Source of the DNA: Gammaproteobacteria bacterium
Lineage (GTDB): Bacteria; Pseudomonadota; Gammaproteobacteria; Steroidobacterales; Rariloculaceae
NCBI GenBank assembly: GCA_022819855.1
Contig: JAJEGN010000016.1
Coordinates: 1-64,000 of the forward strand
DNA length: 64,000 nucleotides
Reading direction: 5' to 3'
Each line of letters begins with the position of its first letter. The stretch's first letter is position 1. The translations under genes were made by a program, and so were the position numbers. Shown here one piece after another: positions 1-64,000 of the stretch. The notes beneath the pieces were generated by a model that saw nothing but the letters and a program-made list of their open reading frames with translations, did no database searches and was not told where the DNA came from.

Positions 1-113
1 CTGCCGTTCGCTTGAGACCCTCGCGCGCAGGGATGCGCGAGCGGAGCGTACAGGGATGTATTTACCGCGTGTCTCAAGCGAACGGCAGTGCGCCTCCCCG
101 CATCACTGCGACC
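1..113 (+). repeat. Dispersed hairpin repeat, copy 1 (left side cut by window edge)
   Basis: 18-bp perfect inverted repeat 1-18/71-88 (ctgccgttcgcttgagac/gtctcaagcgaacggcag) enclosing CAGGGATG...TACAGGGATGTA; matches copies at ~14.2 kb and ~32.4 kb. Confidence 0.9.
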
Positions 114-139
114 AATCCCGCACGCCGTCGACTCTCGGC

Positions 140-175
140 AAGCGAGGGGCAGTACGCCTCCCCGCATCATTGAGA
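140..175 (+). repeat. Partial duplicate of the 3' end of hairpin repeat copy 1
   Basis: aagcgaggggcagtacgcctccccgcatcattgaga matches 76-111 (aagcgaacggcagtgcgcctccccgcatcactgcga) at 31/36 positions. Confidence 0.75.
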
Positions 176-178
176 CCG

Positions 179-1132
179 CTAGTAGTTCCTGACCAGATCG
201 AGCCCGGCATATAGATGCGCGACTTCCTCGCCATAGCCGTTGAACATCAACGTGGGTATGCGCGACGCGAACAGCCCCCCGCCGAGCCGGCGTTCCGATG
301 CCTGGCTCCAGCGCGGGTGATCGACGTTCGGGTTGACGTTCGAGTAAAAGCCGTACTCGTGCGCCGCCGCCATGTTCCAGCTCGTGCGCGGCTGCTCGGA
401 GGTAAAGTGAATCCTCACGATCGACTTGATGCTCTTGAACCCGTACTTCCACGGCACGATGAGCCGTAGCGGGGCGCCGTTCTGGTTCGGCAGGACCCGG
501 CCGTACACGCCGACCGTCAAGAGCGTCAGCGGGTGCATGGCCTCCTCGATCGTCAAGCCTTCCCGGTAGGGCCAATCGAGCACGCGCGAGCGCAACCCGG
601 GCATCTGGTCGCGATCGGCGAGCGTGAAGAACTGAACGTATCGGGCCTGGGAATTCGGTTCGAAGCGCGCGAGCAGGTCGCTGAGCGGAAAGCCGACCCA
701 GGGCACGACCATCGACCAGGCCTCCACGCAGCGGAAGCGGTAGATGCGCTCCTCCAGAGTGTGTGGCGCGAGGATGTCCTCGAGGGTATAGGTCCCCGTC
801 CTGCCCGCCTCTCCCGTGACGTCGACCGACCATGGGTCGGTAATGAGCGTGTGGGCGTTGCGCGCCGGGTCCTCCTTGCCCGTACCGAACTCGTAGTAGT
901 TGTTGTAGGTCGTGATCTCTTCGAAGGTATTGGGCGTTTCGGTCACCGAATCCGGCCAGTTCGCGAGGTTCGCGAACTCGCCGCCCGGCGGCAGCACCGC
1001 AGCTTGCGCCTGGGTTGCCAGCGCCGGGAACAGGCCCGCGGCGATCGCCGAACCCAGTATCTCGCGCCGGTTGAAGAAGACTGCTTCCGGGGTGATCTCG
1101 GAAGGCCTGATGTCGTTGCGTTTCCTGCTCAT
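179..1132 (-). CDS. msrP: Protein-methionine-sulfoxide reductase catalytic subunit MsrP (YedY-like molybdoenzyme)
   Basis: [26 protein letters not shown] Tat-like N-terminus; [23 protein letters not shown] and [20 protein letters not shown] motifs; start chosen at internal Met. Confidence 0.93.
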
Positions 1133-1199
1133 TTCGCCATACCGTCCCGTTGCGTTCCAGATGCGGGGCCCTGCATCTTTCCACAGTCCGCTACAATAG

Positions 1200-2920
<1,721 letters not shown>

Positions 2921-2939
2921 TCCCGACAACGGGCCGGCG

Positions 2940-3107
2940 CTAGCAGCCTGCGCCGTAGGAAGTCGCGACAGCGAAAATTCGATATCGCCGTCCCTTTGGG
3001 CGATCGATTGAGGAAAATATCGAGCCATATTTGACGAAAGCGATCGCCCAAAGGGGCGGATGAGAGCGAATTTGCAGCCTTGAATTCCTACGGCGCAGGC
3101 TGCTAGG
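2940..3107. mobile_element. MITE-like inverted-repeat element between convergent amtB and histidine kinase genes
   Basis: 22-bp perfect terminal inverted repeats ctagcagcctgcgccgtaggaa (2940-2961) / ttcctacggcgcaggctgctag (3086-3107), plus an inner complementary pair ccctttgggcgatcg / cgatcgcccaaaggg. Confidence 0.8.
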
Positions 3108-4533
3108 CCCGTTCCGGCGCCTCAAGGGGGAGCTCGAGCGTGACCTCGAGCCCCCCGCCGGAGCGGTTCCGGGCGACGATTCGCCCGCCATGGAGTTCCA
3201 GAACGCTGGCGGCGATCGCAAGGCCGATGCCCTGCCCGCCGCTGCGGTGATCGCGGCTCGTGTCGACCCGGTAGAACGGTTCGAAGATTCGTTCGAGATC
3301 CGCTTCCGGCACCCCGGGTCCGCGGTCGGCCACGCGAATCTCGACGCGGCCCGCAGCGGCCTGCAGATTCACCTCGACGGCTGCGCCATCGGCGGAACCC
3401 GCATGGTTCAGCGCGTTGCGCACCACGTTTTCGACGGCGCGCGTGAGTTGAGTCCGGTTCCCGTTCAACTCCGGAACAGCCCGAGTTTCGTAACGGATTT
3501 CGGCTTCGGGATGCTCGTAGCGCGCGTTGTCGACAATCTCGCTGACCAGCTCGTCCAGTGCGATCCGCTCTGACTTTGCGACGGGCTGACTGCGCAGCCT
3601 CGCGAGCGCCATCACTTCGCCGACGAGTTCGTCAAGGCGCTCCGTTTCGCGTTCGATGCGCTGCAGATCCGATTTCGAGGACTCGCTGGCCTTGCGTTCG
3701 GCAAGTGCGAGCGCCATGCGGATGCGCGCAAGCGGAGAGCGGAACTCGTGCGAGACGTCGCGCAGCAGCGTCTCCTTCGCCGTGACGAGTTCCTGAATGC
3801 GTTCGGCCATGATGTCGAAGTCGCGGGCCAGCGTGCCGACTTCGTCCTTGCGCCGCGTGAACGGTTCGCCGACGCGCGTCTCCAGCGCACCGGCGGCGAG
3901 CGCGCGGCTGGCGTTCTGCAGCCGCATGATCGGCAGGGACAGGTAGCGGGCGAGCGGCAGCGCCATCCCGAGTGCCGCCAGCACGACCAGCGCCAACACG
4001 GCGAACTGCGTGGCGGGCCAGCTCAGTACGCCGAGAACGGTGATCCGCGTGCGAACGAACAACAGCCGATACTCCTGGCCGTCCGTGGCGACGAGGTTGG
4101 AAGTCAACTGCGGAGGCCGGATGTCGACGGGGTCGCGCGGCGGTGGGCCATCTCCCCGGCGCAGCCGTTCACGCACGCCGCCCTGCGACCGTGCCCCGCC
4201 CTGGGACCGCAGTCCGGTCCTCGGCCGCATGTCGAGCAGGCGGCTGAAGCGGCCCGGCACTTCCCGGCCGAGCAGGTCGTCTCCGTTGCCGTCGATGATG
4301 AGCAGCATGACGCCGGGCACCGGGAGCCGGTTTGCCTCCAGCCACGAGCGCAAACCCGGAACTTGTCCCTGTTCGAGCGCGTCGGCGGCTTGCTGAATGA
4401 TATCCCCGCGGTTCTCGATATCGAACTGATCGAATGCCTGACCGACGAACGTAAAAGTCAGGAACACGGCGCCGACCAGCGTGACCGTCGTGGCAATGCC
4501 GAAAGCGATGAAAATCTTCCAGAACAGGTTCAT
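3103..4533 (-). CDS. Two-component sensor histidine kinase (HAMP/HisKA/HATPase; CpxA-like)
   Basis: HAMP region, H-box LLRDVSHEFRSPLARIRMAL, VRNALNHA N-box, DRGPGVPEADLERIFEPFYR, GGQGIGLAIA. Confidence 0.92.
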   Translation of the reverse strand: MNLFWKIFIAFGIATTVTLVGAVFLTFTFVGQAFDQFDIENRGDIIQQAADALEQGQVPGLRSWLEANRLPVPGVMLLIIDGNGDDLLGREVPGRFSRLLDMRPRTGLRSQGGARSQGGVRERLRRGDGPPPRDPVDIRPPQLTSNLVATDGQEYRLLFVRTRITVLGVLSWPATQFAVLALVVLAALGMALPLARYLSLPIMRLQNASRALAAGALETRVGEPFTRRKDEVGTLARDFDIMAERIQELVTAKETLLRDVSHEFRSPLARIRMALALAERKASESSKSDLQRIERETERLDELVGEVMALARLRSQPVAKSERIALDELVSEIVDNARYEHPEAEIRYETRAVPELNGNRTQLTRAVENVVRNALNHAGSADGAAVEVNLQAAAGRVEIRVADRGPGVPEADLERIFEPFYRVDTSRDHRSGGQGIGLAIAASVLELHGGRIVARNRSGGGLEVTLELPLEAPERA

Positions 4534-4537
4534 CGGA

Positions 4538-5236
4538 TCACGTTTCCGGCGGCGCGAGCACGTAGCCGCTGCCGCGGATGCTGCGAATCCTGAGTTCCGT
4601 GTCGCTGGCGTCGGCGATCTTCTTGCGGAGATTGCTGACGTGCGTGTCGAGACTGCGGTCGTCAGGCAGCAATTGCCGGCCGAGTGCTTCGCGCGTCAGC
4701 GTTTCACGCGATACGACCTTGCCCGCGGAACTCATGAGCTTGTACAGCACGATGAATTCGGCGTTCGTGAGATTGAGCGGCGTGTCGCCGAGCCAGGCCT
4801 CGCGTCGCTGGTACTGCGCACGCAACGGGCCGAGCTCGACATCGACTGGCTCTTCAGCCAGTTCAGCCGAAGAGCGCCGCAGGACGGCCTTGATGCGTGC
4901 GACGAGTTCGCGCGGATTGAACGGCTTCGGCAGGTAGTCGTCGGCGCCCATCTCCAGGCCCACGATGCGGTCGACGTCGTCGCCGCGCGCCGTCAGCATC
5001 AGGATCGGCGTGCGCGAACCCGACTCGCGCAGCCGGCTCAATACCTCGAACCCGGACAGGCCCGGCAGCATCACATCGAGGATGATGAGGTCGTAGTCGT
5101 TGCGCTCGGCGTCGCGAAGTCCCTGGACACCCGTGCGCGCAGCGGTGAGTCTGATGCCCTCGGCCGCGAGGTATTCGCCGAGCATTTCGGTCAGGCCCGC
5201 ATCGTCGTCGATGATCAGAAGCTGATTCGTGCTCAT
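4538..5236 (-). CDS. OmpR/CpxR-family response regulator
   Basis: LLIIDDDAGLTEMLGEYL receiver, ILMLTARGDDVDRIVGLEMGADDYLPKPFNPRELVARI, winged-helix C-terminus. Confidence 0.93.
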   Translation of the reverse strand: MSTNQLLIIDDDAGLTEMLGEYLAAEGIRLTAARTGVQGLRDAERNDYDLIILDVMLPGLSGFEVLSRLRESGSRTPILMLTARGDDVDRIVGLEMGADDYLPKPFNPRELVARIKAVLRRSSAELAEEPVDVELGPLRAQYQRREAWLGDTPLNLTNAEFIVLYKLMSSAGKVVSRETLTREALGRQLLPDDRSLDTHVSNLRKKIADASDTELRIRSIRGSGYVLAPPET

Positions 5237-5401
5237 TCAAGTCACCGCGCTTGCGCAGCCCAGCCACCCCGGCGCAGTGCCGTTCGCTTCGACATGCAGC
5301 TTAAGTTGCCACACCTTGCCCTGCCACCGAAGCCTCCGGGCCGCGAATGGACCCTGACTTGAGAAAAATACAGACGGGCTGCCCGTGCGCCCTGCGCGCG
5401 C

Positions 5402-6700
5402 TCAATCCTGTTCGACGTAGAAGCGGAAGAAGTGGGTGAAGCGCACGTCATTGACCGCCACGGGGGCGCCCGCGACCAGGCGGGGCCGGAAATGCGTCTC
5501 GCGCAGGCGGCGGTGATAAGCGGATTCGACGACTCCGGCAGGCTCGACTGCAACGACCCGCACGTTCCACGCGCGTCCGTCCGCGGACAGGTCGAACGCG
5601 AGTTCTATCGAGCCCCAGGCCCAGGGACGCGATCGCCGGTTGAGGTCCACGCGGGTCAGCGGCGGAATGAAATCGATCATGCGGGGAGCGGCGAATACTT
5701 CGTCCGGATCGGCTTCGCCCGTGGCGTCGAGAGCCGCATGAGCCTGCCGGTAGTAATCGGCAGCCAGCTCGAAATCCTCGTCGACGAGCGCCCAGTCCCC
5801 GAGCAGCGCAAGCGACAGGCTTCGCTCGACGCTGACTTCATCGGCGGTGGCCTGCAGCAGTTCCTCGAGGCGAAGTTTCGCGTCGTCGTCATCGCCGAGG
5901 AGCAGCTCGATGCCCGCCAGACGCCGCAGCGTCGCAAGCAGGACGGGATTGTCCGAGCCTCCCTGGGTTTCCTGGATTTCGAGGATGCGCTCGTATTGCT
6001 CGCGTGCGCTGGTTCGCATGCGGGAGCTGCCGTAGTACTCCGCCAGGCGATTGTGATACGGGATCACCCGCGGGTCGTCGGCGCCGAACCGCCTGACCGC
6101 GTTGTCGAGCCGATCGAGTTGCAGTTCGCGCGCCTGCAGCGTATCGCCGAGCCCGAGCCAGGCCAGCGTGACGTCGTCGATCAATGACGTCTGTTCGACA
6201 TTGAAGAGCCCCAGGTGCCTCTGGTTGATGTCGCGCGCATGCTCGAACACGGTGATGGCTTCGGTGAACCGCCGTTCGTCGAGGTAGGCCCGCCCGAGCG
6301 CGTGATACGGTTCGACGAGCGACAGCGCCTGTGTCCCGTCGGCTTCTTCTGCCAGCTCGATCGCCCGCAGGTAGTTGACTTCCGCGTCGGCGAACAGGTC
6401 GAGTTCGACCTGTATCCGCGCCAGTTGCATGATGTCGTCACGGTAGACCGGGTCGGTTTCGTCCGTGGCCGTCTCGACGATGTTCTCCGCCGATTGCAGC
6501 GCCGCGGGGAAATCGCTGGCGGCCGCGAGCGTGTCCCGGGCGGCGCGCAGCGTGTCGAGTTCCGTGCGCGTCTCGGCGGGGTCCGCCAGCGCCGGGAATT
6601 CCGATTCGACGCGCGGCGGCTGCGGCAAGGCGTCGTCCTGTGCCGACGCGGCCGCCGCCGCGAGCACCGCCAGGGTCAGCAACGCACGAAGCCTAGCCAT
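5402..6700 (-). CDS. TPR-repeat protein with C-terminal TonB-like domain
   Basis: Signal peptide, tetratricopeptide-like helices, C-terminal FRPRLVAGAPVAVNDVRFTHFFRF. Confidence 0.75.
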   Translation of the reverse strand: MARLRALLTLAVLAAAAASAQDDALPQPPRVESEFPALADPAETRTELDTLRAARDTLAAASDFPAALQSAENIVETATDETDPVYRDDIMQLARIQVELDLFADAEVNYLRAIELAEEADGTQALSLVEPYHALGRAYLDERRFTEAITVFEHARDINQRHLGLFNVEQTSLIDDVTLAWLGLGDTLQARELQLDRLDNAVRRFGADDPRVIPYHNRLAEYYGSSRMRTSAREQYERILEIQETQGGSDNPVLLATLRRLAGIELLLGDDDDAKLRLEELLQATADEVSVERSLSLALLGDWALVDEDFELAADYYRQAHAALDATGEADPDEVFAAPRMIDFIPPLTRVDLNRRSRPWAWGSIELAFDLSADGRAWNVRVVAVEPAGVVESAYHRRLRETHFRPRLVAGAPVAVNDVRFTHFFRFYVEQD

Positions 6701-8102
6701 TGTCCGCCACCTCGATTGCCGTCGGCGCGTAGCGGAACGTTACTCGCAGCGCCAGGTTGCGGCGCGCCACGACTTCCCCGTCGTTCATGTACGGACGGAA
6801 TCTTGACTGGCGAACGTGCCGCGCCACCGCCTCGTCCTTGAGGTTCGGCGGTTCGGCTTCGAGAATCGTGACGTTTTCCGTGCGTCCGAGTGGGTTGAGG
6901 TCGAATCTCACGAGCACGAAACCCTGCACCGCGTCCGGAGCGGCGCTCAGGCCACGTTGGCTCAAGGGTTCCCTGAACACGTACTCGATGCCGCCGAACC
7001 ATTCCCGGCGCAATGCGTCGCCGCCGTCCACATCGCCGAGGAGCTGCCAGGCCCGACGATACGGCGCGCCGTCGGCGCCGACCCTGGAAAACGCCGTCTC
7101 CCAGTCGCCGATGTCCACCAGTACCTGAGCCAGTGCACGTTCATCGGGTTCTTCCTGGGCCTCCAGCAGTTCGAGCGCCGTCATGAGTCCGGTAATGCCC
7201 TGGTTTACCGCGGCGCCCTGGTTCCGGAAGCTGTTGCCGGTCTCGCGCAGCGGTCGGGCCATCAGGACGCTGCCGTCGTCGTAGTGGTCGCGAATGATCC
7301 GCATGGCGCGCTGGTACTGCTCGCGCTCCTCGGTGTAGCGGCGCCGGTCGCGCAACCAGCCCGCGTACTTGTAGATGGCGTCGAGCGTTTCCTCCGAATG
7401 CAGTTCGTGCCTGCGTTCGATGAGCTGAAGCGCGGCGCGCTGTTGTGTATGGGCCTGCTCGTACTCGTTCATGGCGAGGAACGATTGCGTCATCCGATCG
7501 AGGATCGCGATCTGGCCCTCGTCGAGCAGGCCGAACACGCGCCTGTTGATCGTGCGCGCCTCGTTGTACGCGGATACGGCGTTGAGGTACTGGCCGCCGT
7601 CCTGGTAGTTGTCGCCGAGGCCGAGTAAGGGAGAGAGCAGGGATTCGGAGAACGCACCCTCGATCTCGCGGAAGATGAGGATTGCGTCGAGATAGTGTTC
7701 CTCCGCTGCGACGCGATCGTCGTTTGCGGCCTGCGCTCGCGCGAGCGCGACATGCGCGCCGGCGGATTCGGCGCTGATCTCGCCGAACTCTTGCTGCGTC
7801 AGCGTCAGGAGCCGCTCCCCGACGGCCGCTGCAGCGTCGAAATCCTGCGACTGCATGAGCCGCTCGAGCTCGATGCTCGCCTCGAAGCGCGTGACGATTT
7901 CGGCGGAGTCGCCCGCGACGGATTCCGGCGGTCCCACGCCGGTGTAAGGCGTTGCATCGGCGTCGACCGGCGGCTGGACGTCCTGGCCATGGGCGGCGAC
8001 GCCCAGAATCAGCGATATGAGGACACCGCTCGTCGACCAGCGGCTTGCGCGGCGCCGATCAACCTCGAAAGTTGTCGGGCGAGGCGAGAACATTGCTGGC
8101 AT
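6693..8102 (-). CDS. TPR-repeat protein with C-terminal TonB-like domain (paralog of the neighbouring gene)
   Basis: Similar architecture; C-terminus VLVRFDLNPLGRTENVTILEAEPP...SRFRPYMNDGEVVARRNLALRVTFRY; 8-bp overlap with next gene. Confidence 0.75.
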   Translation of the reverse strand: MPAMFSPRPTTFEVDRRRASRWSTSGVLISLILGVAAHGQDVQPPVDADATPYTGVGPPESVAGDSAEIVTRFEASIELERLMQSQDFDAAAAVGERLLTLTQQEFGEISAESAGAHVALARAQAANDDRVAAEEHYLDAILIFREIEGAFSESLLSPLLGLGDNYQDGGQYLNAVSAYNEARTINRRVFGLLDEGQIAILDRMTQSFLAMNEYEQAHTQQRAALQLIERRHELHSEETLDAIYKYAGWLRDRRRYTEEREQYQRAMRIIRDHYDDGSVLMARPLRETGNSFRNQGAAVNQGITGLMTALELLEAQEEPDERALAQVLVDIGDWETAFSRVGADGAPYRRAWQLLGDVDGGDALRREWFGGIEYVFREPLSQRGLSAAPDAVQGFVLVRFDLNPLGRTENVTILEAEPPNLKDEAVARHVRQSRFRPYMNDGEVVARRNLALRVTFRYAPTAIEVADNG

Positions 8103-8414
8103 TCTATCTCAGTTTCGAATCGGCGCGAGCGAATCGGACCGCGGGATGAGCCGGTCCGGCGACATGCTTAGCGGCCGTCTGCGGGTCCGGTTCCCGGCCG
8201 CCTGACGCGCGGTTCACGCCTGGCGCGAAAAATCGGGCTTTGCGCTTGTCGCGGCGTTGGCTGAGTCTATAATTACGAAGCAGTCCCCCGGCAATACGAG
8301 AGCAGCGTCGCCACTTCGGACTCGGTCGAATCGGGCCTCGTCGTCACTTTGCAGAGTGAGTCGACAGGTCCGGCTTCGCCACACCAGCAGCGACCGACCG
8401 CAAGCCCCCCTTCG

Positions 8415-10232
8415 ATGGATCCCACGAAAACTGACGGCACGGAGTATTTTCATCGGGTCGTCGATTGCCAATGGGCTTGCCCGGCGCATACCGACGTACC
8501 CGAATACATCCGGCTGATCGCGCAGGGCCGGTTCACCGACGCGTACCTGCTCAACCGGCAGTCGAACGTCTTTCCGGGCATTCTCGGGCGGGTCTGCGAC
8601 CGGCCCTGCGAGCCGGCGTGCCGCAGGACCCGCGTCGAGGACAAGCCCGTCGCGATCTGCCGCCTGAAGCGCGTGGCGTCGGATAACCGCGAAGAGATCG
8701 GCGACCGCCTGCCGCAGGCGCCGCGGCACAGGAACGGCAAGCGGATCGCCCTGGTCGGCGCCGGTTGCGCGTCGCTGGCCGTCGCCAACGATCTCATCCC
8801 GCTCGGCTACGAATGCGTGATCTTCGAGGCGCTCGACAAGCCGGGCGGTCTGATGCGCACCAACATCCCGGCATTTCGCCTGCCGGCGTCGGTGCTCGAC
8901 GAGGAAATCGACTACATCGTCGACATGGGCGTCGATCTCAGGCTTTCGCATCCCGTCCAGAGCATGAGCGCGCTGCTCGAGGAGGGGTTCGATGCCGTCT
9001 TCGTCGGCACCGGCGCGCCGAAGGGCAAAGAACTGAAGCTTCCCGGCCGCTATGACACCGACCGGATCCACATCGGTATCCAGTGGCTCGAATCGATCGC
9101 TTTCGGTCACGTGACGAGCGTGGGCAGGCGGGTCCTGATCATCGGCGTCGGCAACACGGCGATGGATTGCTGCAGGAGTTCCCTCAGGCTCGGCGCGAAG
9201 AACGTCAAGGTCATGGCCCGCAAGCCGCGAGCCTTCTTCAAGGCATCCGACTGGGAACTCGAGGATGCCGAAGAGGAGCGCGTCAAGATCGTGGTCAATC
9301 ATTCGCCGAGGGAGTTTCTCGTCGAAGACGGCAAGCTCGTCGGCATGAAGTTCGACGTTCTCGAGTACGAGTTCGACGATCGCGGTCGGATCACGGACAG
9401 CCGGATCGTCGACGAGGCCACGCTGCCCTGCGACGATGTCGTGCTCGCGATCGGCCAGGAGAACGCCTTTCCCTGGGTCGAGCGCGACATCGGCATCGAG
9501 TTCGACAAGTGGGACGTTCCGGTCGTCGACCCGACAACGTTCGAGTCGACGCGCGAGGGCGTGTTCTTCGGCGGCGACGCCGCATTCGGGCCGAAGAACA
9601 TCATCTGGGCCGTGGAGCATGGACACCAGGCCGCGATATCGATCCACAAGTACTGTCAGGGCACGAGCCTGACCGATCGCCTGCCGCGGGGAGTCAACCT
9701 GACGACCGCGAAGATGGGTATCCACGAGTGGAGCTACAGCAACGACTACGATCCGGCGGGCCGGCGCATCATGCCGCACGTCGATCTCAAGAAGCGTTTC
9801 AGGAAACTGAACATCGAGGTCGAGCTCGGTTTCAGCGCCGAGGATGCCGCGGCGGAAGTCGAACGCTGCCTGAATTGCGATCTGCAAACGGTATTCACGG
9901 CGGGCCTTTGCATCGAATGCGATGCGTGCATCGACATCTGTCCCGTGGACTGCCTGACGATCACGCCCAACGGCGACCAGGAAACCATCGAAGCGAACCT
10001 CAAGACCGCGCGCCTGGAGGCCGAGCAGCCGCTGTACCTGTCCGGACCGCTGCCGCATACCAGCCGGGTCATGGTCAAGGACGAGAACCTCTGCGTGCAT
10101 TGCGGGCTCTGCGCGGAACGGTGCCCGACCGGCGCCTGGGACATGCAGAAATCGACGGTCGTCATTCCCTACGCCCTTGATGAAGCCGAACGGGACGAGC
10201 AACTGTGCCAAACAGCGCAAAAAGCCGGATAA
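8415..10232 (+). CDS. FAD-dependent oxidoreductase (glutamate synthase small-subunit-like) with C-terminal 4Fe-4S ferredoxin domain
   Basis: N-terminal Cys cluster CQWACPAHTDVPEYI/CDRPCEPACRR; FAD/NAD motifs VGAGCASLAVANDL, IIGVGNTAMDCCRSSLRLGA; CIECDACIDICPVDC and CVHCGLCAERCPTGAW. Confidence 0.88.
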   Translation: MDPTKTDGTEYFHRVVDCQWACPAHTDVPEYIRLIAQGRFTDAYLLNRQSNVFPGILGRVCDRPCEPACRRTRVEDKPVAICRLKRVASDNREEIGDRLPQAPRHRNGKRIALVGAGCASLAVANDLIPLGYECVIFEALDKPGGLMRTNIPAFRLPASVLDEEIDYIVDMGVDLRLSHPVQSMSALLEEGFDAVFVGTGAPKGKELKLPGRYDTDRIHIGIQWLESIAFGHVTSVGRRVLIIGVGNTAMDCCRSSLRLGAKNVKVMARKPRAFFKASDWELEDAEEERVKIVVNHSPREFLVEDGKLVGMKFDVLEYEFDDRGRITDSRIVDEATLPCDDVVLAIGQENAFPWVERDIGIEFDKWDVPVVDPTTFESTREGVFFGGDAAFGPKNIIWAVEHGHQAAISIHKYCQGTSLTDRLPRGVNLTTAKMGIHEWSYSNDYDPAGRRIMPHVDLKKRFRKLNIEVELGFSAEDAAAEVERCLNCDLQTVFTAGLCIECDACIDICPVDCLTITPNGDQETIEANLKTARLEAEQPLYLSGPLPHTSRVMVKDENLCVHCGLCAERCPTGAWDMQKSTVVIPYALDEAERDEQLCQTAQKAG

Positions 10233-12028
10233 ACGACTTCGTCATCAAGCTCGCGAACGTCAACGGCACGGGGTCGGCGAGCGCCAACACGCTCCTCATG
10301 AAGGCCATCTTCCGCATGGGGATTCCGGTCACCGGCAAGAATTTCTTTCCCTCGAACATTCAGGGCCTGCCGACCTGGTACGAGATCCGCGTCAGCAGGC
10401 AGGGCTATCTCGCGCGCTCGGGATCGGTGGACATCATGGTCGCCATGAACCAGGAAACCTACGCCCAGGATCTCGCCGAGGTCAGTCCCGGCGGCACCAT
10501 GATCTACGACTCGACCTGGCCCAGGGAGAGCGTGATCTCGAGGCCTGACATCGCGATCATCGGCATCCCCCTCGCGCGGATGTGCAACGAGCGCTTCTCC
10601 AGCGCGCGCGTGCGCATTCTCATGAAGAACATGGCCTACGTCGGGGCGCTCGCGGCACTGATCGATCTCGACCTCAAGGTCGTCGAGAAACTCGTCAGGG
10701 AAATGTTCGCGAGCAAGCAGGCGCTGATCGAGTCGAACATGGACGCGATCGCGCTCGGCTACGAATACGCAAGCAAGCACTTCCGCTGCCCGCTGCCGAC
10801 GCGCCTCAAGCGGCTGGACAAGACCGCCGGACACATCATGATCGACGGCAATACGGCGGCGGCGCTGGGCTGCGTCTACGCCGGCGCGACGGTGGGCGCC
10901 TGGTACCCGATTACGCCGTCCACATCGCTGATGGACGCGTTCCGGGCGTTTTGCGAGGAATACCGCAAGGACCCGAACACCGGGGAGCGAAACTTCTGCG
11001 TCGTGCAGGCCGAGGACGAGCTCGCCGCGATAGGCATCGTTCTCGGCGCAACCTGGAACGGCGCGAGGGCGTTCACCCCGACGAGCGGCCCCGGAATCTC
11101 GCTCATGAGCGAGTTTCTGGGCTTCGCGTACTTTGCGGAATTGCCGGCGGTCGTCTTCGATGTGCAGCGGGTCGGCCCGTCGACGGGCATGCCGACGCGC
11201 ACGCAGCAGGGGGACATTCTGGCTGCGGCGTATGCGTCGCATGGCGACACCCGGCATGTGGTTCTGTTCCCCGGCGACCCGCGCGAGTGTTTCGAGCTGT
11301 CGGTCAACGCGTTCGATCTCGCCGACCGGCTGCAGACGCCGGTGCTCGTGCTTTCGGATCTCGATATCGGCATGAACGACTGGATGTGCCCGGAACTCGA
11401 GTGGGACCCCGCTTACCGGCCGGACTGGGGCAAGGTCCTCAAGCCGAGGACCGTTGCACGCCTGCCCGGACGGTTCAATCGTTATGTGGACCCCGACGGC
11501 GACGGCATCGCCGCCCGTACGCTCCCGGGAGGCCACCCCAAGGGATCCTATTTCGTGCGCGGCTCCGGGCACAATCGCTTTGGTGAATACACCGAGGATT
11601 CGAACGAATACCTGGAGGTCGTCAACCGCTTGCGCAGAAAGTGGGCGACCGCCGCGAAGTTCGTACCGGAGCCTGTGATCCGGCGCAGTCGCAAGGCGGC
11701 GGGGTGGGGCATCGTGTCTATCGGCAGTTGCGATCCGGCGGTCAACGAAGCCATCGATCGACTTGCGGCGAAAGGGATCCACCTCAACTACTGCCGGGTC
11801 AGGGCCTTTCCTTTCACGCGGAAGGTCGAACGCTTTCTCGACCGGCACGATTACGTGTTCGTCGTGGAGCAGAACCGCGATGCCCAGCTCAAGAGCCTGC
11901 TGACGCTCGAGACGTCGTATCCGCCTGATCGCATGCACTCGATTCTCAGCTACGGAGGGTTGCCGATGGACTACCGCTGTATCGTCGAAGCGATCGAGGA
12001 AACGTACCAGGGGGTCGTTGCGGCATGA
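10205..12028 (+). CDS. 2-oxoacid:acceptor oxidoreductase, fused gamma/alpha subunit (KorA-type)
   Basis: Gamma domain (NVNGTGSASANTLLMKAIFRMGIPV) followed by alpha domain (GNTAAALGCVYAGATVGAWYPITPSTSLMD). Confidence 0.9.
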   Translation: MPNSAKSRINDFVIKLANVNGTGSASANTLLMKAIFRMGIPVTGKNFFPSNIQGLPTWYEIRVSRQGYLARSGSVDIMVAMNQETYAQDLAEVSPGGTMIYDSTWPRESVISRPDIAIIGIPLARMCNERFSSARVRILMKNMAYVGALAALIDLDLKVVEKLVREMFASKQALIESNMDAIALGYEYASKHFRCPLPTRLKRLDKTAGHIMIDGNTAAALGCVYAGATVGAWYPITPSTSLMDAFRAFCEEYRKDPNTGERNFCVVQAEDELAAIGIVLGATWNGARAFTPTSGPGISLMSEFLGFAYFAELPAVVFDVQRVGPSTGMPTRTQQGDILAAAYASHGDTRHVVLFPGDPRECFELSVNAFDLADRLQTPVLVLSDLDIGMNDWMCPELEWDPAYRPDWGKVLKPRTVARLPGRFNRYVDPDGDGIAARTLPGGHPKGSYFVRGSGHNRFGEYTEDSNEYLEVVNRLRRKWATAAKFVPEPVIRRSRKAAGWGIVSIGSCDPAVNEAIDRLAAKGIHLNYCRVRAFPFTRKVERFLDRHDYVFVVEQNRDAQLKSLLTLETSYPPDRMHSILSYGGLPMDYRCIVEAIEETYQGVVAA

Positions 12029-13080
12029 CTTCCATCGCCAAGCCCAGGATCGTCCATCGCGGGCTGAGCCGTAACCGGCTGGGTCTCACGGTCCGCGACT
12101 ACGAGGGCGGAATGTCGACGCTGTGTGCGGGCTGCGGCCACGATTCGGTGACGGCGGCGATCATCCAGGCGCTGTTCGAACTCGCGGTTCCGCCGCACCG
12201 CGTCGCGAAGATGAGCGGTATCGGCTGTTCCTCGAAGACGCCGGCGTATTTTCTTAACGCATCGCATAGCTTCAACGCCGTGCACGGGCGCATGCCCTGT
12301 ATCGCGACGGGCGCCGCCGCAGCCAACCGGGAGCTGTATCTGCTCGGCGTCTCCGGCGACGGCGACTCGCTGTCGATCGGACTCGGGCAGTTCGCGCACG
12401 CGGTCAGGCGCAACCTCGACATGCTCTACATCATCGAGAACAACGGCGTCTACGGGCTGACCAAGGGGCAGTTCTCGGCCTCCGCCGATATCGGCACGGC
12501 GGCCAAGCGCGGGGAGGTCAACGAGCAGCCGCCGATCGATCCGGTTCAGTTGACGATGGCGCTTGGCGGCACCTTCGTCGCGCGGAGCTTTTCCGGAGAC
12601 AAGGACCAGCTCGTGCCGCTCATCAAGGCCGGCATGCGTCACGAGGGTTTCGCGGTCATCGACGTGCTGTCGCCGTGCGTGACCTTCAACGATCACGAGG
12701 CGTCGACCAAGAGTTACGCGTACACGAGGGAGCATTCCCACGAAGTCATGCATACTGACTTCGTCCCGCCCATGCCGGGCATCACGGTGTCCTACGACAA
12801 GGGCGAGGTCGTTCCGATCACGATGCACGACGGCAGCCGGCTGCTCCTGCGCAAGGTCAGCGACGACTACGATCCGCACAGCCGCGGGGCGGCGATCGAG
12901 TACATCCGAACGCAGCAGCGCAAGGGCGAAATCGTCACCGGACTGCTTTTCGTCGACGAGAGCAGGCCCGACATGCACGGCATCAACAGCACCACCGGCA
13001 TGCCGCTCAACGAACTCCCGTTCCGCTCCCTTTGTCCCGGCAAGCGGCGTCTGGCGGCATTGCAGCGCCGCTATCGCTGA
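12025..13080 (+). CDS. 2-oxoacid:ferredoxin oxidoreductase beta subunit (KorB-type, TPP-binding)
   Basis: STLCAGCGHDSVTAAII, GIGCSSKTPAYFL, GVSGDGDSLSIGLGQFAHAVRRN TPP motif; overlaps korA-like stop. Confidence 0.92.
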   Translation: MTSIAKPRIVHRGLSRNRLGLTVRDYEGGMSTLCAGCGHDSVTAAIIQALFELAVPPHRVAKMSGIGCSSKTPAYFLNASHSFNAVHGRMPCIATGAAAANRELYLLGVSGDGDSLSIGLGQFAHAVRRNLDMLYIIENNGVYGLTKGQFSASADIGTAAKRGEVNEQPPIDPVQLTMALGGTFVARSFSGDKDQLVPLIKAGMRHEGFAVIDVLSPCVTFNDHEASTKSYAYTREHSHEVMHTDFVPPMPGITVSYDKGEVVPITMHDGSRLLLRKVSDDYDPHSRGAAIEYIRTQQRKGEIVTGLLFVDESRPDMHGINSTTGMPLNELPFRSLCPGKRRLAALQRRYR

Positions 13081-13170
13081 TCGATGCCGCCGGCGCCCGG
13101 CTGGCCGCCCGCGGCGGAACCCGGCGCCGTGCCGTCGCCTTGCCCTGCCGCGGTCCATCGGGGAATGACC

Positions 13171-13210
13171 CGGAGGGCGGCGATATCGAGTTTTCACGGT
13201 CGCGTATTCC
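13171..13210 (-). repeat. Degenerate relative of the 2940-3107 element (one arm)
   Basis: ggcggcgatatcgagttttcacggtcgcgtattcc aligns to the reverse complement of 2957-2992 (gacggcgatatcgaattttcgctgtcgcgacttcc) with few mismatches. Confidence 0.5.
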
Positions 13211-13232
13211 CGCGCCCTGACGCCGGACTGAA

Positions 13233-14138
13233 GTGACGCCGGCGACCATGTACGACGACCCGGAAGTCTGGATTGAGATCGTTACCGGGGCGAGCGGACG
13301 CGCCTGTGCGGAGCTATCGCTCGTGCTCGAGACGCAGGGCGTGGAGCATCAGCGGATACGCACGCCGACGGGCTGGTCGATCAGCGTGCGCGCACACGAT
13401 GCCGCCCGTGCGTCGGAGGAACTTGCCGAGTACCGGGACGAAAACGTGCGGCCGCACGGCGCCAGACCGCCACCGGAGACCGTCGGCAACGGCTGGAGCG
13501 CAGTCGCCGTCTACCTGGTCGTACTGCTCGCAGTGGCGGTCTTCGTGAGACAGTTCACGTTCGGCATCGACTGGCTTGCCGCCGGCCGCGTCGAAGCCGG
13601 CAGCATGGTCGGCGGCGAGTGGTGGCGCGCTGTCACGGCGCTGACGATCCACCGCGACGCGGACCACCTGCTCGGCAACCTCGCGTTCGGCAGCTTCTTT
13701 GCCTATTGGGTGTGCCGTTACCTCGGTGACGGGCTCGGTGGACTTGCGATTCTGGTCTCCGGTGCGCTCGGCAACATCCTGAACGCCCTCATCCAGTCCG
13801 CCGACCACCGTTCGATCGGCGCGTCGACCGCGGTATTTGCGGCACTTGCACTGCTGACGGCCAATACCTGGAAGCGTGGGTTCTGGAAGCACACGCCGCT
13901 CAAGACGCGCATCGCGCCGCTCGTCGCCGGGCTCGCCCTGCTCGCCTACACGGGCGCGGGCGGCGAGAACACCGATATCGGCGCGCATCTTTTCGGGTTC
14001 GTGGCCGGTTTCTGCGTCGGCGTCGTGCTTGCGCGCTATCCCGTGCCGCACAGCCGTTCGACGCAACGCAACGCGGGCCTCGCCGCCTGCGCCTTGCTGG
14101 TCCTGGCCTGGGCCTGGGGGATCGCGGCCTGGTATTGA
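13233..14138 (+). CDS. Rhomboid family intramembrane serine protease
   Basis: EWWRAVTALTIHRDADHLLGNLAFG, SIGASTAVFAALALL, GAHLFGFVAGFCVG; multiple TM segments. Confidence 0.88.
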   Translation: MTPATMYDDPEVWIEIVTGASGRACAELSLVLETQGVEHQRIRTPTGWSISVRAHDAARASEELAEYRDENVRPHGARPPPETVGNGWSAVAVYLVVLLAVAVFVRQFTFGIDWLAAGRVEAGSMVGGEWWRAVTALTIHRDADHLLGNLAFGSFFAYWVCRYLGDGLGGLAILVSGALGNILNALIQSADHRSIGASTAVFAALALLTANTWKRGFWKHTPLKTRIAPLVAGLALLAYTGAGGENTDIGAHLFGFVAGFCVGVVLARYPVPHSRSTQRNAGLAACALLVLAWAWGIAAWY

Positions 14139-14178
14139 GCAACTGCGGAAAGCGCCTTGACCCGCCATTCTCGCCGCA

Positions 14179-14297
14179 GGCATGCGGGGAGTCGCACCAC
14201 CGGTCGCTTGAGACACGCGGCGAATACATCCCTGTACGCTCCGCGCGCGCGTCCCTGCGCGCGAGAGTCTCAAGCGACCGGTGGTGCAACTCCCCTT
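14179..14297 (-). repeat. Dispersed hairpin repeat, copy 2
   Basis: 20-bp perfect stem arms 14195-14214/14267-14286 extending outward to ggggag/ctcccc with one wobble; inner CAGGGAC and GTACAGGGATGTA on minus strand. Confidence 0.92.
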
Positions 14298-14313
14298 GGC
14301 GTTGGCAAGGGCC

Positions 14314-15162
14314 CTAATCGAGAACGCCCGCGATCAGTTCCAGGAAGTCGTCCTCGCCGGTCACGCTCTCGGCGCGCCTTGCATCGACCGTGTAGCCGTA
14401 GTCGGCCGCGAACGCTTCGTAACGCGGTCGGCGGTGGGCGATCAGCGCAGGCAATACCCAGCGTACGAAGTCGTCGGGGACGATATCGTCGGTCGAGGCG
14501 AGGCGGTTCTGGTGGAGGAACTGCCGGAGCTTCTCGTCGATGAACTCTTCCTGGTAGTACATCGGTTTCGGCGCGTCGATGCCGCGCTGAACGAGAGTCT
14601 GCACGAGGCGCTCGTCGGGTTTGAGGTAGACGATCAACGTGTGTTCCGAGAGCAGTTCGTAGGTTCGGTCGTCTTCGAGTTCGACGACGCTGCCTCCGGC
14701 ATCGTTGATGAAGTGATCGTAACCGTAGATCGTGTGGGCCTTCTCGATGAACTCGACGACGTCCCGCATCGCGCCGATTTCCGCCTCGCGGTGCAGGCGC
14801 TGCCGCTTCTTGAACTCATCGACGGGCAGCCCGCCGAGGTCGGGACGACCGATCTTGCCCAGAAACGTCGCGATGGGCTCGAGGTTATGAAACGTGATGT
14901 TGCTTGCGATGTAGATCGAGTCGCTTCTGAGCAGATCGCGGAGAAAGTCGACCTGCATCGCCTGCCGCTTGATGTTGTCGAGGATCGGTTCACCGAGGTA
15001 CTTGGTGCCGATGCGATAGTCGCCGGAGTAGTGGAACCACTTCGACTGGGGCAGCTTGTAGGCCAGCGTGGTCTTGCCGACGCCCGACATCCCCAATAGC
15101 GTAATGGCCTTGTTCGGCCATCGCAGGAACTCGTTTCGCGTCATTCGCACGGCATCGACCAT
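14314..15162 (-). CDS. P-loop ATPase/kinase-like protein
   Basis: Walker A ITLLGMSGVGKTTLAYKL; remainder not assigned to a specific function. Confidence 0.7.
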   Translation of the reverse strand: MVDAVRMTRNEFLRWPNKAITLLGMSGVGKTTLAYKLPQSKWFHYSGDYRIGTKYLGEPILDNIKRQAMQVDFLRDLLRSDSIYIASNITFHNLEPIATFLGKIGRPDLGGLPVDEFKKRQRLHREAEIGAMRDVVEFIEKAHTIYGYDHFINDAGGSVVELEDDRTYELLSEHTLIVYLKPDERLVQTLVQRGIDAPKPMYYQEEFIDEKLRQFLHQNRLASTDDIVPDDFVRWVLPALIAHRRPRYEAFAADYGYTVDARRAESVTGEDDFLELIAGVLD

Positions 15163-15460
15163 GGACTGCGGACGCGGCGATTATAAGGCGGTTTCGGCCG
15201 GCGCTCGGTTGCTGTGGCCGGCGAGGCGGAAGGAACGGCAGTGGTGGACCCGGTCGCGCAGGGCCAAAGTCCGGCGCAGAGACGGTTCTTTCCCCGTCGG
15301 GAGAGAATTCGGGGCAACAAAAGATTGTCTACCTGATGGGTAGCGAATTGTGCAAGAGCAGAAAGCTCCATCCACGGGACCGAGGAAATGACATCGAAAC
15401 AGTAACCAACCGTCCTGAATTCGTAGATGGATGAAAGCAGTGCTGGCAACCTTTCGCCGG

Positions 15461-15489
15461 TTGACCCACTGTAGTTCCTGCGTTACGTT
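15461..15489 (+). promoter_or_regulatory. Candidate sigma70 promoter of the toxin-antitoxin operon
   Basis: TTGACC-17 bp-TACGTT ~50 bp upstream of the antitoxin ATG; actgtag (15468-15474)/ctacagt (15503-15509) inverted repeat spans the -10. Confidence 0.4.
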
Positions 15490-15535
15490 CTTCTGCTTAT
15501 TCCTACAGTATGTTCCCGCAACAGGTATATGCGTC

Positions 15536-15883
15536 ATGAAAGCCGTAAGCGTTCGTGAACTGAAGAATAATCCCTCGGCAGCGTTACGCGCGGCGCGCGA
15601 GCAACCCGTCATGGTGCTCAATCGGCACGAGCCGGAAGCAGTGCTGATCCACCTTAGCGACGACTCGCTGCTTGGCGAGCCCGGCGTCCGCCAAGCCATC
15701 GCCACGGGCCTGTTTCGGGAGCGCAGCCTTTCCCTGGGTCTCGCGGCGAAGTACGCCGGACTTGAGATAGCCGAGTTCATCGAGCATGTGTCGAGGCTCG
15801 GGATTCCGGTGGTTGCAGGAACGGCTGAAGCCGTACGCGACGACGCCGAGTCCGTGGAAGCATGGCGGCGCGGCTCGTCATAG
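15536..15883 (+). CDS. Antitoxin with Phd/YefM-like N-terminus and UPF0175-like C-terminus
   Basis: MKAVSVRELKNNPSAALRAAREQPVMVLNRHEPEAVLI followed by LGLAAKYAGLEIAEFIEHVSRLGIPVV. Confidence 0.8.
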   Translation: MKAVSVRELKNNPSAALRAAREQPVMVLNRHEPEAVLIHLSDDSLLGEPGVRQAIATGLFRERSLSLGLAAKYAGLEIAEFIEHVSRLGIPVVAGTAEAVRDDAESVEAWRRGSS

Positions 15884-16356
15884 CCGATGCCAGCCCGTTG
15901 ATCGGTCTCGCCGCGGCAGGTGCTTTCGATCTGTTGCGGCGGCTGTTCGGTCAAGTCACGATCACCGGCAGCGTGCGCGATGAAGTGTTGTCGGGCGGCG
16001 GGCGGCCGGGCGCACGCGAGTTGGCCGAAGCGATTCGGACGGGATGGATCGTTGTCGTGAACGTCCCTCGCGATGCAAGCGCTTTTCCTGTCCTGGGCGC
16101 CGGGGAAGCCAGCACGATCCTGTACGCGACGGAGCAACCCGGTCCTTGCCTCGTGCTCATGGATGACCTGTCCGGCCGTGCTCACGCACACGCGAACGGG
16201 CTTGTACTGACCGGCCTGGCCGGCGTTTTGATCGCGGCCAGGAAGCAGGGATACGTAGACAGCGTTCGTGCTTTGCTGGAAAAGCTCGAGGCGTCGGATT
16301 TTCGACTGTCCCGTGAAGTCGTTGACACCGTGCTCGAACTGGCGGGCGAGGCCTGA
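15862..16356 (+). CDS. DUF3368 PIN-like toxin
   Basis: VIADASPLIGLAAAGAFDLL...GAGEASTILYA...LVLMDDLSGRAHAHANGLVLTGLAGVLIAARKQG; overlaps antitoxin ORF. Confidence 0.85.
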   Translation: MAARLVIADASPLIGLAAAGAFDLLRRLFGQVTITGSVRDEVLSGGGRPGARELAEAIRTGWIVVVNVPRDASAFPVLGAGEASTILYATEQPGPCLVLMDDLSGRAHAHANGLVLTGLAGVLIAARKQGYVDSVRALLEKLEASDFRLSREVVDTVLELAGEA

Positions 16357-16559
16357 GCCGGTTTGTCGCATTTCAACGCCTGCTCGAGAGCCGAGACAGG
16401 GGGTGGTGTGCCGCAGCTCGCCAATACAGGACAAGCGACCGAACATCCCATCGACATCATTCCGGCGTTCGGTCCGCTTGCCATTCACCGCGTAGTGCAA
16501 ATGGCGGCATACTGTCAATCGGGCATGCGACCTTGGGCAGATAACGGCACAAGCGATCA

Positions 16560-19500
16560 ATGAACGGCACGAGCTTTCACCCCGCGGTCGAGCGCTGGTT
16601 CGACTCCGCGTTCGACGCGCCCACAACCGTGCAGCTCGAGGCCTGGCGCGCGATCGCATCCGGGGCGCACACGGTGATCAGCGCGCCGACGGGTTCGGGC
16701 AAGACGCTCGCCGGGTTTCTCGCCGTCATCGACGGGCTCGTCAGGGATGCGCTCGAGGGCCGCCTGGCGGACGAGACGCGCATCGTCTACGTATCGCCGC
16801 TCAAGGCGCTGTCGAACGACGTCCAGAAAAACCTCCAGCAACCGCTCGAGGGCATCCGGCGCGAGCTCATCGAGCAGGCGCTGCCGGACGCGCCGATCCG
16901 CGCCTGGGTACGCACGGGCGACACTCCGCAGAGCGAGCGCGCGAAGATGCGCCGCCTGCCGCCGCACATCCTCGTCACGACGCCGGAATCGCTTTACATA
17001 TTGCTGACGTCCGAATCCGGGCGGCGCATGCTTTCGACGGTCGAAACCGTCATCGTCGACGAGATACATGCTGTTGCAGGCAACAAGCGTGGTGCGCATC
17101 TCGCCCTTTCGCTGGAACGCCTCGCGGCGCTCTGTGCAAAGCCGCCGACGCGGGTCGGCATCTCGGCGACGACCAAGCCGATCGCGAGGATTGCCGAATA
17201 CCTGACCGGCAGCCCGGACATACCGTGCACGATCATCGACGCCGGCCATGTGCGCGACCGGGACCTCGCGCTCGAACTGCCTCAGTCGCCGCTCGAGGCG
17301 ATCATGTCCAACGAGGTCTGGACCGAGGTGTACGACCGGCTCGCCGAGTTGATCGGCGGGCACCGCACGACGCTCGTGTTCGTCAATACGCGCAGGCTCG
17401 CCGAGCGGGCGGCGCGCCACCTTGCGGAGCGGCTCGGCGAGGATGCCGTCACGTCGCACCACGGCAGTCTCGCGAAGGAACACCGCCTGCGGGCGGAGCA
17501 GCGGCTCAAGCAGGGCACGATCAAGGCGATCGTTGCCACTTCGTCGCTCGAACTCGGTATCGACATCGGCGACGTCGATCTGGTCTGCCAGCTCGGTTCG
17601 CCGCGTTCCATCGCGGCCCTGCTGCAGCGGGTCGGCCGTTCCGGTCACGGGCCGCGGGCCTTGCCGAAGGGTCGCCTGTTTCCGCTGTCCAGGGACGAAC
17701 TCGTCGAGTGCGCGGCGCTGCTTGCGAGCGTCGAGCGCGGAGAACTCGACGCGATCCGGCTATGCGACGGAGCGCTCGACGTGCTCGCGCAGCAGATCGC
17801 CGCCGAAGTCGGCATGCAGGAGTGGCGGGTCGAGGAGCTTCTCGCGCTTGTTCGCAGGACAACGGCCTATCGTGACATCGACCCGGAATCGTTCACCGCC
17901 GTGGTGAGGATGCTCGCCGACGGGTTCAGCACGCAACGCGGCCGGCGCAGCGCGCACCTGTTCTTCGACCGCGTGAACGGCACGCTTCGGGGGCGTCGCG
18001 GGGCGAGGCTGACCGCTATCACGAACGGCGGCACGATACCGGATCAGTTCGACTACGACGTCGTGCTGTTGCCGAACGAGGTTCCCGTCGGGACGCTCAA
18101 CGAGGACTTTGCCTTCGAGAGCCTGCCCGGCGACATATTCCAGCTCGGCAGCACCTCGTACCGGATCGTCCGGATCAAGACGGGCAAGGTCTACGTCGAG
18201 GATGCCAGGGGTCAGCCGCCCAACATCCCGTTCTGGTTCGGCGAAGCGCCCGGCCGCAGCGACGAGCTCTCGCAGGCCGTGTCGGCGCTGCGCGAGCGCG
18301 TGGACCGCGAGCTTGCCGGGCGCAGCGGCGCCGAGGTCGCGTCGCTGCTTGCAGCGGAGTGCGGATTGAGCGCATCAGCCGCCGAGCAGCTCGTCGACTA
18401 CCTCGCGGCCGCCCGAGCGGCGCTCGGCCTCCTGCCGACCACGAACAGAATCGTTTTCGAGCGATTCTTCGACGAAGCCGGCGACACGCATCTCGTCATT
18501 CATTCGCCGCTCGGCTCGCGGCTCAATCGCGCCTGGGGCCTCGCCCTGCGCAAGCGGTTCTGCCGCAGGTTCAACTTCGAGCTGCAGGCCGCGGCGCTCG
18601 ACGATTCGATCGTCCTCTCGCTCGGCGCCGTACACAGCTTCGCGCTCGCCGAGGTGGCGAGCTACCTGAGCAGCCGCTCGGTGCGTGAGGTGTTGACCCA
18701 GGCCGTCATCGGCGCGCCGCTCTTTCCGGCCCGGTGGCGCTGGAACGCGACGACCGCGCTCGCCGTGCGGCGGTTCCGCAACGGCAAGCGGGCGCCGCCC
18801 CAGTTCCAGCGCATCGATTCGGAGGATCTGCTCGCGACGGTGTTTCCCGAGCAGCTCGCCTGCGCCGAAAACCTGCCGGGCGGGGACATTGCCATTCCGG
18901 ACCACCCGCTCGTTACGCAGACGCTAGCGGACTGCCTGACGGCGGCAATGGACATCGACGGACTGGAGCGCCTGCTTGCGGGGCTCGAGGCGGGCGGTGT
19001 CGAGATCGAGTGCCGGGATCTGGCGGCCCCTTCGCCGCTTGCGCAGGAAATTCTCGGCGCGAAGCGCTACGCGTTCCTCGATGACGCGCCGGCCGAAGAG
19101 CGCCGGACGCTGGCCGTCCAGTCCAGGCGCTACATGACGGTCGACGAGGCGTCCGAACTCGGCCGGCTCGACCCCGCGGCGATCGCGCGCGTTCGCACTG
19201 AAGCCTGGCCCGAGGTCCGCGACGTCGACGAGCTCGACGACGCGCTGGCCGTGCTCGGCTTCGCGACGGAGGAGGAAGGCGCGGACGCCGCCGGCTGGCA
19301 GGCCTGGTTCGAAATCCTCAAGCACGACGGCCGGGCGACGGAGTTCACGACACCGGCAGGGCTGAAACTCCGGGTCGGCGCGGAAAGGCTCGCTGAACTC
19401 GCTCTTGTATTCCCGTCGGGCCGCGCGGACCCCGATGCGCGCGCGCTGCCGAGCGACATCGGCGATCGGGACACGGCGCTGCGCGAACTCGTGCGCAGCC

Positions 19501-20885
19501 GCCTCGAAGGGCTCGGCCCCGTCACGGCGGAACGCCTCGCGGCCCCGTTCGGCTTGACGGCGGACGAGATCGCCGTGCCGCTCGCCGCGCTCGAGCAGCA
19601 GGGCGCCATCATGCGCGGGGCGTTCAGCGCGCCCGATGCCGAGGAGTGGTGCGAACGGCGGCTGCTCGCGCGGATTCACCGCTACACGCTCAAGCGCCTG
19701 CGCAGCGAGATCGAGCCGGTTTCGCTCGCCGATTATCAGCGATTCCTGTTTCACTGGCAGGGGCTCGCTGACGAGCGCCGCGAAGGCCCGGAAGCCTTGC
19801 GCGCCGTGCTCGGCGAGCTGCAGGGGCTGGCATTGCCGGCTTCCGTTTGGGAACGCGAAGTGTTGCCCGCCCGCGTGGAGGCCTACGGGACCGATCTGAT
19901 CGATTCGCTCTCGGCTTCGGGCGAGATCGTCTGGTGGCGTCCGCGGACGGGTACGGCCGCCGCGGCCGGGCGCTCGGGCACCGTGGCCGCGTCACCGATC
20001 GCCATCGTGCCGCGCGAGGCACTGCCTCACTGGCGCCTGCTTGCGCAGGCGCGCGGTTCCGCCCACGATCCGCCGGCAGTCTCGTCACGGGCCGAGCGCG
20101 TGTTGCAGGCGCTGCGCGAGCGGGGTGCGTTGTTCTTCGTCGAACTCGTGCAGCAGACGGGCCTGTTGCGTGTCGAAGTCGAGAACGCGCTCGGCGAGCT
20201 CGTCGCCAACGGTCTCGTCACGGCCGACGCATTCAACGGGCTCAGAGCGCTCATCACGCCGCAACGCCGGCGGCAGGGTTTCCGCGGCCGTTCGCGGGCG
20301 CGTGGCCGCTCGGTCAGTTTCGATGCCGCGGGTCGCTGGGCCGCAATCGAAACGGACGTCGGCGAAGCCGCGGCGCCGTTCGCCGCGGCCGAGGCCGTCG
20401 AGGCGGCGGCGCGGGCGCTGCTGCGCCGTTACGGCGTTGTCGCACGAGCCGTACTCACGCGCGAAGCTCTGGCGCCGAGTTGGCGGGAACTCGTGACGGT
20501 CTACCGGCGCTGGGAAGCCCGCGGCGAGCTGCGCGGCGGCAGGTTCGTCGACGTGCTCGGCGGCGAGCAGTACGCGCTCAGCGAAGCCATCGAAACGCTG
20601 CGGCGCATCCGCCGTACCGAACAGGGCGATGAGTGGGTCGTGATCTCGGCCGCCGATCCGCTCAACCTGGCTGGAGTCATCGGCGGCGACAAGCGCGTTC
20701 CGGCCGTCGCCGCGCACCGTGTGGCCTATCGGCGCGGCGTTCCCGTCGCCGCACGCCAGGCCGCCGGCATCGACTGGCTGACTTCGCTCGACTCCGGCGA
20801 AAAACAGCAGGCGCGCAATCTGCTCGAGCGGTTCGGGAGGGGCGACGGCGCCAGGCTGCCGTTTCGCGCGCGGCGCAGGCGCTGA
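16560..20885 (+). CDS. lhr: Lhr-type large DEAD/DEAH ATP-dependent helicase
   Basis: [74 protein letters not shown]; 1441 aa. Confidence 0.93.
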   Translation: [1441 protein letters not shown]

Positions 20886-20896
20886 GGGCCGGGGTC

Positions 20897-23842
20897 CTAA
20901 AACCCGAAGCTCGCCTTCGCGTACAGCAGGCGGCCGCGCGGGTCGTGAACCTTCGAATCGTAGCCGCCGTTCGTGGCGACGTGCGGCGGGTCCTCCGCGA
21001 ACAGGTTGATCGCGCCGACCGAGATCGTCGGCCCCGATTCCCGGTCGAAGCGGAAACTGTACTGGGCGTCGACCGTGACGAAGCTGTCGATCGGGCGGAA
21101 CGACTCCGGCCCCTGGCCGGCGCCGACCTGGTCGTCCTCGTAGGCGTCCACGTAGCGCAGGAACACATCGATGCCGTGATTGTCGCGCCGCCAGTTGACG
21201 AAGGCGTTCGCGCGCAATTCGGGCGTCGAGGTCGCGAAGTTGGCGAAATTGCGGCGGCCGAGGCCGTCGACCCGCCCGGCCTGGGGATCGATGAGGTCGT
21301 AAGTCGACATCAGCGTCGCGTCGGCGCCGACGGCGAAGGTGCTGCCGTTGGCCGTCTCCGTCTCGTAGACGATCGACAGGTCGAAACCGTCGGTTTCGAG
21401 CGACGATGCGTTCGCGTAGTGTGATTTCACCCGCAGCAGCAGACCGGTCGCCGGATCGCGCAGCACCTGGGCCTGCGCCTGCGGATCTCCCCCGGCCGCC
21501 GCGTTCAGTATGACCTGGGCGTTCTCCTGGACGATGACCTGGCTGTAATCGAACAACCAGTAGTCGATGCCGAGTTCGACCCGGTCGCCGATCGACCAGC
21601 TCAGGCCGACGTTGGCGACGTCGGCTTCGGCGGGCTTGAGCGCCTGGCCGCTCGGGTCGGGTTGCGTGCGGACGGGGAAGAACTGCGGCGCGCCGACGGT
21701 CGGGTCGATGAGTTCCTGGAGCGTCGTCTGCACGCCGAATGCCTGATAGACGGACGGCGCCCTGAAAGACGTGCCCAGGGAGCCGCGCAAGGAGAACGCG
21801 GCATTGGGCTGCCAGAGGAAACTGAGCTTCGGATCGGTCGAGTCGACGCCGCCGCCGTAGTCCTCGTACCGTCCGGCCAACTGCAGCTCGACGGTCTCGC
21901 CGACGGGCAGCGAGAGTTCGACGAAGACGGCGGCGATGTCCCGGCTGCCGGAGAAATCGGGATTGCCGGCGAGGAACAGGTAGTTATTCCTGTTGGCATG
22001 CCCGTCGTAGTCGTAGGTGAGTTCCTCGTCACGCAGTTGCGCGCCCAACGCGATACCGATCGGCCCGCCGGCAAGCTCGCCGAGCTGGCCGGTCACGAAG
22101 CCGTCGAGCGTGGCCAGTTCGTTCGCGGCATCGAAGCTGTAATCGCCGAGCAGGTAGTCGAACATCGCGGCGGAATTCCGCGTGCCGGCGCCCGTGAGCG
22201 AGCTGCCGAACGGATTGAAGTATTCGCAATCGCCGACGCCGGCGGCCCCCGTTCGCGGGTCGCAGGAGAACCCGCCGAAGCCGCGTATCGCGAGGTCGAA
22301 GCGGTCGATGAGCGTGTCCTTCGCGGTGACGAAGAAGTCGTTCTCGCTGATCGTGAAACCAAGCTCGAAGTCCCAGCGTGCGTTGATCTCGTTCGTGAGC
22401 GCCGCGGCCAGACGCCAGGTATCGGACTGGTGGATGCTCGATACGGCGGTACCGCCCGCGCCGACGATCCGGCCGATGAAGTTGACGTCCGTGCCGTACG
22501 GGTTGTCCGGATGTACCGCTGCAACGGTCGGAAACGCGGCGAAGGGGAACGATGGCGAATTGCTGCGCTCGGCCTCGTTGCTCGCGAAATGCAGTTCCGC
22601 GCGCGCGGTCGTACGGTCGCTGAAGTCGTGGACGAGTTCCGCGTAGGCTGACGCGCGCCGCTCCTCGGGCACGAGCATGAAGTAGTCGCCGAAGTCGAAC
22701 TGGCACAGGCCGATCGGAATGTCGCCGGCCGGGCTCGGTATCGAACTCGCGATGCCGGGGATCACCTTCGGATCCTGCGTCGCGATCGTCGTGCAGTCGG
22801 GATCGGCGAAGACGGGCAGCGCGGCGCCCGCGACCGGCGGCAGACCGAGCTGCGGCTCGAGTGCGTCGGCAACGCCGTTGCGGTTGGTATCGAACGCGGC
22901 CGTCCAGACGAGCGCGTAAGCCGGGTTGGCGGGCAGCGAGGGCACCAGGAAAGAGCCCGGGTTGCCGGCCTGGCTCAGGTCATCGGCCCTTGTGGACAGC
23001 CTGCGGTCGGCCGTGCTGAGCGGTTTGCGATCCAGCGCGCTGAAGGCGAGCAGAAAGCGCGTGTCGTCGAGGTCGATGCCGTACAGGCCGCTGAGCTGCA
23101 TGTCCTCCTGGGGATGATCGTCGACCGTCTGCAGTTCCACGCTGAACTCGAAACCCTCGAATCCGCTCCGGGTGATGAAGTTGACGACCCCCGCAACGGC
23201 TTCTGAGCCGTATAACGCCGCGGCGCCGTCCTTGAGCAGCTCGATCCGGTCGAAGGCGATCATCGGCGGGAGCGAGGAGGTGTCGACGAAGTTCTCGCCC
23301 CGATCCGTCGGAACGGCGCTCTGGGTCTGGCGGCGGCCGTTGACGAGCACGAGCGTCGAGTCGACGCCGAGACCGCGCAGATTGATGTTGCTCGTGCCCG
23401 TGCTTACGTTCTGCGTGAACGCGTCCGGATTGTTCTGGGACCCGGTGTTGATCGTGAGATCCTCGATCACGTCGCTGATCTCGTTGACGCCGAGTGCGGC
23501 CAGGTCGTCGCGCCCGATCGTGACCAGCGGCGATGGCGTATCGAACTGCGACTGGCGGCGGATGTACGTGCCGGTAACGACGACTTCCTCGAGCGTCGCC
23601 GCGCCGCTCTGCTGGCCGAATGCCGGACCCGCCGCCGGGGCGAGAGCGACGGCCAGTGCCGTGAGGAGCGGCGGGCGAGCGGCGTACGCCTGCCTCGCCC
23701 TTGACAGCCCGTGGCAAAAGACCCGCCGCATGGCGCGGAAGGCCGCTTCGCCGGTTCCGGTGCGACCCCGGTTCGCGCCGCGGGCTGTCGGGCCCGGCGC
23801 CGTGCGGATCCGTCCGGGAGCGATCGCGGCCCGCCTGCTCAT
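20897..23842 (-). CDS. TonB-dependent receptor
   Basis: LEEVVVTGTYIRRQSQFDTPSPLVTIGRDDLAALG plug, C-terminal aromatic LYAKASFGF; ATGA overlap with upstream lipase gene. Confidence 0.9.
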   Translation of the reverse strand: MSRRAAIAPGRIRTAPGPTARGANRGRTGTGEAAFRAMRRVFCHGLSRARQAYAARPPLLTALAVALAPAAGPAFGQQSGAATLEEVVVTGTYIRRQSQFDTPSPLVTIGRDDLAALGVNEISDVIEDLTINTGSQNNPDAFTQNVSTGTSNINLRGLGVDSTLVLVNGRRQTQSAVPTDRGENFVDTSSLPPMIAFDRIELLKDGAAALYGSEAVAGVVNFITRSGFEGFEFSVELQTVDDHPQEDMQLSGLYGIDLDDTRFLLAFSALDRKPLSTADRRLSTRADDLSQAGNPGSFLVPSLPANPAYALVWTAAFDTNRNGVADALEPQLGLPPVAGAALPVFADPDCTTIATQDPKVIPGIASSIPSPAGDIPIGLCQFDFGDYFMLVPEERRASAYAELVHDFSDRTTARAELHFASNEAERSNSPSFPFAAFPTVAAVHPDNPYGTDVNFIGRIVGAGGTAVSSIHQSDTWRLAAALTNEINARWDFELGFTISENDFFVTAKDTLIDRFDLAIRGFGGFSCDPRTGAAGVGDCEYFNPFGSSLTGAGTRNSAAMFDYLLGDYSFDAANELATLDGFVTGQLGELAGGPIGIALGAQLRDEELTYDYDGHANRNNYLFLAGNPDFSGSRDIAAVFVELSLPVGETVELQLAGRYEDYGGGVDSTDPKLSFLWQPNAAFSLRGSLGTSFRAPSVYQAFGVQTTLQELIDPTVGAPQFFPVRTQPDPSGQALKPAEADVANVGLSWSIGDRVELGIDYWLFDYSQVIVQENAQVILNAAAGGDPQAQAQVLRDPATGLLLRVKSHYANASSLETDGFDLSIVYETETANGSTFAVGADATLMSTYDLIDPQAGRVDGLGRRNFANFATSTPELRANAFVNWRRDNHGIDVFLRYVDAYEDDQVGAGQGPESFRPIDSFVTVDAQYSFRFDRESGPTISVGAINLFAEDPPHVATNGGYDSKVHDPRGRLLYAKASFGF

Positions 23843-25818
23843 TGCACGATCTCCGGGATGCCGATCGAGATCCACGTACCGTTGCTCGCTGCGAAAATCA
23901 CCGTCTGTACCTGCATCTCCTCGGTCACGGCGCGGTCGATGAACGGATTGAAGATCGACGAGTGGCCGCCGGCCGTGTATCTCACGATTCCGCGCACGCC
24001 CGCCGCGTCGACCGCCGTCTCGCTGATGTCGCGCAGGCCCATGACCCGCGCGAGATTGTCGGTCAACCTGGCGGGCACCGCCATGTCCGAAAGTACCCCG
24101 ATCACATGGATCGGATGGTTGACCGCCGCCGCGGCGCCGTAATTCATCGGGTCGATGGGATCGAGAATGGTCTGCAGGTCGCGCGCGAAGTTGTCGAAAC
24201 CGAGCGTGCCGAAGGCGAGCCCCTGCGCTTCGATCGCGCGGCGGATCGGCAGGCCGAAATCGACGGCGGCCGGATCGTACAGGAATTGCGTATACGGTCC
24301 GCCCGGGCTGACCAGGGTTGCCGTGCGAATGTCGTCGTTCACGGCCACGAAGGCCGTGGCGAAGATGCTGCCGAGCGAGACGGCGACGAAGTGGATGCGG
24401 TTGCCGTCGATGTCGCCTGCGCCGTCCGCGTCGAGGTCGAGGTTGGGCAGCGAGCGCACGAGCTGGATCAGGTCGGCAACCGCCTGCCGGCCGTTGTCCC
24501 TGGCGTTCAACGGGTTGTTGAGGTTCAGGATCTGCCAGCCGTCGTCGATCGCGCCGTCCGGCCTGTAGTCGCCGAGCTGGCCGACGTTGTCGAGGCCGAA
24601 GTGCCGCTCCGTCGTCCCGAACGGGTTGCCCGGCGCGTTGTAAAACGGGTTGTTGCTGTCGGTGACGCCGTGCAGCGGCAGGTCGATCGCCACGACGGCG
24701 AATCCGTCCTCGGCGAACACGTCGGCCATCGCGAGCATGACGGTCCTGTCGCGCGTGATGCCATGCTGGATCACGGCAACGGGCCAGCCGCCGTCCGGTT
24801 TCGTCTTTTGGCTTCGTGCATTCGGAACCGTCGCGAGCAGCGGGATTCTCAACGGCTCTCCGAGGGGCAGGGGAGCAGGCTCGTCCGCGCTTGGCGGCGG
24901 GACGATCCAGACGCCGTCGAGCGGGGCTGACCGGCTGCCGAAATAGGGAATTTCGAGGAAGCCGGCATGGATGTCCGCGAGTCCGGGCAAGCCCAGGCCG
25001 AGCTTGCCCGTGTCGGTACGGGTCGTTACGGCGCCTATGGCTCGCGGGACCGTCGCCGCGTCGAGACGCTCGAAGAGCTCCGTCGTTGTCTGCGTGGACA
25101 CGCTCCAGGCACTGACGATGGCGCTGCCGGGCAAGCCCAGCAGGCCGACGGCCGCGTCGATCAACGGTCCGACCGCCGGCAGCAGGGCGTCGAGCCCGGG
25201 GTTGCCGGTCATGACGCCGGCAAGATGTGCGTCGCGGACCAACCCGAACACGGTATCGGCGGACGCCGCAACGCCGGCCGCACTCCTGATGCCGCTCGTG
25301 AGAATGAATGCGTAGGTGGTCGCCGGCTGCAGCGGCCGCAATGGCGTGAATTCGAGGATGGCCCCGGCCGTTCCGGCGGCGGCGGATATCCCGAGGTCGT
25401 AGTGAACGCCCGGAACCAGCGGCACGCCGTTGGTCGCATCCAGAACGAAGACGGACTCCCTGCCGCCCGGTGTTGCAAGCGGATTGAACGGCACGAGCGT
25501 CGCCGGATCGATTGCCGCGTTGAACGGCGCGGAGATCGTCGCCGTCGTCGAGAACCCGTCGAGCGTATTCAGGGCCCGGGCGAGCGGGCTCGTGAACTTG
25601 ACCGGCACGCTCAGTGTCTGGCCGGGCAGGTTGTAGATGTCGTTTGGATACGGGCCGATATCAAGCGGCGGAGCGTATTGGGCAACGAATCCCTCGCCGA
25701 TGGGCGCTGGCGCCGGCTGAAAATCGATCGGTTCGGGACCCGTCGACGTGCCGCTCTCGCAACCGGCAACGAACGCCAACGAGGCCAGCGCGAAAGCGGC
25801 GAGTAAGCTTCTGCTCAT
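23839..25818 (-). CDS. Lipoprotein alpha/beta-hydrolase, extracellular lipase-like (VolA/Pla-1-like)
   Basis: Lipobox-like FVAGCESG; WPVAVIQHGITRDRTVMLAMAD; VAVSLGSIFA nucleophile elbow. Confidence 0.75.
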   Translation of the reverse strand: MSRSLLAAFALASLAFVAGCESGTSTGPEPIDFQPAPAPIGEGFVAQYAPPLDIGPYPNDIYNLPGQTLSVPVKFTSPLARALNTLDGFSTTATISAPFNAAIDPATLVPFNPLATPGGRESVFVLDATNGVPLVPGVHYDLGISAAAGTAGAILEFTPLRPLQPATTYAFILTSGIRSAAGVAASADTVFGLVRDAHLAGVMTGNPGLDALLPAVGPLIDAAVGLLGLPGSAIVSAWSVSTQTTTELFERLDAATVPRAIGAVTTRTDTGKLGLGLPGLADIHAGFLEIPYFGSRSAPLDGVWIVPPPSADEPAPLPLGEPLRIPLLATVPNARSQKTKPDGGWPVAVIQHGITRDRTVMLAMADVFAEDGFAVVAIDLPLHGVTDSNNPFYNAPGNPFGTTERHFGLDNVGQLGDYRPDGAIDDGWQILNLNNPLNARDNGRQAVADLIQLVRSLPNLDLDADGAGDIDGNRIHFVAVSLGSIFATAFVAVNDDIRTATLVSPGGPYTQFLYDPAAVDFGLPIRRAIEAQGLAFGTLGFDNFARDLQTILDPIDPMNYGAAAAVNHPIHVIGVLSDMAVPARLTDNLARVMGLRDISETAVDAAGVRGIVRYTAGGHSSIFNPFIDRAVTEEMQVQTVIFAASNGTWISIGIPEIVQ

Positions 25819-26020
25819 AACTTGCTTGCGCGGTACTGTTTTCGGCGCGGCATCGTGTTGTGGCGGTCGCCGGCGGCTGCGGTCCGAACCGCGATTATAG
25901 CCGGGCCCCGCGTGCCGGCAGCGGGTCCGCGGCCGGTCAGTTATGATTGCGCGGTCGATGCCTGACGGACTAGCCTGACCGCTTCAATTTTCAATTCGCG
26001 AGCAATGATTATCCGTTCAT

Positions 26021-29000
26021 TTGTGGAACTGCCGGGCTCGCGAGTCTGGCGGCCATGCGCCAACTGTCGCCGCGCTCGCGCTGGCTGACTGCCTCACGCC
26101 GCTGTCTTTCAAGGACATTCCAGTGCCGGAACACCACAGCAACTCACGCTTCACAAGTCCCGTCTTCTGGGCCGCGTTGAGCGCCGTCTCCGTCGGATGC
26201 GCAATATTCGCCTTCGCCAACTTCGATCGGGCGTTCTCGCTCGTCGATCTCGAGCTTCGCATGGATCGCGTCACCGCGCTGAGCGAGGCTCGGCGGCTTG
26301 CGGAAAGCTCCGATTGGGGACCGGAAGGGTATCGACAGGCGGCGAGTTTCCGTGTCGACGATCGTTCGCGCAGCTTCGTCGAACTGGAGGGCGGGGGTCG
26401 GGAGGCTTTCGCCGCGCTCATAAGCGAAGGTCCGTATTTCCCGTATCTCTGGATCGTGCGCCATTTCCGCGAAAACGACGCACGCGAACTCGAGGTCCGG
26501 TTCCTTCCGGACGGGACGCCCTACGGCTATCGCGAGCAACTTCCGGAAGACGCGCCGGGCGCCGCGCTTGACGCCGATGCGGCGCGGGCGATCGCCGAGG
26601 GTGGCGCAGGGGCGCCCTGGAACGTGGACCTTTCGCAGTACGAACTGGTCGAGTCGTCGCGCGAGGAACAGCCGAGCGGCCGCGTCGATCACACATTCGT
26701 CTATGAGCACGGCGACCGCCAGGCCGGCGAGGGTCGCTTCCGCCTGAGTCTCGTGGTCAGCGGGGACCGCGCGACCGCGCTCACGCATTACCTGCAGATA
26801 CCGGAGGGATTCGACCGCCGCTATGAGGAAATGCGCTCGGCCAACAACGGTATCGCGAGCGGGGCCACGCTTGGCATGGCGCTGCTCTATGGCGGCGGTG
26901 CGGTCGTGGGCCTGTTCGTGCTGCTCAGGCAACGCCGTGTGCTGTGGCGCATGGCGCTCGTCTTCGGGGTGGGCATCGCCGTGCTTCAGGCACTGGCCGG
27001 GTTCAACAGTTGGCCGCTGATCTGGATGAGCTACGACACTTCCGTATCGGAATCGAGCTTCGCGATTCAGCAGATCGTGGCGCTCATCGGTTCCACGGCG
27101 TTGCTGGCAGTCCTTTTCACACTGTCGTTCATGGCCGCCGAGAGCCTGTCCCGGCGGGCTTTTCCGCAGCACGTCCAGTTGTGGCAATGCTGGTCGCGCG
27201 ACGGTGCCCGCTCATGGCCGATCGTCGGCCAGACCGCGGCAGGTTACCTTGCCGTGGGCGCGATGCTTGCGTTTGTCGTGGCGTTCTACTGGTTCAGCAG
27301 TTCCGTGCTCGGCTGGTGGTCGCCGTCGGATACGCTCTACCAGCCGGATTCCGTGGCGACGGTGCTGCCTTGGTTCAACCCGCTCGCGATCTCGCTGCAG
27401 GCCGGGTTCTGGGAGGAGTGCCTTTTCCGGGCAGTTCCGCTGGCGGGCGCTGCGCTCATCGGCGAGCGTTACGGGCATCGCCGCGCGTGGATCGTTGCGG
27501 CCTTCGTCGTGCAGATACTCATCTTCGGCGCGGGGCACGCGAATTACCCGGCCCAGCCTGCCTATGCGCGGGTCGTCGAACTCATCCTGCCCTCGATCGT
27601 CTTCGGTCTGCTGTACCTGGTGTTCGGCCTGCTCCCGGCCATCGTCATGCACTTCGCCTTCGATGCGGTGCTGTTCTCGATGCCGCTGTTCCTCTCGACC
27701 GCGGCGGGGGCGTGGATCGATCAGGGCATCTTCGTGCTGCTGTTCCTCGTGCCCGTCTGGGCGGTGCTCGCGGCGCGCGTTCGCGGCGGCGCATGGATCG
27801 AGGCGCCGGCGCGCCTGTTCAACGCCGCATGGCAACCCGCGGAGCGCGCAGCGGCAACGGCGCCGTCACAAGGCGCACCCGTGACAGGGGTCGTATTGCC
27901 GGCGGTTCCGGTTTCGGCAGCCGTCGCGCTGGCGGGTCTCGCGCTGTGGGCGTTTGTGAGCGTGAAGCCCGTCGAGTCGCCGCCGCTTGGCATCGGCCGC
28001 GATCAGGCCTACGAAGTCGCCCGCGAAGCCCTGGCCGCCAGCGGCGCGAACGCGGCCGACTGGGAGGAATCGGCCATCTTTGCGGGCGGTATCGGGCCGC
28101 AACATCGTTTCGTGTGGAACGAAGCGGGACCGGAGGCGTTCCGCGCGGTACTGCGCCCGTATCTGTCGACCCTCTCCTGGCGCGTGCGCTACGCACGTTT
28201 TGAAGGCGACGTGGCGGCGCGCGCGGAAGAGTACGTCGTTTGGGTCAACGGCGACGCAGGCGTCGAGCGGTTCGAGCATCGCCTCGCCGAGAGCACGGCG
28301 GGCGCATCGCTCGAAGAGGCGGCCGCGCGCGAGTTGGCGCGGGAGGCGCTGGCGAGGCTGGATCCGATGCCCGAGCTGACGGAGGTCTCGGCGCGGTCGG
28401 AGCGCCTGCCCGCCCGCACCGACTGGAATTTCACTTTCCGCGACGAGGCGTTCGACGATCTTGCGGGCGGCGAGGCCCGCGTGGAGGTTCAGATCGCCGG
28501 AGACGAGGTTGTCGACACGCGCCGATTCCTCTTCATCCCCGAACAGTGGCAGCGCGACGATAATCAGCGGCGCAACTCCGTCGCCATCGCCGCCACGGCA
28601 TCGAACATCGTGCTCCTGGCCCTGCTGTTCGCAGGTGCGGTGGCGGGGGTGGTCGGTTTCGCTCGCGGACGCGCCAACCTGCGCGCGGCACTCGCGGTCG
28701 GCGGGCTGGTGCTCGCGTTGCAGGCGATCGGCGTGGCAAACAACCTGCCGGTGATATTGGGCAATCTGTCGACGGCCCAGCCGCTGTCGCTGCAACTGGG
28801 CGTGCTGCTCGCGTCCAGCGTCGTTGGCGCGGTCATATCCGCGAGCGTGCTGGGGCTGGTCGCGGGACATGTGCAGGGCCCGGTGGCGGGACCGCCGCCG
28901 CAGGACAGAACGGCTTCAATATCCGGCGGTCTGGCGCTTGGCTGCGGATTGCTCGGCGCGCTAGCCCTTGCGGGCTCGTTCCCGGCGACAACCCTGCCCG

Positions 29001-29458
29001 CGTGGCCGAACTTCACGGTCGCTTCGACTTTCCTTCCCTGGCTTGCGACGGCGCTCGCGCCAATTCAGCGCTTCATCGTGCTCACGCTCGCGGCCTTGCT
29101 GATCGTCAGGTCCGCCAACGCATTCACGGCGCACGGGGCGCGCCGCCGAATTCCGGCAGCGGCAGGCCTCTTCCTCGTTGGCCTGCTCCTGGCTCCCGGT
29201 CCCGTGCCGGTCGATGTCATGTCCTGGTGGCTCGTGGGAGCCGTCGCCGGAATCGTCCTGCTGGCAAGCTACTTCAGATTCCTGCGCGCGTATCCCTTGC
29301 TCGTGGTGCCGGCCGCCGCCGCGCTGTCGGCGCCGCCCGTTGTCGCGAGCGGGCTGCAGGGAGCGTACGACGGCGCGCTCGTAGGAGCGCTGCTTGCAAC
29401 TGCCGGCATCCTCGCGATTGCCTGGCGGTGGTTTGACGTTCGTCGCAATGTGGATTAG
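26021..29458 (+). CDS. CPBP (CAAX protease/bacteriocin-processing)-type intramembrane metalloprotease, internally duplicated; start uncertain
   Basis: GFWEECLFRAVPL, IFGAGHANYPAQPAYAR, IVMHFAFDAVLFSMPLF; many TM segments. Confidence 0.8.
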   Translation: MWNCRARESGGHAPTVAALALADCLTPLSFKDIPVPEHHSNSRFTSPVFWAALSAVSVGCAIFAFANFDRAFSLVDLELRMDRVTALSEARRLAESSDWGPEGYRQAASFRVDDRSRSFVELEGGGREAFAALISEGPYFPYLWIVRHFRENDARELEVRFLPDGTPYGYREQLPEDAPGAALDADAARAIAEGGAGAPWNVDLSQYELVESSREEQPSGRVDHTFVYEHGDRQAGEGRFRLSLVVSGDRATALTHYLQIPEGFDRRYEEMRSANNGIASGATLGMALLYGGGAVVGLFVLLRQRRVLWRMALVFGVGIAVLQALAGFNSWPLIWMSYDTSVSESSFAIQQIVALIGSTALLAVLFTLSFMAAESLSRRAFPQHVQLWQCWSRDGARSWPIVGQTAAGYLAVGAMLAFVVAFYWFSSSVLGWWSPSDTLYQPDSVATVLPWFNPLAISLQAGFWEECLFRAVPLAGAALIGERYGHRRAWIVAAFVVQILIFGAGHANYPAQPAYARVVELILPSIVFGLLYLVFGLLPAIVMHFAFDAVLFSMPLFLSTAAGAWIDQGIFVLLFLVPVWAVLAARVRGGAWIEAPARLFNAAWQPAERAAATAPSQGAPVTGVVLPAVPVSAAVALAGLALWAFVSVKPVESPPLGIGRDQAYEVAREALAASGANAADWEESAIFAGGIGPQHRFVWNEAGPEAFRAVLRPYLSTLSWRVRYARFEGDVAARAEEYVVWVNGDAGVERFEHRLAESTAGASLEEAAARELAREALARLDPMPELTEVSARSERLPARTDWNFTFRDEAFDDLAGGEARVEVQIAGDEVVDTRRFLFIPEQWQRDDNQRRNSVAIAATASNIVLLALLFAGAVAGVVGFARGRANLRAALAVGGLVLALQAIGVANNLPVILGNLSTAQPLSLQLGVLLASSVVGAVISASVLGLVAGHVQGPVAGPPPQDRTASISGGLALGCGLLGALALAGSFPATTLPAWPNFTVASTFLPWLATALAPIQRFIVLTLAALLIVRSANAFTAHGARRRIPAAAGLFLVGLLLAPGPVPVDVMSWWLVGAVAGIVLLASYFRFLRAYPLLVVPAAAALSAPPVVASGLQGAYDGALVGALLATAGILAIAWRWFDVRRNVD

Positions 29459-29653
29459 CCGCGTACCGAGCTGCGGCGGATTCCTCCGCGGATCCGCAGA
29501 CGCGAGTCCGTCCGTCCTCCTCTGCCGCTTCCGATGGCGCCGCCCAACGCCCGATATTCCCGGTATTCTCCCTCCTCGCGCCTTGCCGGGGAGGCGCCTC
29601 GCCGGTCTCGGCGCAACGCGGGACTTTCGCCAGGGACTGCCGGGAGTATCGCC

Positions 29654-30670
29654 TTGAGAATCGCCGTATTGTTCGGGGGCGCCAGCGACGAACGCGACGT
29701 ATCCGCCGCGAGCGCGGCGCAGGTCATCGAAGCGTTGCGCGAGCGCGGCCACGACGTGGTCGCCGTCGATGCCGGCCGCGGCCGGCTGAGCGCGTCCGAC
29801 GAGCGCAAGTTGTTCGCCCGGCGCATTGACCGCCTGCCGCCCGGGCGCGACGCCGCAAGGGATCTGCCGGACGTCGTGGGGAACTCCGGGCTCAGCGTCA
29901 AGGAGATGGACCTCGTCTTCCTCGCGCTGCATGGGGGCAGCGGCGAAAACGGCACGGTCCAGTCGCTGCTCGACCTCGCCGGTATCGCCTATACGGGCTC
30001 GGGCCGCCTCGGCAGCGCGCTGGCCTGGGACAAGGATGTCGCCAAACGGCTCTTCCGGAGCGCCGGCGTCCCGACGCCGGACTGGCTCATGGCTCCGGTC
30101 GAAGCGGACGTCGTCGAGGCCGCCATCGGCTTTCCGGTCATCGTGAAGCCGAACGGTCAGGGCTCGACGGTCGGCCTCACGCTCGTCGAGTCCGTGGATG
30201 AGCTTCAGCCGGCTATCGAACACGCCGCCCGCTTCGATTCGGAGGTCATGATCGAACGCTTTGTCGATGGCCGCGAACTCACGGTCGGCATTCTTGAAGG
30301 GCAGGCGCTCGCCGTCGGCGAAATTCGGTCGGCCACGGGGCCGGTGTTCGACTATACGGCGAAGTACACCGCAGGCGAGGCCGAGGAGATCTTCCCTGCC
30401 GATATCACGGCGGCACAGGCAAGCCGCATCCAGGCGCTCGCGCTCGACGTCCACGAGGCGCTCAAGCTCGACGACTACAGCCGGGTGGATTTCCGCATGG
30501 ATGCGGCCGGCGACTTCTGGTGCCTGGAAGTGAACACGCTGCCGGGCCTGAGCTCGGGCAGCCTGTTGCCGCAGGCGGCCGCGGCTTCGGGCATCGCCTT
30601 CCCGGAACTCTGCGAACGCCTTTGTGCGGCCGCGCTCAGGCGTCGCAGCGCGTCGCCTTCGTCCGCGTAG
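29654..30670 (+). CDS. ddl: D-alanine--D-alanine ligase (TTG start proposed)
   Basis: RIAVLFGGASDERDVS, FLALHGGSGENGTVQSLLDLAGIAYTGSG, VKPNGQGSTVGLTLV, FWCLEVNTLPGLSSGSLLPQAAAASGI. Confidence 0.9.
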   Translation: MRIAVLFGGASDERDVSAASAAQVIEALRERGHDVVAVDAGRGRLSASDERKLFARRIDRLPPGRDAARDLPDVVGNSGLSVKEMDLVFLALHGGSGENGTVQSLLDLAGIAYTGSGRLGSALAWDKDVAKRLFRSAGVPTPDWLMAPVEADVVEAAIGFPVIVKPNGQGSTVGLTLVESVDELQPAIEHAARFDSEVMIERFVDGRELTVGILEGQALAVGEIRSATGPVFDYTAKYTAGEAEEIFPADITAAQASRIQALALDVHEALKLDDYSRVDFRMDAAGDFWCLEVNTLPGLSSGSLLPQAAAASGIAFPELCERLCAAALRRRSASPSSA

Positions 30671-30754
30671 CCCGGTCGCGCGGCAGGTCAGGCCTGCGCC
30701 CGGCGATGCCGCTCGAAGGGCTGTCGCTGTCCTGCGGTGAGCTGCGCCAGGCGC

Positions 30755-31414
30755 TCAGTCGGGCTGCGGCACGATCCTGAGATAGGGCTTGGGCGCGACC
30801 CAGCCTTCCGGGAACTTCTCCTTCGCGGCCTCGTCGGAAACGGCCGGTACGATGATGACGTCTTCGCCCTGGTTCCAGTTGACCGGTGTGGCGACCTGGT
30901 GCTTTGCCGTGAGCTGGATCGAGTCGAGCAGCCTGAGCACCTCGTTGAAGTTGCGGCCCGTGCTCATCGGGTAGGTCAGCGTCGCCTTGATCTTCTTGTC
31001 GGGACCGATGACGAAGACCGAGCGCACCGTGGCGTTGTCGGCGGCGGTTCTCTCCTTCGCCGGGCCGCTCGCATTCGGATGCAGCATGTCATAGAGCTTC
31101 GCAACGGTGAGGTCGCTGCCGTCGATGATCGGGTAGTTGACGGCGTGGCCCTGCGTTTCCTCGATGTCCTTCGACCACGCGACGTGGTCGTCGGCCGAGT
31201 CGTTGCTAAGCCCGATGATCTTGCAGTTGCGCTTTTCGAATTCGGGTTTGAGCCCGGCCATGTAGCCGAGTTCCGTCGTGCAGACGGGGGTGAAATCCTT
31301 CGGGTGCGAGAACAGGATCGCCCAGCCGTCGCCGATCCACTCGTGGAAGTCGATGCTTCCCTCGGTCGTGTTTGCCGAGAAATTGGGTGCTTCGTCGCCA
31401 ATGTGTAATGACAT
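30755..31414 (-). CDS. 1-Cys-type peroxiredoxin (AhpC/TSA family)
   Basis: MSLHIGDEAPNFSANTTEG...ILFSHPKDFTPVCTTELG...PKPYLRIVPQPD. Confidence 0.95.
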   Translation of the reverse strand: MSLHIGDEAPNFSANTTEGSIDFHEWIGDGWAILFSHPKDFTPVCTTELGYMAGLKPEFEKRNCKIIGLSNDSADDHVAWSKDIEETQGHAVNYPIIDGSDLTVAKLYDMLHPNASGPAKERTAADNATVRSVFVIGPDKKIKATLTYPMSTGRNFNEVLRLLDSIQLTAKHQVATPVNWNQGEDVIIVPAVSDEAAKEKFPEGWVAPKPYLRIVPQPD

Positions 31415-31455
31415 CGTTGCTCCAGAACCTGTTGTACGGTGTGGGGAAAAGTGCG

Positions 31456-31854
31456 TTAGCGTAGCACGATTGGCGCCGCGCGCCAGACGCCGAGGGCGCA
31501 CACGAGCCAGCCCGCCATGAAGCACAGCCCGCCCACCGGCGCCGCGCTGCCGAGCCAGCCAGGCGCGCCGAGTGCCGTCAGGTAAATCGACCCGGAGAAC
31601 AGCACCGTGCCGGCCGCGAAAAGCCAGCCCGCAAGCCGCAGTTGCCGGACCGGTTCGTAGCGTTCGGCAAGCGCCGCGACCGCGAGGATGCCGAGCCCGT
31701 GAAAGAACTGGTAGTCGACGCCCGTGCGAAACGATTCGAGCGCCTGCGGTTCGAGCACCGCGTCAAGGCCATGGGCCGCCCAGGCGCCCAGTGCCGTCGC
31801 TATGAAGAGCGACAGTGCAGCCAGGATCAGGAGCGTCTTGCCGGCCAATGACAT
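31456..31854 (-). CDS. DUF423 family membrane protein
   Basis: ALGAWAAHGL...GVDYQFFHGLGILAVAAL...GTVLFSGSIYLTAL. Confidence 0.9.
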   Translation of the reverse strand: MSLAGKTLLILAALSLFIATALGAWAAHGLDAVLEPQALESFRTGVDYQFFHGLGILAVAALAERYEPVRQLRLAGWLFAAGTVLFSGSIYLTALGAPGWLGSAAPVGGLCFMAGWLVCALGVWRAAPIVLR

Positions 31855-31939
31855 GTCGGTTCCCTTCGCACCGAGAGTGTTTACCCCTGTCCCCGGAATG
31901 AACCGTTACGCATGTTTCCGGAAAGCACCCGCAGCGGAC

Positions 31940-32250
31940 TGGTGGGCCCGGTAGGACTCGAACCTACGACCAAGGGATTCACTGTAACCCGCCGTTTCCG
32001 GCGGCAGCGGACTATCTCTTCACCCGCAAGTCGCCTTGCTGGGGTGCGGGACGCTCTCGCCTGTCATCAAGAGCACTGAAGCTCTCAGGTAGTCTCTGCA
32101 CCTTCCGCCGGTGTACCGGCGGCTTGGCTCAGGATTGCCGGCACAAGGTGCTGCGGTTCCCCTGAATTCATCCCGTCCACTCCACGGCTTTCACCGCGAA
32201 GGCACCGTTTTCGATGAGTCCCCTGCTCTAACCAACTGAGCTACAGGCCC
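31940..32250 (-). tRNA. tRNA-Ile2(CAU) gene interrupted by a group I intron; CCA encoded
   Basis: Minus-strand exons GGGCCTGTAGCTCAGTTGGTTAGAGCAGGGGACTCAT (32250-32214) and AATCCCTTGGTCGTAGGTTCGAGTCCTACCGGGCCCACCA (31979-31940) fold as a complete cloverleaf with anticodon CAU. Confidence 0.95.
31980..32213 (-). ncRNA. Group I self-splicing intron, 234 nt, IC3-like
   Basis: P1 CAUCG-AAAA-CGGUG across the 5' splice site; CAGGGGAACC (P), GGCAATCCTGAGCCAAGCC (Q), AAGGTGCAGAGACTA (R), AAGAGATAGTCC (S, pairs in P7); terminal omega-G. Confidence 0.95.
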
Positions 32251-32398
32251 ACGCCCGCAATGGTACCACCGGCGCGCCCCGCGAATGCCTGGCCCGCAAA
32301 TCTCATCAAGCCGCGCCTTACATGGAGCATCGCGGATGAATTTCAGGAGCTTGCGAGACAATCGGGGGCATCGCACCTTCAGCCGGCCGCGACCGCAA

Positions 32399-32508
32399 GG
32401 GGAGGCGTACTGCCGCTCGCTTGAAACCCTCGCGCGCAGGGATGCGCGCGTGGAGCTTACAGGGATGTATTTACAGCGTGTTTCAAGCGAGCGGCAGTGC
32501 GCCTCCCC
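32399..32508 (+). repeat. Dispersed hairpin repeat, copy 3
   Basis: 29-bp stem arms 32399-32427/32480-32508 with one T-G wobble; inner CGCGCGCAGGGATGCGCGCG and TTACAGGGATGTA. Confidence 0.93.
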
Positions 32509-32533
32509 GCATCCCTGCGACAAGACGACCGGC

Positions 32534-34348
32534 TTAGTCCTGCAGGAAACTGCGCAGTTGGTCCGAGCGGGACGGATGGCGCAGCTTGCGCAGCGCCTTG
32601 GCTTCGATCTGCCGGATGCGTTCGCGCGTGACGTCGAACTGCTTGCCGACTTCCTCGAGCGTGTGGTCGGTGTTCATGTCGATGCCGAAGCGCATGCGCA
32701 GGACCTTCGCTTCGCGCGGCGTGAGGCCGGCGAGCACCGCATGAGTGGTTTCCTTGAGGCCGGAGTCCGTCGCCGAATCGATCGGCGAGGCGGCGCCTGC
32801 GTCCTCGAGGAAGTCGCCGAGATGCGAATCGTCGTCGTCGCCGACCGGCGTCTCCATCGAAATGGGCTCCTTCGCGATCTTCAGGACCTTGCGGACCTTG
32901 TCCTCGGGCATTTCCATGCGCCGCGCCAGCTCGTCGGGCGTCGGCTCGCGGCCCATCTCCTGGAGCATCTGCCTGGAGATTCGGTTGAGCTTGTTGATCG
33001 TCTCGATCATGTGGACCGGGATCCTGATCGTGCGCGCCTGGTCGGCGATCGAGCGGGTGATGGCCTGGCGGATCCACCAGGTCGCATAGGTCGAGAACTT
33101 GTAGCCGCGACGGTATTCGAATTTGTCGACGGCCTTCATCAGGCCGATGTTGCCTTCCTGGATCAGGTCGAGGAACTGCAGGCCGCGGTTGGTGTATTTC
33201 TTGGCGATCGAGATCACGAGCCGGAGGTTGGCCTCGACCATCTCCTTCTTGGCGCGGCGTGCCTGCGCCTCGCCGAGCGAGACTTCGCGGTTGATGTCCT
33301 TGATTTCCTGGATCGTCAGCGCAGTCAGGGACTCCAGTTTCTGCAGGCGCCTCTGCGCCCGCAGGACTTCGTCCCTGCGCTTGTTGAGCCGGGACGAGTG
33401 CTTGCGCTTGGCGCGGATGTGCTTTTCGATCCAGTGCAGATTCGTTTCGTTGCCCTGAAAGCTCGAGATGAAGTCCATGCGCGGCATGAAGCATTGCCGG
33501 ACGCAGAGATCGAGGGTCTGGCGTTCCTGGTTGCGGATGTCGTTGACCACATCGCGCAGCAGCTCGACCATTCGGTCGAACAGCTTCGGTGCGAGCTTCA
33601 GTTCCATGAAGTCCGTCGTCATCGCCACGAGCACCTTCTCGGTGCGCGCGTGCTTGACACCGTACCTGGCCAGCGCGTCGATGTACCGCTTGTGAAACCG
33701 CCTGAGCTTCTTCAGGCGCTTCGCCACGTCCGCCGGATCGGGGTCCTTGTTGGGATTGGAGTCGTCGCTGTCGTCCTTGCGCGCCGACGGGTCGGCGATC
33801 TGATCGTTCGGGTCGATGAAGCCGACGATGAGGTCCTGAAGCCTGGCGTTGCCCTGCACGACGTTGTCGTGCGTGGTGAACACCAGATCGAGCGTCGGCG
33901 GAAACTGCACGAGTGCCGCGCGAACCTGGTCGAGGCCTTCCTCGATGCGCTTGGCGATCCGGATTTCGCCCTCCCGGGTCAGCAGCTCCACCGTGCCCAT
34001 CTCGCGCATGTACATTCGCACGGGATCGGTCGTTCGGCCGAACTCGCTGTCGACGGTCTCGAGCGCCGCGGCCGCCTCGTCCGCAGCGTCGTCATCGCTC
34101 GATACGGCGTTGTCGGACAACAGCAGCGACTCGGCATCCGGCGCCTTCTCGTGCACCGTGATGCCCATGTCGTTGATCATGTTGACGATATCCTCGATCT
34201 GCTCGGGATCGACGATGTCGCTCGGCAGGTGGTCGTTGACCTCGCCGTAGGTCAGGTAGCCCTGCTCCTTGCCCTTGGAGATCAGGAGCTTGAGCTGGGA
34301 TTGTCGTTCGTCTTCGTGGTGCGGAGCAGTAGAAGCCATGGATGCCAT
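32534..34348 (-). CDS. rpoD: RNA polymerase sigma factor RpoD (sigma-70)
   Basis: [52 protein letters not shown]-terminal [31 protein letters not shown]. Confidence 0.97.
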
Positions 34349-34472
34349 GTCCCTCGGAGTCGCCGAACCAAACAAGCAATTATACAGTGACTGAACTTGC
34401 CGGATAAGGCACGAAAATCAGGTGCAGGCTACGCACGCGTGCCGGTCGGACCACGCGCGTTCGGTGCGGGGT

Positions 34473-36032
34473 TCACGCCGAGTCGCCCTGCTCGGGTTCG
34501 AGCAGCCGGGTCAGCTCTGAGACCGCTTGAAGCTCCTGAAGTTCATGTATCGCGTCGAGAATCTCTTCGCTGCGGCGCGATGACAGGCCCGAGTCCGGCA
34601 TCAGTGCGCGGTACTTCGCGTCGACATCCCGCCACTGGATACCGCGCGGTCCGGACCCGCGCGGCGCGTCAACGGTACTCGTGTAACGATTTCCGGCTGT
34701 CGAGACGATCGTGACGGTCGCGCCCCAGCCCCACTCGTAATCGACAGGCGGGGGCATCGGGTCGGACTCGACCAGGCCGATGAGCTGCGCCATCACGGGG
34801 TCTGCGATCTTCGCGGGCGTTGCGTGGATCCAGGAAAACTCCCTGTCGGCGACGGCGGAGGCGAGAAAGTAGGGCAGGCTGTGTATGGCTTCGATGAGGT
34901 CGCGCGGCGGAGTCCCGGCGCTGACCGATCCGTGCCGCGGACCCGATACGAGGACTTTCGCGACCTGATGGGGTTCGAGCGCGGCATCGCGGCTCGCGTT
35001 CACGGCTGCCTCGACGGCCGGGTGAAACATGTGCGCGCCGGGCACGAGCTTGATCGCCATGTGCGTGACGATGTCCCATTCCCGGCCCAGGTCGCGCACC
35101 AGCGTGGAGGGATCGGCGTCGCTGCCGCCGAACGTGGCGAAGAAGCCGCGCCGCGCTTCGAGCAGGTCTTCGTTGGCCGTGTAGCCGCGTCCTGCCGCGA
35201 GCGCCGTGTTCACCGCGGTCAACGCCGCGTTGCCGGCGTGGTATTCGCGAGCCCAACTGTTCGTCCCGATGCCTATGCCGCCCATGGTCGTCGCCGTCAG
35301 CGAGATCGCGTGAGCCGTTTCGATGTCGCTCAGGCCAAGCAGCCGCGCCGCCGTGACCGTCCCGCCGAATGCGACGATGAGCGAGGCGTGCATGCCGGGC
35401 TGACTGACGAGAGCTTCGCCGACGCGCCCGGCGGCCTCGTATCCAGTAACGATCGCTTCGAGCAACTCGATGCCGGTCGCGCCCGTCCGTTCGCCGACGG
35501 CAAGCCCCGTGGCGACGACCGTGGTGCCCGTATGCGCGACGTTGCGCAGGTCGCTGTCGTCGGAAGCCGCGGCATCGCTCTGCACGGCGTTGACTCGCGC
35601 CGCCTGCGTCAGCGGCAGTCTGGCTCCGTCGTACCAGACCGTCGCGTCGGGCCGCCCGCCCTGTTCCTTCGCGAGCGTGCGCAGTATTTCCGCCGAGCCG
35701 ATGCGCGAACCCGGCGCGGCGCTTGCGAGCGTGCTTGCAACGAGCATTTTCGCGTGCTCGAGCGCGACGGCCGGCAGGTCGCCCGATCGGGTCGCGTTGA
35801 GGAATCGTGCGAGCTGGAGTGCGAGCGGGGCGACCGGCGAAACGTCCGGCGCCTGACCAATAGCGCGGCCGAGCGGAACACCGAGCCCGACCGAGGCGGC
35901 CAGCACGGTTCCGGCGAACTGGCGGCGGCTCATGCGGGGCCAATCAGACCGGTCGTTCTCGTCCGCACGGGTTGGAACCCCGTCTCGCTGCATGGCGAGC
36001 CTCATTGGAGCGGAGCGCGAGGATTTCGACAT
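34473..36032 (-). CDS. MmgE/PrpD family protein with Tat-like signal
   Basis: RMSRRQFAGTVLAASVGLG; ARVNAVQSDAAASDDSDLRNVAHTGTTVV; GSRIGSAEILRTLA; AWAREYHAGNAALTAVNTALAAGRGYTA-like region. Confidence 0.8.
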   Translation of the reverse strand: MSKSSRSAPMRLAMQRDGVPTRADENDRSDWPRMSRRQFAGTVLAASVGLGVPLGRAIGQAPDVSPVAPLALQLARFLNATRSGDLPAVALEHAKMLVASTLASAAPGSRIGSAEILRTLAKEQGGRPDATVWYDGARLPLTQAARVNAVQSDAAASDDSDLRNVAHTGTTVVATGLAVGERTGATGIELLEAIVTGYEAAGRVGEALVSQPGMHASLIVAFGGTVTAARLLGLSDIETAHAISLTATTMGGIGIGTNSWAREYHAGNAALTAVNTALAAGRGYTANEDLLEARRGFFATFGGSDADPSTLVRDLGREWDIVTHMAIKLVPGAHMFHPAVEAAVNASRDAALEPHQVAKVLVSGPRHGSVSAGTPPRDLIEAIHSLPYFLASAVADREFSWIHATPAKIADPVMAQLIGLVESDPMPPPVDYEWGWGATVTIVSTAGNRYTSTVDAPRGSGPRGIQWRDVDAKYRALMPDSGLSSRRSEEILDAIHELQELQAVSELTRLLEPEQGDSA

Positions 36033-36123
36033 GATGGATCGACCTCCCTTCGTTGACGCTCGGGACGTTGCCACCCGCGGTCGCCGTCCGGTTCGTTTCG
36101 CCACCGGGCCACCGGTGCCGCGT

Positions 36124-36558
36124 CTAGTCAGCGCGGTCGCGGTCCTCCGGCGCCGCGCCGCGTCCCGGGGACCCGGCGAACAGGCGGCTGCCGTCCGGAA
36201 GCGTGACGTCGCGGCCGTTTGCGCGGTTGGAGCCGTCGCGCGCCTGATAGCCCTGGACGAGCACTTCGGTGCCCGGTGCGACCGAATCCTTGGTCCAGCC
36301 GCGCCGCACGAGCACGCCGGCGGGACCCGCCTCGATCATCCAGCTCTCGACGGAGCCGTCCTCCTGCGGCACCTCGAGATGAATCCATGAGTGCGGGTTG
36401 ATCCACTCCATGCGCGTGATGGTCCCGCGCAGTTGCACGGGTTTCGTTGCGTCGAATTCCGCGGAGAAAGCGTGATGTGCAGCGGCAGGCGCCGCGGCCA
36501 GCAGCAGACCGAGTCCGAGTCCGAAGCCCGTCGACAGAACAGCTTGCATCGCGCTCAC
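36124..36558 (-). CDS. DUF6152-like small exported protein
   Basis: Signal peptide, HHAFSAEFDATKPVQLRGTITRMEWINPHSWIHLEV. Confidence 0.8.
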   Translation of the reverse strand: MSAMQAVLSTGFGLGLGLLLAAAPAAAHHAFSAEFDATKPVQLRGTITRMEWINPHSWIHLEVPQEDGSVESWMIEAGPAGVLVRRGWTKDSVAPGTEVLVQGYQARDGSNRANGRDVTLPDGSRLFAGSPGRGAAPEDRDRAD

Positions 36559-36559
36559 C

Positions 36560-38305
36560 TCACTGTTGCGCGGCTTCTGCGCGTTCTTCGGCGCGCGCGC
36601 CGCTCAGGATATTCGTCATGCCGTAGTTGCCTTCATGACATGCGTATTCGACGAGTTCGTACTGCTCGTCGTCCCTGACGAAAGTGAACATGCCCGTCCA
36701 GGGCGCCGTCCAGATCGTCGGGTCATCCACCGTGAACCGGTACTCGAGCGTGTCCGGGCCGGTCCGCGTGTAACGTTCGACGAGCGTCAGGTTCGCGCCC
36801 GAGCCTCGGTAGGCGGACCTGCCGTTGAAGTTCCTGACTTCGACCACGAGCGTGTCGCCGTCCCAGTGGCCGCGCGAATCGCCGAGCCATTGGGTGAGGT
36901 CCGGACCGAGGTGCGGCCGGCCGTCGGTCGGTATCACCCGCGTCTCGTGGATCATCTCCTTCTGGACCGCAACGAAGCCGGGGCTCTGCACGATCTGCAG
37001 ACCGTTGTTGTAGACGCCCGGCATCATCATGCCGGGTAGCCCCCGCGTAATGCAGCGTACCCAGGAACTCAGGTCTTCGGGCCCCGCCGGAAGACCGCTT
37101 TCGGCGCTCGCCGCGGCCGCGACCAGCGCCTCGCCCTCGGGCGTCAGCGGCGGCAGCCGCCCGTCGGGCGGATCGACGATCATCGCGACCTGCGTGGACG
37201 GCGCGTCCCTCGCGAAGCCGAGCGTCGTGTCGCGCCACTCGCGTTCGTAGCCCCAGATGCTCTGCAGCGTGCCGCGCTCGCGCCGCGCCGCGGCCTCCTC
37301 GGGGGTCAATGCCGCGATCTCGGCCGCGTCGAGCGGGCGTTCGAGCGGAATGCCGTGCGCCGCGTCGCCGGTCCAGATCCCCTGCAGATCCGGGACCCCC
37401 CAGGGCGTTCGCGGCACCGTGTAGGGCTCGGCAGGTTCCGCCGCGGCGGCCGCGACAACGCGCGCCGGCTCGACCCCCGCCCAGCCGGTCTCGACCACGG
37501 CGAGGCGGACGTTGTCGGGGCCGGCGAGGAACGCTCGCGCGGCGCTGCTGCGGCCGTTCTCCGGTACGGCCGGCGGCGCCTCGAACGCGACGCGCTGCTC
37601 GCGCATGGCGCCCGCGGCCTCCTCGAGGTCTGCGACCACGAAGCCCAGGTGATCGAGCGTGCGGCCGTCGGTCGGTGCGGGCGCGCCCTCGTCGTGCCCG
37701 GAGACGAGCAACCAGATGTCGTCGAAGCGCAGGCCGGACACGCTGCCGAACTGTCCTTCGAAGCGCGCGGGCTCGCCGCCGAGTACTTCCCGATACCATT
37801 CGAGCGCCGCCGCGGGGTCGGCCGAGCTCAATTGCAGGTGGTGAAAGCCGAGGCGGTCGGAATCCTCCATGAGCGCGATTCGCGTGGCCCACGGATCGAA
37901 GATGAAACCGATCCGGAACGGGCCCGCGGCGTCGCTGAAGGTCGAGCCGTCCGGGAATCGCTGCAGTCGAACGCCCGCGCCGCGCACGCCGACCGCTTCC
38001 AGTTCGCCCATCGTGGCCGCGAGATCGGCCACCGAGAAGGCGATGTGGTTCACGGCCGTGCCCTGGGTTCCGCCCACGGTCGGTGCGACGGCAAACACGA
38101 TCTCGATGCCATGACAGTTGACCGCGTCCGGCTGGCGCTCGCTCGGCGCGCAGTCAAGGTACTCCGTGTACCAGTTCACCGCCTCGATCGGGCTCGGCAC
38201 GGCGAGATGAATGTGGTCAAGAGTAGCTGCCGCGGCGGGACCGGAGGCCACCGCAAGGAGCCCCGCGGCGCCCGGCAGGACGAGACTGAAGATTCTGGCT
38301 TTCAT
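36560..38305 (-). CDS. Exported protein with two VOC (glyoxalase-like) domains fused to a C-terminal PDLQGIWTG domain
   Basis: LDHIHLAVPSPIEAVNWYTEYL and GFHHLQLSSADPAAALEWYREVLGGEP, then PWGVPDLQGIWTGD...HWDGDTLVVEVRNFNG. Confidence 0.75.
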   Translation of the reverse strand: MKARIFSLVLPGAAGLLAVASGPAAAATLDHIHLAVPSPIEAVNWYTEYLDCAPSERQPDAVNCHGIEIVFAVAPTVGGTQGTAVNHIAFSVADLAATMGELEAVGVRGAGVRLQRFPDGSTFSDAAGPFRIGFIFDPWATRIALMEDSDRLGFHHLQLSSADPAAALEWYREVLGGEPARFEGQFGSVSGLRFDDIWLLVSGHDEGAPAPTDGRTLDHLGFVVADLEEAAGAMREQRVAFEAPPAVPENGRSSAARAFLAGPDNVRLAVVETGWAGVEPARVVAAAAAEPAEPYTVPRTPWGVPDLQGIWTGDAAHGIPLERPLDAAEIAALTPEEAAARRERGTLQSIWGYEREWRDTTLGFARDAPSTQVAMIVDPPDGRLPPLTPEGEALVAAAASAESGLPAGPEDLSSWVRCITRGLPGMMMPGVYNNGLQIVQSPGFVAVQKEMIHETRVIPTDGRPHLGPDLTQWLGDSRGHWDGDTLVVEVRNFNGRSAYRGSGANLTLVERYTRTGPDTLEYRFTVDDPTIWTAPWTGMFTFVRDDEQYELVEYACHEGNYGMTNILSGARAEERAEAAQQ

Positions 38306-38333
38306 GCCGGCAAACCTCCCTGTGGTGTCCGGA

Positions 38334-39155
38334 TCACTCTGTCGCCCCCCTTCGCAGGTGGTCGTACAGGAGCGCTTCGGAGAACTCCACGCACTTGAAC
38401 TCGAGCACCTGCGCGCGTTCGTCAAGGCGACGGTAAAGCGGCATGCGCATCGTCCAGGCGCGGGTGAAGACGTTGGGATCCTCGATGGTCGCTTCGTACA
38501 CGAGTGCGTCAGGCGTGATCGGCGTGTAGCGCTCGGTCACGCGCAAAGTGTCGCTCGCGAAGTTGCCGGCCCGGTCGAACCAGGCCAGCCCGTTGAACCC
38601 CGCCGCTTCCACAACGAGCGTGTCGCCCTCCCAGCGGCCGTGCGACCGGCCCATCCAGCTATCGATGGGGGCGGGTTCGGGGTCGTCCTTGTCCATGTGG
38701 ATCGTGCGGTTCGCCTCGGCGAACCCGTAGACGATCATGATCTGGTCGGTGCCCTGGAGGATCTGGAACGGGTAGGGCAGGTAGGTGGCCCGCGGCACGC
38801 CCGGCAGGTAGCACCTGGTTTCGGGATCCTCCGTGTAGCGGTTCTCGAAGTTGCGCGCCTTCTGCGCGAGCGCCCAGGGCTGGTACGGAATCTCATTGCC
38901 GACCACGACGCCCTGGCCGGGCGGCACGGCGCCGATCGCGCCGAACGCGGGCGGACCGGCACTGGCAGGATGGTCCTGGATATCCCAGTGCGCCGTGCCG
39001 ATCGCCTGCCATATGCCGTTGAGGTCGGGACGGCCGTCCCAGGCGCGTGGGAAGTCGCGGTCGCCCGTTTGCGCCGCCGCTGGTCCGCCCGCGAGCGCAA
39101 CGAGTGCGGCCAGGGCCGCCAAAGCCCGCAAAGCGCCAGGAAGCACGGTGTTCAT
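38334..39155 (-). CDS. Exported protein homologous to the C-terminal domain of the upstream VOC fusion
   Basis: AWDGRPDLNGIWQAIGTAHWDIQDH...HGRWEGDTLVVEAAGFNGLAWFDRAGNF. Confidence 0.7.
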   Translation of the reverse strand: MNTVLPGALRALAALAALVALAGGPAAAQTGDRDFPRAWDGRPDLNGIWQAIGTAHWDIQDHPASAGPPAFGAIGAVPPGQGVVVGNEIPYQPWALAQKARNFENRYTEDPETRCYLPGVPRATYLPYPFQILQGTDQIMIVYGFAEANRTIHMDKDDPEPAPIDSWMGRSHGRWEGDTLVVEAAGFNGLAWFDRAGNFASDTLRVTERYTPITPDALVYEATIEDPNVFTRAWTMRMPLYRRLDERAQVLEFKCVEFSEALLYDHLRRGATE

Positions 39156-39403
39156 CGGCGTCCCCCGTTGGCCGGCCGGCGGCTCGAGCAGTGCGCACGG
39201 GGCGTTCTGCGCGCCCTTGGCAGGCCGTTTTCCGACCGTCGCATGATGGCATGCCGTCCGGGAGCGGTAAAGAACATCGGGATCGCGCCTGGCCGCCGGC
39301 ACGGCCGAAGCTCGACGGAGTTCGTATGCCTGTCCGACGCTCTGTACGGTGAGGCCGCACGCGCGTTCGGCGCGGCAGCGCGAGGCGACACCCTGGCCCG
39401 CCG

Positions 39404-41143
39404 TTACTCGGGCAGCGCGAACACGTAGAGCCTGTTGCCCGCGCCCGGGCGAAGTTCGGGCGTAAGGCGCGCGAGCCCGAAAACCAGGCCCGAACCGCCG
39501 GTGCTGACCGCGACGTACTGGTGGCCATCGACCGCGTAGGTCACGGGGTAGCCGTTCACGGACGCACCGAGACTGACCTCCCAGAGCATCGCGCCTGTCT
39601 CGTCATCGTAAGCACGAAAGCGGCCATTGACGTCGCCGCCGAAGACCAGGCCTCCACCCGTCGACAACAGAGACAACATTCCGGCGCGCTGCTCGAGCTT
39701 CCACTCGGTCTGGCCAGTCGCGGCCAAGATCGCTTCGATGGTCCCCACGTTGTCGGTTCCCGGCGCGATCTGTCCACGTGTGCGGATCGCATAGAGGTCA
39801 TCGAGACTCGGCTCTTCCGCCGCTGAGGTCGACAACATGCAGGTGTTCTGGAGAGGGAAATACATGAGCCCCGTAAGCGGGCTGTACGTGGCGGACGGGT
39901 AATTCTTGCCCCCAAGCGCGCCGGGGCAGATCAATCGCTCCTGGCCGGCTGCCGTGTAGACTTTTTCGCCGTTGACGGTCGCCGCGCCGGACTCCGTGTT
40001 GATATCGGCAACGACATTCTGTTCGACTGTCTCTCTGGCCCAGAGAAATTCGCCGTGCTCGCGGTCGAGCGTATAGACGAGCCCGGTCTTGCCGGGAATG
40101 CCGGTAATGACCTTGCGCGCCTCGGGGACTCGCGAGCCCGGGCTCATCCAGCGCACGGCGTCCGGGTCCGGCTCGACGACCGTATCGATGAGCATCCGTT
40201 CGTATGGATGGTCCAGGTCCCAGTGATCGACCAGGTGCTGGAAGTACCAGACGATCTCACCGCTCGCGCCGTCGAGCGCGAGCGTCGAATTGTGGTAGAG
40301 GTACTGCTCGCTGTTGCCGGCCAGCATGAACTTCGGTGCCGGCGACGTGACCGACGTGCCGACGTATATCTGATTGAGTTCGGCATCGAAGCTCGGCACC
40401 ATCCATGTGCCGACGTGCCAGCGCTGTTCGTAGGGCACGCCGCCCCAGGTCTCGTCGCCGGGCTCGCCGGGACGCGGTATCGTTCGGGTCCGCCAGATTT
40501 CCCTGCCCGTCACGGCGTCGAACGCGGTAACGACGCAGGCTTCCGGTCCGCCCGCCGGCCGGCAGCTTCGTCCCGACACCACGTTGCCATTGACGACGAT
40601 GGGGCCCGAGCTGTGCCGCGCGCCGCGCCGGTAGTCGAGAATCAGCGATTCCCACGCGAGTTCGCCGCTCAGTGCGTCGATCGCGTAGGCGTAGCCGTCG
40701 ACGCCGTTGTCGAGAATCAGATTGCCGTAGATCGCGAGGTTGCGGTTGCGCGCGGACGATGTGATGTAGTCGTCTATGTCATCGGGGACACTGCGCCGGT
40801 ACTCCCAGATCAGGTCGCCGCTCGCAGCGTCAAGCGCCTGAGTCACGTCGCTCGGGTTCGGGAAGTACATGACGCCGCCGTAGACGAGCGGCGTGCCTTC
40901 CTGATCGCCGGGCTCGAGCGCGCGCGTCCAGACCAACTGCAGGCGCCCGACGCTGCTCCGGTCGATCTGGGTCAGAGGGCTGTGGCCCCAGTGGTCGAAC
41001 GTGCGCCGCCACATGAGCCAGTCGGCCGGATCGGGGTTGCGCAGCATCCGGTCAGTCACGGGCTCGAACCCGTCGCCGGGGTCCTGGGCGAGCGCGGCGG
41101 CGCCGGTCAGCAGAACCGCGCAGACCACCATCGACCGGTACAT
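39404..41143 (-). CDS. PQQ-dependent (quinoprotein) alcohol dehydrogenase-like protein
   Basis: PADWLMWRRTFDHWGHSPLTQI, GTPLVYGGVMYFPNPSDVTQALDAASGDLIWEYRR, TGKTGLVYTLDREHGEFLWARE, GGLVFGGDVNGRFRAYDDETGAMLWEVSLG. Confidence 0.88.
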   Translation of the reverse strand: MYRSMVVCAVLLTGAAALAQDPGDGFEPVTDRMLRNPDPADWLMWRRTFDHWGHSPLTQIDRSSVGRLQLVWTRALEPGDQEGTPLVYGGVMYFPNPSDVTQALDAASGDLIWEYRRSVPDDIDDYITSSARNRNLAIYGNLILDNGVDGYAYAIDALSGELAWESLILDYRRGARHSSGPIVVNGNVVSGRSCRPAGGPEACVVTAFDAVTGREIWRTRTIPRPGEPGDETWGGVPYEQRWHVGTWMVPSFDAELNQIYVGTSVTSPAPKFMLAGNSEQYLYHNSTLALDGASGEIVWYFQHLVDHWDLDHPYERMLIDTVVEPDPDAVRWMSPGSRVPEARKVITGIPGKTGLVYTLDREHGEFLWARETVEQNVVADINTESGAATVNGEKVYTAAGQERLICPGALGGKNYPSATYSPLTGLMYFPLQNTCMLSTSAAEEPSLDDLYAIRTRGQIAPGTDNVGTIEAILAATGQTEWKLEQRAGMLSLLSTGGGLVFGGDVNGRFRAYDDETGAMLWEVSLGASVNGYPVTYAVDGHQYVAVSTGGSGLVFGLARLTPELRPGAGNRLYVFALPE

Positions 41144-41259
41144 ATCGGGTCCTCCGGGCAGCGCCGGGCGAACCGATGCTGCCAGCAGACTGGACCGGCG
41201 GAGTCTGCGGCAAGGCGGCGCCGCATCGGGCGGCGGCGCGAAGCTTCTGCCGCCGGCCG

Positions 41260-44097
41260 TCAGAAGTCGTAGCGCACGCTCAGGCCGGAAACGCGCGGAG
41301 CCCCGAGGAAAGCGTTATACGCATCCGCCTGCAGGGGCGCGTCGAAAATGGTCACGGCGTATTCCTCGTCGGTGAGGTTCTGTACCCACAGGTCCACGGT
41401 CCACGGACTCATGCCGTCGCGCGACGTGAGGATCAGCCGGGCGTTTACCACCGTGAATGCATCCTGCATCTTCTCCGGGTCGAGGTCCGCACCGGTGTTG
41501 TGGTCTCCCGTGTAGCGCGCATCGATATGGAAGGTGCCGGCCAGACCGCCCAGCGGGAAGCCGACAGTCACGCCCGCCACGCCCGTGACCTTCGGCGCGT
41601 GCGTCAACTGGCGCCCGGTGCGGAAATCGTATTCTGGACCGGACCCGAAGCGCACGTCCGCGTAGGTGATGCCGCCGAAGAGGTCGACGTTGTCGGTGAC
41701 GCCGCCGCGAGCCTCGATTTCGACGCCTTTCGAGGTCACCTCGGGGATATTGAGCGCCTCGAACGAGAATCCCCGGAAAGCCGTGAGCTGGTAGTCCTGG
41801 AATTCCGACTGGAACAGGCTGACGTCGAGGAGTCCAAGCCCGTTGTCGAGACTGAACTTGCCGCCGAGTTCGAAGGAATCGACCGTCTCGGGGCGGAATA
41901 TCCACTGGTCGATGCTGGGCAGCACCGGTACGCCCGTTGCCACCGTCGACAGGATCGGGCTCTGCAGGCCGCTGCGGTCCATGTTGAAGCCGCCGGCCTT
42001 GTAGCCGCGCGAATAGCCGACGTACAACAGGTGGCCGCCGCCGACCGGGCGCGACAGGCGGAGCGTGCCGGACACTTCGTTTTCGTCGAGCGTGCCGTAG
42101 TACGTGCCGTCCCTGCTCGGGTCGGAGAACGGATTGCAGCCGAGCGCGGCCATGGTGCCGATGCCCAGTTGAACATCCGGGTTGCCGAGTATCGCCTGGC
42201 CGCCCTCCAGGACTGCCGGAAGCGACGGCAGCAACTGGCCGGCGCCCGCCTCGATCCCTGCTGCGGCCTGGGAAAGCTGCTGCACCGCAGGCAACAGATG
42301 CGGCGGGATTTGACCCACGAACTGAGGGAGCGCCGCGCGCAACGCGCCGAGTTCCGCAACGTAGGCCTGAAGTCCCTGAGCGTAGGCGCCGACGCCCTGC
42401 AAGTACGCTTGCGTACCTTGCAGGTAACCGAGTAGCTGTTGTGAAAACGGCAGGCAGACCTGGTCCGAGGAATTCAGGTTTGCCGTCATGGACTTGTCTT
42501 CCGACGTGTAGCGAAGTCCAAGCGTCAGCTCGAAGTCGTTGTCGAACTCGAGCGTGTTGTGCGTGAAAAGCGCCCATGACTGCGAATCCTGGTCATAGCG
42601 GTCGATCGCCCCGTGACCGAAAAGCTGAGCGCCGCCAGCCAACGCTTCATAGCCCGGCCAGGGGTCGAACGGAAAGTCGCGATATGTGGGCAATTGCGCC
42701 GAGAGCGTCGGGATGGTGAAACCCGGCGGGAGCAGGGGTTGGAACTGCATGAGTCCGGCGGTCAGGCCCGCTGCGCCCTGGGCGATTCCGGCAGCGCCGG
42801 CCTCGAGCAGCGGAATACCGCCAGCCAACTGGGCGAAGGCCCCGCCGATCCCGGCCGCGGCCTGCTGGGCGATGCCGTTGGAGTAAAAGGCGTAACCGGA
42901 GCCGAAATCGAGCGCGTCCTGGTACGGCAACTGCTCGTCGGAATAGTAGGCGCCCACGAGCCAGTCCAGGCGTCCCGCCTGTCCGTTGAGACGGAACTCC
43001 TGGGTCAGCGTTTCGAATCCGAGCCGGTAGTCGTCGATCCGTCCGCGCGCGCCGAGGTCCACGGCGGTGAAGTCGACGTCCATGTGGCGAAACGTTTCCC
43101 AATCACGCATCGCCGTAACGCTGACAAGCCTCGCGAACGGCAACTCCGCGTCGATCTCGAGCGAAATACCGCTCTCTTCGACGGTCTGGGCATAGCCGGT
43201 GTTTTCCGTTACGGCTGAGAGGCGCGCATACGGATCGTAGACCGCGCCCACCGTGGCCGGGTTCTGAGTCTGCAGTTTCGCGAGCTGCTCGAGCGCCGCC
43301 GCCGCGGGCCCTGCGATGAGGTTCGCGGCAGCGCAGCAGTTTTCGTTGCGGTCCGTATAGTCGCCGATTAGACGCAAACGGACGGTGTCGGAGGGCTCGA
43401 AGACGATCTGGCCACGGACGAAGGTGCGGTCCCGGTTATTGTAGTCGCGGTCAAGGTTGACATCCTCGAGGAACCCGTCGCGCTCGAAGAACACCGCGTC
43501 GAGCCGCGCCGAGGTATCGCCGCCGACGCTGCCGCTGAGGCCCGCTTCGAGCCGGTTGTAGCCGTAGGAGCCGACGCTGAGGTCGGCATATCCAGCTCCA
43601 TCGGGATCCGGCAGCGCCGTGATGACGCTGACGACGCCGGCGGAACTGTTGCGGCCGAACAGCGTGCCCTGCGGCCCCCTGAGCACCTCGATGCGTTCGA
43701 TCGAGCCGAGTTCGGTGAGGCCCACCGTCGCGCGGTTGCGGTACACGCCGTCGACGTACATGCCTACGGACGACTCGAGCCCCGGATTGTCGCTGTTCGT
43801 GCCGACGCCGCGGATCCGCGCGGTGACGCCGACGGATTCGGCCTGGCCGGCGACGATGTGAAAGCTCGGCGAGATTCGCATCAGCTCCATGATGTCGGTG
43901 ACGCGGGAAAGTTCGATGCGCTCGGCATCGTAGGCCGACACCGCCAGCGGAACATCGACGACGGACTCCTCGCGGCGCGTTGCCGTGACGATGATCTGCT
44001 CGATGGTCGGATCGTCCGCCAGGGCGCCGGGGTCCTGAGATTGCTGCGCGGCAGCCGTGACGGCCACCAGGCCGCAAGCGATGATGAGTGTACGCAT
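41260..44097 (-). CDS. TonB-dependent receptor
   Basis: IEQIIVTATRREESVVDVPLAVSAYDAERIE plug; LRGPQGTLFGRNSSAGVVSVIT; C-terminal LSVRYDF. Confidence 0.93.
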   Translation of the reverse strand: MRTLIIACGLVAVTAAAQQSQDPGALADDPTIEQIIVTATRREESVVDVPLAVSAYDAERIELSRVTDIMELMRISPSFHIVAGQAESVGVTARIRGVGTNSDNPGLESSVGMYVDGVYRNRATVGLTELGSIERIEVLRGPQGTLFGRNSSAGVVSVITALPDPDGAGYADLSVGSYGYNRLEAGLSGSVGGDTSARLDAVFFERDGFLEDVNLDRDYNNRDRTFVRGQIVFEPSDTVRLRLIGDYTDRNENCCAAANLIAGPAAAALEQLAKLQTQNPATVGAVYDPYARLSAVTENTGYAQTVEESGISLEIDAELPFARLVSVTAMRDWETFRHMDVDFTAVDLGARGRIDDYRLGFETLTQEFRLNGQAGRLDWLVGAYYSDEQLPYQDALDFGSGYAFYSNGIAQQAAAGIGGAFAQLAGGIPLLEAGAAGIAQGAAGLTAGLMQFQPLLPPGFTIPTLSAQLPTYRDFPFDPWPGYEALAGGAQLFGHGAIDRYDQDSQSWALFTHNTLEFDNDFELTLGLRYTSEDKSMTANLNSSDQVCLPFSQQLLGYLQGTQAYLQGVGAYAQGLQAYVAELGALRAALPQFVGQIPPHLLPAVQQLSQAAAGIEAGAGQLLPSLPAVLEGGQAILGNPDVQLGIGTMAALGCNPFSDPSRDGTYYGTLDENEVSGTLRLSRPVGGGHLLYVGYSRGYKAGGFNMDRSGLQSPILSTVATGVPVLPSIDQWIFRPETVDSFELGGKFSLDNGLGLLDVSLFQSEFQDYQLTAFRGFSFEALNIPEVTSKGVEIEARGGVTDNVDLFGGITYADVRFGSGPEYDFRTGRQLTHAPKVTGVAGVTVGFPLGGLAGTFHIDARYTGDHNTGADLDPEKMQDAFTVVNARLILTSRDGMSPWTVDLWVQNLTDEEYAVTIFDAPLQADAYNAFLGAPRVSGLSVRYDF

Positions 44098-44265
44098 GGC
44101 CAAGCCTCCCCCGCGTTTGAAATTCTTTTTTACCATAGTTCGGGACCGCGCGTGCGAAGCTCCCGTTCGCGTATCGCGCTGCGCTCCGGGGCCGAGTCAT
44201 GCAGGTGATCGCGCCCGCACGCGGGACCCGGCGCGATCATCGTGGTCCCTGATGCGACATTCACG

Positions 44266-45936
44266 CTAGTTGCCCGGCGCTGACAGGGCGCGCTCCTTCA
44301 ACTCCATTACGGCTTTCTTGTGCCGCTGGTCGCGCACGAGCCGCTTGAGGCTGTCCCGCAGGACCTCGGGCGCCGCTTCTTCGTCGTCGAGCGGGACCTC
44401 CGCAGCCAGGCGCTGCAGGTGACGGCCTTCCTCGTCGCTCCGGAAGCGTTCGATGAGCTGGGCCGGTTTGATCTTCGGGTTCTCCCGGGAGACTTCGAGG
44501 ATGCTCCTCAGCAGGTCCGCCCCCGGCTGGTCGACGTCATCGAGGCCGTCGATATCGCCGATGCAGCTTGCAGCCGAAGGGAAGTGCAGGGCGAGCGTGA
44601 TGGTCTTGCGAACGAGCGTCGATTTGCGATGCAGTGGCGTTCGCGGCCGCGTTGTTGTCTTCGGTGGGCTTTCGAGAAGCGTGCCGAGGCGCTCCGCGGT
44701 GAGTCCGACAACGCCGGCGAGGTCGGCCGTAAGCAGGTCCCGGTACACGCCCGCCGGCAAGCGCTCGAGCAGCGGCCGGGCGAGCGCGACGATCTTCGAG
44801 CGACCGTCGGCGCTGCCGAGGTCGACCTGCTCGCGGAGTTCGTCGATGAAGAAGTTCGACAGCGTCGTGGCGCGGCTCAGCAGATCGCGGAACGTGTCGG
44901 CGCCCTGGCTGCGCACGAGCGAGTCCGGGTCCTCGCCGTCCGGCAGCAGCAGAAAGCCGAGTTCGACCTCGCCGCCGGCATAGGGCAGCGCCGTCTCGAG
45001 TGCGCGCCAGGCGGCCGTTCGGCCGGCGCGGTCGCCGTCGAAGCAGAAGACGACTCGCTTGTAGCGCCGTGTGAGCTGGCGCACGTGTTCGGCGCTCGTT
45101 GCCGTGCCGAGCGTCGCGACCACCGGTTCTATGCCGTGCTGGGCAAGCGATACGACATCGAGGTAACCCTCGACGACGATGATCTCGTCGTGCCGGCCGG
45201 GTGTCCGGTGAGCTTCGTACACCCCGTAGAGCGCTCGGCCCTTGTGGAACACGTTCGTTTCAGGCGAATTCATGTATTTGGGCTCGCCGTCGGCGATCAC
45301 GCGGCCGCCAAAGCCGATGACCTTTCCCCGCCGGTCCCTGATCGGAAACATGACGCGGCCCCGGAAGCGGTCATAGTGCCTGCCGGTTTCGTTGGCCATG
45401 ACGAGACCCGCCTGCACGAGGCGCCGGGTCTGAGCCTCGCCGCCGCCAAGCCGGCGCAGCACCGTGTCCCAGGCATCGGGCGCGTAGCCGATCGCGAATC
45501 GCTTCGCGACCGCGCCATCGATGCCACGGCGCTTGAGGTAGTCGATCGCCTCCTGGCTTTCCCTGAGTGCCTGCCGGTAGATGCGGTCGGCTTCGCCGAG
45601 TGCGTCGAGCAAGCCCTGGTTCTCGCTGCGGTCGGCGACGTTCCGCTGTGCGGGAATCTCGAGCCCGAGCATGCCCGCCAGAGTCTCTATGGCTTCGGGA
45701 AACGACATGTTGTCGTGCTCCATGAGGAAGCTGATCGCATTTCCGCCCGCATGGCAGCCGAAGCAGTGATAGAAGCCCTTGTCCGGGCTTACGGTGAACG
45801 ACGGGGTCTTTTCGTCGTGGAAGGGACAAAGTCCCTTGTAGCGGGCACCGGCCTTCTTTAGCGCGACGCGCGCACCGACGACTTCGACGATGTCGGTTCG
45901 ATCGATCAGCTCGTCGATGAACGGTTGCGGGATCAT
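44266..45936 (-). CDS. dnaG: DNA primase
   Basis: MIPQPFIDELIDRTDIVEVVGARVALKKAGARYKGLCPFHDEKTPSFTVSPDKGFYHCFGCHAGGNAISF; VEGYLDVVSLAQHGI. Confidence 0.97.
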   Translation of the reverse strand: MIPQPFIDELIDRTDIVEVVGARVALKKAGARYKGLCPFHDEKTPSFTVSPDKGFYHCFGCHAGGNAISFLMEHDNMSFPEAIETLAGMLGLEIPAQRNVADRSENQGLLDALGEADRIYRQALRESQEAIDYLKRRGIDGAVAKRFAIGYAPDAWDTVLRRLGGGEAQTRRLVQAGLVMANETGRHYDRFRGRVMFPIRDRRGKVIGFGGRVIADGEPKYMNSPETNVFHKGRALYGVYEAHRTPGRHDEIIVVEGYLDVVSLAQHGIEPVVATLGTATSAEHVRQLTRRYKRVVFCFDGDRAGRTAAWRALETALPYAGGEVELGFLLLPDGEDPDSLVRSQGADTFRDLLSRATTLSNFFIDELREQVDLGSADGRSKIVALARPLLERLPAGVYRDLLTADLAGVVGLTAERLGTLLESPPKTTTRPRTPLHRKSTLVRKTITLALHFPSAASCIGDIDGLDDVDQPGADLLRSILEVSRENPKIKPAQLIERFRSDEEGRHLQRLAAEVPLDDEEAAPEVLRDSLKRLVRDQRHKKAVMELKERALSAPGN

Positions 45937-46240
45937 TCGGAAAGGACGATGCTCGGTGCTCAAGCATACCAACAAGGGGCCGTCCGGTGGCTGACGATGC
46001 CGGGTGAGTTACGCCTCAGGCGCAGCGCCTTCGCATCGCGGGCTTGATCCCACCTCACCGAAACAATCGTTCGAGAACAACAGCCAATCGCCGTTCCCGA
46101 CGGGCTCCGGCGTCAATTGGGCCTTCGTAGACTGCCGGGGTTTTGCCGGAATCGGTTTGGCTGAAAGTAGGACAATCTTGCTATCCTGTCCCGCTCAAAT
46201 ACGGGATTTCAAAATCGCGAGTACCGGGGAGTCTGGTTCC

Positions 46241-48763
46241 ATGCGAACGATCAATCGCCTGTTCCTTCTTTCATTGCTTCTTCCAGCCTGTTTCACCGGC
46301 AAGGCCTTCGCACAGGAGGCGGTCGCAAGCGGGATGTGGTCGGATTCATCCACCTGGTCCGGCGGCGCGATTCCTGCCGCAGGCGACATCGTCACGATCG
46401 GCGAAGGTATCGATGTCGTGCTCGACGTCAGCCCGCCGGGACTGAACGGTATCACTCTCGACGGAAGACTCGGCTTTTCCGACGAAGCCAATCTCGAGCT
46501 CACCACCGAGTGGATTCTGCTGCGCGGCGAGTTGTTCGCTGGCAGTGAGCGCGATCCCCACACGAGCAACGCGACGATTACGCTGACCGACAATGTGCCT
46601 GGTGAGGAGATCAGCGGCATGGGCGACCGCGGCATCCTGATCGTCGGCGGGACCTTGAGCCTGCACGGCGATCGGGAAAACGCGTGGACCAGGCTCGCTG
46701 AAACTGCCGAGGCCGGCAGCACCCGGATTGAAGTTCTCGACGCGAGCGAGTGGCGGGTCGGTGACGAGATTGTTCTGGCGTCGACGGACTTCAATCCGAG
46801 GCAGGCAGAGACGCGGCGCATTTCCCGTATCCGGGGCAATACGATCACATTGGATCAGCCGCTCAAATACATGCATTTCGGCGAGATCACCTTCGGCGTC
46901 GACCAACGCGGCGAAGTCGGCTTGCTGACGCGCAATATCAAGGTCCAGGCATCCGCCGATGCCGATGACTCCTGGCTCGGCGGGCACATCATGGCGATGG
47001 CAGGGAGCACGATGCACGTTGCCGGCATCGAGCTGACTCGCATGGGTCAGCATCTGACGCTGGCCCGGTATCCGATCCACTGGCATCTGAACGGCGACGT
47101 GACGGGGCAGTACATCAGGAACTCCGCAATTCACGATACCTACAGCCGCTGCGTGACGGTGCACGGCACGGACAATCTGCTGGTCGAAAACAATGTCACG
47201 TACAACACCGTGGGACACTGCTTCTTCATGGAAGACGGCATCGAGACCGGCAACCGGTTTGTCCGCAACCTCGGCATCCAGACCAAGTGTCATCCGACCA
47301 TGGAATGCGTGCCGACAAACCTTTTTCTGCCTCATCAGTCCACTGAGGGCCAGGATTCCCCGCATGTCCTGATCCCTTCGGACAATACGGCCTCCACTTT
47401 CTGGATCACGAACCCCGACAACGTCTACCGCGACAATGTGGCCGCGGGTTCCGACCAGGTCGGGTACTGGATGGCCTTTCCCACGCATCCGACAGGGGCG
47501 TTCGAAGGCACGGAGATCAGCGCCAGTACCTGGCCCGGACGCATGAGGCTCAGGGAGTTCAGCGGCAACGTCGCGCACTCCAATTTCGATGGCCTGATGC
47601 TCGACCGCGGCCCCCGGCCCGATGGCAGATTCGGTATCGCCGGCCCCAATCTTGTCAGCCGCGCCGATCCGGCCGATGCGGACAGCGAGATCATCGTGGC
47701 TCACTTCGACGATTTCACCGGCTACAAGAACCGCAACGGCGCCGTATGGGGACGCGGTGAGATGCACCTGTACACCAATCTGAAACTGGCCGACAACGCG
47801 GTCGGCTTCACTCATGCGGCGGGTATTGTGGGCGCCGCGCCCTACACCTCACGGGTCGTCGACTCGCTGTTCGTCGGGGAGAGCGACAATATCGGCAACC
47901 CCACAACGCCCGCGGAAATCGCTTACGGCCGCAGCCTGCCGTCGGCAGCGCCGGATTTCCCGATCCGCGGCTACGAGTTCTACGATTTCCACCACGAAGT
48001 GGAAAATGTCACGTTCGTCAACTACGAGCCCAACGAGCTTCGCGATGCGGGCGCACTCTCCTACCTGTTGTTCACGAGCTTCGGCATGAGCACGTCGAAC
48101 TGGGTCAAGGGCCTGACATTCGACAATGCCAAGCCCGTCAGCTTCCCGCCGCTGCAACGGCGCTGGGCGTCTGACTGGGGGCGCAGCGCCGCCTACAAGA
48201 GTGCGGCGTTCCATGACGTGGACGGCTCGGTCAGCGGCACTCCCGGCGCCTACGTCGTCATCGACAACGGCATCGCGTCCCACGAAGACGCCTGCGACAT
48301 CAGGCAATCCTGGAACGCTGCGATCTGCGAGGGGGACATGGGCCGCATGAGCATTGCCGGCAATTTCAGCGGCTTCCAGACCGGCCCGATCACCAATCCG
48401 ATCATCCTGCAACGCAATGGCAGGCGGTTCGAATACACCGGGGGCAACACGATCGGCAGTGGCGCCGAGCTCAGGGTCGAAACAGCCAGGGAGTCGCTGT
48501 CGATTTCCCTGCAGGAAATGGACCTGGGTTCGTTCGTGATTTTCGAACTTCCCGAATTCAACACCGCCGCCGAGGGCGTGGAACTGGGCAACCTGGATGC
48601 GCTGCGCGACGCCAGTGAGACCTCGTACTACAAGGATGGCGACACACTGTGGGTCAAGCTTGTGGTCGCGGATGCCGGCAGTGCATCTCTGACCACCGGC
48701 GGCCCCGGCGGTCCGGCCGGGGGCGGTCCGGCCAGTGGAACAAGGATCACCGTCAGCAGGTAA
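46241..48763 (+). CDS. Secreted G8-domain protein with parallel beta-helix (CEMIP/KIAA1199-like)
   Basis: Signal peptide; GMWSDSSTWSGGAIPAAGDIVTIGEGIDVVLDVSPPGLNGITLDGRL G8-like domain; YPIHWHLNGDVTGQYIRNSAIHDTYSRCVTVHGTDNLLVENNVTYNTVGHCFFMEDGIETGN. Confidence 0.78.
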   Translation: MRTINRLFLLSLLLPACFTGKAFAQEAVASGMWSDSSTWSGGAIPAAGDIVTIGEGIDVVLDVSPPGLNGITLDGRLGFSDEANLELTTEWILLRGELFAGSERDPHTSNATITLTDNVPGEEISGMGDRGILIVGGTLSLHGDRENAWTRLAETAEAGSTRIEVLDASEWRVGDEIVLASTDFNPRQAETRRISRIRGNTITLDQPLKYMHFGEITFGVDQRGEVGLLTRNIKVQASADADDSWLGGHIMAMAGSTMHVAGIELTRMGQHLTLARYPIHWHLNGDVTGQYIRNSAIHDTYSRCVTVHGTDNLLVENNVTYNTVGHCFFMEDGIETGNRFVRNLGIQTKCHPTMECVPTNLFLPHQSTEGQDSPHVLIPSDNTASTFWITNPDNVYRDNVAAGSDQVGYWMAFPTHPTGAFEGTEISASTWPGRMRLREFSGNVAHSNFDGLMLDRGPRPDGRFGIAGPNLVSRADPADADSEIIVAHFDDFTGYKNRNGAVWGRGEMHLYTNLKLADNAVGFTHAAGIVGAAPYTSRVVDSLFVGESDNIGNPTTPAEIAYGRSLPSAAPDFPIRGYEFYDFHHEVENVTFVNYEPNELRDAGALSYLLFTSFGMSTSNWVKGLTFDNAKPVSFPPLQRRWASDWGRSAAYKSAAFHDVDGSVSGTPGAYVVIDNGIASHEDACDIRQSWNAAICEGDMGRMSIAGNFSGFQTGPITNPIILQRNGRRFEYTGGNTIGSGAELRVETARESLSISLQEMDLGSFVIFELPEFNTAAEGVELGNLDALRDASETSYYKDGDTLWVKLVVADAGSASLTTGGPGGPAGGGPASGTRITVSR

Positions 48764-48785
48764 GTTCGGCGCCGCTGAATGACAT

Positions 48786-48811
48786 GAAGCCCCGGCGCAA
48801 GCCGGGGCTTC
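48786..48811. terminator. Candidate transcription-terminator stem-loop
   Basis: gaagccccggc-gcaa-gccggggcttc, 11-bp perfect stem, GCAA tetraloop, just after the G8 gene; no long T tract. Confidence 0.55.
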
Positions 48812-48926
48812 GCAAAGCTGGTCGGTCCGGCCGGTACGGCGGCACTCTGCAGATCCGGCGGGCAGCCGTGCTGGTGTGGGACGTGGTCGTGGCGGGCCGG
48901 ACGGGACGAAGCCCCGAACACCCGGA

Positions 48927-49142
48927 TCAGTACAGCCGCCTTCGCCTCGCGAGGCTCCTGGCGTTGCGCTTCATATGCCGCTTGACGGCCGCCGCCTTCT
49001 TGCGCTTGCGTTCCTGGGTGGGCTTTTCGTAGTAGTCTCGCCGGCGCAACTCTGCGAGAATGCCGGCCTTCTCACAGGAACGCTTGAAGCGGCGCAGCGC
49101 CGCATCGAAATTCTCGCTTTCTCTTATTCGGACGCTCGGCAT
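48927..49142 (-). CDS. rpsU: 30S ribosomal protein S21
   Basis: [59 protein letters not shown]. Confidence 0.96.
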
Positions 49143-49248
49143 GGGTACTTCGAATCGGTCAAATCGCAAAAAACGCCGGCAAGGGCCGGCGGGGAACCCA
49201 CGATGGTAGTCGCAAACCCGCGCGGCTGTAAAGCACGATGAAGTTGCG

Positions 49249-50277
49249 ATGAAAGTTCTCGGTATCGAGACGAGCTGCGACGAGACCGGCGTCGCGCTGT
49301 ACGAGCACGGCCGCGGCATCGTCGCCGAGGCGCTGGCGAGCCAGGCGGCCGTGCATGCGCAGTTCGGCGGCGTCGTTCCGGAACTCGCGTCGCGCGACCA
49401 CATCTCCAAGCTCGCACCCATGGTATGCACGGTGCTCGACGACGCGAACTCGAGCCTTGAGGAACTCGATGCGATCGCCTACACGGCCGGTCCCGGGCTC
49501 ATCGGCGCGCTCATGGTCGGTGGCGCGCTGGCGGAATCCCTCGCACTCGGTCTCGGCATTCCGGCGATCCCGGTGCATCACATGGAGGCGCATCTGCTCG
49601 CCTGCCTGCTGGAACGCGATCCGCCGGAGTTTCCGTTTCTCGCGCTGCTGGTCTCGGGCGGTCACACGCAACTCGTCGAAGTTCGCGAACTCGGCCGCTA
49701 CCGCATCGTCGGCGAGACGCTCGACGACGCCGCGGGCGAGGCTTTCGACAAGGTGGCGCGGCTGTTGTCGCTGCCGTATCCGGGCGGTCCCGCGCTCGCT
49801 GCTCTCGCCGAAGACGGCGATGCCGAGCGTTACGCGTTTCCCCGTCCGCTCAAGGGCCGGGGGCTCGATTTCAGTTTCAGCGGACTGAAAACGGCGGTGC
49901 GCCTGGCGGTGGAGGCCGAGAGCCGCGAGCATGGCGGCAGTCTTCCCGATGCGGTCCGCGCCGACCTCGCCGCATCGTTTCAGGCTGCGGTCGTCGATTC
50001 CCTCGTGTCGAAATGCGGCCGGGCGCTCGATGAAACCGGGCTCGGCCGGCTCGTGATCGCCGGCGGCGTGGGCGCGAACCGCAATCTGCGTGCGACGCTG
50101 GCCGAACTCGGCGAGCAGGGCGGCGCGCAGGTCCGCTATCCGCGCCCGGCGCTTTGCACGGACAACGGTGCGATGGTCGCGTACGCTGGTGCGTGCCGCT
50201 ACTCGGGCGGCACGGCTGCCGGACACCGTATAATTGCGCGCCCGCGCTGGCCGCTCGACGAACTGTCGCCGCCGTGA
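49249..50277 (+). CDS. tsaD: tRNA N6-adenosine threonylcarbamoyltransferase
   Basis: [46 protein letters not shown]; divergent from rpsU. Confidence 0.97.
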
Positions 50278-50282
50278 GCGTG

Positions 50283-50672
50283 ATGCCGTTTTCGGGCCGG
50301 GACATCGACTTGGACAGAATCTTTTTCAGGGACATTCGGGTCGAGGCAGTCGTCGGCATCTGGGAGTGGGAGCGCCGAATCACGCAGACCGTGAGCATCG
50401 ACCTGGAGTTTTCCACCGACGTTCGCAAGGCGGCCGAAAACGACTCGATCGAGGACACGCTCGACTACAAGCGCGTGGCCAAACGGGTGATCGAGTACGT
50501 CGGCAACACCAGGTTTCGGCTCGTCGAATCGCTTGCCGACTCGCTCGCCGCGCTCGTCATCCGGGAATTCGGCGTCTCCCGGGTGCAGGTGTCGGTCGCG
50601 AAACCGGGAGCCGTTGAAGGCTCGCGCGAGGTCGGCGTCATCATCTCCCGGACTGCGGACGACTACGACTGA
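50283..50672 (+). CDS. folB: Dihydroneopterin aldolase
   Basis: DRIFFRDIRVEAVVGIWEWERRITQTVSIDLEF...DSIEDTLDYKRVAKRVIEYV...RFRLVESLADSLA. Confidence 0.93.
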   Translation: MPFSGRDIDLDRIFFRDIRVEAVVGIWEWERRITQTVSIDLEFSTDVRKAAENDSIEDTLDYKRVAKRVIEYVGNTRFRLVESLADSLAALVIREFGVSRVQVSVAKPGAVEGSREVGVIISRTADDYD

Positions 50673-50752
50673 CGCCGTCCCGGCCGGCCGAGGCGGACCG
50701 ACGTGTCGCCGGCCGGCAGCAACAGGGCTCTTGCCGCGGCCTACGAGAGCCC

Positions 50753-51514
50753 TTACCAGCCGACGCTGCGGCCGCCGTCCACGGCGATGATCTGACCCGT
50801 AACGTAGGGCGCGTCGCGGACGAGAAAGAGCACCGCGGACGCGATATCTTCGGGTTCCCCCTGGCGGCGCATGGGGATCTGGCGAATGATGCTGTCGCGA
50901 ACGCGCTCTTCGAGGCCGCCTTCCGGCCACAGAATCGCTCCAGGCGACACGCCGTTGACGCGGATGTCGGGGCCGAGATCCTTGGCCAGCGACCGCGTCA
51001 GCATCGCGAGGCCCGCTTTCGCCGCGCCGTAGATCGGGTGGTCCCTGAGCGGCCGTTGCGCATGCACATCGACGATGTTCACCACGACGCCGTTTGCGGC
51101 CTTCAGGTGCGGCAGCGCCGCCTGGCAGAGGAACAGCGGCGCCTTGAGGTTGCAGCCGATCAGGTCGTCCCACTGTTGTTCGCTGATCGATTCGAGCGGC
51201 GTCGCGTAGAAGCTCGACGCGTTGTTGACGAGCACATCGAGCCGGCCGGCGTGGGTGGTCACGGTTTCCACGAGCGCATCGCGCGCACTCGGGTCCAGGA
51301 GATCGGCGCCGACGGCGATGGCGGATCTCGGGCGCTTGCCGTTCAGCGTTGCAGCGAGCGCTTCGGCGGGTTCAGAGGAGCTGAAGTAATGGATCGCGAC
51401 ATTGGCCCCGGCGTCGTGCAACTGCTCGGCGATCGACGCGCCGATGCGTTTACCCGCTCCGGTCACGAGCGCCCATCGTCCTGCCAGGGACTTCGCTGTG
51501 TCCGCATCTGCCAA
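50753..51514 (-). CDS. SDR-family pteridine reductase-like protein
   Basis: ALVTGAGKRIGASIAEQLHDAGANVAIHYF; VNNASSFYATPL; YGAAKAGLAMLTRSLAKDLGPDIRVNGVSPGAILWPEG. Confidence 0.85.
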   Translation of the reverse strand: MADADTAKSLAGRWALVTGAGKRIGASIAEQLHDAGANVAIHYFSSSEPAEALAATLNGKRPRSAIAVGADLLDPSARDALVETVTTHAGRLDVLVNNASSFYATPLESISEQQWDDLIGCNLKAPLFLCQAALPHLKAANGVVVNIVDVHAQRPLRDHPIYGAAKAGLAMLTRSLAKDLGPDIRVNGVSPGAILWPEGGLEERVRDSIIRQIPMRRQGEPEDIASAVLFLVRDAPYVTGQIIAVDGGRSVGW

Positions 51515-51576
51515 GGAACGCTCCAGCCTGCTCGAATCGGCGCCAAGGGTACACTATCCGTTCCTCATGGCCGCGC

Positions 51577-52839
51577 GTGCGCGCTACCTTGACTGTCCAA
51601 GCCCCCTCCGAGCCGAGTCGCGAAGCGCTGGCGCTGAGCCAGGCGCTGACGCAGCGGATCCGCAAGCGGATCGCGCGGGCGGGCGGCTGGATACGATTCG
51701 ACCGCTACATGCAGTACGTGCTCAACGAACCGGGACTCGGTTACTACAGCGCGGGCAGCGCCAAGTTCGGCGCCGCGGGCGACTTCGTTACGGCGCCGAC
51801 GCTCGGTCCGTTCCTGGCGCGCTCGATCGCAACGCAATTCCACGGCATGCTCGGGTCGATTGACGCCCCCGTGATCCTCGAGATCGGCGCCGGAGACGGT
51901 ACGCTCGCGGCGCAGTTGCTCGACGCGCTGGATGCGCTTGACGCCGTTGATGCGGGTAACGCGGCCGACAGGGATGCCGCGTTCGTCGGGAGTGCTGCGC
52001 TTGACGCAGGCGCCGCAGGCGCCATGGGTCACAGCGGCAAGGAACGCCGCGGCGCGCCCGTGCAATATCTGATCCTGGAGCCGAGCGCGGATCTGCGTTC
52101 CCGCCAGCGCGCCCGGCTTGCGCGCTTCGCTGACCGCGTCAGATGGTTGGAACGGCTTCCCGACCGTCCCGTCGAAGGGCTGATCCTTGCCAATGAGGTC
52201 GTCGACGCCTTGCCGGTCGTGCGCTTCGTCAAGCGCGCCGACAACGTTGCGCCGCTCGGCGTGCGCCACGGGGGCGAAGGCTTCGAATGGGCGGAGAGGG
52301 GCCCGGACGCGGAGCTGAGTGCGGCCGTCGCGGCGCTTGAAGCGGCTCTGGGCGAGCCCCTGCCCGAAGGCTATCGCTCGGAAATCTGCCTCCTGCTTGG
52401 CGGCTGGATCGAGAGCCTCGCCGCCACGCTCGCACGCGGGGCGGTGCTGCTCGTGGACTACGGCGGCGTACGGCGCGAGTACTACCACCCGGAGCGACGC
52501 GACGGAACGCTGATCTGTCATCACCGGCACCGGGCGCACGACGACCCCTTCCACCTTCCGGGTCTGCAGGATGTCAGCACCTGGGTCGACTTCAGCGCCT
52601 GTGCCGACGCGGCAGGCGACGCGGGCCTCGATGTCGCCGGCTTCACGACGCAGGGCCTGTTCCTCGCAGAGAGCGTCGCACGCTTTCCCGATGCAGCATC
52701 GCTCGACGCGCAAGCCGCGAGCGCCCTCAAGACGCTCGTCCTGCCCGGCGAAATGGGCGAGCGGTTCAGGCTGCTTCTCCTGACCCGGGGCATCCCGCGG
52801 CCCGGTCTGCCGGGCCGGGATTTGCGCAGCCGGCTTTGA
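51577..52839 (+). CDS. SAM-dependent methyltransferase, MidA/NDUFAF7-like
   Basis: AGGWIRFDRYMQYVLNEPGLGYYSAGSAKFGAAGDFVTAPTLGPFLARSIA; ILEIGAGDGTLAAQLLDAL; LILANEVVDALPVVRF. Confidence 0.9.
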   Translation: MRATLTVQAPSEPSREALALSQALTQRIRKRIARAGGWIRFDRYMQYVLNEPGLGYYSAGSAKFGAAGDFVTAPTLGPFLARSIATQFHGMLGSIDAPVILEIGAGDGTLAAQLLDALDALDAVDAGNAADRDAAFVGSAALDAGAAGAMGHSGKERRGAPVQYLILEPSADLRSRQRARLARFADRVRWLERLPDRPVEGLILANEVVDALPVVRFVKRADNVAPLGVRHGGEGFEWAERGPDAELSAAVAALEAALGEPLPEGYRSEICLLLGGWIESLAATLARGAVLLVDYGGVRREYYHPERRDGTLICHHRHRAHDDPFHLPGLQDVSTWVDFSACADAAGDAGLDVAGFTTQGLFLAESVARFPDAASLDAQAASALKTLVLPGEMGERFRLLLLTRGIPRPGLPGRDLRSRL

Positions 52840-52871
52840 TGCGATACTCAGGCTAAATCCGGAGGGTTCGA

Positions 52872-53651
52872 GTGGATCTTGCGCAAGCCGTCGTCCTGGC
52901 CCTGATTCAGGGGATCACCGAGTTTCTGCCGATCTCGAGCTCCGGCCATCTGATCCTGGTACCGGAACTCGTCGGCTGGCCGGACCAGGGCCTCGGTTTC
53001 GACATCGCCGTGCATCTCGGCACGCTGGCGGCGGTCATCGTCTACTTCCGCCGCGACCTCCTGGCGATGGCGACGGCGCTGCTCGAGCCGCGGCGGCCGG
53101 AGTTCCGGCTCGCGGTCTGCATCGTCGTTGCATCGGTTCCGCTTGGCGTCGCGGGACTGTTGTTTTCCGATCAGGTCGAGGGCGCGCTGCGCTCGCCGGG
53201 CGTCATCGCCGCGAGCACCGCGGGATTCGGCGTCCTGCTCTGGCTTGGCGACCGGCTTGGCCGGGGCCGACGGTCGGAAACCGCGCTCGGCTGGCGCGAT
53301 GTCGCCGCGATCGGGTTCGGCCAGGCGCTGGCGCTGATTCCCGGCACGTCGCGTTCCGGCATCACGATGACCGTCGCGCTCGCGATGGGATTGAGTCGGC
53401 AGGCCGCGGGGCGGTTTTCCTTCCTGCTCGCCATCCCGGCGATCGCGATGGCGGCGCTCTGGCAATTCATGCAGTTCATGTCGAGCCCCGAACCCGTCGC
53501 GTGGTCTGCGCTGGCGCTCGCGGCCGCGGTCGCCGCGGCAGTGGCCTTCGCCACGATCGCGGTGTTCCTGAGCCTGATCGAGCGGATCGGCATGGCGCCG
53601 TTCGCGATCTACCGGGTGCTGCTTGGCGGCGCGCTCGTCTACCTATTGTAG
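52872..53651 (+). CDS. uppP: Undecaprenyl-diphosphatase (GTG start)
   Basis: ALIQGITEFLPISSSGHLILV; GFGQALALIPGTSRSGITMTVALAMGLSR. Confidence 0.95.
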   Translation: MDLAQAVVLALIQGITEFLPISSSGHLILVPELVGWPDQGLGFDIAVHLGTLAAVIVYFRRDLLAMATALLEPRRPEFRLAVCIVVASVPLGVAGLLFSDQVEGALRSPGVIAASTAGFGVLLWLGDRLGRGRRSETALGWRDVAAIGFGQALALIPGTSRSGITMTVALAMGLSRQAAGRFSFLLAIPAIAMAALWQFMQFMSSPEPVAWSALALAAAVAAAVAFATIAVFLSLIERIGMAPFAIYRVLLGGALVYLL

Positions 53652-53657
53652 CGAACG

Positions 53658-54902
53658 CTATACCGTCCGCATTTCGCCCCGCTCCCCTCGCAACGCCTCC
53701 CGCACGGCATGTATGCGCCGGACGCGGATCGCCTCGCCCAGTTCTTCTCCGTCCAGGCCGTTGTCACGCAGCCCGTCCGCGCTGACCTCGCGGGCAGCGT
53801 CCAGTGCGCGCCGCAGCAGGTCGGCCTGAGGGTAGGGGCGCTCCTCCAGGCCGGCCCGGCCGCGCGCGTCGGCTTCGCAGGCGAGCAGGAACTTCTCGAA
53901 GCGGTCCGGACGGCGAAACGCGTCCACGTCGGTCAGGAGCCCGACGATCGTCCGGGGCCTGAGTTCGGCTGCCCTGTGGACGACGCCGTGGTGACGCGCC
54001 ACGAGTTCGGCGAGCGCCTGGTAGCTGCGCGGGACGCGCAGGCGTGCGGCGAGGTCGCGGATGAGGCCGACCGAGCGTTCGCCATGGCCGCGATGCCCCG
54101 GCAGCATCCACTTCGGCGTCGTGGCCTTGCCGAGGTCGTGCGTGAGCACGGCGAAGCGGACCTCGCTGCTGTCGCTGAGCGATGCGCTGAGCGCCAGCGC
54201 CATCATGGTGTGAACGCCGGAATCGATCTCTGGGTGCCAGCGTTTCGGTTGCGGCACGCCGTACAGGTTCTCGATTTCCGGGAACACGCGTGCCAGCGCG
54301 CCGCACTCGCGCAGCACCTCGAAATAGACTTCCGGACGCCGTGTCTTGAGCGCCTTGAGCGTTTCCTGCCAGAGCCGTTCGGCCGGCAGCGTTTCGAGCT
54401 CGTCGGCCGCGACGATCTCGGTCATCGTCTGCATCGTTTCGGCAGCCACTTCGAACCCGAGGTCGTGAAAGCGCGCGGCGAAGCGCGCGGTGCGCAGCAC
54501 CCGCAGCGGGTCTTCGCGAAAGGCGTCGGAGACGTGACGCAGTTGCCGGTCGGCGATGTCCTTGCGGCCGCCCCAGGGGTCGATGATGCGGCCGTCCGCA
54601 TCCTTCGCCATCGCGTTGATGGTCAGGTCGCGCCGGGCGAGGTCCTGTTCGAGAGTCACGTCGGGCGACGCGTCGACCGCAAAGCCCGTATGCCCCGGCG
54701 CCACCTTGCGTTCGGTCCGGGCGAGCGCGTGCTCCTCGTTCGAGTCGGGATGCAGAAACACCGGAAAGTCGCGGCCAACCTGCCGAAAGCCCTGCTTGAG
54801 CAAGGCTTCGGCCGTGGCGCCGACGACGACCCAGTCGCACTCGCCGGGCTCGATGTCGAGCAGTTCGTCGCGGACCGCGCCGCCGACCAGATAAACGTCC
54901 AT
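53658..54902 (-). CDS. cca: Multifunctional CCA tRNA nucleotidyltransferase
   Basis: MDVYLVGGAVRDELLDIEPGECDWVVVGAT; RRDLTINAMAKDADGRIIDPWGGRKDI; RHVSDAFREDPLRVLRTARFAARF; HDLGKATTPKWMLPGHRGHGERSVGLI. Confidence 0.96.
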   Translation of the reverse strand: MDVYLVGGAVRDELLDIEPGECDWVVVGATAEALLKQGFRQVGRDFPVFLHPDSNEEHALARTERKVAPGHTGFAVDASPDVTLEQDLARRDLTINAMAKDADGRIIDPWGGRKDIADRQLRHVSDAFREDPLRVLRTARFAARFHDLGFEVAAETMQTMTEIVAADELETLPAERLWQETLKALKTRRPEVYFEVLRECGALARVFPEIENLYGVPQPKRWHPEIDSGVHTMMALALSASLSDSSEVRFAVLTHDLGKATTPKWMLPGHRGHGERSVGLIRDLAARLRVPRSYQALAELVARHHGVVHRAAELRPRTIVGLLTDVDAFRRPDRFEKFLLACEADARGRAGLEERPYPQADLLRRALDAAREVSADGLRDNGLDGEELGEAIRVRRIHAVREALRGERGEMRTV

Positions 54903-55052
54903 ATCGTTACCTATACTAGGGCATCCCCGTAGCGCACAAGTCGCGTAGTCGGCCGCTCCGCACCAGCGCTGCTCTTCGACCTTGCGGAGTTCGCAAGAAC
55001 ACCGTCCCGGCCCGCAGGAAGGCCAGGCCTTCCACCGTGATAAGGTTCGACG

Positions 55053-56120
55053 ATGTCATCCGCATTCCGTTCACTGGCGGTCGTCGCCTGCAGCGGCGCA
55101 TTGACGGGGTGCGGTCTGCCGTACTACCTGCAGGCCATCGGCGGCCAGCTCGAACTGCTGCGCAAGCGCGAACCGATCGAAGCGGTCATCGCGGATCCGA
55201 ATCGCGATGCCGCCGTCCGGGCGACGCTGAGCAGCATCGCCGGGATGCGCGAGTTCGCCGTCAACACGCTGGGGCTGCCCGACAACGACAGCTACACGAC
55301 TTACGTCGATCTGGATCGGAGCTACGTCGTATGGAACGTCGTCGCCGCCCGCGAGTTCTCCGTCGAGCCCGAGCAGTGGTGTTTCCCGGTCGCGGGCTGC
55401 GTGACGTACCGTGGTTTCTTCGAGCGCGAAGCCGCCGATCGCTATCGGCAAGGTCTTGAAGCGGAGGGATTCGATACCTGGACCGGAGGGGTTCGCGCCT
55501 ACTCGACGCTTGGCTGGTTCGAGGACCCCGTGCTCAACACGATGCTCGATCGGGACGAGGAGTACATCGCGAGCATGCTGTTCCACGAGCTTGCGCATCA
55601 GAAGCTCTACGTCGCGGACGACAGCGAGCTCAGCGAGGCCTTCGCGACGGCCGTGGAGGAGTACGGTGTGGCGCTGTGGCTCGGCGAGCGCGGCGCTGCT
55701 GACGTGCTTGAGCGCTACCGGCAGCGCGCCGAGCGGCAGGACGCGTTCGGTCAGCTCGTCGGCGCCCAGCGGGCGCGCCTCAGGGAAATCTACTCAAGCC
55801 CGCTCCCGGCTGACGCAAAGCGTGCGGCCAAGGCCGAATCGTTCGAAGTCATGCAGAACGAGTATCAATCGCTCAGGGCGCGCTGGGATGGCGCGGACGA
55901 CTACGATGCCTGGTTCGCACAGCCGTTGAACAACGCCGCTCTGGCCTCAGTGACGACCTATCGGCGCTGGTTGCCGGCGCTGCGATCGCAACTGCAGCGT
56001 GTCGGGCTCGAGGCGTTTTACCGGGAAATGGAAGCGGTCGCCGAACTGCCGGCGGACGAGCGGGAGCCGCTGCTCGAGAGTTGGCTCGAGTCAGTCTCGG
56101 CGGCGGTTCGTTCGCCTTAG
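55053..56120 (+). CDS. Putative zinc aminopeptidase (bacterial Aminopep family)
   Basis: GCGLPYYLQAIGGQLELLRKREPIEAVI; STLGWFEDPVLNTML; LFHELAHQKLYVADDSELSEAFATAVEE. Confidence 0.88.
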   Translation: MSSAFRSLAVVACSGALTGCGLPYYLQAIGGQLELLRKREPIEAVIADPNRDAAVRATLSSIAGMREFAVNTLGLPDNDSYTTYVDLDRSYVVWNVVAAREFSVEPEQWCFPVAGCVTYRGFFEREAADRYRQGLEAEGFDTWTGGVRAYSTLGWFEDPVLNTMLDRDEEYIASMLFHELAHQKLYVADDSELSEAFATAVEEYGVALWLGERGAADVLERYRQRAERQDAFGQLVGAQRARLREIYSSPLPADAKRAAKAESFEVMQNEYQSLRARWDGADDYDAWFAQPLNNAALASVTTYRRWLPALRSQLQRVGLEAFYREMEAVAELPADEREPLLESWLESVSAAVRSP

Positions 56121-57065
56121 CAGCGACAGCCGGACGGGCTCCGGCTTGAGATAGTCGCGCACGATCTGCTGCATCGGTTGCGGAGTGATCCCGAGCTGCT
56201 TGAGCCCGTCGGTCGAGCACACATTCGCGACTGACATCGAGCGCAGGTTGTCCAGGGAAAACGGCTTGCCGGGAATGAGATAGTCGGCAACCGCGGCCTG
56301 CAGGCGGCCGAGTACGCCCGGCAGCGGCACGATCAGGCGCCTGATGCCCAGTTCCCTGCGCACGAAGTCGATGATCTCGCGCAGGGAGTAGATGTCCGGA
56401 CCGCAAAGCTCGTAGGTCTTGCCGCAGGTATCGCTGTCGGCGAGCGCGGTTGCGAAGGCGAGCGCCACGTCGTCCACGTAGACCGGCGCAAACCGTGCTT
56501 CGAGCCGCGCGAGCGGCAGGACGGGCGTCAGGCGGAGGAGCCCGGCGAAACGGTTGATGAAGCTGTCCTCGCTGCCGAAGATCACGGAGGGCTGGAAGAT
56601 CGTGTAGCGGATGTCGTCGCCGCAGAGCGTCTCGATGAGCTGTTCGGCCTGTCCCTTGGTTCTCAGGTAGTGGCTCGGCCCACGGTTGTGGTTCGCCTTG
56701 AGCGCGCTCATGTGGATCAGCCGGGTCACGCCGTTCTCCTGGCAGGCCCTGATGAGCTTCTCGACCAGGTCGACGTGCGCGGTCCTGAAGCCGCTGCCGT
56801 CGTGGCCGCGCTCGTTCAGTATGCCGACGAGGTTGATGGCGGCGTCACAGCCGTGCAGGAGCTCGTCGAGCGCCGACGGGTCGTGGATGTCGGCCTGGCG
56901 CAGATCGACGCCGGGCAGCACGAGCAGGCGGCGGCTGCGCGGCCGGTTCCGGGTGGGGATACGAACGGAATAGCCGCGCCGGACCAGAAGGCTGCTGAGC
57001 GACCGGCCGACGAAGCCGGTGCCGCCGAGGATGCAGACCACAGGCGCTGTTCGCTTTGCTGCCAT
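56091..57065 (-). CDS. NDUFA9-like NAD(P)H-binding protein (atypical SDR)
   Basis: VCILGGTGFVGRSLSSLLVRRGYSVRIPTRN; DAAINLVGILNERG; GVTRLIHMSALKAN. Confidence 0.88.
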   Translation of the reverse strand: MAAKRTAPVVCILGGTGFVGRSLSSLLVRRGYSVRIPTRNRPRSRRLLVLPGVDLRQADIHDPSALDELLHGCDAAINLVGILNERGHDGSGFRTAHVDLVEKLIRACQENGVTRLIHMSALKANHNRGPSHYLRTKGQAEQLIETLCGDDIRYTIFQPSVIFGSEDSFINRFAGLLRLTPVLPLARLEARFAPVYVDDVALAFATALADSDTCGKTYELCGPDIYSLREIIDFVRRELGIRRLIVPLPGVLGRLQAAVADYLIPGKPFSLDNLRSMSVANVCSTDGLKQLGITPQPMQQIVRDYLKPEPVRLSLLRRTNRRRD

Positions 57066-57119
57066 CGAATCGTCGTTGCCGCGCCGCGCGGGCGCGCGGA
57101 TTATACCGTCGCGATACCG

Positions 57120-58520
57120 TCAGCGGACCGGGATCAGCATGTCGCGATCGTCACGCTCGATTTCCAGAACGAGCGATCGCGCATCGCCCGTGAGCTGCAG
57201 TGCCTCGTCGATGTCGCGCACGCGTTCACGGTTGATGTGCGTGATCACGTCACCGACTCTGAGGCCCGCCGCGAAAGCCGGCGAGCGGGGGTCGACCCCC
57301 GTCAGCAACAGGCCGTCCCCGCCGTCGGCCGCCTCTTCCAAAACCAGTTCGATGCCGTCGAGGACGGGCTCGCGTTCGAGCGGTGCGGGCGGCGAGCGCG
57401 TGAAGGCCGGCTCGACCGGCGTCAGTACCGCCGTGATCGTTTCCTCTCGTCCGTCGCGGACGAAGCCGACGCGGACCGTTTCGCCCGGCAGGACCAGGCC
57501 GATCATGTTGCGCAACGCGCGCGAGTCGCGGACGGACTCTCCGTTCACGCTGACGATGACATCGTGGATCTCGATGCCCGCTTCCTCCGCAGCGTAGCCC
57601 GGCGAGACGCCCGTGACGAGCGCGCCGGAGGTGTCCGGCAGTCCGTAGAATTCGGCAAGTTCGGCGGAGAGCGATGAGATGTTGACGCCGAGCAGGCCGC
57701 GGTTCACCTGCCCGTACGCGATGAGTTGCTCCATGACGCCGCGCGCCATGTTGGCCGGTATCGCGAAACCGATGCCGATGTTGCCTCCGGTGCGCGACAC
57801 GATTGCGGAGTTGACGCCGACGAGTTCGCCGTTGAGGTTCACGAGCGCGCCGCCGGAGTTGCCGGGGTTGATCGAGGCATCCGTCTGGATGAAGTCCTCA
57901 TAGGAGTTGATGTCGGGGTTGACGCCGGAGCGGCCGAGGCCGCTGACGATCCCGGACGTCACGGTATGAGAGAAGCCGAACGGGTTGCCGATCGCGACGA
58001 CGAAATCGCCGACGCTCAGATCGCTCGAGTCGGCGAACGGCATTTCAGCGAGCGAATCGGCTTCGACCTGGAGCACGGCGAGGTCCGAGAGGGCATCGGA
58101 GCCGATCACCAGCGCCTGCATGCCACGGCTGTCCAGGAGCGTGACCGTGATCTCCGCGGCATTCTCGATGACGTGGTGGTTCGTGAGGATATAGCCGCGC
58201 CCGGCGTCGACGATCACGCCTGAACCGGCGCTGCGGAAGTCTCGGCGGTTTTCGCGCGGGCCGCCGAAAAACCGCCTGAAGAGCGGATCGTCGGAGAGCG
58301 GGTTGTCGATCTCGACTCGTCCGCGAACGGAAATGTTGACGACCGCAGGCGACGTGCGCTCGATCATCGGCGCGAGGCTGGGCAACGGCGTCGGTGCCGG
58401 CTGCTGGGCGAGAGAGGCCGGGATGGCCGTCAGGAGGACCAGTATCAGCGCCGGCCGTAGTGCGGCGACGGGTATCGCCCGGGCTTTTCCTGCCTGATCG
58501 ATCATCTTCGTACCCTGCAT
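57120..58520 (-). CDS. degQ: DegQ/Do-like periplasmic serine endoprotease (trypsin fold plus PDZ domains)
   Basis: GSGVIVDAGRGYILTNHHVIENA; SDLAVLQVEA; TDASINPGNSGGALVNLNGELVGVNSAIV. Confidence 0.93.
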   Translation of the reverse strand: MQGTKMIDQAGKARAIPVAALRPALILVLLTAIPASLAQQPAPTPLPSLAPMIERTSPAVVNISVRGRVEIDNPLSDDPLFRRFFGGPRENRRDFRSAGSGVIVDAGRGYILTNHHVIENAAEITVTLLDSRGMQALVIGSDALSDLAVLQVEADSLAEMPFADSSDLSVGDFVVAIGNPFGFSHTVTSGIVSGLGRSGVNPDINSYEDFIQTDASINPGNSGGALVNLNGELVGVNSAIVSRTGGNIGIGFAIPANMARGVMEQLIAYGQVNRGLLGVNISSLSAELAEFYGLPDTSGALVTGVSPGYAAEEAGIEIHDVIVSVNGESVRDSRALRNMIGLVLPGETVRVGFVRDGREETITAVLTPVEPAFTRSPPAPLEREPVLDGIELVLEEAADGGDGLLLTGVDPRSPAFAAGLRVGDVITHINRERVRDIDEALQLTGDARSLVLEIERDDRDMLIPVR

Positions 58521-58743
58521 GGTGCGCCCACGAGTCCGTGGGCGTAGAGGCTTATTGTAGACGGTATGCGGCATTGCAAGGCGGCCGGGCAGCTCGCGCG
58601 CGGCGGAAACCGCCGGAGGGGCCGCAGGAATGCTCGGCGCCCAACCGTTTTCGGATCCCGCGAGCGCCTCGCGCAATGGGCAAAAAGCGCACGGGTCAGA
58701 GAACTTCCTGTGCGTTTCCTCGGGATAGTCTGGGGAAAACGCG

Positions 58744-58759
58744 ATACTACATGTTGTGT
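58744..58759. promoter_or_regulatory. Candidate NrdR box 1
   Basis: atactacatgttgtgt resembles the NrdR-box palindrome. Confidence 0.5.
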
Positions 58760-58863
58760 TTCCGCCGACACCTCAAGATATTCGCTACGCTCCGGAAATT
58801 TTTTCGAGACGCTTGGAGGAAAGCATTATAAACATCTGATAAATATACAAATATGAATATCGT

Positions 58864-58892
58864 TTGACAGGATGCTCCGGGCGTCCTAACCT
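58864..58892 (+). promoter_or_regulatory. Candidate sigma70 promoter of nrdJ
   Basis: TTGACA-17 bp-TAACCT, preceded by an AT-rich tract (attataaacatctgataaatatacaaatatgaatat). Confidence 0.65.
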
Positions 58893-58903
58893 ACAGTGCC
58901 AGG

Positions 58904-58919
58904 GCACAAGATGTTGTGT
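58904..58919. promoter_or_regulatory. Candidate NrdR box 2, at or just downstream of the predicted start site
   Basis: gcacaagatgttgtgt; CACAA-nnnn-TTGTG palindrome. Confidence 0.55.
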
Positions 58920-59087
58920 CGGCAGCGTGTCGGCCCTGGATGCAGATCGTGTGCCCGTGTCGCCAGTCCGACAGGGGGATTCTCACAAATACAGGCAGCC
59001 GCGCCGTTCGGAACCGTTGGTCAATCCGGAGTGGAAACACATCGCATCGTCAGCGTTTCGATTCGGCATTGAGGTTCGATTGAGGCC

Positions 59088-61235
59088 ATGAGCATAGCTT
59101 TGGAACTCGACGGCGCCAGGCTAGCGGACATACCGCTGCAGGCCGCGTCGCTCGACATCTGGGATACCAAATACCGACTCAAGACACGGAGCGGCGAGCC
59201 GGTGGACCAGTCGATGGATTCGACCTGGGAGCGCGTGGCGACGGCGCTCGCCGAGGTCGAGGACGAGGACAGGAAAGCGCACTGGTACGAGCGTTTCCTA
59301 TGGGCGTTGCGGCAGGGCGCGATCCCGGCCGGCCGGATCATGTCGAACGCGGGCGCGGGCCTCCACAAACCCGCGACGTCGACGATCAACTGCACGGTCT
59401 CCGGCACCATCAACGACTCGATGCACGACATTCTCGACAAGGTCCACGAAGCCGGGCTCACGCTCAAGGCCGGCTGCGGCATCGGTTACGAATTCTCGAC
59501 GCTGCGCCCGCGCGGGGCGTACGTCTCCGGCGCCGGGGCGCACACCTCAGGTCCCCTGTCGTTCATGGACATCTACGACAAGATGTGTTTCACCGTGTCG
59601 TCGGCCGGCGGGCGCCGGGGCGCGCAGATGGGAACGTTCGATGTCGGCCATCCCGATGCCATGGACTTCATTCGCGCCAAGCGCGAGAACGGCCGCCTGA
59701 GGCAGTTCAACCTGTCATTGCTCATTACCGATGAGTTCATGCAGGCCGTCAGGGAAGATCGACCCTGGCAACTCGCATTTCCCGTGACGCGCCGCGAAGT
59801 CGAGGAAGACGAGCTCGATCTCGACGATTCGGAGCAGATCGTCTGGCGCGAATGGCCGATCGATGCCGACTACGTCACGAACGGCCGCGGTCTCGTCGCC
59901 GCCAGGGTGTATCGCACGGTGCCGGCGCGGCGGATGTGGGACGTCATCATGTCGTCGACCTACGATTTCGCCGAACCCGGCTTCGTGCTCATCGATCGCG
60001 TCAACGAGATGAACAACAACTGGTGGTGCGAGAACATTCGCGCGACCAATCCCTGCGGCGAACAGCCGCTGCCGGCTTACGGGGCCTGCCTGCTCGGTTC
60101 GATCAATCTCACCAAGTTCGTGCACGAGCCGTTTACGGACCGGGCGCGTTTCGACTGGGATCTGTACCGCGAGGTCGTGAAGATCTTCACGCGGATGCTC
60201 GACAACGTCGTTGAGGTCAACGGCCTGCCCCTGGAAACGCAGCGCGAGGAGATTCTGCGCAAGCGGCGCCACGGCATGGGCTTCCTCGGCCTCGGTTCGA
60301 CCGTGACGCTGCTCGGCATGCGTTACGGCTCCGCGGATTCGGTGGCGTTCACGGAGAAGGTGGCGCGCGAGCTGGCGCTGGCCGGCTGGGAGACGGGCCT
60401 CGAGCTTGCGAAAGAAAAGGGCGCCGCGCCGATTCTGCTCGAAGACTTCGAGGTCACCGAGGACATGTTGCGGCGCAGGCCGGAAATGGCCGCCGACGGC
60501 TGGAATGTCGGCGACCGCATACCGGGACGCGTCCTGCACGCGCGCTACAGCCGCTACATGCAGCGCGTGGCAGAGAGTGCTCCGGAACTCGTGGCGCAGC
60601 TCGAGAAGACGGGCGCGCGGTTCACGCATCACAGCTCGATCGCCCCGACCGGCACGATATCCCTGTCGCTCGGCAACAATGCGAGCAACGGCATCGAGCC
60701 TTCGTTCGCGCACCACTATTTTCGCAACGTGATTCGCGAGGGCAGGAAGACCAAGGAGAAGATCGACGTCTTCTCGTTCGAGCTGCTTGCGTACCGGGAT
60801 CTGGTCAATCCGAAGGCACTGCCGGGGTCGAGCGAGGCGGGCGAACGCCTGCCCGACTATTTCGTGAGTTCCGAGGATGTCCTGCCGAAGGAGCACGTGG
60901 ACATCCAGGCGGCGGCCCAGAAGTGGATCGATTCGTCGATATCCAAGACCGCCAATGTGCCGACCGACTACGCCTACGACGAGTTCAAGGATATCTACCT
61001 GTACGCCCATGAACAGGGGCTCAAGGGTTGCACGACCTTCCGGTTCAACCCCGAAGCGTTCCAGGGCGTGCTGGTCAAGGAGAAGGATCTGAAGGCCACG
61101 ACCTACCGGTTCACGCTGGAGGACGGTTCGGTCGTCGAGGCGAAAGGCGACGAGGAAGTCGAATACGACGGCGAGATCCACACGGCCGCGAATCTCTTCG
61201 ATGCACTCAAGGAAGGCTACTACGGCAAGTTTTGA
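59088..61235 (+). CDS. nrdJ: Adenosylcobalamin-dependent (class II) ribonucleotide reductase, large part (NrdJa-like)
   Basis: AGLTLKAGCGIGYEFSTLRPRG; ATNPCGEQPLPAYGACLLGSINLTKFV; STVTLLGMRYGS; APTGTISLSLGNNASNGIEPSFA. Confidence 0.95.
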   Translation: MSIALELDGARLADIPLQAASLDIWDTKYRLKTRSGEPVDQSMDSTWERVATALAEVEDEDRKAHWYERFLWALRQGAIPAGRIMSNAGAGLHKPATSTINCTVSGTINDSMHDILDKVHEAGLTLKAGCGIGYEFSTLRPRGAYVSGAGAHTSGPLSFMDIYDKMCFTVSSAGGRRGAQMGTFDVGHPDAMDFIRAKRENGRLRQFNLSLLITDEFMQAVREDRPWQLAFPVTRREVEEDELDLDDSEQIVWREWPIDADYVTNGRGLVAARVYRTVPARRMWDVIMSSTYDFAEPGFVLIDRVNEMNNNWWCENIRATNPCGEQPLPAYGACLLGSINLTKFVHEPFTDRARFDWDLYREVVKIFTRMLDNVVEVNGLPLETQREEILRKRRHGMGFLGLGSTVTLLGMRYGSADSVAFTEKVARELALAGWETGLELAKEKGAAPILLEDFEVTEDMLRRRPEMAADGWNVGDRIPGRVLHARYSRYMQRVAESAPELVAQLEKTGARFTHHSSIAPTGTISLSLGNNASNGIEPSFAHHYFRNVIREGRKTKEKIDVFSFELLAYRDLVNPKALPGSSEAGERLPDYFVSSEDVLPKEHVDIQAAAQKWIDSSISKTANVPTDYAYDEFKDIYLYAHEQGLKGCTTFRFNPEAFQGVLVKEKDLKATTYRFTLEDGSVVEAKGDEEVEYDGEIHTAANLFDALKEGYYGKF

Positions 61236-61274
61236 GCAGGCAGCCGGGGTGGGCTGCCGATACGGGTACGGCAA

Positions 61275-61997
61275 ATGGGGAACATCAGGATAGACGGCAG
61301 GATCGTTGAGTACGCGGTCGCGCAGGACGACGCGGAGGCGAGCGCCGCCGCCGAGCCGCCGCCGAAGGAGGAGTCGAAAGCCGACTCGAAAGACAAGCCC
61401 AAGGTCATCCGGATGCACGAGAAGCTCGAGCGTCCGGAGATGCTCATCGGGTCCACGTACAAGGTCAAGACACCGGTGTCCGATCACGCCATGTACGTCA
61501 CGATCAACGACATCGTCCTGAACGAGGGGACCGAACACGAGAAACGCCGCCCGTTCGAGATCTTCATCAACTCGAAGAACCTCGATCATTACCAGTGGAT
61601 CGTGGCGCTCACCCGCATCATGTCGGCCGTCTTCCGCAAGGGCGGTGACGTGGCCTTTCTCGTGGACGAGCTCAAGGCCGTGTTCGACCCGCGCGGCGGC
61701 TACTTCCAGCCGGGCGGCATGTACATGCCGTCGATCATCGCCGAGCTCGGCCACATCGTCGAGAGGCACCTGAGGAGCATCGGGCTGCTCAACCCGGTCG
61801 GGCCGAGCGAGGAACAGCAGAAGTTCATCGACGAAAAGCGTGCGGAGTTCGAGGCGCGCAACAGTCAGCGCGACGCTTTCGCGGAGAGCAGCTATCCCAA
61901 TGGCGCGCAGTTGTGCGGAAAGTGCAGCGTCGTTGCCGCCGTCATGCTGGACGGCTGTCTGACTTGTCTGAATTGCGGTTATTCGAAGTGCGGTTGA
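61275..61997 (+). CDS. NrdJb-like C-terminal component of split class II RNR
   Basis: MYVTINDIVLNEGTEHEKRRPFEIFINSKNLDHYQWIVALTRIMSAVFRKGGD; C-terminal CGKCSVVAAVMLDGCLTCLNCGYSKCG. Confidence 0.87.
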   Translation: MGNIRIDGRIVEYAVAQDDAEASAAAEPPPKEESKADSKDKPKVIRMHEKLERPEMLIGSTYKVKTPVSDHAMYVTINDIVLNEGTEHEKRRPFEIFINSKNLDHYQWIVALTRIMSAVFRKGGDVAFLVDELKAVFDPRGGYFQPGGMYMPSIIAELGHIVERHLRSIGLLNPVGPSEEQQKFIDEKRAEFEARNSQRDAFAESSYPNGAQLCGKCSVVAAVMLDGCLTCLNCGYSKCG

Positions 61998-62051
61998 CTG
62001 CCCGCGGTGGGCGGGCAGCGCAGCGGAGCCTGATATCGATCCGCAATTGGT

Positions 62052-62088
62052 CCGCTTCCCGTGCAGGCTCGGGAGGCGGGCCTTTTTT
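62052..62088 (+). terminator. Rho-independent terminator downstream of nrdJab
   Basis: ccgcttcccg-tgcaggct-cgggaggcgg (10-bp stem) followed by gccTTTTTT. Confidence 0.85.
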
Positions 62089-62135
62089 CGTAGCCTGAGT
62101 CCTCCGCCGCACCAAGCGGTAAACTGCGCAGCAAT

Positions 62136-63608
62136 GTGCAGGTCGACCGCCGAACCGAGCGTTTCGTGACACTGGCCATCCCCAATTTCAACGGTTTGCG
62201 CGTCCTGGTCGCGGGCGATGCGATGCTCGACGAGTACTGGTTCGGCGAAGCGAGCCGGATATCGCCCGAGGCTCCGGTGCCGGTCGTGCGGACGGGTTCG
62301 TCCGAGCACAGGCCGGGCGGCGCCGCGAACGTCGCGCTCAACGCCGCGGCGCTCGGCGCTTCGGTCCGGCTCGTCGCGGCCGTCGGCCGTGACGAGCGCG
62401 GCGACGCCCTTGAGCGCGCACTCGAAACTGCCGGGGTCCTGTGCGACTTCGTGCATTCCCCGGGGCTGCCGACGATACACAAGCTGCGCGTGCTGGCGCG
62501 CAATCAGCAGCTCATGCGGCTCGATGCCGAGCAGCCGCTCGACGCCTGCGGCGACGAGATCGTCAAACGCGTCGCGGCCGCGCTCCCGACCACCGACATC
62601 GTGCTGCTGTCGGACTACGGCAAGGGCAGCCTGAGCCGTGTCGAAGCGCTGATCGAGGCCTGTCGAGCCGCGAACGTCCGTGTCCTCGTCGACCCGAAGG
62701 GCCGCGATTTCAGCCGCTACAGCCGCGCCAATGTGTTGACGCCGAACGAGGCGGAGTTCGCGGCCGTCGCCGGCGCGTGGCAGCGGGAAGACGAGTTTCC
62801 GGGCAAGGCCGAACGCCTGCGCGCCGAACTTGGGCTCGACCTGCTGCTCGTGACCCGCGGGCCGGCCGGCATGGCGCTGGTTTCAGGCGGTGCGCCGCCC
62901 GTCACGCTTGCTGCGCAAGCCCGCGAAGTGTTCGATGTCACCGGCGCCGGCGACACCGTGCTCGCCCTGCTCGGCGCTTCGCTCGCTTCGGGCGTATCGC
63001 CGGCCGATGCGGCCGCGCTCGCCAATCTCGGCGCCGGGATCGTGGTCGGCAAGATCGGCGTCGCGACGGTCAGCCGGGCCGAGCTCAGCCTCGCCCTGCA
63101 CCGCCGCGGCAGCGGCGGGCGCGGGCTCGTCGAGCTCGACGAACTCGCGGCGATCGTGGCTGACGCCAGGGCGCGCGGCGAGCGCATCGTAATGACCAAC
63201 GGCTGTTTCGACATCCTCCATGCGGGCCATGTGAGTTACCTGGAGGAAGCGAAAACGCTCGGCGATCGGCTGATCGTCGCGGTCAATGACGATGAGTCGG
63301 TCACACGCCTCAAGGGCGCGCCCAGGCCCATCACGCCGCTTGCCGATCGCATGGCGGTCCTGGCCGGGCTTGCCGCCGTCGACTGGGTCGTGCCGTTCGC
63401 CGAAGACACGCCCGCCGGCGTCGTCGAGCGGCTCCTGCCGGACGTCCTCGTCAAGGGCGGCGACTGGCGGCCGGAGGACATCGTCGGCAGCGAGACCGTT
63501 CTCGCTCACGGCGGCGAAGTGCGTTCGCTCGGCTTCAGGCCGGGCCGCTCGACGAGCGAGTTGATCCGCGCGATACGCGAACTGCCGGATCGGGAGCCGG
63601 CGCCGTAG
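62136..63608 (+). CDS. hldE: Bifunctional D-glycero-beta-D-manno-heptose-7-phosphate kinase / heptose-1-phosphate adenylyltransferase
   Basis: VLVAGDAMLDEYWFGEASRISPEAPVPVV; DVTGAGDTVLALLGASLA; VMTNGCFDILHAGHVSYLEEAKTLGDRLIVAVNDDESV. Confidence 0.95.
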   Translation: MQVDRRTERFVTLAIPNFNGLRVLVAGDAMLDEYWFGEASRISPEAPVPVVRTGSSEHRPGGAANVALNAAALGASVRLVAAVGRDERGDALERALETAGVLCDFVHSPGLPTIHKLRVLARNQQLMRLDAEQPLDACGDEIVKRVAAALPTTDIVLLSDYGKGSLSRVEALIEACRAANVRVLVDPKGRDFSRYSRANVLTPNEAEFAAVAGAWQREDEFPGKAERLRAELGLDLLLVTRGPAGMALVSGGAPPVTLAAQAREVFDVTGAGDTVLALLGASLASGVSPADAAALANLGAGIVVGKIGVATVSRAELSLALHRRGSGGRGLVELDELAAIVADARARGERIVMTNGCFDILHAGHVSYLEEAKTLGDRLIVAVNDDESVTRLKGAPRPITPLADRMAVLAGLAAVDWVVPFAEDTPAGVVERLLPDVLVKGGDWRPEDIVGSETVLAHGGEVRSLGFRPGRSTSELIRAIRELPDREPAP

Positions 63609-63674
63609 AGTTTCAAGGCTGCAGGCGTGCTCCCATGTACTCCACGCCGTTCTGTCGGGCTTCCGGGCGCCCGC

Positions 63675-64000
63675 CTACTCGAGCCAGCCGTCGATCTGTT
63701 CGATGTCCCTGATGCTAAGCGAGCCCGCGGCTTCCTTGAGCCGCAAGCCGTTGATCAGGTAGTTGTAGCGGCTCAGCGCATAGTTTGTCTGCGCCCGGCG
63801 CAGCACCTCCTGCTGCACGAGCACGTCGACGGTCGTTTGCGTGCCGACTTCGAATCCCGCCTCGGTCGCCTCAAGCGCCGTTCGCGACGATTCGACCGCC
63901 TGGCGCAGCGCCTGGACTCGCGCGATCTCGGACTCCACGCCCAGGTAGGCGTCGCGCGTCTGCCGCTCGGTCTGCCTCGCCGTCAGCTCGACGACTTCGA
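63675..64000 (-). CDS. TolC-family outer membrane efflux protein, C-terminal part (continues past the window)
   Basis: LEATEAGFEVGTQTTVDVLVQQEVLRRAQTNYALSRYNYLINGLRLKEAAGSL. Confidence 0.88.
   Translation of the reverse strand, partial: EVVELTARQTERQTRDAYLGVESEIARVQALRQAVESSRTALEATEAGFEVGTQTTVDVLVQQEVLRRAQTNYALSRYNYLINGLRLKEAAGSLSIRDIEQIDGWLE

Follow-up and report, generated by a model that had tools for sequence, protein, structure and literature searches.

A group I intron with an additional P7.1 helix interrupts the tRNA-Ile2 gene in the genus of Candidatus Rariloculus and in other Gammaproteobacteria

How does a bacterium read AUA codons if the gene for the tRNA that should decode them is interrupted directly behind its anticodon? 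The question is raised by a 64,000-nt stretch of DNA (contig JAJEGN010000016.1, positions 1 to 64,000; hereafter the window) from a gammaproteobacterium of the genus of Candidatus Rariloculus; a minus-strand tRNA-Ile(CAU) gene at 32250-31940, downstream of rpoD, carries there a group I intron of 234 nt behind its anticodon (Table 1). The 5' exon terminates in GGGGACTCAT at 32214, the 3' exon begins with AATCCC at 31979, and the joined exons form a 77-nt cloverleaf with the anticodon CAU and an encoded CCA. Against the Rfam family Intron_gpI (RF00028), the sole family with a match within the window, the insert covers the model fully (1-253) and scores 65.9 bits (E 1.7e-14) where the gathering score is 50. 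A sequence-only reading of the window had placed a group I intron at 31980-32213, right after the CAU of tRNA-Ile2, in an apparently gammaproteobacterial host, and had proposed that its removal restores a complete tRNA; the coordinates proved exact, and the Rfam match, the cloverleaf and the genus of the host bear out the rest.

The CAT/AAT junction was assigned by the U-G plus omega-G rule, since the last base of the 5' exon is a U that pairs with G in P1 and the last base of the intron is a G; the same rule is given for tmRNA introns (PMC11915505). Default ARAGORN reported no tRNA in the window. With introns allowed, it recovered precisely this span with an intron of 234 nt, but it labelled the gene tRNA-Gln(CTG), because it placed the junction differently. 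No homing endonuclease ORF lies within the intron, as had been proposed: the only ORF of at least 30 aa wholly inside it has 31 aa and is unremarkable, and the 234-nt intron is not of the mobile, endonuclease-bearing kind. A plasmid BLAST search returned no record spanning most of the query and short pieces only, consistent with the tRNA exons. Between rpoD and the tRNA gene there is also an inverted repeat (32399-32508) with 29-nt arms that are 97% complementary and separated by 52 nt. The genome contains the arm motif 18 times, four times as facing pairs 94 bp apart, and the repeat is a member of a dispersed REP/MITE-like palindromic family.

Table 1 Features of the interrupted tRNA-Ile2 gene and of its upstream neighbour, with positions in the window
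Feature	Position	Strand	Remarks
rpoD, upstream neighbour in most relatives	32534..34375	-	six Sigma70 Pfam domains
5' exon, tRNA-Ile2 positions 1-36, ending in anticodon CAT	32214..32250	-	spliced product folds as CAU tRNA
Group I intron, 234 nt, terminal omega-G at 31980, no ORF of note	31980..32213	-	RF00028, covariation
P1, exon CAU plus CG pairing with CGGUG, U-G at splice site, AAAA loop	32203..32216	-	
P2 hairpin, GAAA loop	32180..32201	-	9/9 pairs with changes on both sides
P3, CGGGA (32175-32171) with UCCCG (32051-32047), pseudoknotted with P7	32047..32175	-	100% paired
P4-P5, P4 = 32166-32161 with 32133-32128	32128..32166	-	P4 99.7%, P5 100% paired
P6 and P6a	32101..32127	-	P6a: 5/7 pairs changed on both sides
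P7, guanosine-site helix, GACUA (32094-32090) with UAGUC (32014-32010)	32010..32094	-	matches R and S
P7.1 (CCUG 32089-32086 / CAGG 32063-32060) enclosing P7.1a (AGAGC/GCUCU)	32060..32089	-	
P8	32021..32046	-	98.8% paired
P9.0 (GCU/AGU) and P9, GAAA loop	31981..32008	-	double changes: P9.0 3/3, P9 6/6
3' exon, AATCCC to encoded CCA	31940..31979	-	

The fold was assessed on 51 aligned introns of the P7.1-bearing tRNA-Ile2 type, in which the pairs of P1-P9 were counted with the P3/P7 pseudoknot included. All helices, the pseudoknot among them, are consistent across the 51 introns, with 97.4% of the cells paired and double-sided changes at 33 of the 69 pairs; none of 500 shuffles reached any of the measures, and sliding the partners lowered pairing to 36-45%. 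P2, P6a, P7.1a, P9.0 and P9 covary in many sequences. The first four pairs of P1 are invariant and the fifth is variable, the U-G pair being present in 51/51 introns, and P9.0 puts the terminal omega-G correctly at 31980. The P1 of CAUCG-AAAA-CGGUG with its U-G pair at the splice site, the Q, R and S motifs and the terminal G were all found as the sequence-only reading had described them. The P3/P7 pseudoknot itself appears to gain little from covariation: P7 is 100% paired and invariant in the 51 introns, hence neutral as evidence of this kind, and P3 shows compensatory change at three of its five pairs in one sequence only (L173). Single-sequence folding gave a wrong structure for the intron because the P3/P7 pseudoknot cannot form in it.

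Two points had escaped the earlier reading, namely the P7.1 domain and the commonness of the intron in related bacteria. P7.1/P7.1a, named here by position, is a two-part hairpin, its inner stem variable, which lies after the 5' strand of P7 and before the 3' strand of P3; its nine pairs are conserved in 51/51 introns, five of them with double changes. Among 163 extracted tRNA-Ile introns, a set that includes duplicate loci of one genome, P7.1 was detected by script in 157 and by eye in three more (L077, L177 and L189). The three tRNA-Ile introns without it (L201, L234 and L236), from other genomes of the order, are Azoarcus-like and 198 nt long. P7.1 is also missing from the introns of tRNA-Leu and tRNA-Arg in the order, and the spacing from R to S is 19-38 nt in those of the host family versus 63-89 nt in the P7.1 type. 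In two tRNA-Ile2 introns from bins labelled Verrucomicrobia (L173 and L214), the outer stem of P7.1 is changed to GCGG/CCGC.

Group I introns in cyanobacterial tRNA-Leu and tRNA-fMet genes are established cases. The cyanobacterial/plastid-type tRNA-Leu(UAA) intron, which has relatives in two genera of the host family (g2 and g9), resembles the host intron in being an anticodon-loop group I intron without a large ORF; it differs in lying inside the anticodon after GACTT, in lacking P7.1 and in its P9 region. The introns of tRNA-Lys(CUU) (L067, L074 and L075) likewise follow the third anticodon base and have a stem, GCGG/CCGC, between P7 and P3, but they interrupt another tRNA, measure 213-216 nt and are well separated in sequence. 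The Azoarcus tRNA-Ile intron shares with the host intron the tRNA, the site after CAU, compactness, the lack of an ORF, the GAAA loops of P2 and P9 and similar P, Q, R and S motifs; it is about 201-205 nt long and has no P7.1, whereas the host intron has 234 nt and carries P7.1/P7.1a between P7 and P3. The tRNA-Ile(CAU) group I intron of Azoarcus sp. BH72, an IC3 intron with a crystal structure, is cited in PMC3984707. The tRNA-Ile2 genes of Acidovorax and Burkholderia are interrupted by group I introns and missed by tRNA finders (tRNAscan-SE 2.0 paper, PMC8450103), as the same gene is in the host, a likeness drawn from their published description. Group I introns of tRNA-Ile2 are thus already published for Azoarcus, Acidovorax and Burkholderia, and the host copy is a newly found member.

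The sequence-only reading had counted the intron among the Azoarcus and cyanobacterial IC3 introns, which holds for the site and the core motifs but does not extend to P7.1, a helix missing from Azoarcus-type and Leu introns; where the compact IC3 core runs from the 5' strand of P7 to the 3' strand of P3 without a helix, the host intron has one. It is rather doubtful that the intron belongs to the lineage of the Azoarcus tRNA-Ile ribozyme and differs from it by drift only. The identical tRNA and site, the similar P, Q, R and S motifs and an IC3-like compact core speak for such a descent, but P7.1/P7.1a is conserved with compensatory changes and missing in L201, L234 and L236 of the same order, the three introns from which the contrast is drawn. 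Moreover, an intron tree built with the P7.1 columns, in which Azoarcus is represented by a single sequence, separates the two types, the deep nodes losing support when these columns are masked. At the Azoarcus site, the host intron apparently represents a separate lineage, which may be a new variant, marked by the P7.1 helix and by its wide occurrence in Gammaproteobacteria. A literature search on tRNA-Ile introns in Gammaproteobacteria or Rhodanobacter and on Rariloculus, with a coverage outside which most subscription papers fall, gave nothing relevant.

Whether the host depends on this gene was addressed in its assembly (3.73 Mb in 22 contigs, 97.7% complete), which contains one group I match. 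It had been proposed that AUA could be read only after splicing unless a second ileX exists; no uninterrupted tRNA-Ile(CAU) was found in this draft, either among the tRNA matches or with the exon pattern of an intact tRNA-Ile2. Among the tRNA matches of the host, CAU occurs in two Met tRNAs only, in addition to a degenerate CAT gene at C22:91603-91674. The cloverleaf with CAU restored by joining the exons and the presence of TilS in the genome (160 bits) identify the product as a lysidine-dependent tRNA-Ile2. Since no uninterrupted tRNA-Ile(CAU) occurs in the assembly and TilS is present, AUA decoding in the host should depend on splicing of the intron; a second tRNA-Ile2 gene could sit in a gap of the assembly. 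That the intron has degenerated, so that the tRNA-Ile2 gene is dead and AUA is read by another tRNA, is highly improbable. The draft state of the genome and the CAT gene on C22 leave some room for it, but that gene has a shortened D-arm and no RF00005 match at E 0.001, and AUA is in use, accounting for 12 of 153 Ile codons in six ORFs of the window. The intron structure, furthermore, is intact and common to the two other genomes of the genus, JAJDVG010000031.1 and Candidatus Rariloculus versatilis JAQAJI010000014.1, which also have 234-nt introns (L039 and L040). The CAT gene itself sits in an array (L050, G000:C22:90600-91900) of unusual and in part degenerate tRNA genes (Ser, Asp, Ser, His, Ser and CAT), the make-up of which is suggestive of a mobile element.

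The best explanation overall, with a probability of roughly 0.93, is a self-splicing group I intron in the sole tRNA-Ile2 gene that persists mainly by inheritance. From the sequence, structure and junctions as directly observed, along with the sole copy in the assembly and TilS, we infer catalysis and splicing in vitro and in vivo. The transcribed intron would fold and bind exogenous guanosine in P7, and the guanosine would attack the splice site behind the anticodon CAU, where P1 has its U-G pair. Once released, the 5' exon would in turn attack after the omega-G and thereby join CAU to AAU, the anticodon stem (GGGGA/UCCCU) holding the exons together. TilS would then put lysidine at C34 of the mature tRNA, allowing AUA to be read. 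Being free of an endonuclease, the intron would be maintained at the rpoD-tRNA-Ile2 locus chiefly through inheritance, with precise loss occurring repeatedly and with probable exchange between closely related hosts.

In the host family, a group I match was found in 19 of 22 genomes, 11 of them in tRNA-Ile and the rest in tRNA-Leu(UAA) or tRNA-Arg(UCU). A group I match is present in 180 of 398 genomes of the order; across the class, 19 of 378 genomes match, spread over many families. Named carriers include Dyella, Rhodanobacter, Lysobacter, Luteimonas, Pseudoxanthomonas, Steroidobacter, Granulosicoccus and Woeseiaceae, and one carrier (L108) is betaproteobacterial. Across the 398 genomes of the order, 115 have the interrupted tRNA-Ile2 junction and 118 have the intact gene, and the two are nearly mutually exclusive (2 genomes with both versus 34 expected; Fisher p ~1e-18). 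The first of these two, the metagenome bin G276, has two contigs with an identical 84-nt 3' flank, one beginning inside the intron and the other intron-free, which most likely represent intron-plus and intron-minus alleles of two strains (L238/L248 and L239/L247) and not two genes. In the second (G363), an Azoarcus-type copy and an intact copy lie 1.5 kb apart.

In 81 of 143 loci the stretch retrieved also contained rpoD, in 78 of them upstream and on the same strand. Across families, intron and RpoD distances are correlated (57 loci, r 0.67; 0 of 9,999 permutations as high). Within one genus of the order (g15, 15 introns), the correlation is r 0.02, and the pattern of presence and absence of the intron requires a minimum of six changes, each demanded by branches with good support, which rules out purely vertical inheritance. 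A recent horizontal arrival in the host lineage could account for such changes within a genus, for the patchy presence in the order and class and for the introns of several tRNA hosts in one family. It is nevertheless unlikely, as all three genomes of the host genus and most Ile-type genera of the family share the site and a common family motif, and introns in the Rariloculus genus are 96-97% identical where RpoD is 89-95% identical. The means of gain and loss we infer from the distribution as directly observed: the best reading is that the intron has long stayed at the rpoD-tRNA-Ile2 locus and has often been lost precisely, and that introns have probably been replaced laterally among close relatives.

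Judged by the sequences compared, the intron belongs to a gammaproteobacterial lineage that is widespread, is inherited patchily and has one helix more than the Azoarcus intron. We tentatively advance, as a possibility short of even odds, that a distinct P7.1-bearing, endonuclease-free subgroup, at the site also used by the separate Azoarcus-type lineage, occupies the anticodon loop of the sole AUA-decoding tRNA across many gammaproteobacterial families and has been repeatedly lost and regained within genera. Default tRNA finders overlook an essential AUA-decoding tRNA in many Gammaproteobacteria, the affected cultured genera including Dyella, Rhodanobacter, Lysobacter, Luteimonas and Steroidobacter. 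More than 100 natural versions of a minimal ribozyme are available at a single site beside the host marker rpoD, as are relatives of the same genus that lack the intron and, within one metagenome bin, even the two alleles side by side, making the persistence of endonuclease-free introns directly testable.

Other group I introns were observed in the family and the order. Seven loci of genera g2 and g9 in the host family (L042-L047 and L049) carry cyanobacterial-type introns in tRNA-Leu(UAA), and tRNA-Ile2 is mostly intact in the g9 genomes. A 1.2 Mb genome of the family has a group I intron within the anticodon of tRNA-Arg(UCU) (L048), and group I introns in apparent 23S rRNA were found in other genomes of the order (L069, L073 and L079).

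Follow-up and report, generated by a model that had tools for sequence, protein, structure and literature searches.

Three similar palindromes are scattered over the 64,000-nucleotide stretch of gammaproteobacterial DNA analyzed here (the window), raising the question of whether their fold is maintained, and not only their sequence, and in what kind of molecule. The original prediction had described a hairpin repeat lying outside genes and had left the choice between a structured RNA and a palindrome recognized by a transposase. All three copies were recovered, none of them inside a predicted gene (Table 1). Copy 1 is cut at its 5' end because base 1 of the window is also base 1 of contig C15, and it scores 88 bits with covariance model R1 (model positions 14-101) and 87 bits with R2. 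Copy 2 sits between convergent genes, a rhomboid gene at 13233-14138 (+) and an unnamed gene at 14314-15162 (-). The fold and its long outer stem are as predicted, but the element is a three-way junction formed by the outer stem and two inner hairpins, and not a single hairpin. The 29-bp outer stem encloses hairpin A, with an 8-bp stem and a CA-NGGA-YG loop, hairpin B, which reads TACANGGATGTA between GC[N] and [N']GC, and a conserved, unpaired TTYAC. Copy 3 folded at -86.4 kcal/mol, compared with -44.9 kcal/mol for shuffled sequences, and none of 200 shuffles did as well.

Table 1. Copies of the repeat in the window, anatomy of copy 3, and a site lacking the element
Feature	Position	Strand	Remarks
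Copy 3, whole element, three-way junction	32397..32510	+	CM R1 133 bits, R2 110 bits; fold z -12
Copy 3, outer stem 5' arm, 29 nt	32399..32427	+	Partner is 32480-32508; covariation in 20/29 genomic pairs
Copy 3, outer stem 3' arm, 29 nt	32480..32508	+	Fold and covariation
Copy 3, hairpin A	32428..32453	+	Loop CAGGGATG at 32437-32444
Copy 3, hairpin B, GC[N]/[N']GC on flanks	32455..32477	+	Loop CAGGGATG at 32460-32467, within TTACAGGGATGTATT
Copy 2, whole element	14184..14297	-	CM R1 127.7 bits; loops at 14250-14257 and 14227-14234
Copy 1, 5' end lost at contig start	1..99	+	Loops at 28-35 and 51-58
Site without element	54926..55027		Sister species G369 has a copy (C24:49889-50002) between orthologous flanks

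The family proved far larger than the three copies first seen. The 3.73-Mb genome was searched with model R1, built from 22 copies, and yielded about 48 distinct copies; the palindromic outer stem makes most of them score on both strands. Contig ends C9, C10, C11, C15, C16, C17 and C19 of this assembly break within element copies, and copy counts from short reads are therefore likely underestimates. Conservation drops within about 18-20 bp outside the 114-bp unit. Some loci (L011 at about 1420-1690, L004 at about 1180-1600, L020 and L048) contain full elements followed by tandem half-copies with a period of about 80 bp; these retain hairpin B and the 3' arm but nothing of the 5' arm or of hairpin A's 5' half, which suggests that the 5' arm can come and go as a single block. 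In another genome, L353:1288-2652 (G579:C1) holds six elements head-to-tail in 227-bp units, each of which also has a GTAGGAGCGGCTTCAGCCGCGAT palindrome resembling a GTAG-tagged REP.

Copies are intergenic and lie mostly downstream of genes: 53 were between convergent and 15 between divergent genes, and the tandem ones were divided into 39 sense and 42 antisense, counts that rest on our own gene caller and carry some of its errors. Between tandem genes there is thus no orientation preference, so that for many copies read-through would transcribe the opposite strand. This absence of bias also dismisses a cis-regulatory leader or 3'-UTR element tied to gene orientation. No conserved promoter was detected in the 60 bp upstream, where conservation ends at about -18, which argues against an independent sRNA gene with a conserved promoter of its own. 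An intrinsic terminator was likewise rejected, as the 3' flank consensus CAaCaCCGcGac, from 91 windows in this genus, has no T run.

Covariation among copies, across genera and at shared loci gives strong support to the claim that the fold is maintained as well as the sequence. Over the 29-bp stem, copies 2 and 3 differ by the five double changes reported earlier (pair columns 9, 15, 16, 20 and 29) and by the two wobble changes (columns 10 and 12), and column 20 does take three states over the three copies, T-A, G-C and C-G. Covariation was upheld when 22 genomic copies were compared: 20 of the 29 outer pairs covary, standard pairs occupy 98.2% of pair cells, both sides changed in 22 of 46 pairs, and the covariation score was 0.297, compared with 0.103 after shuffling and at most 0.068 after sliding. 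In a set of 41 elements from many gammaproteobacterial genera, covariation extended to 28/28 aligned outer pairs and 7/9 hairpin-A pairs. The pattern used to find this set fixed hairpin B, and only elements with CANGGANG in hairpin A and 14 or more outer-stem pairs were retained, which ascertains those parts and inflates the percentage paired. Both sides had changed in 36/43 pairs of these elements, with a score of 0.690 (0.172 shuffled, at most 0.18 slid).

Sister species G369 allowed the same comparison at single loci, since orthologous copies exist in this genome for 16 of the 40 G369 copies examined. Outer-stem cells there are about 96% Watson-Crick, and the outer stem shows 36 compensatory double changes, 20 switches between Watson-Crick and G.U, 3 changes that involve A.C, and 7 broken pairs. 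Because compensation occurs at the same locus, it is not merely a difference between unrelated copies; conversion between copies could still lie behind it. Selection on the fold is real.

The stems also tell which strand is selected. Where one strand has a G.U wobble, its complement has an A.C mismatch, so duplex DNA or strand-blind repair would give the two at equal frequencies. Outer stems overall had 102 G.U and 22 A.C (binomial P ~2e-13), and those in this genome alone had 13 and none. This excess therefore reflects selection on the folded strand bearing CANGGANG. One-strand selection fits RNA, and single-stranded DNA is also formally possible. The ratio of G.U to A.C was 72:8 with the upstream gene in sense and 30:11 in antisense (Fisher P 0.03, post hoc), and this stronger bias at sense genes points to read-through transcripts. 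Of the two molecules originally proposed, the structured RNA is favored by this asymmetry and by the CsrA-motif loops described below, leaving the transposase palindrome as a possible second role in view of the turnover of copies among species.

The original prediction had overlooked the two ANGGA loops, the class-wide distribution of the element and its relation to YPAL. Both hairpin loops read CANGGANG, which is also the RsmE consensus; only N is free, and the two GGA motifs are 23 nt apart. Among 69 copies, the covariance-model matches from two genomes, the A, G, G and A positions of the loop are constant in 66-69, the N is G or T in loop A and G, T or C in loop B, both hairpins have an invariant closing C-G, and the hairpin A loop is CANGGAYG in nearly all. 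Elements of other families behaved alike. In 150 of them, located through hairpin B alone, hairpin A carried CANGGANG in 91 and GGA in 123, although the stems comprised 85 different 5-mers. All 20 model-found elements from nine other genomes had GGA in both loops, even where the hairpin-B stem had changed to TCC/GGA or CCC/GGG.

These loops resemble the sites of CsrA, a global RNA regulator for which SELEX gave the consensus RUACARGGAUGU, mostly in six-base hairpin loops on stems of mostly four or fewer pairs, and of which one dimer can bridge sites 10-63 nt apart, best above 18 nt (PMC7652899). Hairpin B of copy 3 agrees with this consensus at 11/12 positions, and many copies agree at 11-12. 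By the published criteria, the element has predicted CsrA sites, with ANGGA in hairpin loops and at least two sites within 10-63 nt (PMC7652899). This genome encodes two CsrA genes. CsrA was present in 32/33 element-bearing genomes and in 39/46 genomes without the pattern, a difference in the expected direction that is not significant (P 0.13), and co-occurrence proves little because CsrA is very common in the class. The sole carrier showing no CsrA (G069) is 88% complete and has one element copy. Five to eight CsrA-family matches were seen in G298, G342 and G041, where one or two are usual.

The element is partly familiar from another direction. Palindromic sequences of Yersinia known as YPAL or RU-2 were reportedly described by De Gregorio et al. 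in 2006 and by Delihas in 2007. The 168-bp sequence of RU-2, the element also named YPAL, has been published (PMC2759123). Aligned with copies from this study, it gave local scores of 24-35, compared with at most 19 in 2000 shuffles, and the 27-nt stretch GAGCCTACATGGATGTATTTACGGCGT is identical in RU-2 and copy L026. Both have the layout of outer stem, hairpin A and hairpin B, the RU-2 loops being CAAGGATG (hairpin A) and CATGGATG, and both are intergenic, multicopy and palindromic with internal inverted repeats and with filled and empty sites. However, RU-2/YPAL units measure about 167-168 bp whereas the conserved unit here is about 114 bp, making it a relative in a wider superfamily and not YPAL proper; its outer stem differs, and it has many more carriers outside Yersinia. 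Reviews present YPAL as a structured intergenic family. They also describe it as mobile, with insertions that fall in or beside regions of dyad symmetry and create target-site duplications of 3-26 bp, and as co-expressed with upstream genes, possibly affecting their stability (PMC2229807). The literature searched, in which the original 2006 YPAL paper is represented through reviews, contained no link between YPAL and CsrA. Judged by the alignments, the core is homologous to YPAL/RU-2, so that its kind is partly known.

Other known repeats and RNAs are further away. No Rfam 15 family exceeded its gathering cut-off and none was credible at E up to 1, which rules out a known Rfam RNA, including the TwoAYGGAY and CsrB families. 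TwoAYGGAY (RF01731) was proposed to bind CsrA on the same grounds, namely paired GGA-loop hairpins (PMC4333381). This feature is common to CsrB/RsmZ-type sequestering RNAs, TwoAYGGAY and the repeat; the first two are single-locus sRNA genes, whereas the repeat is dispersed, with dozens of copies that each carry two sites, and has a variable closing stem. ERIC (RU-1), BIME and REP/REPIN elements are also intergenic, palindromic, dispersed, found at gene 3' ends and folded as RNA, but unrelated in sequence. REP elements are 20-40 bp long, have GTAG/CGTC tags and often accompany IS200/IS605-family transposase genes (PMC3733652). Y1_Tnp (PF01797) had no match in this genome, which is 97.7% complete, and was detected in control genomes; a REP/REPIN system with RAYT transposase was discarded on this basis.

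The repeat is widespread within its class and turns over. Of 369 genomes in the class, 31 contained the pattern TACANGGATGTAYTYAYNGCG, in as many as 59 copies each and with zero control matches, and its carriers include Microbulbifer, Marinobacter, Rheinheimera, Halopseudomonas, Luteimonas, Lysobacter, Thermomonas, Zobellella and Alishewanella. In a phylum sample of 200 genomes, the 15 matched by the model all belonged to Gammaproteobacteria. Viral contigs gave one match among 2.9 million and plasmids a single partial match, in a 1.8-Mb Halomonas replicon, and such near absence from both collections excludes phage or plasmid cargo. Species differ in which copies they have gained or lost: G369 has copy 2, sister genome G370 lacks it at the orthologous site, and a G369 copy is missing from this genome (Table 1). 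The intergenic flanks at the two empty sites are too diverged to show target-site duplications.

It is thus reasonable to think, with somewhat better than even confidence, that this is a dispersing repeat of YPAL type, and that the RNA transcribed from it docks a CsrA dimer and acts as a decoy or at mRNA 3' ends. The functional form would be an RNA copy of one strand of a short dispersing element of the YPAL/RU-2 type. It would fold into a three-way junction in which the long outer stem, constrained to pair but otherwise free in sequence, clamps a pair of adjacent hairpins that would each present a hexaloop ANGGAN closed by C-G, the predicted CsrA/RsmA site, at a GGA spacing that one dimer could bridge. 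Copies at gene 3' ends would be transcribed through read-through, and bound CsrA may alter the stability of the host transcript. Alternatively, dozens of copies together may hold CsrA away from its other targets. Some features fit CsrA docking poorly: CsrA binding does not account for the strict conservation after hairpin B (the TTYAC bulge and GCG junction), the 8-bp stem of hairpin A is longer than in most SELEX winners, and the elements have no orientation preference relative to neighboring genes.

The conserved junction bases and the even orientation would be at home in a MITE-like non-autonomous mobile element, of which a folded DNA strand is recognized by a mobilizing enzyme, the conserved loops and junction being the binding site of that enzyme and the likeness to CsrA sites coincidental. 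Such an element would also explain the presence/absence differences among species, the avoidance of divergent promoters and the mobility with target-site duplications described for YPAL in reviews (PMC2229807), and single-stranded DNA would fit one-strand selection. We nevertheless consider it rather unlikely. What stays constant in the loops is the CsrA core, and what varies is the single N that CsrA ignores, twice in each element and across different stems. Moreover, the genome has no Y1 transposase, and the element is nearly absent from viral contigs and plasmids.

Less probable still is that the long stem alone, as an RNA hairpin at gene 3' ends, protects or destabilizes the upstream mRNA, as proposed for ERIC and YPAL, with CsrA uninvolved. 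This would leave the two conserved CANGGANG loops and the three-way junction unexplained and sits uneasily with the even orientation in tandem placement, although the 3'-end bias, the stronger one-strand selection at sense upstream genes and the co-expression of YPAL with upstream genes related in reviews are what it would lead one to expect. Finally, the fold could be unselected, with hairpin-templated correction (template switching) at replication making the arms match in any palindrome. The very high pairing and the half-copies that lack the 5' arm as a block are compatible with that process; it predicts equal G.U and A.C, contradicted by 102:22 overall and 20:3 at orthologous loci, and has no account of the conserved loops. 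As a pure template-switch palindrome, the repeat is therefore hardly conceivable.

Short dispersed palindromes are usually taken as debris or simple mRNA stabilizers, whereas this family is under RNA-like one-strand selection. If CsrA does bind, the separate literatures on YPAL-type mobile repeats and on the Csr/Rsm network would join, repeat sites at 3' ends would have to enter the prediction of CsrA targets in many Gammaproteobacteria, marine and environmental, and a mobile element would have been caught enlisting an RNA-binding protein of its host. The recurrence of this design across Gammaproteobacteria, with quite different stem sequences and with YPAL among its forms, points to a putative large, unrecognized pool of CsrA-binding RNA. 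A more speculative possibility, which we hold tentatively, is that the self-dispersing family forms genome-wide CsrA docking arrays (about 50 elements and 100 sites per genome), in which case repeat number and expression, and not only CsrB-type RNAs, would set free CsrA and the fate of mRNA 3' ends. The family is also a large natural set of variants for relating stem length and loop spacing to CsrA affinity.

A group I intron (Rfam RF00028, 65.9 bits) lies next to copy 3 at 31988-32255 on the minus strand, directly preceded by the 5' half of a tRNA, which stops at its CAT anticodon (GGGCCTGTAGCTCAGTTGGTTAGAGCAGGGGACTCAT). ARAGORN found zero tRNAs in the window, and the tRNA, with a CAU anticodon, appears to be split by the intron. 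Two stretches of about 87 bp, at about 32289-32374 and at 29554-29644, have many matches in sister genome G370 and are probably other dispersed repeat families.
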